Of a DNA stretch of 34,586 nt, positions 1 through 34,586 are shown piece by piece. The position numbers and the translations under genes are program-made. The DNA comes from Gammaproteobacteria bacterium (lineage in GTDB: Bacteria; Pseudomonadota; Gammaproteobacteria; Pseudomonadales; Azotimanducaceae). The notes beneath the pieces were generated by a model. The model saw nothing but the letters and a program-made list of their open reading frames with translations. It was not told where the DNA came from and made no database searches. The stretch covers positions 1 through 34,586 of the forward strand of contig JAPPHD010000010.1 in assembly GCA_028821125.1 (NCBI GenBank), given 5' to 3'. Within the stretch, counting starts at the first letter, position 1. Every line of letters begins with the position of its first letter.

Positions 1-88
1 TGCGTAACGCAAGGCTTTCGGACGAGCTTAACGCGCCGAAAGGGAAGCCCCGCATGCGAACTCTTTCCCAAGAACCCCGCGTTGTTCC
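1..88 (+). repeat. Dispersed palindromic element, family 1, right part (cut by window start)
   Basis: The arm at 33-63 (core CGCCGAAAGGGAAG) matches the reverse complement of 8277-8307 with one difference. Similarity continues on both sides. Inside the element, the stretch at 4-32 with ACGCAAGG and GGACGAGCTTAAC is shared. Outside it, CTCTTTCCC and then GCGTTGTTCC at 61-88 are shared. The other arm must lie before base 1. It sits about 35 nt downstream of the purA stop, so it is intergenic. Confidence 0.85.
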
Positions 89-124
89 ATCCAAACAGCG
101 CACGGGTTACCGCGGGGAAGACTG

Positions 125-1491
<1,367 letters not shown>

Positions 1492-1505
1492 TGATTTCGC
1501 AGCAA

Positions 1506-1531
1506 GGGCGCTGCGCCCGCCCGAATGGGCG
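1506..1531. other. Alternative hairpins in the hflC-purA gap
   Basis: GGGCGC at 1506-1511 pairs perfectly with GCGCCC at 1513-1518. CGCCC at 1518-1522 pairs with GGGCG at 1527-1531. The two stems touch at base 1518, so they may compete. No T-run follows on either strand, so this is not a classical terminator. It could be a processing or attenuation structure in the purA leader. Confidence 0.4.
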
Positions 1532-1583
1532 AACATCGGAAAGACTGCTTCATGGCCGGACGGTCGGATGAACTACCGTCGGG

Positions 1584-2453
1584 TTAACCCTCGTCGTCCT
1601 TCAGGTACTTGAAGAACTCGCTGTTCGGGTCGAGCACCAGCATGTCGCTCTTGTCGCCGAATACCTTGGCGTAGGCGTTGATGCTGCGGGTGAACTCATA
1701 GAATTCCGGGTCCTTGTTGAAGGCATCGGCATAGATGGATGCGGACATGGCATCGCCGTCGCCCCGGATCTGTTCCGCCTCCCGGTAGGCTTCCGCCTCG
1801 ATGACGACGGTCTGCCGTTCCGCGTCGGCCCGGATACCGAGCGCCAGTTCCTGGCCTTGCGCCCGGTACTGGCGGGCCTCGATTTCGCGTTCCGAGTTCA
1901 TCCGTTCATACACGGACGTGGAGACTTCGGTGGGCAGGTCGATGCGCTTCACCCGCACATCGATCACCTCCACGCCGACGGCGTCCTGCATCACGCGGTT
2001 GAGGTCCGCGGTGAGTTCCTGCATGAGCTGATCCCGTTCCCCGGAGATCACCTCGTGCATGTCGCGGCGGCTGATGGCGTTGCGCAGGCCCTCGTTGACC
2101 CGCTCCTGCAGCACGCGGTTGGCCCGGCCTTCGTCGCCGGAGCTTGCGGTGTAGTAGTTCTCGACATTGACGATCCGCCACTTGGCGAAGGAATCGACGA
2201 TGAGCGGTTTTTTCTCCAGCGTGTAGTAGGTTTCCGGGCTGGAATCCAGGGTCAGCACCCGGGCGTCGAATTTCTTCACCTCTTCGGCGATGGGCAGCTT
2301 GAAGTGCAGCCCCGGGGGAACGTCCGCCCGGCTGACCGCACCGAAGCGCAGCAGTATCGCCCGCTCCGTCTCGCGCACGATGTAGACGCTCTGCAACAGC
2401 AGCAGCACCGCCACCACGCCGATGACAACGAGGACGAAATTACGAAGGTTCAT
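1584..2453 (-). CDS. hflC: HflC, SPFH/prohibitin-family modulator of FtsH
   Basis: HflC forms a large periplasm-facing membrane complex with HflK around the FtsH protease and limits its activity. The 289-residue protein starts MNLRNFVLVVIGVVAVLL, a single N-terminal signal-anchor segment at about residues 5-25. An SPFH domain with the TERAILLRFG start follows, then the YRAQGQELA and EAYREAEQIRGDGDA helical region typical of HflC. The stop lies 166 nt before purA. The start is 21 nt after the hflK stop, so the two are probably co-transcribed and made in matching amounts. In E. coli a small gene (yjeT), and in many other proteobacteria hisZ, lies between hflC and purA; neither is present here. 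Confidence 0.96.
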   Translation of the reverse strand: MNLRNFVLVVIGVVAVLLLLQSVYIVRETERAILLRFGAVSRADVPPGLHFKLPIAEEVKKFDARVLTLDSSPETYYTLEKKPLIVDSFAKWRIVNVENYYTASSGDEGRANRVLQERVNEGLRNAISRRDMHEVISGERDQLMQELTADLNRVMQDAVGVEVIDVRVKRIDLPTEVSTSVYERMNSEREIEARQYRAQGQELALGIRADAERQTVVIEAEAYREAEQIRGDGDAMSASIYADAFNKDPEFYEFTRSINAYAKVFGDKSDMLVLDPNSEFFKYLKDDEG

Positions 2454-2474
2454 CTGTTGCTCCTTGTCTCTGTT

Positions 2475-3620
2475 CTATCTGGTGTCGCGGTTGATGCGGC
2501 CGCCGGCAATGCGGTCGTTGATCTCGCGCATCACGGCATCCGCCAGCGACCGGACGGTTTCCTGCCCGGCGGTACCGCCGGCGATGGATCCGGCCTGCGA
2601 GAACCGGTCGAGCGGCAGGTACATCAGGTTGTTGCCGCCTTCCACGTCGACCATGATCTTCGAACTCCTGGAAAGCACTGCTTCGATGGCATCGATGTAG
2701 AGCCGGTCGCGGGTCACCCGCTGGGCGACGGTGTACTCGGCGAGCAGCTTTTCGAATCGCTGCGCCTCGCCCTGGGCGCGCGCCACCACCTGGTCGCGGT
2801 AGGCGTTGGCTTCCTCGATCAGCTTCTGGGCCTCACCCCGGGCCGTGGGGATGATGCTCTCCGCATAGGCGTTCGCTTCGTTGATGACCCGCTGCTCGTC
2901 TTCCTTGGCCTTCTGCACGTCGTTGAAGGCATCCCGCACCTGGTTCGGCGGGGCGCTCTCGTCGATGTTCACCTTGCTCACGAGGATGCCGGTTTCGTAG
3001 CGGTTGAGATACGACTGCAACCGCTCCTGTACCTCAATGGCGATGGCGGCGCGCCCGTCGGTGATGACCTGGTCCATGACGGAGCCACCCACCACATGGC
3101 GCAGGGCGCTTTCCGTGGCATGGTCGAGGCTGACCTCCGGGTTGCGCACCCGCACGAGGAAGGAGACCGGATCGTCCACCACATATTGCACGGTCATGCT
3201 GACGTCGACGATGTTCTCGTCTTCGGTGAGCATGAGCGCCTGGTGTTTCTTGGAACGCACCCGAGTGACGTTGACTTTCTCAACACGGTCGATGATCGGC
3301 GGGTTCCAGTGCAGCCCCGGCATGACGAAACTCTCCTGCACCGCCCCGAAGCGGAACACGACGCCGCGCTCGCCCTGGTCGACCTGGTAGAGGCCCCAGA
3401 GCCCGTAAACGATGGCCAGCACCACCAGCCCCAGGCCGAGCAGGCCGGTGCTGATGCCGCCGCCGCCCCCGCCCTTGTCGCGGCCGCCGCCGCGACGCCG
3501 GCCGAAGATGCCGGCAAGCTGTGCCTGAAGCTTCTTGAACGCCTCATCGAGATCCGGCGGACCCTGGTCGCCGCTGTTGCCCCAGGGGTCCCGGCCGCCG
3601 CCCGGCTCATTCCAGGCCAT
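2475..3620 (-). CDS. hflK: HflK, SPFH/prohibitin-family modulator of FtsH
   Basis: HflK is the partner of HflC in the FtsH regulatory complex. Its 381 residues open with the characteristic Gly/Pro/Asp-rich cytoplasmic tail (MAWNEPGGGRDPWG), including a run of basic and glycine residues near 40-52. A transmembrane segment at about 57-78 and then the SPFH domain (VDQGERGVVFRFG) follow. The later EANAYRDQVVARAQGEA segment is the coiled-coil part. The ATG at 3620 has a GGAG ribosome-binding site. hflX ends 34 nt upstream and hflC begins 21 nt downstream, consistent with one operon. Confidence 0.96.
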   Translation of the reverse strand: MAWNEPGGGRDPWGNSGDQGPPDLDEAFKKLQAQLAGIFGRRRGGGRDKGGGGGGISTGLLGLGLVVLAIVYGLWGLYQVDQGERGVVFRFGAVQESFVMPGLHWNPPIIDRVEKVNVTRVRSKKHQALMLTEDENIVDVSMTVQYVVDDPVSFLVRVRNPEVSLDHATESALRHVVGGSVMDQVITDGRAAIAIEVQERLQSYLNRYETGILVSKVNIDESAPPNQVRDAFNDVQKAKEDEQRVINEANAYAESIIPTARGEAQKLIEEANAYRDQVVARAQGEAQRFEKLLAEYTVAQRVTRDRLYIDAIEAVLSRSSKIMVDVEGGNNLMYLPLDRFSQAGSIAGGTAGQETVRSLADAVMREINDRIAGGRINRDTR

Positions 3621-3654
3621 GGTTTGCTCCGTCGTTTGGAGAGGGGGGGAGATT

Positions 3655-4926
3655 CTAGCTTGGTTCGTCCGCGAAATCCCGCAACAGGCGGTCGAGATGC
3701 GCGCGGACTCCGGCGTCCGCGCGGACCGTCAAGAGGGTGCCGCCGTCCTCGGTGATCTCCTCGCCGAGAACAGCCCCTTTCTCGTACAGCCAGGCACGCG
3801 CCCGGCCGGCGGCAAGCGGCAGCGCCAGCGACACCGGCGCCTGCACACCCAGCGCCGCGCCGATCGCCTCGACCAGCCGTTCGAGTCCCTCTCCCGTCTT
3901 CGCGCTGACCTGTACGGTATTGCCCGTTCCGCCTTTCAGCGGGCCAGACCGCGCACCGCCGATGAGATCGCATTTGTTCAGCGCCGTAACCACCGGCACC
4001 GAGTCGGCGCCGATCTCCCGCAACACCCTTTCGACCTCGCGCCGGCGCCATCGCGACTCGGGTGCGCTGCGATCGACCACATGAACCAGGAGGTCGGCGT
4101 TGATCACCTCCTCCAGCGTGGCCTTGAAGGCATCGATGAGCGTGTGCGGCAGCCGGCTGACGAAGCCGACGGTGTCGGCCAGCACCACCTCGCCCGCGCC
4201 GGGCACATCGAGCCGGCGCATGGTGGGGTCGAGCGTTGCGAACAGGCGATCTTCCGCAACCGTCCGCGCCGCGGTCAACGCATTGAACAGGGTCGACTTG
4301 CCGGCGTTTGTGTAGCCGACCAGGGAGACGGTGGCCGCGCCGGACCGGCCGCGCCGGCGGCGGCCCTGCGCGCGGCGCCCGGCAACCTGTTCGAGCCGGG
4401 AGCGCACTTTCCCGATGCGCTCGGTGAGCATGCGCTTGTCCAGCTCGATCTGTGTCTCGCCGCCGCCGCGCAGCCCGATTCCTCCTTTCTGCCGGTCGAG
4501 GTGTGTCCAGCCCCGTACCAGGCGCGTTCGCGCGTGCTGGAGCTGGGCGAGTTCCACCTGCAGCTTGCCCTCGAAGGTGCGGGCGCGCTCGGCGAATATG
4601 TTGAGAATCAGCTCGGTGCGCGTCATCACCCGGCAGCCCACCACCCGTTCGAGGTTGCGCTGCTGGCCCGGCGACAGCTCTTCGTTCACCAGCACGAGGT
4701 CCGCCGAGTGCCTGGCTACCGCCGCGCGAACTTCCTTCGCCTTGCCCTCGCCGACCAGGAGCCTGGGGTGCCTTTCACGGCGTTTCGCGGCGATGCTCAG
4801 GGCAACGCCGACTTCCGCGGAACCGGCCAGTTCGCGGAATTCGCCCGCATCGAAGCGCTCGGCGCCCCGAAACTCGACATCAAGGAGTACCGCGTGGCGC
4901 CCGGGCGCGAATCGATCGAAAAACAA
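3655..4926 (-). CDS. hflX: HflX, ribosome-associated GTPase
   Basis: HflX binds the 50S subunit and splits stalled or heat-damaged ribosomes using GTP. The 423-residue protein has the N-terminal HflX domain, the glycine-rich linker with GLRGGGETQIELD (about 151-163), and a G domain. In the G domain, G1 is GYTNAGKST (204-212), G3 is DTVGF, and G4 is NKCD. A TTG start at 4926 gives the family-like N-terminus MFFDRFAPG, 17 nt after the hfq stop, and GGGAA lies upstream. The order hfq-hflX-hflK-hflC is conserved in gammaproteobacteria. Use of TTG suggests modest translation. Confidence 0.95.
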   Translation of the reverse strand: MFFDRFAPGRHAVLLDVEFRGAERFDAGEFRELAGSAEVGVALSIAAKRRERHPRLLVGEGKAKEVRAAVARHSADLVLVNEELSPGQQRNLERVVGCRVMTRTELILNIFAERARTFEGKLQVELAQLQHARTRLVRGWTHLDRQKGGIGLRGGGETQIELDKRMLTERIGKVRSRLEQVAGRRAQGRRRRGRSGAATVSLVGYTNAGKSTLFNALTAARTVAEDRLFATLDPTMRRLDVPGAGEVVLADTVGFVSRLPHTLIDAFKATLEEVINADLLVHVVDRSAPESRWRRREVERVLREIGADSVPVVTALNKCDLIGGARSGPLKGGTGNTVQVSAKTGEGLERLVEAIGAALGVQAPVSLALPLAAGRARAWLYEKGAVLGEEITEDGGTLLTVRADAGVRAHLDRLLRDFADEPS

Positions 4927-4943
4927 GCGCCGTTCCCGCTGCC

Positions 4944-5192
4944 TCAGCCCGGAGGTTGGGCTTCACGATCGCCCGATGGCGCCAACCTCACGTTGCGGGA
5001 CGGCACCACCGTCGAGATCGCGTGCTTGTACACCATTTGACTGACACTGTTGCGCAGCAGCAGCACGAACTGATCGAAGGACTCGATCTGGCCCTGGAGC
5101 TTGATGCCGTTCACCAGGTAGATCGAGACCGGAATACGTTCCTTTCTTAGTGTGTTCAGGTAAGGGTCTTGTAGGGAATGCCCTTTTGACAT
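4944..5192 (-). CDS. hfq: Hfq RNA chaperone
   Basis: Hfq forms a hexameric Sm-like ring that pairs small RNAs with mRNAs. The protein is 82 residues, short compared with 102 in E. coli because its C-terminal tail is brief. The Sm1 region ([21 protein letters not shown]) and the Sm2 motif [12 protein letters not shown] are intact, including the YKH motif. The ATG at 5192 has a strong AAGGAGA site six nt upstream. It follows miaA after a 229-nt gap, so it probably also has its own promoter, as in E. coli. hflX starts 17 nt after its stop. Confidence 0.97.
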
Positions 5193-5421
5193 GTGGATTC
5201 TCCTTGCCTAATCGGCTTCAAATATGGCGGCCAAACCAGCGCAGGGGCCACCAGGTTCCACCGGCTGTTGATTTTGCTCTCACGGGTGATTCCACCCGTT
5301 TCGGCGCCCCTTTGACTGCCGGAATTACAAGGGGTTCCCGTTCCCGGAACTATGGCCACACCGCCTTGTCATTGCAAGGCGACATCGGCCGGAACCCCCG
5401 GGGAAATCGCTGAAAAGCCTG
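5193..5421. other. miaA-hfq intergenic region with two perfect hairpins
   Basis: This 229-nt gap between two co-oriented genes holds two short perfect stems. ACGGGTG at 5282-5288 pairs with CACCCGT at 5293-5299 (4-nt loop). CGCCTTG at 5362-5368 pairs with CAAGGCG at 5375-5381 (6-nt loop). Neither is followed by a T-run in the direction of transcription. They may be leader structures for hfq, whose mRNA is self-regulated in other species. No clear -35/-10 pair was found. Confidence 0.4.
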
Positions 5422-6348
5422 TCAGTTGCTGCCGGCGAGCACCCGCGTAGCGGCAATGGCAGGGTCCTGCCAATCGAGCGGTGTTAGCCCGGGCCACTTT
5501 CGCAACCAGGTGAACTGCTTCTTGGCGAGTTGCCGGGTTGCCGCTATGGCCTTCCCGCGCATTTCGTCGGCATCGAGGTTTCCGTCGAGGAAATCCCACA
5601 TCTGGCGGTAGCCAACCGCCCGCATGGACGGCAACCCGGGATGCAGGTCGCCGCGCGCTCGGAGCGCGCGCACTTCGTCGGAGAAACCGGCCTCGAGCAT
5701 TGCGTCGAAGCGGTCGGCGATACGCCCGTGCAGCCGTGACCGGTCCTCGGGCATGACCCCGAACGACAGCACCGGCTCGCCAAGGCGGTGCTGCGCCCCG
5801 CGATGCGCCTGCTCACGCCAGAACGCGGAAATGGGGCGCCCGGTCGACTCGTAGACCTCGAGAGCCCGTTGCAGGCGCTGCGGATTGTTGGGGTGGATGG
5901 CCGCCGCGGCTTCTGGATCCACGCGGGAAAGCCGATCGTGCAGCGCTTCCCAGCCGTGGGCGGCCGCCCGCGCGCCGATGTCCGCGCGAATCGCCGCGCT
6001 CGCCTGCGGAAGCTCCGCCAGCCCGTCACGAAACGCGCGGGCATAGAGCATGGCCCCGCCGACGAGCACGGGCAGCCTGCCGGCGCGGCGTGCCGCATCC
6101 ACTTCCCGGTCCGCGTCCTGCACGAATGCGGCCGCCGAATAGGTTTCGGCCGGATCGCGGATGTCGATGAGAGCGTGGGGATGGCGGGCAATCGTCGCGG
6201 CGTCCGGTTTGGCCGTGCCGATGTCCATGCCGCGATAGACCATGGCCGAATCCATACTGATGAGGTGGCAGGGCGCCAGATCGGCAAGGGCCAGTGCGGT
6301 GGCCGTCTTGCCCGCCGCCGTGGGCCCGAGCAGCATCACGATCGGCAT
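5422..6348 (-). CDS. miaA: tRNA dimethylallyltransferase
   Basis: MiaA transfers a dimethylallyl group to N6 of A37 in tRNAs that read codons starting with U. The 308-residue protein has the normal length. It carries the P-loop GPTAAGKT (residues 8-15), the DSAMVYRGMDIGTAKP segment with the catalytic Asp, and the AVGYRQMWDFLDG and ATRQLAKKQFTWLR motifs that contact tRNA. The ATG at 6348 lies 40 nt after the mutL stop, and no strong ribosome-binding site is visible. Its place between mutL and hfq matches the E. coli order. Confidence 0.97.
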   Translation of the reverse strand: MPIVMLLGPTAAGKTATALALADLAPCHLISMDSAMVYRGMDIGTAKPDAATIARHPHALIDIRDPAETYSAAAFVQDADREVDAARRAGRLPVLVGGAMLYARAFRDGLAELPQASAAIRADIGARAAAHGWEALHDRLSRVDPEAAAAIHPNNPQRLQRALEVYESTGRPISAFWREQAHRGAQHRLGEPVLSFGVMPEDRSRLHGRIADRFDAMLEAGFSDEVRALRARGDLHPGLPSMRAVGYRQMWDFLDGNLDADEMRGKAIAATRQLAKKQFTWLRKWPGLTPLDWQDPAIAATRVLAGSN

Positions 6349-6388
6349 GGGTGGTACCGGATTCCCTTCGGTTGCTTGTGCGAAACCG

Positions 6389-8203
6389 CTACTGGCCGCG
6401 CAGGAACCGGCGGTCGAGGTCGCCCAGCGTCTCCACCAGGAAGGTCGGCCGGCCGTGGTTGCACTGTTCCGCGTTTTCGGTCTGCTCCATCGCGCGCAGC
6501 AGCGCGTTCATCTCGGCAATCGTCAACGTGCGGTGCGCCCGCACGGAGGCGTGACAGGCCATGCCGGCCAGCAGATCGTCCTGGCGGTTGCCGATTTCCC
6601 GAGTGGCGCCCGCCTCGGCAAGCTCCGCGAGCACGTCGCCGGCGAGTTGCTCCACGTCCGCACCCGCCAGCAGCGCCGGCACCTCCCTGACCGTCACGCT
6701 GCAGAGGCCCGTGCGGTCGATCACCATGCCCATGGCGGACAATTCGCCCCGGGCGGTCTCCGCCAGTTCGGCCTCCGCTTCGGTGGTATCGAATGCCAGG
6801 GGAACCAGCAGCCGCTGCGTGACCACCCCGTTTTCGGCCGCCGATTCCTTGAGCTTTTCGTAGGTGATGCGCTCGTGGGCGGCGTGCATGTCCACCACCA
6901 CCAGGCCCTGCGCGTTCTGCGCCAGGATGTAGATACCGTGGAGTTGCGCTAGGGCATAGCCGAGGGGAGGCGCATCCTCGGCGTCTCCCGCTAATGAATC
7001 CGGATACCTGGCCAACGCCTCCGTCACGGCCAGGGTGGAACCGCCGGCCCCGGGCGTACCGAGACCGAGCTTCGCGCTGGCTCCGGCATACGGGGCGGCG
7101 GCGCCAATGCTTCCGGACCGATGCAACGGCTCCCGGTCAGGCGCGGTTTCCCGGAACCCATCCCCAGACGGCGCCGGTACCGACCCCGGCCGCACATCGC
7201 GCAGCGCACGGTTCAACCGGCCGAATATGAAGTCGTGCACGTCCCGGGCCTTCCTGAAGCGCACCTCGTACTTGGTGGGATGCACATTCACGTCCACCTC
7301 GTCCGGCGGCAGTGCCAGATACAGCGCGAACAGGGGATGCCGGCCGTGGAACAGCACATCCCGGTAGGCCTGACGGATCGCGTGGGCCACCAGCCTGTCG
7401 CGCACCGCCCGGCCGTTGACGAAGAAAAACTGCCGGTCGGCCTGCCCGCGCGAGTTCGTCGGCAGGCCCACCCAGCCGTGCAAGCGGAGGCCCCCGCGCT
7501 CTTCATCGATGGCGAGACTGCGCTCCACGAACTGCGGGCCCAGCACCGCCGCCAGCCGCGCCACGGCGTCTCCGGCGGCCATGGTGTGCCGCTTCGCCCC
7601 GACGCGCAGTTCCATGCCGACATCGAATCGGGACAGCGCCAGGCGCCGCAGCGCGGCCTCCACCTGCTGCGTTTCGGTACGCTCCGTTTTCAGGAAGCGC
7701 CGCCTGGCCGGCGTGTTGTAGAACAGGTCTTCCACCTCGACGGTGGTGCCGGGCGGGTGCCCCCGGGGCCCTTCGCTTGCGACCTCGCCGCCGTGCACGG
7801 CGATGTGACAGCCCATCGGCTCGTCGCGAACGCGGCTGGCGATAGTGAGCCGGGACACCGATGCGGCGCTGGCAAGCGCCTCGCCCCGGAATCCAAGGCT
7901 CCTGACACCGAGCAGGTCATCGATGTTCGAGACCTTGCTGGTCGCATGCCGGCTGACGGCGAGCACCAGGTCCTCCGGATGAATCCCGAAGCCGTCGTCG
8001 ACCACGCGCACCCGCTTGACGCCACCCTGCTCGATCAGCACTTCCACCCGGCGCGCCCCCGCATCGAGGCTGTTCTCCACAAGCTCCTTGACGATCGAAG
8101 CGGGCCGCTCCACCACTTCGCCGGCAGCGATCTGGTCGGCAACGAACTGCGGCAGCAATGCGATGCGGTCAGTCAATGCAACACCCAGCGCGCGATCTTC
8201 CAC
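6389..8203 (-). CDS. mutL: DNA mismatch repair protein MutL
   Basis: MutL couples mismatch recognition by MutS to strand removal. The N-terminal GHKL ATPase is clear: IAAGEVVERPASIVKELVEN, DDGFGI and the SLGFRGEALASAASV lid. The C-terminal domain has DMHAAHERITYEKL, ACHASVR and CNHGRPT. These resemble the endonuclease motifs found in MutL of species lacking MutH and absent from E. coli MutL, so nicking activity is likely. The start is uncertain. GTG at 8203 or TTG at 8206 give an N-terminal extension, while TTG at 8176 gives the usual beginning close to RIALLPQ. None has a good ribosome-binding site. A repeat element separates it from amiB. Confidence 0.96.
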   Translation of the reverse strand: MEDRALGVALTDRIALLPQFVADQIAAGEVVERPASIVKELVENSLDAGARRVEVLIEQGGVKRVRVVDDGFGIHPEDLVLAVSRHATSKVSNIDDLLGVRSLGFRGEALASAASVSRLTIASRVRDEPMGCHIAVHGGEVASEGPRGHPPGTTVEVEDLFYNTPARRRFLKTERTETQQVEAALRRLALSRFDVGMELRVGAKRHTMAAGDAVARLAAVLGPQFVERSLAIDEERGGLRLHGWVGLPTNSRGQADRQFFFVNGRAVRDRLVAHAIRQAYRDVLFHGRHPLFALYLALPPDEVDVNVHPTKYEVRFRKARDVHDFIFGRLNRALRDVRPGSVPAPSGDGFRETAPDREPLHRSGSIGAAAPYAGASAKLGLGTPGAGGSTLAVTEALARYPDSLAGDAEDAPPLGYALAQLHGIYILAQNAQGLVVVDMHAAHERITYEKLKESAAENGVVTQRLLVPLAFDTTEAEAELAETARGELSAMGMVIDRTGLCSVTVREVPALLAGADVEQLAGDVLAELAEAGATREIGNRQDDLLAGMACHASVRAHRTLTIAEMNALLRAMEQTENAEQCNHGRPTFLVETLGDLDRRFLRGQ

Positions 8204-8251
8204 CAATTCGCATGCGCGTCGGAACCCGGTGCGCCTGGACGCTGACTTTGT

Positions 8252-8446
8252 GGGAACAACGCCTGATTTCGGGAAAGAGTTTGCATGCGGGGCTTCCCTT
8301 TCGGCGCGTTAAGCTCGTCCAATGACCTTGCGTACGGCAGGATGATGTGGCCGTGCGCCGAAAGGGAAGCGCCGTATGCGAACTCGCTGTTGAGACTGAC
8401 GATATTGTGTAAAACAACTTTTTCTTTAAAATCAAATAATTAGATA
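8252..8446. repeat. Dispersed palindromic element, family 1, complete copy
   Basis: Two 31-nt arms, 8277-8307 and 8355-8385, are inverted copies matching at 28 of 31 positions, separated by a 47-nt spacer. Outside the left arm, 8253-8276 matches the purA-side copy (reverse of CTCTTTCCC and GCGTTGTTCC). Outside the right arm, 8386-8446 matches the copy at the window end through CTCGCTG, TGACGATATT and TAAAATCAAA. The two arms differ at a few bases, and each arm's variants recur in the matching partial copy, so left and right ends are distinct. It fills the gap between mutL and amiB. Confidence 0.88.
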
Positions 8447-8467
8447 ATTTTCCATGCAAGCGGCCAA

Positions 8468-9847
8468 CTAGGACCGCACCGGTATCACGATGACCTGGCC
8501 GACCCGAATGCGGTCGCCCCGCATTCCGTTGGCCCGCTGGATGCGGGCCATGCTGGTCCCGTGCCGTTCGGCGATCTCGGAAAGCGTATCGCCGCGCTCG
8601 ACCACATAGCGCAATTCCCCCGAAGCCTGCTGGGCCGCGAGCAGGGTGCCGGCCGGAGGGGAATTGCGCATGTACTCCGTTACCCCGGCATGGATCGCGC
8701 GGACAAGCTTGCGCTGGTGATCCGCCTGGCTGAGTCGGCGCGCCTCCCGCGGATTGGAGATGTATCCCGTCTCGACCAGGAGGCTCGGGATGTCCGGCGA
8801 CTTGAGCACGGCAAAACCGGCCTGGCCAACTTTCCTGCTGTGCAGCTTGGTCACGCCGCCAAGTTTCTTCAGCACCGTCTCCCCAACTTCCAGGCTGGCC
8901 GCCAGGTTGGCGTCCATCGATAGGTCCAGCAGCACCTGGGCGAGCACGTCGTCCTTGTCGTCGAGGCTCACGTTGCCGACACCGCCGATCAGGTCCGACC
9001 GGTTCTCCTTCTCGGCCAGCCAGCGGGCCGTCTCGCTGGAAGCGCCCCGCTGGGAGAGCGCATAGACCGAGGCGCCGCTGGCCGCGGGGCTCTTGAACGC
9101 GTCGGCGTGCATGGAGATGAACATGTCCGCCCGTTCGCGCCGCGCGATTTCGACCCGCCTGCGCAGCGGGATGTAGTAGTCCCCCTTGCGCACCAGCACG
9201 GCACGATAACCCGGGGTGTCGTTGAACAGCGACGCCAGCTTGCGGGACATCTGCAGAACCACCGTCTTCTCGTACAGGCCGTGGGCCCCAACCGCGCCCG
9301 GGTCTTCGCCGCCGTGGCCGGCATCGACGGCGATGATCACGTCACGCTTGCCGGCCCGGGATTGCACGGGCGGTGACGGCGGCTCTGCGCGGCCCTCTTC
9401 GAACAGGTCGACAACCAGGCGATGCCCGTACGGAGACACCGGGTCCAGGGTGAAATGCTTCGGCTCGAAGTCGCCGGCCATGTCCAGAACCACCCTTCGG
9501 CCGCCACCCCGAGGCGCCGTGCGGACACTGGCGATGCGCTTGTGTCCCCGCGCTGCCTTGCCGATGTCGAGACCGTCGGCCAGCGATGCGTTCAGGTCCA
9601 CAACCACCCGGTCGGGATCGGACAGCTTGAAGACCCTGTAGAGGACCGGCCCGGTTGACTCGAACACGACCCTGGTGTGTTCCGGCGCCTCGTGCATCCT
9701 CACGCGCTCGACCACCGCGGCCCCGGCCGGCAACGTCACCGCCGTTGCGGCAACGCAGCACAGCCACGCCATACCCGGAGCCATGTGCCACCGCAACCGT
9801 TCCGCGAGCGATGGCAGAGTAGCGTCGACGGGGCTTGCGGGCTTCAC
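8468..9847 (-). CDS. amiB: N-acetylmuramoyl-L-alanine amidase with AMIN and LysM domains
   Basis: The enzyme cleaves the peptide stem from N-acetylmuramic acid during septum splitting. GTG at 9847 overlaps the tsaE stop in a GTGA arrangement and gives 459 residues. An in-frame ATG at 9784 is the alternative. A hydrophobic export signal (MAWLCCVAATAVTLPAGAA) is near residues 26-44. It is followed by an AMIN domain (about 48-145), an Amidase_3 zinc domain with VDAGHGGEDPGAVG, SMHADAF and the catalytic Glu in LLVETGYISN, and one C-terminal LysM (YVVERGDTLSEIAERHG) that binds peptidoglycan. The gene order tsaE-amiB-mutL is conserved. Confidence 0.95.
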   Translation of the reverse strand: MKPASPVDATLPSLAERLRWHMAPGMAWLCCVAATAVTLPAGAAVVERVRMHEAPEHTRVVFESTGPVLYRVFKLSDPDRVVVDLNASLADGLDIGKAARGHKRIASVRTAPRGGGRRVVLDMAGDFEPKHFTLDPVSPYGHRLVVDLFEEGRAEPPSPPVQSRAGKRDVIIAVDAGHGGEDPGAVGAHGLYEKTVVLQMSRKLASLFNDTPGYRAVLVRKGDYYIPLRRRVEIARRERADMFISMHADAFKSPAASGASVYALSQRGASSETARWLAEKENRSDLIGGVGNVSLDDKDDVLAQVLLDLSMDANLAASLEVGETVLKKLGGVTKLHSRKVGQAGFAVLKSPDIPSLLVETGYISNPREARRLSQADHQRKLVRAIHAGVTEYMRNSPPAGTLLAAQQASGELRYVVERGDTLSEIAERHGTSMARIQRANGMRGDRIRVGQVIVIPVRS

Positions 9848-10377
9848 TGTTGTCGCCCTACGGCGCACGCCGCATCCCGCGCGCGTTCGCCCCCAAGCGC
9901 GCACGCCGTTGCCAACGTCCCCGAACGCACGCGAATCTCCGCACACCTGCCTTCGCCTTTGACGAAAAGCGCGACTTCGAGATCCGGACCCGGCAGGTGC
10001 GCCCCGGCACGCTCAGGCCATTCGATGAGCTTGATCGATGCGCCGGCCATGTGTTCGTCGATGCCGATGAATTCGAGTTCACGGCTGTCGAGAATCCGAT
10101 AGAAGTCGAAATGGTAAACGCTGTACTCGTCATAGGGTTCAAGCAGCGTGTAGGTAGGGCTCTTGACCGCGCCCCGGAATCCGAACGCACGCAGTATGCC
10201 GCGTACCAGCGTGGTCTTTCCAGCACCGAGTTCGCCCCGCAGGAACACCACCGCATCGCCGCCGAAACCGTCCGCGGCCGCCAGCAGGCCAGCAAGTTCG
10301 GCGCCCAACTCAAGCGTCGCCTGTTCGTCGGCAAGAACTACCTTTCTCAAATCCATCGATCGCCGGGGAGCGGTCAT
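9844..10377 (-). CDS. tsaE: tRNA threonylcarbamoyladenosine biosynthesis ATPase TsaE
   Basis: TsaE is the P-loop ATPase that supports TsaB/TsaD in making t6A37 of ANN-decoding tRNAs. ATG at 10377 overlaps the nnr stop by 4 nt (ATGA). The protein is 177 residues with Walker A GELGAGKTT at 48-56, followed by the family signatures VKSPTYTLLEPY and HFDFYRI, then a WPER segment. The C-terminal tail after about residue 150 is longer than in E. coli TsaE and of low complexity. Its stop overlaps the amiB GTG. The nnr-tsaE-amiB chain of overlaps suggests translational coupling. Confidence 0.95.
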   Translation of the reverse strand: MTAPRRSMDLRKVVLADEQATLELGAELAGLLAAADGFGGDAVVFLRGELGAGKTTLVRGILRAFGFRGAVKSPTYTLLEPYDEYSVYHFDFYRILDSRELEFIGIDEHMAGASIKLIEWPERAGAHLPGPDLEVALFVKGEGRCAEIRVRSGTLATACALGGERARDAACAVGRQQ

Positions 10378-11822
10378 TGCAGCAACTCGGCGATCGGTTC
10401 GTAGAGGTCGGTTGCGATCAGCCCCCGCCGGCTGCCGCGCTCGGCGGCCAGGTCCGCCGCGCGACTGTGCAGGCAGGTGCCGATGACGGCTGAATCGGCT
10501 GCGCCAAGGCCCTGGGCAAGCAGGCCGCCGATGATGCCGCTGAGTACGTCGCCCATGCCCGCCGTTGCCATGCCCGGATTGCCGTGACTGCATACGCCGA
10601 GCAGCCTGTCTGCCGCGCAGACGGTGCCCGGGCCTTTCAGCACGGCCACCCCGCCTGTCGTGCCGGCGAGTTTCAGGGCCGATCCGGGCCGGTCTGCCTC
10701 CACCTCCGCCACGGTCGTCCCCAGCAAATGCGCCGCTTCGGCCGCGTGGGGCGTCACCACCGGCGCGGCGGCGGGCGCCGCATCGAGATCGGCCAGCCAA
10801 CGAAGCCCGTCGGCATCGATCAGCATCGGCCTGGGACACGCCACCGCCCTGGAGAACAGGCGTTCGCCCCAACTGGCGCGGCCGATACCGGGGCCGACGG
10901 CCAGCGCGGTCGCACGTTCGAGCAACTCAGCAACGGCATCCTCTTCGTCCGCGTCCTGCACCATTATTTCCGGGCGGCGCGCGAGGATCGCCGGACGGTG
11001 CGCCGCCCGCGTGACCACGCTCACCAGCCCGGCGCCGGTTCTGAGCGCCGCCTCGGCCGCCATGAGTACGGCGCCTCCCATATTGAAATCGCCGCCGACC
11101 ACAACCAGGTGGCCGGCGCGATGCTTGTACAGATCGACTCCCAGCGGAGGCAGCGACTCGCGCTCGAAGGTCAGCAGCGGACATCCGCGCACCCGGTCGA
11201 GAACCGATTGGGGCACGCCCAGGCCCGCATGCACGAGATCGCCTCGACACCTGAGCGCCGGGCCGGTGTGCAGGCCAAGCTTGGGCCCGATGAAACTCAC
11301 GGTCACATCGGCAAGCACGCTTTCACCCAATACGGCACCGGTATCGCCGCTGACGCCGGTTGGCACATCCACCGCCAGCACCGGCAGTCCACTCCCGTTG
11401 ATGCGGCCCACTGCCTCGGCAATTGCCTCCCTGGGAGGCCCTTTCAACCCCGTACCGAGCAACGCATCTACCAGCACCTCGCCGCGTACGGAAGCATCCG
11501 CCGGTTCCGGCGCAGCGCCGCGTTCCGCGGCCCATCGCCGGGCCAGCTCCGCATCGCCATGAAAATCCCCCTTGCCGACCTGAAGGATCTGCGCTTCGAT
11601 TCCGGTCTCCCGGGCCAGCCCCGCGATGACGTAGCCGTCACCCGCGTTGTTGCCCTTGCCGCAGAAAACGGTGATCGAGCGGGCCTGCGGCCAGCGCCCG
11701 GCCAACTCGTCGAAGGCCGCGCGGCCGGCGCGCAGCATGAGTTCGAAACCGGGAATACCGTGCTCGACGATGGCGATGCGGTCGAGTTCGCGGCATTGGG
11801 CGCTTGTATAAAGACTCGTCAC
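10374..11822 (-). CDS. nnr: Bifunctional NAD(P)HX epimerase/dehydratase
   Basis: This two-domain enzyme repairs hydrated NADH and NADPH. Residues 1 to about 215 form the epimerase (YjeF N-terminal) domain, with GKGNNAGDGYV and a PTGVSGDTG loop. The rest is the ADP-dependent dehydratase of the ribokinase fold, with KHRAGHLVVVGG, VVTPHAAEAAHLLG and the NPGMATAGMGDVLSG signature. The length of 482 is normal. The start is GTG at 11822, and no upstream or nearby internal start gives a better N-terminus. A perfect TATAAT lies 8 nt upstream of the GTG (11836 to 11831), so the mRNA may start at or within a few bases of the start codon. queG diverges from it. Confidence 0.96.
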   Translation of the reverse strand: MTSLYTSAQCRELDRIAIVEHGIPGFELMLRAGRAAFDELAGRWPQARSITVFCGKGNNAGDGYVIAGLARETGIEAQILQVGKGDFHGDAELARRWAAERGAAPEPADASVRGEVLVDALLGTGLKGPPREAIAEAVGRINGSGLPVLAVDVPTGVSGDTGAVLGESVLADVTVSFIGPKLGLHTGPALRCRGDLVHAGLGVPQSVLDRVRGCPLLTFERESLPPLGVDLYKHRAGHLVVVGGDFNMGGAVLMAAEAALRTGAGLVSVVTRAAHRPAILARRPEIMVQDADEEDAVAELLERATALAVGPGIGRASWGERLFSRAVACPRPMLIDADGLRWLADLDAAPAAAPVVTPHAAEAAHLLGTTVAEVEADRPGSALKLAGTTGGVAVLKGPGTVCAADRLLGVCSHGNPGMATAGMGDVLSGIIGGLLAQGLGAADSAVIGTCLHSRAADLAAERGSRRGLIATDLYEPIAELLQ

Positions 11823-11830
11823 CGCGGCGC

Positions 11831-11838
11831 ATTATACT
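11831..11838. promoter_or_regulatory. Overlapping divergent -10 elements for nnr and queG
   Basis: The 22-nt gap between the two divergent start codons contains TATAAT on the minus strand (11836 to 11831) and TATACT on the plus strand (11833-11838), sharing four base pairs. Each hexamer ends 6-8 nt before the start codon of the gene it faces. This places the expected transcription start at or next to the start codon. No good -35 hexamer was found for either direction, and neither gene has a ribosome-binding site. Confidence 0.5.
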
Positions 11839-11844
11839 GCGGCA

Positions 11845-13071
11845 ATGACGCCGAAAACGGCATCCGAAGAAGCGCTGGGCAACGACATCGAACGCTGGGC
11901 CACAGAGTTCGGCTTCGAGCAGGTCGGCATCGCCGGCGTGGACCTCTCCGACCAGGAGCCGCACGTGCGCCGCTGGCTCGAGCGGGGTTTCAACGGCGAG
12001 ATGGGGTATCTCGGGCGCAACGTCGAGAAGCGGCTGCACCCCCCGCTGCTGGAGGCCGGAACCTGCACCGTGATCTCCGCACGCATGAACTATCTTCCCG
12101 CCGACTCCGACCCCATCGAAACCCTCGCCGACCCGGACCGGGCCTACATCGCCCGTTACGCGCTCGGGCGCGACTATCACAAGCTGATGCGACGCCGCCT
12201 CGCGAAGCTCGCGAAGCGAATCGATGCCGCCGTACAGGGTGTGGACGCACGGTTTCGGGCGTTTACCGACAGCGCGCCCGTGCTCGAGAAAGCGCTCGGC
12301 GAGCAGGCGGGCCTCGGCTGGATCGGCAAGCACACGCTGCTCATCCACCCCGATGCGGGAAGCTGGTTCTTCATCGGGGAGATCTACACCAACATCCCGC
12401 TACCCCCGACACGGGCAGCGGAAAAGGACCGCTGCGGCAATTGCAGGGCCTGCATGACCGTCTGCCCCACCGGCGCCATCGTCGGGCCGAAGCTGCTCGA
12501 CGCACGGCGCTGCATCTCCTACCTGACCATCGAGCACAGGACATCCATACCCGAGGACCTGCGCCCGCTGGTCGGCAACCGCATCTTCGGCTGCGACGAC
12601 TGCCAGCTCCACTGCCCCTTCAACCGCGATCCGCAAACCACCCGTGAAGAAGCTTTCTGGCCGCGCGCGCTGGACGTTCATCCCGTCGGTTCCGCCTTCA
12701 TCCACGGCCACACGGCATCGGTAACGGGGAATGACGAGTCGTCCCGAGAGCCCGGCATCGCTCCAGCGGACAACTCGAACCGGGCAACGAAATCCGCCGG
12801 TTCGAACCGGCTCGACCGGGCTGCGCTCCTTGAACTGTTCGCCTGGGACGAGGCGACCTTTCTGCGCAACACCGAAGGATCCGCCCTGCGGCGCATCGAC
12901 TACGAACGCTGGCAGAGGAATCTGGCCGTGGCGCTCGGCAACGGGCCGCCCTCGCCGCAGGTCATTGAGGCAATACAGCAGCGACTACCCGGTGCGACGC
13001 CGATGGTGCGCGAACACCTGGAATGGGCGCTTGCGCGCCTGCAAGACGGGTCCGGGATCGATTGCACGTAG
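11845..13071 (+). CDS. queG: Epoxyqueuosine reductase QueG, with an internal insertion
   Basis: QueG carries out the last step of queuosine synthesis in tRNA, reducing epoxyqueuosine with cobalamin and two [4Fe-4S] clusters. The first cluster motif has Cys at about 197, 200, 203 and 207 (CGNCRACMTVCPTGAI). The second has Cys near 250, 253 and 257 (CDDCQLHCPFNR). The C-terminal HEAT-like part (LFAWDEATFLRNTEGSALRR) is standard. The protein is 408 residues, about 30 longer than E. coli QueG. The excess is a polar stretch encoded at roughly 12675-12806, between WPRALD and LDRAALL. ATG at 11845 has no clear ribosome-binding site. It faces nnr as in E. coli. Confidence 0.95.
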   Translation: MTPKTASEEALGNDIERWATEFGFEQVGIAGVDLSDQEPHVRRWLERGFNGEMGYLGRNVEKRLHPPLLEAGTCTVISARMNYLPADSDPIETLADPDRAYIARYALGRDYHKLMRRRLAKLAKRIDAAVQGVDARFRAFTDSAPVLEKALGEQAGLGWIGKHTLLIHPDAGSWFFIGEIYTNIPLPPTRAAEKDRCGNCRACMTVCPTGAIVGPKLLDARRCISYLTIEHRTSIPEDLRPLVGNRIFGCDDCQLHCPFNRDPQTTREEAFWPRALDVHPVGSAFIHGHTASVTGNDESSREPGIAPADNSNRATKSAGSNRLDRAALLELFAWDEATFLRNTEGSALRRIDYERWQRNLAVALGNGPPSPQVIEAIQQRLPGATPMVREHLEWALARLQDGSGIDCT

Positions 13072-13135
13072 CAGCGCCCGAAGCGGGGCTGCCGTTCGAC
13101 TCACGCCGAACGCCAACGGCAATCACGTTCGTTGT

Positions 13136-13789
13136 TCAGAACCTGATATCCGGGGACATGCCGTAGCCGATATCGACGCACGCCTCCTGGATGGGAACCA
13201 GCAGCAGGGGGTCCGCCAGGCTCCGATGCAAGTCGGGCGTTTCCGGAAGAGCGTCTTTAGGCACCACGCGCTCGAACAGCGCGAGAGCCGCCCGGTTCGT
13301 CATCGATGAGTTGAAATACAGTCCATCGATAAACGGATAGGACTCGTAGTAACCTCGAGCCCAGTTACGTGCATGGCGGCGCGGACCCGTCATCAACTTC
13401 ATCGACGCCCCGCTTTGAATCGGAAAAACGTCGGTCAGGTCGAGCAAACGCAGCGTCGAGCGGAATCGGAACGACACGAGCCACGGATGGCGGTCCCGAC
13501 GGTCCACTTCGCGGCTGTTTTGAAATACCTCCGCCAAGCATGTCGGGATGTCGCTCGCCAGGTACATGATCCCCCGGCTCTGCTGCCAAGGCCGGCCGTC
13601 GTCGTCCGGGAGATGATGATCGAACCTTGCGTCTGTGGGACCGAAACGACGGAGCGCGTTCCAGAGCGTCGCCCGCTCGCCGCCGCGCCGGTAAATCCGG
13701 TGCCAGCGTCGATCGCCTCCGACTTCCCGGATCGGCGGGTCGAGCGACCGAAGCCGGTCGGGGTCGGGGTGCCGCGGCAGTTTCGGCAC
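13136..13789 (-). CDS. RES-domain toxin (NAD+-degrading type)
   Basis: RES toxins deplete cellular NAD+ when not held by their antitoxin. The conserved Arg, Glu and Ser can be placed at R31 (RWHRIYR), E87 (YLASDIPTCLAEVFQ) and S161 or S162 (DGLYFNSSM). GTG at 13789, 17 nt after the antitoxin stop, gives 217 residues with the usual proline-rich opening (MPKLPRHPDPDRL). An ATG at 13864 would instead overlap the antitoxin by 58 nt and looks less likely. It is encoded downstream of its antitoxin on the same strand, as usual for this family. It converges on queG with a 64-nt gap and lies in an otherwise conserved housekeeping region, which suggests acquisition by transfer. Confidence 0.85.
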   Translation of the reverse strand: MPKLPRHPDPDRLRSLDPPIREVGGDRRWHRIYRRGGERATLWNALRRFGPTDARFDHHLPDDDGRPWQQSRGIMYLASDIPTCLAEVFQNSREVDRRDRHPWLVSFRFRSTLRLLDLTDVFPIQSGASMKLMTGPRRHARNWARGYYESYPFIDGLYFNSSMTNRAALALFERVVPKDALPETPDLHRSLADPLLLVPIQEACVDIGYGMSPDIRF

Positions 13790-13806
13790 TGAATGGGCAG
13801 GTCCGG

Positions 13807-14385
13807 CTAAAGGTTGCGCGCCAGCGCTTTCACCAGTTCCACGTCCCGGCCGGTCTCCAGCCAACCGAGGGGCGACAGCACCGTATCCGCCCCATCGCCG
13901 ATGGACAGATCGGCATTCGGCGTTTCATACCAGCTCAGGATGCCAAGCGGATGGATCGATTGCGGCAGCAACCGGTTCACCTGACCGATGTTGGGTATCA
14001 GCTTGCCGTTGCGAAACTGAAAGTCCGGCAAAAGCCGCTTGCTTTCCAACCGAAAGCTGTAGAGCGAACGTTCGGAGATCAACTGGTGTACACGGCCAGG
14101 CGTCACCCGTAGCGTTTGGCTCACTTCATCCGGCGTCAAACTAAATTCCACCAGCGCCGCAAACCGGACGGCGCCTTCTGCGACCAGGTCGCGCCCGGAG
14201 GTGCGTTCGAAACGCAGGCCGCCGTCCCGCAGGACGTTCTGCTCGGCAGTGGTAAGACCGCTGGCAATGCTATCGCGGACCATCGGCTCCATAAGGCCGA
14301 GCACGCGCTCGAGCGCCGACTCCAGGGCTTGCCGGCTGGAAATTCCGCGCGCTTGCAGGTATTCGCGTTCGTATCGAACTGCCAT
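13807..14385 (-). CDS. Antitoxin of the RES/Xre (DUF2384-like) type
   Basis: This 192-residue protein precedes the RES toxin on the same strand. The middle part (SLTPDEVSQTLRVTPGRVHQL, about 82-102) reads as a helix-turn-helix. The C-terminal part (IHPLGILSWYETPNADLSIG, then SPLGWLETGRDVELVKAL) resembles the DUF2384 toxin-binding domain with its W-pattern and tG.d.eV ending. It should neutralise the toxin and repress the operon. ATG at 14385 has a GGAAG ribosome-binding site. The N-terminal 80 residues are not a typical Xre HTH, so this is a divergent member of the family. Confidence 0.75.
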   Translation of the reverse strand: MAVRYEREYLQARGISSRQALESALERVLGLMEPMVRDSIASGLTTAEQNVLRDGGLRFERTSGRDLVAEGAVRFAALVEFSLTPDEVSQTLRVTPGRVHQLISERSLYSFRLESKRLLPDFQFRNGKLIPNIGQVNRLLPQSIHPLGILSWYETPNADLSIGDGADTVLSPLGWLETGRDVELVKALARNL

Positions 14386-14397
14386 GGTACTTCCGGC

Positions 14398-14460
14398 AGA
14401 CTAACTGAATCTAATTTTCTTAGGAAAAGTTAGTCTAGGCGCCACGAACAAGAAAATCAA
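14398..14460 (-). promoter_or_regulatory. Promoter and palindromic operator of the toxin-antitoxin operon
   Basis: On the minus strand TTGATT (14460 to 14455) and TAGACT (14437 to 14432) are separated by 17 nt and form a plausible -35/-10 pair. A perfect 9-bp inverted repeat, AGACTAACT at 14398-14406 and AGTTAGTCT at 14428-14436, covers the -10. A smaller one (TTTTC at 14415-14419, GAAAA at 14424-14428) is nested inside. The layout fits autorepression by the antitoxin. Confidence 0.6.
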
Positions 14461-14481
14461 TGCCGGGCAAGACTCCGTGTT

Positions 14482-14500
14482 TCCCGGCCGGGGGCCGGGA
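14482..14500. terminator. GC-rich hairpin between the antitoxin promoter and orn
   Basis: TCCCGGCC at 14482-14489 pairs perfectly with GGCCGGGA at 14493-14500 around a 3-nt loop. It lies 17 nt beyond the orn stop, in the right place for a terminator, but no T-run follows on the minus strand. It may act with Rho or protect a 3' end. Confidence 0.4.
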
Positions 14501-14517
14501 GTTGCGGTGGCGGGCTG

Positions 14518-15069
14518 CTACGCCTGTACCAGCCTGAAAAAGTGTTCCCGGTAATAGGCGAGTTCGGCAATCGACTCCCGGATGTCCGCCAGCGCCGTAT
14601 GCTCGTTCTTTTTCGAAAACCCCGCCATCAGCTCGGGACGCCAGCGCCTCGCCAGTTCCTTGATGCTGCTGACGTCAATATTCCGGTAGTGCAGCCAGCC
14701 TTCCAGGTCTGGCATGTAGCGCGCCAGGAAACGGCGGTCCTGCCAGATGGTGTTGCCGCACAGCGGCGATGTGCCCTGCTCGACATGGCGTTTGAGAAAG
14801 TCCAGGGTCGCCCTCTCCGCATCCTGTTCCGACAGCCGGCTGGCCCGAACCCGATCGAGCAGGCCGGACGCACCGTGGTGGGTGCGATTCCACTCGTCCA
14901 TGCCGTCGAGCCGTTCGGTTGGCTGGGCGATGGCAACGACCGGGCCTTCCGCAACGATGGCTAGTTCGTTGTCGGTGACCATGGTGGCGATTTCGATGAT
15001 GACATCGCGCACGGGGTCGAGGCCTGTCATCTCCAGGTCGATCCAGACGAGTCGGGCTTCCGCTGCCAT
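14518..15069 (-). CDS. orn: Oligoribonuclease
   Basis: Orn degrades di- to pentanucleotides to mononucleotides, including pGpG from cyclic-di-GMP turnover. It is a DEDDh 3'-5' exonuclease. D11 and E13 are in [12 protein letters not shown], and the later [12 protein letters not shown] and [11 protein letters not shown] motifs complete the site. ATG at 15069 gives 183 residues, close to the 181 of E. coli. Starts further upstream would run into the probable promoter (TATAGT at 15113 to 15108). E. coli has rsgA and psd near orn; here rsgA is absent, and yacG diverges from orn. Confidence 0.96.
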
Positions 15070-15107
15070 CTTGTGCTTCAGCAATCCAGCAGGTATGCGC
15101 CCGGCCA

Positions 15108-15153
15108 ACTATAGCAGGCGGCGCTGCCCCTCCGCCTGCATTAGCGTTATGCT
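15108..15153. promoter_or_regulatory. Divergent orn/yacG promoter region with an inverted repeat
   Basis: A minus-strand TATAGT (15113 to 15108) faces orn and a plus-strand TATGCT (15148-15153) faces yacG. Between them is a perfect 8-bp inverted repeat, GCAGGCGG at 15114-15121 and CCGCCTGC at 15132-15139, with a 10-nt loop. The repeat lies upstream of both -10 candidates, where an operator or the -35 contacts would be. The -35 boxes themselves are poor matches. Confidence 0.4.
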
Positions 15154-15205
15154 CCTGCGGGCGAGAGCCGAGTTTGGAGCGCCGAGTCAGTCCGAGCGAT
15201 CCGTC

Positions 15206-15400
15206 ATGTCCGACACACCACGCATCCTGGCCTGTCCGACCTGCAAGAAGCCGGTCAGGTGGACGCCGTCGAATTCGTACCGGCCGTTCTGCTCGAAGCG
15301 GTGCCGGCTCATCGATTTCGGCGCCTGGGCGAACGAAAGCCACAAGATTCCCGGCCAGGAGTTCGACGACGTGCTGTCGGAGGACATAGATCCGAGGTAG
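15206..15400 (+). CDS. yacG: YacG, zinc-binding DNA gyrase inhibitor
   Basis: YacG is a small protein known to bind GyrB and block gyrase binding to DNA. The 64-residue protein has the expected zinc ligands C10, C13, C29 and C33 (CPTC and FCSKRC), followed by the RLIDFGAWANE signature. The acidic tail DDVLSEDIDPR is also typical. ATG at 15206 has only a weak upstream site. In many relatives yacG sits with coaE and pilus genes; here it is between orn and a rhodanese gene. Its last codons carry the GAGG that probably serves the next gene. Confidence 0.94.
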   Translation: MSDTPRILACPTCKKPVRWTPSNSYRPFCSKRCRLIDFGAWANESHKIPGQEFDDVLSEDIDPR

Positions 15401-15404
15401 ACCC

Positions 15405-16208
15405 ATTCAATCGGCAAGACTCATAGAAGCGGGCGACCTGAACCTGGACGAGACCGGCCTGGTCGTCCAGGTGGTGGAGCCGGCCAGTTACAGGGCCGCC
15501 CATTTGCCCGGCGCGATACTGGTCGAGCCGCGTGAACTGGTCTGCGGCATAGCGCCGGCCACCGGGCGCCTGCCCGGCCCGGAACGGTTGACGGCGCTCT
15601 TCTCGCGCATCGGGTACCGGCCGGATCTGGACATCGTCGCCTGCGACGACGAGGGGGGCGGCTGGGCCGGCCGCTTCCTGTGGACGCTCGACGTGATCGG
15701 CCACAGGAACTGGGGATATCTGAACGGCGGTGTCCACGCCTGGATCTCCGCCGGGCGCCGCGTCGAAACCGGCGCCGGCCCGTACCCGGTACCGACGCGC
15801 GTGAGTCTGGAAATCGACACCGAACCCATCGCCGAGGCCGACGATGTCGTGAACGCCATCGGCGATTCGGGCCAGGTCATCTGGGACGTTCGGTCCGCCG
15901 AGGAATTTCACGGCCTCCGGCGGGCGGCCCGACGCGCCGGGCACATTCCGGGCGCCGTCAACCTCGACTGGCTGGCGCTCAAGAACCCGTACGACAGCCA
16001 GCGCCTGGTACGTGATATCGAGGGCCTGCTGAGCCGGCACGGCATCGGGCCCGACAAGTCCATCATCACCCATTGCCAGACGCATCATCGCTCGGGGCTC
16101 TCCTACCTGGTCGGCAGGCTGCTGGGATATCCGAACATCAGGGCCTATCACGGCTCCTGGTCGGAGTGGGGCAATCGCGACGACCTGCCCGTGACGCTCA
16201 ATGAGTAG
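15405..16208 (+). CDS. Tandem-domain rhodanese (thiosulfate sulfurtransferase), probable ATT start
   Basis: Two rhodanese domains are present. The first (inactive) has DDEGGGWAGRFLWTLDVIGH. The second has WDVRSAEEF and the active-site loop THCQTHHRSG with the catalytic Cys. It should move sulfane sulfur from thiosulfate to cyanide or thiols. The first ordinary start, GTG at 15471, would cut off the first beta strand. The frame is open from 15390, and bases 15405-15470 encode RLIEAGDLNLDETGLVVQV, which fits the domain's beginning. Between the in-frame stop (15387-15389) and 15471 there is no ATG, GTG or TTG. ATT at 15405 has GAGG 7 nt upstream and lies 4 nt after the yacG stop. From there the protein is 267 residues, near the 281 of SseA. 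Confidence 0.8.
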   Translation: MQSARLIEAGDLNLDETGLVVQVVEPASYRAAHLPGAILVEPRELVCGIAPATGRLPGPERLTALFSRIGYRPDLDIVACDDEGGGWAGRFLWTLDVIGHRNWGYLNGGVHAWISAGRRVETGAGPYPVPTRVSLEIDTEPIAEADDVVNAIGDSGQVIWDVRSAEEFHGLRRAARRAGHIPGAVNLDWLALKNPYDSQRLVRDIEGLLSRHGIGPDKSIITHCQTHHRSGLSYLVGRLLGYPNIRAYHGSWSEWGNRDDLPVTLNE

Positions 16209-16242
16209 GCGGCTTCCCTCGGCGGTCCTGACGGGAGCCTGA

Positions 16243-17073
16243 ATGCCCATGCCCGACAGGCTCTTCGCCGCCGTCCAGCGCCAGTTGCCGCAACACGCCC
16301 TGACAAGCTGGATGGGGAGGCTGGCGGCATCCGAGACCGTCTGGATCAAGGACACGTTCATTCGCATCTTCAGCACCATCTACGAGGTCGACCTGACCGA
16401 TGCCGAGCGGCCGCACCAGAGCGACTACCGCTCGTTCAACGATTTCTTCACCCGGGCGCTCAAGCCGGGCTCGCGTCCCTTCCCCGCGGACAGCCGGAGT
16501 ATCGCCTCGCCCGCCGACGGCACTGTCAGCCAGAGCGGGCGGATCGAGACGGGAACGCTGTTGCAGGCCAAGGGCGTTCGATATTCCCTGCACTCGCTTG
16601 CCGGCCAACTGGGCGACGGATTCGACGGCGGAAACTTCGTCACCGTCTACCTGGCGCCGCACAACTACCATCGCGTGCACACGCCCTGTGCGGGCGAACT
16701 CACCGCTGCACAGGCGATACCGGGCGCGCTCTATTCGGTGAACGAAGCAACGGAAGCGTCGGTGCCGGATCTTTTCTGCCGGAACGAACGGCTGGTCTGC
16801 CGCCTCGCCACGCCCTGCGGGGACCTGCTGATCGTGCTGGTCGGCGCGCTGATCGTCGGCAGCATCGTCACACCCTGGGCCGGCCCCGCATCTCCCCATG
16901 CCGGCCCGGAAACGCATCGGCCGAATCAGGTTATGTCCACCGGCGACGAACTGGCGCGATTCCAATTGGGGTCGACGGTGATCCTGTGTACCCCGCCCGG
17001 GTCCGCCCGCCTCGATACACTGCCGACCGGCAAATCGTTAAGGGTGGGCGAAGCGATCGGGGCGTGGACCTGA
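16243..17073 (+). CDS. psd: Phosphatidylserine decarboxylase
   Basis: Psd makes phosphatidylethanolamine from phosphatidylserine at the inner membrane. It is a self-cleaving pyruvoyl enzyme. The LGST motif places cleavage before S244, which becomes the pyruvoyl group of the short alpha chain. The catalytic Asp is in SPADGTV and a conserved His is in NYHRVHTP. It is 276 residues, in the range of proteobacterial Psd. ATG at 16243 has GGGAG upstream; the second ATG at 16249 is possible. It lies 34 nt after the rhodanese gene, probably in the same transcript as yacG, and converges on the molybdoenzyme gene. Confidence 0.96.
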   Translation: MPMPDRLFAAVQRQLPQHALTSWMGRLAASETVWIKDTFIRIFSTIYEVDLTDAERPHQSDYRSFNDFFTRALKPGSRPFPADSRSIASPADGTVSQSGRIETGTLLQAKGVRYSLHSLAGQLGDGFDGGNFVTVYLAPHNYHRVHTPCAGELTAAQAIPGALYSVNEATEASVPDLFCRNERLVCRLATPCGDLLIVLVGALIVGSIVTPWAGPASPHAGPETHRPNQVMSTGDELARFQLGSTVILCTPPGSARLDTLPTGKSLRVGEAIGAWT

Positions 17074-17116
17074 CCGGCCCGGCTCACTGCCCGCCGGCAA
17101 TCACCCGACGCCGGTA

Positions 17117-19201
17117 TCAGGCAGCCCGTATCCAGATCCGGTTGTCGTGAAACGCGGCGCCGCCCACCGGCGCGGCGGCATCCGCACCCGTGAGCACGTT
17201 GATGCCCTTGCCTTCCTCGAAAGCCTCGTTGGGCCAGATGCTCTCGACGATGACCACGCCACGCTGCACCCCGTCGAACACCTGCACGGGAATCAGCAGG
17301 TTGCCCCGGCCGTTGCCGAGCCGCACCCGGGCGCCGTCAGCCACACCGAGCGCCGCGGCGTCCTCCGGGTGCATCATGACGCTGGGGCGGCGCTGCCGCC
17401 GGACGGAGGTGGGCATCTGCGTGAAGGTCGAGTTGAGGTAGTGCCGCGCCGGGGCCGTCACCAGGCGGTACGGCATCTCGGCGGTCGCTTCCTCGATCAC
17501 CTCCCAGTGATCCGGTAGCCGCGGCATCGAACAAACGGCCGCTTCGTCGACGAACCCCGGCGGCCCGAGCGCCTTCCAGTCCGGCGCGAAGCGGAACCGG
17601 CCGTCCGGATTGGCGAACCCGTCGATATAGTGCGCCTCGTCGAAATCCGGCTGGCAGTCGATCCAGCGTTCCCGCTCCAGCCTTTCGATACCGCCCCAGC
17701 CCGAGGCCCGCAGGGTGCGGTCGATGATTTCCCGGGCGCTCATCCCGAACCCCCGGTGGTCCGCGCCGAGCCGGCGGGCCAGCGCAGAGATCACCTCGTG
17801 GTTCGAGCGGCATTCACCCGGCGGTTCGACGATCTTCGGCCCGAGCACGATGTGTTGGTGGCCGCCGCCCTGGTAGATGTCGTCGTGCTCCAGAAACATG
17901 GTCGCGGGCAGCACGATATCCGCCATGGCCGCGGTTTCGGTCATGAACTGCTCGTGCACGCACACGAACAGGTCGTCCCGGGCAAATCCCCGGCGCACCC
18001 GCTCGTGGTCCGGCGCCACCATCATCGGGTTCGTGTTCTGGATGAATAATGCCGTGACCGGCGGCCCGTCGCCGATATCGCGCTCGTCGCCCTCGAGTAC
18101 CGGCCCGATGCGCGATTGATCCAGCACGCGGATCGAGCGGTCGACGGCATCGAGCCCCTCGATCAGCCTCTTGTCCCAGTGAAAAATCGCGCCGTTGTTG
18201 TGGAAGGCGCCACCGCCTTCGTGCCGCCAGGCGCCGGTCACCGCGGCGATGGAGACCGCCGCGTGCATGTTCACGGCGCCGTTGCGCTGGCGGGCGAAGC
18301 CGTAACCGAGGCGCAGGTAGGTGCGCGGGGTCGTTCCGATCATGCGCGCGAGCGTCTCGATGGTGTCGACGGGCACCCCGGTGATGGCGGCCGCCCACGC
18401 CGGCGTTCGACCGGCCAGGTGCCGCTCGAGTTCGCCGGGGCAGTCGGTGTACTGCTCCAGGTACTCCCGGTTCGCGAAGCCGTCCCGAAACAGCACATGC
18501 ATGACCGCGCAGGCCAGCGCGCCGTCGGTGCCCGGGCGTACGCACACGAACAGGTCCGCCTGTTTGGCGGTGGCATTGCGATAGGTATCGATCACGACGA
18601 TCGGCGCCTTGCGCCGCCGCCGTGCCTCCAGGGCGTGGGTCATCACGTTGATCTGTGTGGCGACCGCATTGGTGCCCCAGATCACCACCAGGTCCGATTT
18701 CGCCATTTCCCTGGGGTCGCTGCCGGCGAGTTTCCCCGTGCCGGCGATGAATCCGTTCCACGCCAGGGTGACGCAGATGGTCGAGTGCTGGCCCGAGTAC
18801 CGCTTGACGTGCCGCAGGCGGTTGATGCCGTCGCGCATCACGAGGCCCATGGTGCCGGCGTAGTAGTAGGGCCAGACGGTCTCCGGCCCGTACCTTGATT
18901 CCGCGGCAAGCAGGGACTCGGCGACGATGTCGAGCGCATCGTCCCAGGACAGCGGCTGGAACGCGTGGCGGTCGCCCTTTTCGCCGATGCGGCACAAGGG
19001 TGTCGTCAGGCGTTCCGAATGGTGAATCCGCTCGGCGTAGCGCGCCACCTTGCTGCAGATGACACCGGCGGTATAGGAGTTCTCGCCGGCGCCGCGCACC
19101 TTGCCGATGGTGCGCTCATTCAGCCTTTCGACCTCCAGTGCGCAGGTGGACGGGCAGTCGTGGGGGCAGGCGCTGTAGCGAATGTCCGGATACGCAGCCA
19201 T
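17117..19201 (-). CDS. Molybdopterin-dependent oxidoreductase (DMSO reductase superfamily), substrate unknown
   Basis: The N-terminus has a [4Fe-4S] motif with C12, C16, C20 and C49 (CPHDCPSTC, then GVICSKV). It continues into a bis-MGD molybdopterin domain (DLVVIWGTNAVAT, VVIDTYRNATAKQAD, ADIVLPATMFLEH) and a C-terminal dinucleotide-binding domain (LVTAPARHYLNSTF, VRLGNGRGN). ATG at 19201 gives 694 residues; earlier starts would extend into the divergent paaK. There is no Tat signal, so it is cytoplasmic. No electron-transfer subunit is encoded nearby, so the partner is unknown. The family includes formate dehydrogenases, thiosulfate reductases and hydroxylases, and the substrate cannot be read from the sequence. 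The Cys in HSTICVTLAWNG may be the Mo ligand, but this is uncertain. Confidence 0.85.
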   Translation of the reverse strand: MAAYPDIRYSACPHDCPSTCALEVERLNERTIGKVRGAGENSYTAGVICSKVARYAERIHHSERLTTPLCRIGEKGDRHAFQPLSWDDALDIVAESLLAAESRYGPETVWPYYYAGTMGLVMRDGINRLRHVKRYSGQHSTICVTLAWNGFIAGTGKLAGSDPREMAKSDLVVIWGTNAVATQINVMTHALEARRRRKAPIVVIDTYRNATAKQADLFVCVRPGTDGALACAVMHVLFRDGFANREYLEQYTDCPGELERHLAGRTPAWAAAITGVPVDTIETLARMIGTTPRTYLRLGYGFARQRNGAVNMHAAVSIAAVTGAWRHEGGGAFHNNGAIFHWDKRLIEGLDAVDRSIRVLDQSRIGPVLEGDERDIGDGPPVTALFIQNTNPMMVAPDHERVRRGFARDDLFVCVHEQFMTETAAMADIVLPATMFLEHDDIYQGGGHQHIVLGPKIVEPPGECRSNHEVISALARRLGADHRGFGMSAREIIDRTLRASGWGGIERLERERWIDCQPDFDEAHYIDGFANPDGRFRFAPDWKALGPPGFVDEAAVCSMPRLPDHWEVIEEATAEMPYRLVTAPARHYLNSTFTQMPTSVRRQRRPSVMMHPEDAAALGVADGARVRLGNGRGNLLIPVQVFDGVQRGVVIVESIWPNEAFEEGKGINVLTGADAAAPVGGAAFHDNRIWIRAA

Positions 19202-19497
19202 CTCGGTAGGTTCCAGGTCGTTGCGGTCGACTCGAGACCCGACTATTCCAGGACGCCATAGTGCGCCGATTGGCCGTAAAAACAAGCACTGACCGCCCCT
19301 TGGCTCTACGGATCCGGCCGTCCGCCCGGCCCGCCGGGGCGGGGCTGCCGCCGAACCATTGCGATCTGAATGGTATTGGCGGTTTACCGGCGAAATAATC
19401 CGCCCGTGAACCGTGCCCCGGATGCACGGTCTGACAGAGGGTATCGCCGACGTTTGCCGCCCATGCCGGCCCGCACAAACCCGACCGAGGACGAAAC
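19202..19497. other. Divergent regulatory region between the molybdoenzyme and paaK-like genes
   Basis: This 296-nt gap between divergent genes has no credible coding frame. It includes the inverted repeat ACCGTG / CACGGT near 19407-19427, a GC-rich stretch around 19320-19350, and an AATAAT hexamer near 19395 that could be a plus-strand -10 with a weak -35. The paaK-like ATG has a clear AGGA site. No regulator gene is adjacent. Confidence 0.35.
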
Positions 19498-20793
19498 ATG
19501 AAAAAGCAGTTCTGTCTCGACCCGTTGCACCCCATCGAAAAAGCCAGCCTCGATGAGTTGCGATGCCTGCAACTCGAACGGCTGCAGGCGACCCTGCGTC
19601 ATGCCTACGAGAATTCACCAGTCTATACGGCCAAGTTCAACGCCGCCGGCGTTCACCCGGAAGACCTGAAGAACCTTGACGATCTCGCCGGTTTTCCCAC
19701 CACGAGCAAGGCGGACCTGCGCGAGAACTACCCTTTCGGCATGTTCGCCGTGCCCGTGGACAGGGTGATCCGCATCCACGCCTCGAGCGGCACCACCGGA
19801 CAGCCCACCGTGGTGGGCTATACCCGGGAGGACATCGAGATGTGGTCGGACGTGGCGGCGCGATCCATCCGCGCGGCCGGTGGCCAGGCCGGCGACATGG
19901 TGCACGTGGCCTACGGCTACGGGCTCTTCACGGGCGGGCTCGGCGCCCACTACGGCGCGGAACGGCTCGGTTGCACGGTCGTTCCCATGTCCGGCGGGCA
20001 GACCGAAAAGCAGGTGCGGCTCATCCGCGACTTCGACCCCGACATCATCATGGTCACACCGTCCTACATGCTGAACATCGCCGATGAAATGGACCGGCAG
20101 GGCGTCGACCCGGCAAGCCTGTCGCTGCGTGCCGGCATCTTCGGCGCCGAACCCTGGACCGACGCCATGCGCCGGGAACTCGAACGCAAGACCGGCATCG
20201 ACGCCGTGGACATCTACGGCCTCTCGGAAGTGATCGGGCCGGGCGTCGCCCAGGAATGCGTCGAGAGCAAGGACGGACCCACCGTCTGGGAAGATCACTT
20301 CTACCCGGAGATCATCGACCCGCAGACCGGAGAGAGGCTACCCGACGGCGAGGAAGGCGAACTGGTGTTCACCTCGCTCACCAAAGAGGCCATGCCGGTG
20401 ATCCGCTACCGAACCCGGGACCTGACCCGGCTGCTGCCGGGCACCGCGCGCACCATGCGGCGCATGGACAGGATCACCGGGCGCAGCGACGACATGCTGA
20501 TCATCCGCGGCGTGAACGTCTTCCCCTCGCAGATCGAGGAACAGCTCCTGTCGGTCGAATCCCTGGCGCCCCACTATTTCATCGAAGTCGAAAAGCAGGG
20601 GCACCTGGATGCGCTGACCGTCAACGTGGAGCTGGCGAGCGGCGCAGGGGAGGCGCAACGGGAAACCGCGGCGAGGTCGCTCGGGCAGCGCATCAAGTCC
20701 TATATCGGCATTTCTGCGGGAATCCGTGTGCACAGCCCCGGCGGCATTCCCCGCTCGGAGGGCAAGGCAAAGCGCATCGTCGATCGGCGCTGA
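19498..20793 (+). CDS. paaK: Phenylacetate-CoA ligase family protein
   Basis: The protein belongs to the ATP-dependent aryl-CoA ligases that activate phenylacetate or a related aromatic acid. The 431 residues match the 430-440 usual for PaaK. The AMP-binding loop SSGTTGQPTV starts at residue 96. YGYGLFTGGLGAHYG, FGAEPW, DIYGLSEVIGPGVA and the hinge TGRSDDMLIIRGVNVFP are all family signatures, and the C-terminal Lys is in RSEGKAKRIV. ATG at 19498 has AGGA upstream. No other paa genes (oxygenase, ring-opening) are in the window, so the substrate may differ from phenylacetate. An acyl-CoA ligase follows after 187 nt. Confidence 0.9.
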   Translation: MKKQFCLDPLHPIEKASLDELRCLQLERLQATLRHAYENSPVYTAKFNAAGVHPEDLKNLDDLAGFPTTSKADLRENYPFGMFAVPVDRVIRIHASSGTTGQPTVVGYTREDIEMWSDVAARSIRAAGGQAGDMVHVAYGYGLFTGGLGAHYGAERLGCTVVPMSGGQTEKQVRLIRDFDPDIIMVTPSYMLNIADEMDRQGVDPASLSLRAGIFGAEPWTDAMRRELERKTGIDAVDIYGLSEVIGPGVAQECVESKDGPTVWEDHFYPEIIDPQTGERLPDGEEGELVFTSLTKEAMPVIRYRTRDLTRLLPGTARTMRRMDRITGRSDDMLIIRGVNVFPSQIEEQLLSVESLAPHYFIEVEKQGHLDALTVNVELASGAGEAQRETAARSLGQRIKSYIGISAGIRVHSPGGIPRSEGKAKRIVDRR

Positions 20794-20980
20794 GGCTCCC
20801 CGGCTCGTCATCTCTCCCTGCCATTGCACGGAAACGCCGGTGATCGAGTCGGGAATCCCTCGACTTGCGGAAACTGGCGTAAGATTGCAGCTTGAGGAAC
20901 AGGATCCTCACGGCGCCGTGTCGGGAGGACACGAACGCCTGCATCTTCGGATCGTGAACGGGAGGGAAGACCAGACTGCC

Positions 20981-22537
20981 ATGAACAGCGCTGCCGACTT
21001 ACTTGCTGAATCCGCCGTCCGCTTCGGACCGAACACCGCCCTGATCTCCGGCGAGAAGACATTCTCGTTCGAAGAACTGGCCGATCGGGCACGCCGCCTT
21101 GCCGCCGCGCTCTCCGGGATGGGCGTGGGCCCCGGCGACAAGGTCGTCCTGTACTCGCCGAACCGCTGGGAATGGGTGGTCGCCTATCATGGCGTGCTGA
21201 TGACCGGTGCGGTGGTGGTACCCATCAACGTCATGCTGACGCCGGAAGAGGTGGCCTACGTGGCTCGCGACTGCGGAGCGCGGGTGGTGGCGGGCACGCG
21301 GGAGAAACTCGAACCCCTGCTCCCGCTGAAGGCGGACGGCTCCGTTGCCGCGCTGATCTGCTTCGGTGCGGACGTGCCCGACGGCATGGCCGCATTCGAT
21401 GCGCTGGCGGAGTCCGGCGATCTTGACTTCACGCCGGTGGCGGCGGCGCCGGAAAGTACCGGCAGCATCTGCTACACCTCGGGCACCACCGGCCACCCCA
21501 AGGGCGCCATGCAATCACACAAGAGCGTGCTTGCCAACGCGCAACTGACGGCGCTCATGCACGGCCGCCGGGAGACGGATACCGTTGTCAGCGCCCTGCC
21601 GCTGCCGCACGTCTACGGCACGGTGGTGATGAACAGCACCTTCATAACCGGCGGAACGGTAGTGGTCCACCCGCTGTTCGAGGAAACCGCGGTGCTTGAC
21701 AGCATCCAACGGTATCGGGCAACGCTCTTCGAAGGCGTTCCCACCATGTATTTCTTCCTGCTCAACCATCCGGGACTGGACCGTTGCGACCTGTCGTCCC
21801 TGCGCCTGTGCACGGTCGGCGGCCAGACCATGCCGGTGGCCAAGATGCAGGAAGTGGAAGAGCGGTTCCGCTGCCCCCTGGTCGAGTTGTGGGGCATGAC
21901 GGAACTGGCCGGGCTCGGCACCACCTTCTCGCATTTCGGTCCCGTGAAGCACGGCTCGATCGGCGTTGCCCTGCCGTATTGCGAAGCCCGCATCGCCGAT
22001 CTGGAATACGCCGGCCGCACATTGCCGGCGGGTGAAGTGGGCGAACTGGAGTTCCGGGGGCCGGTGACCATGCAGGGCTACTACGGCAACGAAACCGCCA
22101 CCCGGGAAACCATCACCGAGGACGGCTGGTTGCGCACCGGGGATGTGGCCTACGCGGACGAGGACGGGTTCGTGTTTATCGTCGACCGCAAGAAAGACAT
22201 GATCATTACCGCGGGCTACAACATCTACCCGGCCGAGATCGAGCGGGTGGTGGCAGGACACCCGGATGTGGCGATGGTGGCGGTCGGCGCCGTTCCCGAC
22301 CCCGACAAGGGCGAACTGGCCAAGGCCTATGTGGTGCCGAAATTGGGGAGTACGCCGGAGGGCGATGCGATTATCGCCCACTGCCGGGAACACCTGGCGG
22401 CCTACAAGATGCCGCGGGCGGTGCAGTTCGTGGAGGACCTGCCGAAGACCAGTTCGGGAAAAATCATGCGCCGCAAGCTCAAGGACATCGACGACGGTTT
22501 GCCGGGGGCCGGAATGCGTCGGCGAGGCGCTGCGTGA
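20981..22537 (+). CDS. Acyl-CoA synthetase (AMP-forming), fatty-acid or aryl substrate
   Basis: This ANL-superfamily ligase makes an acyl-AMP and then an acyl-CoA. It has the P-loop YTSGTTGHPKG (about residues 165-175), the WGMTELAG motif, GWLRTGDVAYADEDGFVFIVDRKKDMI (hinge) and the catalytic Lys in KTSSGKIMRRKL. ATG at 20981 gives 518 residues, normal for medium/long-chain members. The open frame extends upstream but that part has no family similarity. GGAGG lies 15 nt before the start, rather far. The substrate is not determined by sequence. Its neighbours suggest a shared catabolic role with the paaK-like ligase. Confidence 0.9.
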   Translation: MNSAADLLAESAVRFGPNTALISGEKTFSFEELADRARRLAAALSGMGVGPGDKVVLYSPNRWEWVVAYHGVLMTGAVVVPINVMLTPEEVAYVARDCGARVVAGTREKLEPLLPLKADGSVAALICFGADVPDGMAAFDALAESGDLDFTPVAAAPESTGSICYTSGTTGHPKGAMQSHKSVLANAQLTALMHGRRETDTVVSALPLPHVYGTVVMNSTFITGGTVVVHPLFEETAVLDSIQRYRATLFEGVPTMYFFLLNHPGLDRCDLSSLRLCTVGGQTMPVAKMQEVEERFRCPLVELWGMTELAGLGTTFSHFGPVKHGSIGVALPYCEARIADLEYAGRTLPAGEVGELEFRGPVTMQGYYGNETATRETITEDGWLRTGDVAYADEDGFVFIVDRKKDMIITAGYNIYPAEIERVVAGHPDVAMVAVGAVPDPDKGELAKAYVVPKLGSTPEGDAIIAHCREHLAAYKMPRAVQFVEDLPKTSSGKIMRRKLKDIDDGLPGAGMRRRGAA

Positions 22538-22551
22538 CATTCAAACCCGCG

Positions 22552-22692
22552 CGAAAGTCCTGCCGCCCGCAGGCCATCATGCACGGCATCCACGAAACCC
22601 GCGTGCGCCACGGTTCCGAAAACGGGCGCGTGAACTACGTCAAGGGAGCCAACATCGGCGGTTTCCTGAAAGTCGCCTACGGCATCGTCTGA
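22552..22692 (+). pseudogene. gdhA: C-terminal remnant of glutamate dehydrogenase
   Basis: The frame ending at TGA 22690-22692 encodes IMHGIHETRVRHGSENG and RVNYVKGANIGGFLKVA. This is the well-known C-terminus of NADP-type GdhA (IM..IH..C...G, NYV.GANI.GF.KVADAM). Three lesions are visible. The rest of the gene is missing. The reading frame is lost near 22555-22570, where AKV in another frame fits the family. The final ADAMLAQG stretch has shrunk to AYG, consistent with a small in-frame deletion. The usual Cys is Arg. It cannot encode an enzyme and marks an old deletion or rearrangement junction beside the acyl-CoA ligase. Confidence 0.8.
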
Positions 22693-22700
22693 ACGGATGT

Positions 22701-23915
22701 CTAGATCGCCCCCACAGCCGCCAACTCATCGATGGCCGCCTCGTCGTATCCGCCCAGTTCGTCGAGCAGGGCCCGAGTGTGAGCACCCAGCGGCGGCACA
22801 TCGCTGAGGGGTGGGGGATCGATCCCCTCGAAACGGAGCGGCGTGTTGCACAGCGCAATGTCACCGAGCCGCGGATGCCTGCGCCATTGAACGGTGCCCC
22901 GGGCTTGAAGGTGCGCATCGTTCACCACTTCTTCGAGGGTTTGCACCGAGGCGCAGACCACATCGAACTCCTGGAGCTTTCGGAAGATTTCCGACCGCGA
23001 ACGGACCCGGGTCCATGCGGCCACTTCGGCATCCACGGCATTCACGTTGGCCGCCCGGGCCGTCATCGTCGCGAATTCGGGGCGCTCGGCGAGTTGCGGC
23101 CGGTCCATCGCAAGAACCAGGTTGCGCCAGTGCCCGTCGCGAATGCAGATCAGGGCGACATGACCGTCTCTGGCGGGATAGACGTTGTACGGCGACAGGC
23201 TTTGCGACGGATGGCGGTTGCCACTGCGCAAGTCCTGTTCGCCGCCCAGAAAGTAGGCGCCGAGCGCCGAGGCGAGCGTGGGGAACACGGTGTCCTGCAG
23301 GGAGATGTCCACCAAGGCGCCCTCCCCGGTGCGCATTCGCCGATACAGGGCCGTGACGATCCCGGCATAGAGGTGCGCGCCCCCCAGGAAATCGCACAGC
23401 GCGGCGCCCGACCTCATGGGCGGCCCATCCGCTTCGCCGGTGATGCTCATGACGCCGGACATGGCCTGGATGGTGATGTCCATGCCCAGGTAGTCGCGGT
23501 GCGGGCCGGTGGAACCGTAGCCCGTGCCGGCCGCGTAGATGAGGCGGGGGTTTTCCGCACGCAACGCGGCGCTGCCGACTCCATACCTGTCCATCGTTCC
23601 CGGTGAGAAGTTCTCCACCACGACGTCCACGTTTCCAGCCAGGCGCTTGAGCAGGGCCTGCCCCTTGCTTGTCTTGAAATCGAGTGTCATGCACTCCTTG
23701 TTGGCATTGAGCAGCGCGAAGGGGTAGCTGGCCGGCGATGGCTGCGCGACGGTTTCGGTCTCGGACACCCGGCCGCGCAATGATTCGCCCCGACGGGATT
23801 CCACCTTGATCACCCGCGCTCCGGCCTGCGCGAGCAGGAATCCGCAGTAGGGCCCGTTGTAGATCTGGCCGAAATCGAGCACGGTCACGCCGTCGAGCGG
23901 TTGTTCTCCCGCCAT
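22701..23915 (-). CDS. CoA-transferase family III (CaiB/BaiF type)
   Basis: Members move CoA between organic acids through an aspartyl-CoA intermediate. The protein has the N-terminal GVTVLDFGQIYNGPYCGFLLAQAGA, VIKVE, VVVENFSPG and the catalytic Asp in YLGMDITIQAMSG. These are followed by GGAHLYAGIVTALYRR and the C-terminal domain. ATG at 23915 has a good GAGAGGA site 6 nt upstream and gives 404 residues; an ATG nine codons earlier (23942) lacks one. It is convergent with the acyl-CoA ligase and divergent from the hydrolase. The acid it serves cannot be read from sequence. Confidence 0.92.
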   Translation of the reverse strand: MAGEQPLDGVTVLDFGQIYNGPYCGFLLAQAGARVIKVESRRGESLRGRVSETETVAQPSPASYPFALLNANKECMTLDFKTSKGQALLKRLAGNVDVVVENFSPGTMDRYGVGSAALRAENPRLIYAAGTGYGSTGPHRDYLGMDITIQAMSGVMSITGEADGPPMRSGAALCDFLGGAHLYAGIVTALYRRMRTGEGALVDISLQDTVFPTLASALGAYFLGGEQDLRSGNRHPSQSLSPYNVYPARDGHVALICIRDGHWRNLVLAMDRPQLAERPEFATMTARAANVNAVDAEVAAWTRVRSRSEIFRKLQEFDVVCASVQTLEEVVNDAHLQARGTVQWRRHPRLGDIALCNTPLRFEGIDPPPLSDVPPLGAHTRALLDELGGYDEAAIDELAAVGAI

Positions 23916-24192
23916 TGTTGTCCTCTCGTCAGGACCCGCCATTCGCGGATCGGGTTGTCAGATGAACGAGGTTCGCATCCATCCACCGCTTTCTCGCGGG
24001 ACTGGAGCATCGCCGCGACAGTACCGGTTCGGGTGATTGCCGGGCTTCCCTCGCGACAAAGCATTGTCGACTTGGCGATCGGACGCAAGGCGCTCGGACC
24101 ATGGGAGGCCGACGCATTCGTGTGACCACTGTCGTTGCCGGCGCTGCTAGACTGATGGCGCGAAAGCATGGAATACGCGCAGCGAGCCCGAT

Positions 24193-25110
24193 ATGACCCC
24201 GAGCCCCATCACCTTCCATTCCGAGGGATGCAAGCTGGTCGGCGATCTGTACGCGCCCGGCGACCTCCGGTCGGGCGAACGGCGGGCCGGTATCGTGCTC
24301 TGCCACGGCTACACCGGCGTCAAGGACCTCTACCTGCCCGACAACGCCCGAGTGCTCGTCGACGCCGGCTACGTGGTTCTCGCCTTCGACTACAAGGGCT
24401 GGGGAGCGAGCGAAGGGCCGCGGACGCGCCTGGCGCCCTACAGCCGGGTTGCGGACGTGCAGGCCGCTCTCACCTTCCTCGGGGCCCAGGAGGCCGTCGA
24501 CGAAAACCGGCTCGGCATCTACGGCACCAGCTACGGCGGGGCGACGGTGGTATGGGTTGGAGCGGTGGACCAGCGGGTACAGTGCATCGTGAGCGTGGTG
24601 GGGATTGGTCACGGCGAGCGCTGGATGCGCAGCGTGCGCCGGCCGGACGAATGGTTCGACCTCCTGGAACGCTCCGCTGCGGATCGAATCAGGCGCACGA
24701 CCGAGGGCGAATCGGAACTCGTCGACCGCGACGAGATTCTGCTGCCGGATCGCCAGTCGGCCGAACTCGCGGCCGCGGCGCGCCGGAACGTACCTTCAGC
24801 GCTCAACACCCTGCCGTTGGAATACGTCGATGAGACGCTGGGCTTTCATCCGGAGTGGGTAGTCGACAAGATCGCCCCGAGACCGGTACTGTTCATCACC
24901 ACCGACGACGACCGGCTCGTGCCGCCGGAAGAATCACAGGCACTGTACGACAAGGCCGGAGAGCCGAAAAAACTGGTTGTACTGAAAGACTACGGGCACT
25001 ACGAGATATACGCCGAGCCCGCTTTCAGCGAGGTGATGCGGGAGACCGTCGCCTGGTTCAGGGAGCATCTTCCGCCCGCGTCAGCCAACCGGAACGACGG
25101 GGACGCCTGA
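24193..25110 (+). CDS. Alpha/beta hydrolase (dienelactone-hydrolase or S15-peptidase-like)
   Basis: The 305-residue protein has an alpha/beta hydrolase fold without signal peptide. The oxyanion-hole region is LCHGYTG (about 36-42). The nucleophile is S113 in IYGTSYGGA, the acid is probably D240 or D241 in TTDDDRLVPP, and the base is H270 in DYGHYEIY. A cap-like insert (about 140-215) is rich in charged residues. ATG at 24193 has no strong ribosome-binding site. A TAGACT hexamer about 40 nt upstream may be its -10. It begins a plus-strand pair with the next gene. An ester or lactone substrate is likely but not identified. Confidence 0.85.
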   Translation: MTPSPITFHSEGCKLVGDLYAPGDLRSGERRAGIVLCHGYTGVKDLYLPDNARVLVDAGYVVLAFDYKGWGASEGPRTRLAPYSRVADVQAALTFLGAQEAVDENRLGIYGTSYGGATVVWVGAVDQRVQCIVSVVGIGHGERWMRSVRRPDEWFDLLERSAADRIRRTTEGESELVDRDEILLPDRQSAELAAAARRNVPSALNTLPLEYVDETLGFHPEWVVDKIAPRPVLFITTDDDRLVPPEESQALYDKAGEPKKLVVLKDYGHYEIYAEPAFSEVMRETVAWFREHLPPASANRNDGDA

Positions 25111-25182
25111 ATACTCGGCACGAGCGCGCTCGAAGTGGCGAGCGTTACAATGCGTTCCCCACAATCCGGACTCCGTCGACAG

Positions 25183-25749
25183 ATGCCAGAACTCCCTGTC
25201 CCCCTGCTTTCCGAGGAACAAGCGGCGCGAAGAGCCGAAGCCCTGGGCCTGAACGCCCGCTACGCCGGCCTGTCGGTCTTCCGGATACTGCTGCAGAACG
25301 AGCCCGTCGCCAGAGAGCTCGCGAGCACCGTCACCACGCTGCTTTTCACCGGCAACTCGCTGGACGGGCGCCTGCGGGAACTCCTGATCATGCGCATCGC
25401 CTGGCAGACCGGGTCGGTGTACGAGTGGACCCAGCACTGGCGAATAGCGCGAGGCATGGACATTCCCGTGCAAGACCTGCTCGCCGTGCGCGACTGGCAG
25501 GCATCGCAGATCTTGAGCGGTGCGGACCGCGCGGTATTGCAGGCCACCGACGACACGCTGGAGCACGGGTTCATTCAGCCGGAGGCCTGGGCGGCCTGCG
25601 GTGAACACCTTGAAACCGAAGCCGAGCGTGTCGAACTGGTGATTGCCATCGGCAACTGGATCATGTTTTCCCAACTGCTGCGGAGCCTGGCGGTGCCGCT
25701 GGAAGAGGGTGTCGACGCCTGGCCGCCGGACGGAAAGGCGCCGCGCTGA
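25183..25749 (+). CDS. Carboxymuconolactone decarboxylase-family protein (AhpD-like fold)
   Basis: The protein is all-helical with the CMD core ELLIMRIAWQTGSVYEWTQHWRIARG (about residues 67-92), where E..W..H resembles the family's active-site pattern without the CxxC of AhpD. Family members act as decarboxylases or as hydroperoxide/thiol enzymes. ATG at 25183 gives 188 residues. Earlier GTG (25135) and ATG (25150) are possible, but a TACAAT -10-like hexamer at 25146-25151 overlaps them. It lies 72 nt after the hydrolase and probably works with it. Confidence 0.8.
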   Translation: MPELPVPLLSEEQAARRAEALGLNARYAGLSVFRILLQNEPVARELASTVTTLLFTGNSLDGRLRELLIMRIAWQTGSVYEWTQHWRIARGMDIPVQDLLAVRDWQASQILSGADRAVLQATDDTLEHGFIQPEAWAACGEHLETEAERVELVIAIGNWIMFSQLLRSLAVPLEEGVDAWPPDGKAPR

Positions 25750-25794
25750 CATCGTGCGACCCATCCGGCATGGCCTGATGCCGGGCCGATCAGG

Positions 25795-26247
25795 CTACCT
25801 GCTCGAGGCGCCTGAGGATCTTGGATTGTGGATCGTCACCGTACCCTGGGCCATTGCGCAGGCGCGCCCGTCATTGACCATGTCGATGCGCACCACCGCC
25901 TGGCTGCGCGACAGGTTGAGGATCTCCGCCCTGGCCTCCACGGTGCCTCCCTTGACCGGCGCCGTCAGGTTGATCTTGAACTCGGTGGTCGCCGCCCACT
26001 GTCCCTTGCTCATGGCGGGATAGCAGACGCAGCCCAGCATGTGGTCGCAGAACGCGGAGAGCACGCCGCCGTGCATGTTGCCGAAGCCGGTGAGGAATTC
26101 GTCGCGCACGGCTAGGCGCGCGGTCAGGGTGCCCGGCCCCGCATCGAAGATCTCGATGCCCAGGAAATCCGGCAGGCCGCCGGCCGCCCCCTTCGGGATG
26201 TTCTTGAACGCTTCCGCGACTTTTTCGTTGAAGGGCATTTCCGCCAC
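25795..26247 (-). CDS. Hotdog-fold thioesterase (PaaI/YdiI-like)
   Basis: The 150-residue protein has the hotdog signature GNMHGGVLSAFCDHMLG, with HGG forming the start of the central helix, then FKINLTAPVKGGTVEARAEIL and a final strand pair. Family members hydrolyse acyl- or aryl-CoA. ATG at 26247 is preceded by AGGAGG-like sequence (within CCTCC on the plus strand), a strong ribosome-binding site. It stands alone, convergent with the CMD-like gene. The neighbours suggest it releases CoA from dead-end thioesters. Confidence 0.88.
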   Translation of the reverse strand: MAEMPFNEKVAEAFKNIPKGAAGGLPDFLGIEIFDAGPGTLTARLAVRDEFLTGFGNMHGGVLSAFCDHMLGCVCYPAMSKGQWAATTEFKINLTAPVKGGTVEARAEILNLSRSQAVVRIDMVNDGRACAMAQGTVTIHNPRSSGASSR

Positions 26248-26419
26248 TGCACACCTCCTTTTCCCTGGACAGACGAGCCCTTTCCCGTCCCTGTGCCGTT
26301 AGCTTAGCCTCTTCCCCGCGACGACGGGTACACCGTCCCGATCCGACGATTCAATGACCCACCCATGGCGGGTCGTATCCGTCCAGGGAACGCGCCGGCA
26401 AGCGCTCCGGTGCAAACGC

Positions 26420-26444
26420 CCGCCCCGCGGCCTCAGCGGGGCGG
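26420..26444. terminator. Hairpin enclosing the alcohol dehydrogenase stop codon
   Basis: CCGCCCCGC at 26420-26428 pairs perfectly with GCGGGGCGG at 26436-26444. The 7-nt loop contains the TGA stop (26435 to 26433) of the minus-strand gene. No T-run follows. It may stop transcription with Rho or protect the mRNA end. Confidence 0.45.
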
Positions 26445-27533
26445 AATCAGGCAGGAATGAATGGACCGGTCGTCCGGCACCTGGCCGGCAAGGGTGCGTA
26501 TCGCGAGTTCCGCATCCTCGAGGTCAAAGTTGTGCGTATGCATCAGCTCGACCGGCACCCGGCCGCTCTCGATCAGCCGGATAGCGCTCCTGTAGCCGCT
26601 CGAGGTCACGCCGATGGCGCCGCGGATGTTGATCTCCTTCACCACCACGAGATCCGAGACAAAGTTCTCCACAGCCTTGAAGCCTTTCATGCCCGCCAGC
26701 ACGACGGTGCCGCCCATGCGCACCATCTTCATGGCATCGACGATCGGCTGGGTGGCGTAGGCGCTGACTTCCACCACCACGTCGGCGCCGCGGCCGCCGG
26801 TGATTTCCCTGACCCGCCTTACCGGATCCTCGTTGTCCACATCGATGCAATGATCGGCGCCGAACGCCCTGGCGACCCTGAACTTCTCCGCATCCACCTC
26901 CAGCCCGGTGACGACGATCGTGCCGGCGCCCGCTTCCCGGCAGGCGATGACGCTGGCGAGCCCGCGCTGGCCCGGCCCCAGAATGACGACCGTGTCGCCG
27001 GGCCGGGTGTTCGGCATCTCCACCGCCCAGCGGAACCCCGCCCCAAGGGGATTGAACATCACGGCGATTTCGGGAGCGAGGTCGGGGCTCACCCTGTGCA
27101 CCACCGAATTGCCGTGCAGAAACATGTACTGGGAGTATCCGCCCCAGAGACCCGGCGGCTCGGAGAGCGGGATGTAGGAGTAGATCTTCCGGTTGTCGCA
27201 GAGGTGGTAGGCGCCGCCCAGGCAGGTCTCGCAGTGATGGCACGCCAGCATGGTCTCCACCGCCACCCGGTCGCCCACGTCAACGCCCCAGCGGACCGCG
27301 GCGCGCTCACCGATCCTGGCGATCACGCCGAGCGGTTCGTGCCCCGGAATCACGGGTATCGGGGTGCGCAACTGACCTTCGAACTGTTCGTAATCGCTCC
27401 CGCAGATGCCGCAGGCTTCGAGCTCGAGCAGTGCCGAATCGTCGTCGATGTCGGGAATGGGAACATCCCTCGGCGTCAGTGCGCCAACGCCCGTCTGCAC
27501 CATGGCGAAGGATTTTCCCGGAACGTTCGACAT
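26433..27533 (-). CDS. Zinc-dependent alcohol dehydrogenase (medium-chain family)
   Basis: This MDR enzyme oxidises an alcohol or polyol with NAD(P). Catalytic zinc ligands are C44 (CGICGSD) and H65-E66 (PGHEPLG). The structural zinc Cys are 98, 101, 104 and 112 (CHHCETC, then LC). The Rossmann motif appears as ILGPGQRGLASVIACREAG, with GQRG where GxGxxG is usual. It has 366 residues from ATG at 27533. It follows the small orf at 27548 by 14 nt and is probably co-transcribed with it. The substrate is unknown. Confidence 0.92.
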   Translation of the reverse strand: MSNVPGKSFAMVQTGVGALTPRDVPIPDIDDDSALLELEACGICGSDYEQFEGQLRTPIPVIPGHEPLGVIARIGERAAVRWGVDVGDRVAVETMLACHHCETCLGGAYHLCDNRKIYSYIPLSEPPGLWGGYSQYMFLHGNSVVHRVSPDLAPEIAVMFNPLGAGFRWAVEMPNTRPGDTVVILGPGQRGLASVIACREAGAGTIVVTGLEVDAEKFRVARAFGADHCIDVDNEDPVRRVREITGGRGADVVVEVSAYATQPIVDAMKMVRMGGTVVLAGMKGFKAVENFVSDLVVVKEINIRGAIGVTSSGYRSAIRLIESGRVPVELMHTHNFDLEDAELAIRTLAGQVPDDRSIHSCLIPPR

Positions 27534-27547
27534 CTTTCCCGTCGCCC

Positions 27548-27877
27548 CTACGCGGTTTCCCGCGACCCGGGCCGCAATACCCGCTGCCAGAAAGAAACCA
27601 TGTCTTCCCGAAAGATGTCGGCTTCACCCGGCCGGCTGCCGATGTGCGCGCCTATTTTCCCGAAACCCGCTTTCAGCGCGTAGACCATGATGTCGCGGTC
27701 GACCAGGGACGCATCCGGCGCCTCGGCCGGCGGGTGGATCATGGCGCCGTCGTCGGCCATGTAGGTAGCGGGTGCGGCCGGGGACACCCTTGCTTCCGGA
27801 ATGTTCTCGATTGGCGTGTCGCGGTCGAAGCTGTGCCGGGCGCCGCAATCGCCCTGAGCCACGGCCCCAGCAGCCAT
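27548..27877 (-). CDS. Unrecognised 109-residue protein
   Basis: I do not recognise this protein. ATG at 27877 (or GTG at 27880) gives about 109 residues. It fits snugly between trxA (37 nt upstream) and the alcohol dehydrogenase (14 nt downstream) on the same strand. The first half is low in secondary structure and proline rich (MIHPPAEAPDASL). The second half (DIMVYALKAGFGKIGAHIG, then EADIFREDMVSFWQRVL) reads as two amphipathic helices around a Gly/His turn and looks conserved. No signal peptide, membrane segment or metal motif is visible. The composition and snug fit favour a real gene. It may be a partner of the dehydrogenase. Confidence 0.55.
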   Translation of the reverse strand: MAAGAVAQGDCGARHSFDRDTPIENIPEARVSPAAPATYMADDGAMIHPPAEAPDASLVDRDIMVYALKAGFGKIGAHIGSRPGEADIFREDMVSFWQRVLRPGSRETA

Positions 27878-27914
27878 CACTCGTTCGCGCAGTCTTTCGC
27901 GGGCAATGCCCGGG

Positions 27915-28274
27915 TCAGATATTGCTGTCGAGAAACGCCGCCAGTTGGGACTTGCTGAGTGCGCCGACCTTGGTGGCTTCCACCTGGCCGTCCTTGAACA
28001 GCATCAGGGTCGGAATGCCGCGGATGCCGTATTTGGCGGGGGTGGCCTGGTTGGAGTCTATGTCGAGCTTGCAGACCTTGAGGTTGCCGCTGTACTCGCC
28101 GGCGATCTCGTCGAGTATGGGTGCGATCATCTTGCAGGGGCCGCACCATTCGGCCCAGTAGTCAACCAGTACCGGCTTGTCGGAATTGAGAACGTCGCTT
28201 TCGAAATCGCCGTCGGTGGTGTGAACGATGCTGCCGCTGTTGCTCCGGTTCTCGGTTGCCGCCGTTTCCGCCAT
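27915..28274 (-). CDS. trxA: Thioredoxin
   Basis: Thioredoxin reduces disulfides in cytoplasmic enzymes such as ribonucleotide reductase. The active site WCGPCK places the redox Cys at 44 and 47. The cis-Pro is in RGIPTLMLF, and the charged DYWAEW strand is typical. ATG at 28274 has GGAGAAG upstream and gives 119 residues, with about 13 more N-terminal residues than E. coli TrxA. A TAAACT hexamer at 28323 to 28318 is a possible -10, with a weak -35. It starts 144 nt after the hemB stop. Confidence 0.96.
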
Positions 28275-28406
28275 TGTTCTTCTCCGGTTGGTTGCGCTCA
28301 AACATTGGGGGGCGCGAAGTTTACCACGGAAGCCGGTGCCGATAACCGACAAGGCGCCGCCTCCATTTTCTCTCCCGACGACGATTCGACGGGGCGCCGC
28401 TCCGGT

Positions 28407-30211
<1,805 letters not shown>

Positions 30212-30522
30212 CGTCCTTGCAGTCCTTTCCCCGAGTTTCCGCGGCCCCCACCGCTACTCGTTGCAGGGCACACCCAGCCATTTCCCCGCGCCGAACATGC
30301 TGCCTTCGACGTGAAGTCCGGGCCGTGCCGTCCTTCCGCGATCGCCCGAAAAAGGACGACCTGTGGATAACTATACCACCCGGATTCGCATTTGCACGTG
30401 CGCGCCCGATGTGCTGCCCGACAGGTTTCCGTCGCCGGAACGCGCCGGCCAGGGTTTTGCAACCCTTTGATTTGAGTCCGGTTAAGCTGACCAGGAAGTA
30501 GGTTCGGGCCCCTCCCGGCAGA
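30212..30522. other. 311-nt gap upstream of the ParA-like gene
   Basis: No coding frame looks real here. It holds a perfect DnaA-box 9-mer and a TATAGT hexamer (30362-30376), a hairpin (AGGGTT at 30451-30456 with AACCCT at 30461-30466), and an inverted repeat around the dsbB stop (CGGGCC at 30505-30510 with GGCCCG at 30529-30534). The 85 nt at 30377-30450 show nothing I can name. Confidence 0.45.
30362..30370 (-). promoter_or_regulatory. DnaA-box 9-mer beside a -10-like hexamer
   Basis: The minus strand reads TTATCCACA at 30370 to 30362, the consensus DnaA box. A TATAGT (30374 to 30369) overlaps its start by two bases and faces the ParA-like gene, 150 nt upstream of its ATG. There is no good -35. 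A single box can arise by chance. Confidence 0.35.
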
Positions 30523-31002
30523 TTACCTGGCCCGCCATTGCAGCGCGGCCGCAACCAGGACGGCGGCGAACCCGGCGAGGGACCAGAGGGGAACCGGTAT
30601 ACCCAGAAAAGGAGGTTCCTGAGCGCAATCGCCGGTACCTGAAACCATGGCTGCCAGCACATCCGAGAACATCCCGAATTCGAACAGGCGGTCCAGGTCG
30701 ATGCAGGCCGGCACCCGGTCCGCGGGCAGGCTCATGAGCCAGAGCTGGCGCACGGCGAAGGCGCCCCCGGCCAGGGCGGCCGCGATGGTCACGAGAGGAT
30801 AGATGCCCCAGCGCGGGTTGTGCGCGAGCCCCGCGTACGCCACCAGGCCGGCAACGAGAAACCACAGGCGCTGCATCAGGCAGAGCGGGCAGGGATCCAT
30901 ACCCTCTACCGCATGCTCCAGTACCAGCGCCCCGAAAACCAGGGCGCCGCACAACCCGGCGATGGCGACTGCGTAGTCGCGGGCAAACAGGCGGCGGCTC
31001 AT
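30523..31002 (-). CDS. dsbB: DsbB disulfide-bond formation protein
   Basis: DsbB reoxidises DsbA in the periplasm and passes electrons to quinone. It is 159 residues with four predicted membrane segments. The first redox pair is C38 and C41 (DPCPLC), the second C100 and C126 (VPACIDL, TGDCAQ). The Arg after the first pair (MQR) matches the quinone-contact site. ATG at 31002 overlaps the stop of the quinone oxidoreductase by 4 nt (ATGA), so translation is coupled. No dsbA is in the window. Confidence 0.95.
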   Translation of the reverse strand: MSRRLFARDYAVAIAGLCGALVFGALVLEHAVEGMDPCPLCLMQRLWFLVAGLVAYAGLAHNPRWGIYPLVTIAAALAGGAFAVRQLWLMSLPADRVPACIDLDRLFEFGMFSDVLAAMVSGTGDCAQEPPFLGIPVPLWSLAGFAAVLVAAALQWRAR

Positions 31003-31991
31003 GCCGGCCCCGCTCTGTCGACGGTCAATACCACCTTGCCGATGGCGCGGCGTTCCGACAGGTCCCGGAGTGCCCGGGCGTACTGCTCCAGGGGGTAGGA
31101 GCGGCCGACCAGGGGATCGATGCTGCCCCGTTCGAAGAGTTCGAGAATCTCCTGGAAGCGTGCCTGGTGCTGTTCCGGCGAACGCATGGACCAGGCGCCG
31201 TAGAAGACGCCCACCACCTGGCAGCTTTTCAGCAGAATCAGGTTGATGGGCACCTTGGGAATGTCGCCGGCGGCGAAACCGATGACCAGCACCCTGCCGT
31301 ACCAGTTGATGCACCGCATGCACTGATCGAACAACTCGCCCCCGACCGGATCGTAGATGACATCGGCGCCCTTGCCGCCGGTCAGCGCCTTGACCTTGTC
31401 CTTGAGCTGGCCGTCGCTGTAGTCGATGGTCTCGTCGGCCCCGGATGCGCGGGCGGCTTCCAGCTTTTCGGCCGTACTCGCCGCCGCGATCACCCGGGCT
31501 CCGAGAGCCTTGCCGAGTTGCACCGCCGCGATGCCGACGCCCCCGCCCGCACCGAGCACCAGCAGGTTCTCGCCCGGTTGCAGCGCCGCCCGGTCCTTGA
31601 GGGCGTAGTAGGAAGTGCCGTAGGTGGTGCTGATGCCGGACGCCTGGGCAAAGCTCATGGAATCGGGCATGCGGAAAAGACGCCCGGCCGGCAGCACCGC
31701 CCGTTCCGCAAACCCGCCGTGTCCGACTCCGCCGAATACCTGGTCTCCCGGGGTGAACCCGTTCACGTTGGCGCCGGTGGCGGCCACCGTTCCGGCCACT
31801 TCGCCGCCAGGCGAGAATGGAAACGGCGGAAGCATCTGGTACTTGCCGGCGATCATGAGAACATCGGGGAAGTTGAGCGCTACGGCCCGGATGTCGACCA
31901 GTACGTCGTCCGGACCGACTTCCGGTTCCGCGACATCTTCGAGCACCAGCGATTCCGGAGGGCCGAAGGCCTTGCAAAGAACGGCTTTCAA
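30999..31991 (-). CDS. NADPH:quinone oxidoreductase (zeta-crystallin-like MDR)
   Basis: The 330-residue protein lacks zinc ligands. It has the quinone-reductase features FSPGGEVAGTV, the Rossmann LVLGAGGGVGIAAVQLGKALG, and DVIYDPVGGELFDQ. It should reduce quinones or enals with NADPH. The start is TTG at 31991 with GGGAG 5 nt upstream. The family-2 repeat (32001-32045) lies directly before this site. Its stop overlaps the dsbB start, giving a redox-themed pair. Confidence 0.9.
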   Translation of the reverse strand: MKAVLCKAFGPPESLVLEDVAEPEVGPDDVLVDIRAVALNFPDVLMIAGKYQMLPPFPFSPGGEVAGTVAATGANVNGFTPGDQVFGGVGHGGFAERAVLPAGRLFRMPDSMSFAQASGISTTYGTSYYALKDRAALQPGENLLVLGAGGGVGIAAVQLGKALGARVIAAASTAEKLEAARASGADETIDYSDGQLKDKVKALTGGKGADVIYDPVGGELFDQCMRCINWYGRVLVIGFAAGDIPKVPINLILLKSCQVVGVFYGAWSMRSPEQHQARFQEILELFERGSIDPLVGRSYPLEQYARALRDLSERRAIGKVVLTVDRAGPA

Positions 31992-32000
31992 GAAGGCTCC

Positions 32001-32045
32001 CTAGTCCGACCTGTTCGTGAATGAAGTTGGCGAGGCCGGCAAGAG
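32001..32045 (-). repeat. Repeat family 2, copy upstream of the quinone oxidoreductase
   Basis: It matches 1419-1463 at 34 of 45 positions with no gaps. In both copies CTAG is the gene-proximal end and lies within 15 nt of the start codon of a minus-strand gene. The second half of the palindrome seen near purA is not obvious here; a different inverted repeat follows. Confidence 0.6.
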
Positions 32046-32049
32046 TAGT

Positions 32050-32138
32050 GAAATCACCGGGCGGCGCGGAGTAAGAGCGCGCACCTGGCGTGCTTGGCGG
32101 CACGTCGAGCACGCGGCAGGAGCACACCCGGTGATTTC
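32050..32138. other. Long nested inverted repeat upstream of the quinone oxidoreductase
   Basis: GAAATCACCGGG at 32050-32061 pairs perfectly with CCCGGTGATTTC at 32127-32138. Inside, GCGTGCT at 32088-32094 pairs with AGCACGC at 32108-32114. The 89-nt unit is in the probable leader or promoter region of a minus-strand gene. There are no obvious target-site duplications. TGATTTCGC at its edge also occurs near the purA copy of family 2 (about 1492-1500). Confidence 0.6.
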
Positions 32139-32225
32139 GCTGCTGTTGACGGTCTCGGTCGTCGAATCATGTACAGGTCGGGCAACGACGGCAAAACGCC
32201 TAGATTAGCGGCGAAAGCCGGAGCG

Positions 32226-32867
32226 TCAACCGGGCTCCTCCATCCCGGCTGTTGGTGCTGCCAGATTCGCCGTCCAGTCGCGCCCGTGCGCGAGCAGTTC
32301 CGGGAAATAGCCGCGAAAATCCTCCTGCAGGTCCGGCAGACGATCGGCAACGAATTCCAGCAGCGCACCGTTCAGGTGCTGCCGGCCGAGCCGGCGGGTG
32401 ATGCTGAGCAAGCCCTGCTCCATCGCGCCCACGTACCGGTAATGGGCCAGCAGGTCTTCCTCGACCATCCAGTCCAGGTAGCGCCTGCCCGGTGAATCGA
32501 GACGATGCGCATGCGGCGCTAGCGCCGCGTAGCAGCGCTGGCTGAACGCCTCCAGCGGTTCGTCGTGACAGGCCGGCCAGTCGATGGCCAGGCAATGATC
32601 GGCAACGATGTCCACGAATACCGGCGCCAGGCGCCGCAGGTCCGCCGGAAAGCGGTTGCAGCTCCTGCGTATTCCGGCGGCGCCGTTGCTGAACGCATCG
32701 ATGCGCCGGTGCAGGCGAATGCCAGCCTGCAACGGGGCCGGCCACCGCTCCGGCACGGTGCCTTTGACGAAATCACCCAGAATGGCGCCTGCAATGAGTC
32801 CCGCCCCCATCGCTTCGTCATCGGGACTCGCCCGGGAGGCGATCAGGCAGTGCGCGAGGAAGTTCAC
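32226..32867 (-). CDS. acpH: Acyl carrier protein phosphodiesterase
   Basis: AcpH removes the phosphopantetheine group from acyl carrier protein. The N-terminal MNFLAH, the GDFVKG motif and the Asp/His-rich helices (HRRIDAF, FVDIVADHCLA) are the family signature of an HD-like metal enzyme. GTG at 32867 overlaps the gshA stop by 4 nt (GTGA). The 213 residues include about 15 extra at the C-terminus compared with E. coli. Coupling to gshA is structural; no functional link is known. Confidence 0.88.
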   Translation of the reverse strand: MNFLAHCLIASRASPDDEAMGAGLIAGAILGDFVKGTVPERWPAPLQAGIRLHRRIDAFSNGAAGIRRSCNRFPADLRRLAPVFVDIVADHCLAIDWPACHDEPLEAFSQRCYAALAPHAHRLDSPGRRYLDWMVEEDLLAHYRYVGAMEQGLLSITRRLGRQHLNGALLEFVADRLPDLQEDFRGYFPELLAHGRDWTANLAAPTAGMEEPG

Positions 32868-34426
32868 TGCGGGGGCTTGAGATAGGATTCCAGGAAGGTG
32901 TCGAAATCCACCTCGTCTGCGGCCTCTATGGCTTCCTGGTCGTTGAACGACCGCCGGGCCCTGGCCTGCTGCCGGTCCATTTCACGCCCGGTCGGGGGGT
33001 GTTCGTCGAAATACCCCTTGTGGGCGATGGACTGGTTGAGCGCGAACCGGAAGAACGGCGTCTTCTGGCTCGCCATCATCTCCAGGATTCGCGCCGACGG
33101 CGTCAGGCTGGCGTTGCGCGCGCGGGCCTGCTGCTGTTCAAGGGCATCGGTGTACAGATCCGAATCGTGGGCCCGGTCGAGCAATTCGGCCACCTCGGCG
33201 CACCGGCTGAGGATGGCGCCGGTGAGGTTGTCGCGGCGTTCGCCGCCGAGACGCAGCCCCGGCTCGCGGCCCCGCTCCACCACGGCGAGCTGCACCGCCT
33301 CGTTCTCCGCCGACTCTTCCGGGCTGTCCCCGGGGCTTTCCGCGAGCAGGCAGCACAGCAGGAAGGTGTCCATGAACCTGATCTGCTGTTCGTCGATGCC
33401 TACCCGCAAAAACGGGTTGAGGTCGAGGCAGCGGACTTCCACGTACTCCACACCCCGGCGCCGGAGCGCTGTCAGGGGGCGTTCGCCGGAGCGAATCCGC
33501 CGTTTGGGCCGGATGGCCCCGTAGAACTCGTTTTCGATCTGCAGCAGCGCCGTGTTGAGCTGCCGGTAGGCGCCGTCAACCTTTACGCCGATCGACTCGT
33601 AGGGTGGATAGGACCGGGTCAGCGCCAGGTGCATGGTGCGGGCGTAGGAATCCAGGCTGTTGTAGGAGATGTGCAACCCGCTCTGGGCATTGCTCTGGTA
33701 GCCCAGCCGCCCCATCCTGAGCGAGGTGGCCCAGGGCAGGTAAAGCGTGCCCTCGTCGAATCCGGCCAGGCCATGGTCGAGGTTGCGCGCGAACGAGCGG
33801 CAGATGGCGGGCGATGCACCGAAGAGCCAGGTGAGAAGCCAACTGTGCCGGCGGAAATTGCGGATCAGGCCGAAGTAGCAGTCGGTCACGAAGTCCTGGC
33901 CGGGCGTTCTCCCGAGCAGGGCCGCATACCGGTCCCAGAAGGCTTGCGGCAGCGAAAAGTTGTAGTGAATGCCGGAGATGGTCTGCATGAGGCGGCCGTA
34001 CCGATGGCCGAGCCCGAGCCTGTAGACGGTCTTGGCGGTACCGATGTTGGACGACCCGTAACGGCCGACGGGAATGTCGCCTTCCTCGCCCACGAAACAG
34101 GGCATGGACGCTACCCACAGCAGCTCGTCGTCCAGGCAGGAATACACGTACCGGTGGACGTCGTGAAGCTGGCGGATGCAGGCTTCCGGCGTGGCGTGAA
34201 CCCCGGTGATCAGTTCGAGTTGCGCTTCCGAGAAGTCGGTGGTGATGTTGGGGTGGGTCAGGGGCGAACCGAGCTCGTGCGGATGGCTGCGCGTTGACAG
34301 GTTGCCGTCGGGAGCGACCCGCAGGCTCTCCTTCTCGATGCCCCGCCGGATGCCGGTGAGTTCGCCGCAGCTTTCGCGCAGCGCCGCAAGGATCGATGAC
34401 GGGATCTTGAGCCGCTTGATGCTCAT
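32864..34426 (-). CDS. gshA: Glutamate-cysteine ligase
   Basis: GshA makes gamma-glutamylcysteine, the first step to glutathione. The 520-residue protein matches the gammaproteobacterial type (518 in E. coli). It has RRGIEKESLRV near the N-terminus (ATP/metal-binding Glu), TDFSEAQLELITG, ISGIHYNFSLP and YVEVRCLDLNPF. ATG at 34426 has an AGAGG site 10 nt upstream. gshB is not in the window. Upstream lies the AT-rich flank of a family-1 repeat, so the element or its edge may supply the promoter (TTGACG near 34543 to 34548 on the minus strand). Confidence 0.96.
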   Translation of the reverse strand: MSIKRLKIPSSILAALRESCGELTGIRRGIEKESLRVAPDGNLSTRSHPHELGSPLTHPNITTDFSEAQLELITGVHATPEACIRQLHDVHRYVYSCLDDELLWVASMPCFVGEEGDIPVGRYGSSNIGTAKTVYRLGLGHRYGRLMQTISGIHYNFSLPQAFWDRYAALLGRTPGQDFVTDCYFGLIRNFRRHSWLLTWLFGASPAICRSFARNLDHGLAGFDEGTLYLPWATSLRMGRLGYQSNAQSGLHISYNSLDSYARTMHLALTRSYPPYESIGVKVDGAYRQLNTALLQIENEFYGAIRPKRRIRSGERPLTALRRRGVEYVEVRCLDLNPFLRVGIDEQQIRFMDTFLLCCLLAESPGDSPEESAENEAVQLAVVERGREPGLRLGGERRDNLTGAILSRCAEVAELLDRAHDSDLYTDALEQQQARARNASLTPSARILEMMASQKTPFFRFALNQSIAHKGYFDEHPPTGREMDRQQARARRSFNDQEAIEAADEVDFDTFLESYLKPPQ

Positions 34427-34507
34427 GTTGAAAATGCCTCTCGTGGCGGCAGCGAATACCCGAAGGATTCAGCCGAACAGGCTTTCATGGAACAAATCGC
34501 AAACCTT

Positions 34508-34586
34508 TGATTTTAGAGATATTTCTATTTGACATAATATCGTCAATCTCACCAGCGAGTTCGCATGCGGCGCTTCCCTTTCGGCG
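34508..34586 (-). repeat. Dispersed palindromic element, family 1, left part (cut by window end)
   Basis: The arm at 34557-34586 matches the reverse complement of 8355-8385 with one difference over 30 bases. Outward of the arm, similarity runs on through CTCGCTG, TGACGATATT and TAAAATCAAA to about 34508, without gaps. The copy has the same orientation as the one at the window start and the opposite one to 8252-8446. It lies upstream of gshA. Confidence 0.85.

Follow-up and report, generated by a model that had tools for sequence, protein, structure and literature searches.

What is the palindromic DNA lying between the mutL start and the amiB stop of this gammaproteobacterium, a mobile element or a structured RNA? 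The window, i.e. the whole 34,586-nt stretch analysed, corresponds to the entire contig C77 of a draft genome (G000; 5.28 Mb, 193 contigs, 97.3% complete). The initial annotation left both readings open, and placed a ~195-bp palindrome at 8252-8446. The palindrome, with its 31-nt arms and 47-nt spacer, was confirmed, but the alignment of copies retrieved from the genome moves its bounds to about 8212-8453, and the element is therefore 242 bp long. The complete copy, which belongs to the family called here fam1 and carries an IHF-type tail, is made on the plus strand by an outer left linker (8212-8252), a REP-like imperfect palindrome common to the copies which begins with ATGCGCGTCGG; a GGAACA left end and a CGGGAAA block preceding the arm (8253-8276, from aligned copies); the left arm (8277-8307), set by the inverted-repeat pair and arm alignment; the spacer (8308-8354), variable in its apical part and conserved at its flanks, GTTAAGCTCGTCC and GGATGATGTGGCCGT; the right arm (8355-8385), set by the inverted-repeat pair and genome pattern matches; and an AT-rich tail ending with TTTTCC (8386-8453). 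Within the tail, the sequence AATCAAATAATTA (8430-8442, plus strand) matches WATCAANNNNTTR, which we take to be the IHF consensus. The heptamer ATGCAAG which follows (8454-8460, plus strand) is read as host sequence on the basis of junction alignments. The two arms are paired at 28 of 31 positions (90% complementary). The predicted fold of the plus strand of 8240-8460 has an energy of -86.9 kcal/mol versus -60.2 +/- 4.2 for shuffled sequences (z -6.3); the z of the minus strand is -4.7.

The same order is found in the aligned copies: a linker starting with ATG-CGAG and holding the palindrome AACCCGGCGCGCCGGG, then GGAACAACGCC-GAAT-CTCGGGAAA, the hairpin, and one of several tails. The spacer is 47 nt long in 72 of 81 fam1 copies. 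In eight others (C16, C41, C52:41666, C97:15934, C111, C115, C116:10769 and C119) it measures 64-65 nt, the inner CCTTG...GCA motif being doubled and accompanied by an A-run. The ATG at the left end opens a short frame, but a coding role of the linker was discarded, as linker copies show by eye 1- or 4-nt indels. No promoter- or terminator-like site was found within 8200-8500, and shuffled sequences also yield almost none.

The partial copies reported at the window edges were confirmed, and each corresponds to one half of the element in the minus orientation. The left half of one copy (arm, part of the spacer and left end; 1-103) adjoins the 3' end of purA, and its segment 7-69 is an inverted match to 8271-8333 (92%). 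The right half of another (tail and part of the right arm; 34489-34586) lies upstream of gshA, and its segment 34506-34586 is an inverted match to 8356-8436 (85%); its target heptamer, assigned by eye, is ATGAAAG at 34482-34488 on the minus strand (CTTTCAT on the plus strand). The two copies are partial because the contig stops inside an element at both ends. Among about 100 of the 110 right-arm sites found in the genome, at least 13 begin in the first 150 nt of their contig; of 11 sites checked near contig ends, eight are at most 170 nt from the end.

These 110 sites were found by searching G000 with a pattern including the right arm and the adjoining spacer bases, at no more than three mismatches; the reversed pattern, used as control, gave none. 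The expectation of many copies was thus borne out, and the genome is far from lacking copies beyond the window. An independent count was made in 755,172 bases, formed by eight contigs in full plus 40 kb of one more, picked on contig size and not on element content. This sample contains 18 fam1 hairpins, of which 17 have both arms and one is cut, plus 11 hairpins of a second family, fam2 (seven with both arms), three lone fam1 arm matches (C142:47228, C172:7126 and C189:67123) having been set aside as chance. Scaled to the genome, the figures are ~126 fam1 and ~77 fam2 hairpins, an estimate to be read keeping in mind that large contigs may be copy-poor, because the assembly breaks at copies.

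When 57 relatives, including eight of the same genus, were searched at the DNA level, no fam1 match was obtained at E <= 0.001. Exact matches to the arm pattern were absent from viral contigs and from a species genome collection, which may not include the own genome. Plasmids and phages likewise yielded no match to the element, and neither the window nor five loci match Rfam at the gathering threshold; a known repeat family was thus not met in these three sources. MutL is 48-57% identical to the best 80 species-collection records listed, the top one (57%) being an uncultured gammaproteobacterium. No close named relative is apparent by sequence identity among the listed MutL matches, a collection from which records very near this genome may be missing.

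Among the 98 copies having 95 nt after the arm, 61 carry an AT-rich tail by composition alone. A set of 55 tails had been picked by using loose IHF and TTCCATG patterns, and since this choice could affect the counts of IHF sites and junctions, both were repeated on the tails picked by composition. Exact WATCAANNNNTTR occurs in 45 of the 55 tails, where the four N positions vary and the flanking bases are nearly fixed, and in 48 of the 61 tails picked by composition (0.25 on average in shuffles). Genes of the IHF-alpha type score above the family cut-off at three places in G000. AT-rich tails end with TTGTTCC. In the 55-tail set the next bases are ATG[AC]AAG in 40 and ATG[AC][AG][AG]G in 47 cases, and ATG lies 63-68 nt from the arm, with 36 tails at exactly 68 nt. 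In the set picked by composition, CC is at the expected place in 49 of 61 tails, followed by ATG in 43 and by ATG[AC]AAG in 35; the remaining 12 could not be placed by CC position. ATG[AC]AAG is found elsewhere within the first 60 nt in none of these 61 tails. By loose patterns, which misplace a few copies, tails fall into types A (51), B (25) and C (6 of 82). Inspection by eye indicates pairing between the left end and the short type of tail (GGAACAACGCC versus GGCGgTTGTTCC), whereas in AT-tailed copies the inverted ends pair only at GGAACA/TGTTCC.

At the opposite side, 18 of 41 left ends read ATGCGAG, four ATGAAAG and two ATGCAAG, and the base before varies. On the minus strand, copies are thus organized as host-CTT[TG]CAT / GGAACAA ... 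CTCGCAT / host. An eight-base target-site duplication was discarded, because the octamers at the two sides of a copy are not the same. The junctions fit a one-sided target, but the ATG at both sides of the element fits a 3-bp duplication as well. Beyond the target, host bases are non-random, being enriched in TTCC, partly from tandem copies. Since a one-sided target would not predict this, the enrichment counts against one-sided insertion.

All the copies had been described as intergenic. This holds for the window, but in other places the first codons of a gene are directly provided by the right end of some copies. A long frame starts from the junction ATG behind 17 of 55 copies (19 minus two running into a tandem unit). 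The length of the frame is not a discriminating test, as long ORFs start in frames 0, 1 and 2 after the junction in 19, 5 and 16 of the 55 copies, respectively, and start codons were judged therefore by comparison with relatives. NCBIfam models begin 0-2 residues from the element's ATG for PanC, ECH and RdgB. For 12 of the 17 genes, counterparts in genus mates were examined for the nearest in-frame start codon (C31, C158, C92, C110:100 and C190:29498 being outside the comparison). In ECH relatives ATG is at the same codon in all five cases, within ATGAAAG in four. In PanC relatives a start codon is at the same place in five of seven, within ATGAAAG in two. The place is the same in three of eight RdgB relatives. 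The start is one codon away in MoxR (one relative) and the Dsb-like gene (4/4), 0-1 codon away in PhyH (3/3), two in the P450-like gene of C129 (4/4) and LarB (2/2), three in HyuB (6/6), and six in the CoA transferase gene (5/5). The comparison is ambiguous for the cytochrome c gene and the C179 gene. On these grounds, the element's ATG at ECH and PanC is the predicted start codon also used by element-free relatives. The relatives of the Dsb-like, LarB and PhyH genes start with GTG or TTG, and at these sites the heptamer may have arrived with the element.

Empty sites have been identified in genus mates at amiB-mutL and at gene starts, hence at the level of species and not of strains. In the five mates in which the query met both genes, amiB and mutL are separated by 10-36 nt, versus at least 261 nt in G000. 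At the ECH locus a native GGAG resides upstream of the left end of the element. Words resembling a Shine-Dalgarno sequence occur at -16 to -5 in only two of 55 tails, and for this reason the AU-rich leader itself would be used for translation start behind the element. In C65 (~98-12053), further stretches resemble the gene which follows the contig-start element (matches at 6057, 9221, 10489 and 11949).

The hairpin has been maintained in a manner which points to one strand. In 81 fam1 copies, arm cells include 2373 Watson-Crick pairs, 97 G.U, 4 A.C and 37 other combinations, 10 of which involve N. In the 44 distinct arm pairs G.U and A.C are 46 and 4, at 11 and 3 arm positions, respectively, with 30 other cells. 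The ratio is 32:1, with one other cell, in 15 distinct fam2 arm pairs of G000, and 10:4, with five others, in 17 fam2 pairs of the genus mates, a difference which is not significant (p 0.18). As cells share ancestry, none of these ratios can be read as independent counts. Among 14 aligned fam2 sequences, both-sided changes affect 13 of 32 pairs, a figure reached by none of 500 shuffles and by no slid version of the alignment; in the genus mates, 16 of 30 positions show two or more Watson-Crick types. Because transition mismatches are G.U and rarely A.C, one single strand, either RNA or single-stranded DNA, is constrained. Judging from substitution patterns, the hairpin is under strand-specific constraint, with which RNA and single-stranded DNA are equally compatible. 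The possibility that arms resemble each other through template switching or gene conversion, by which one is copied onto the other, in a structure devoid of function, would account for compensatory changes of all kinds, as those at the 16 positions mentioned above. Yet arm copying predicts equal A.C and G.U leftovers, a prediction at odds with 46:4 and 32:1, though less so with the 10:4 of the mates, and we regard this explanation as very improbable.

Fam2 units adjoin several fam1 copies, and have the same linker, GGAACA end and IHF-type tail around a different hairpin. Because ends of the fam1 type surround another hairpin, hairpin cores appear to have been exchanged between common ends. Units of both families stand head-to-tail with one junction in common. 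Searches with a fam2 model, in which both strands were counted and 150 candidates per genome scored, identified the hairpin, mostly tail-less, in three genus mates (25 matches in G008, 21 in G006 and 4 in G002), one weak match in G004 (E 0.006) and no match in G001, G003, G005 and G007. The tail of one G006 copy (L156) is similar to the IHF type, at E 0.08 only. By eye, at L113 and L146 of G008 a bare fam2 hairpin directly precedes the coding start of a gene resembling type II secretion pseudopilins (GFSLIELMVVLVILG); the start-site habit may extend to bare fam2 hairpins. Some fam2 loops hold a common insert including several small hairpins (GGGTCGCCACCGGTCGGGCGC...CTTCGGCAGGTGGCGACGCCCCGCAACTGGTTGCGGGGC), found in G000 at C153, C112:48440-48830, C179:13060-13440 and C186:6800-7120, and in the mate G002 at L123. 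The insert could be a further, third family of repeats, harboured by the loop.

A RAYT or another transposase sharing the ends of the element was looked for, as the initial annotation had proposed, and none was found. PF01797 (Y1_Tnp) has no match in G000, an absence which is not absolute as the genome is 97.3% complete. No gene enclosed by element ends is present in the 755,172-base sample, and an autonomous copy was accordingly discarded for that sample. The three genus mates in which fam2 hairpins abound, G008, G002 and G006, carry a Y1_Tnp gene of ~215 aa, flanked by another palindrome, GAGGGCGTCCCGCCCTC. The corresponding loci (L238, L239 and L240) host, near GAGGGCGTCCCGCCCTCGATTGG palindromes, RAYT-like genes of 215-216 aa which are missing from G000. 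In G003, a fourth mate, the Y1 genes differ in size and fam2 matches are lacking. As the Y1 gene of the mates adjoins a different palindrome, its co-occurrence with fam2 may reflect only kinship. For the same reason, and for the absence of Y1_Tnp in G000, RAYT was rejected as partner of the element.

How does the element compare to known systems? REPs and BIMEs are high-copy palindromes set in intergenic mosaics, and their hairpins are recognised as single strands. The element shares abundance, palindromy and mosaic arrangement with the REP/BIME sequences associated with RAYTs. In contrast to REPs, palindromes of 20-40 nt carrying GTAG, it has 31-nt arms and a 47-nt loop, shows no GTAG or CGTC tag by eye, and lives in a genome in which Y1_Tnp was not found. 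Members of the IS200/IS605 group use a short, one-sided target which is kept whole, have a sequence resembling it at the opposite end, and feature a strand-specific hairpin. Under one-sided insertion, the element described here would share these traits, but its hairpin is central and much longer, its target is a heptamer rather than a tetra- or pentanucleotide, and no TnpA was found. With a size of 242 bp, no coding capacity, dispersal at 110 right-arm sites and empty sites in relatives, the element shares these features with bacterial MITEs; an autonomous partner with matching ends was not found in the 755,172-base sample. Small non-autonomous mobile repeats of bacteria, among which Correia/NEMIS, YPAL and ERIC, have been reviewed (PMC2229807), and those known so far are typically TA-ended or located at palindromes (PMC2229807, PMC3733652). 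As in the 155-bp form of the Correia/NEMIS elements of Neisseria, we find a short, non-coding mobile hairpin, mainly intergenic, with an internal IHF site and filled and empty sites. Correia elements have TIRs of ~24 bp and TA at their ends (PMC2229807), and it is by description that the two are set apart: the present element has a central hairpin, a one-sided tail and an ATG[AC]AAG junction, and TA-ended TIRs of ~24 bp were not seen by eye in its aligned ends. YPAL, or RU-2, of Yersinia (168 bp) is similar in having inverted repeats which are internal and not terminal, in not being AT-rich and in lacking TA ends (PMC2229807), but makes target duplications of 3-26 bp, whereas the present element has a strongly preferred junction and no such duplication was seen. 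The mosaic arrangement is known for BIMEs, and Rickettsia palindromic elements are also small palindromic mobile elements which meet coding sequences (PMC3733652, PMC2229807); RPEs reside in-frame within ORFs, whereas the present elements stop at the start codon. The element is best seen as a small non-autonomous mobile repeat like those reviewed in PMC2229807, lacking the tested defining features of both REP/RAYT and Correia sequences. Titles and opening lines of abstracts on small mobile repeats and sponge symbionts disclosed no recognisable element with start-codon junctions.

Taken as a whole, the data indicate that the repeats probably form a new non-autonomous foldback (MITE-like) family, inserted one-sidedly at ATG[AC]AAG. 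Of the two alternatives initially put forward, the non-autonomous mobile element is the one sustained by high copy number, lack of matches in 57 relatives, and filled versus empty sites. The structured RNA is sustained by compensatory changes and by the excess of G.U over A.C, signs of constraint on a strand-specific hairpin, but RNA and single-stranded DNA are not separable on this basis, and no Rfam match was found. According to the foldback hypothesis, the unit would consist of linker, GGAACA end and a ~30-bp hairpin with a 47-nt loop, joined in over half of the copies by the AT-rich IHF-type tail ending with TTGTTCC. Insertion would take place on one side of ATG[AC]AAG, directly upstream of ATG, so that the reading frame starting from it stays whole. 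Because ATGAAAG and ATGCAAG (Met-Lys, Met-Gln) occur at gene starts, insertion would bring copies to start codons, where they would form, and may function as, the 5' leader of the gene. The tolerance for G.U and hardly for A.C mismatches suggests that mobility may proceed via a single-stranded hairpin, and IHF would bend the tail during insertion or expression. Against the foldback hypothesis stand the failure to find a Y1 transposase in G000 and end-enclosed genes in the 755,172-base sample, the different repeat at the sides of the RAYT gene of the mates, the empty sites known between species and not strains, and the fact that fam1 mismatches other than G.U are not rare (37 cells besides A.C, 10 of them N, versus 97 G.U).

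Other scenarios have to be weighed. A cis-acting RNA, in which hairpin and AU-rich leader work as a 5' or 3' UTR structure affecting stability, RNase III processing or SD-less translation start, and copies are spread or retained by selection, is conceivable, if somewhat doubtful as a full account. It would explain the tolerance for G.U, hardly for A.C, the compensatory changes, the use of the element's ATG as start codon of conserved genes, and the scarcity of SD-like words. Yet constraint on single-stranded DNA accounts for the same G.U bias, the 8200-8500 region has no promoter- or terminator-like site (as is nearly always the case for shuffled sequences), and by crude gene calls many copies are antisense to, or face, genes of the opposite strand, as the amiB-mutL copy of the window. 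A cis-acting role and mobility are in any case compatible. Alternatively, the insertion of a circular form into a short core (ATG or CATGNRAG) could be the work of a site-specific recombinase or of an IS110-like system. Recombination would then have copied the core, leaving ATG on either side, and the joined ends, ...TTGTTCC-ATG-CGAGTCGG..., would be the attachment site. ATG followed by NRAG at both junctions (at the left, in the three forms counted among 41 ends) and the head-to-tail units of both families with one joint junction speak for this, as does the IHF site, since IHF sites are common beside recombination cores. Most such systems, however, need no strand-specific hairpin, and the sample contains no gene enclosed by the ends; we consider a recombinase unlikely. 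The hypothesis that a RAYT (Y1) transposase has spread a family of the REP/BIME kind fits abundance, palindromy, intergenic location and mosaic arrays with an IHF-type site, and can appeal to the ~215-aa Y1_Tnp of three mates rich in fam2 hairpins. It appears improbable, given that G000 (97.3% complete) gave no Y1_Tnp match, that GAGGGCGTCCCGCCCTC and not the element flanks the gene of the mates, that G003 combines Y1 genes of another size with no fam2 match, and that GTAG or CGTC tags were not seen by eye in the aligned ends.

Coming back to the foldback family, a broader proposal can be put forward only tentatively: these repeats could represent a mobile class which targets the start-codon heptamer ATG[AC]AAG, spares the frame, replaces the leader with a hairpin and an IHF-bound, AU-rich and SD-less leader, and has cores interchangeable between common ends. 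If so, dozens of genes in this one species would have had their translation or transcription rewired as the element spread, and genome-wide leader replacement would become directly measurable. The exchange of cores, along with strand-biased compensatory evolution, would offer a test of whether the hairpin is recognised as RNA or as single-stranded DNA. Start-codon junctions would also illustrate a way for selfish DNA to multiply in a genome densely packed with genes while leaving these intact.
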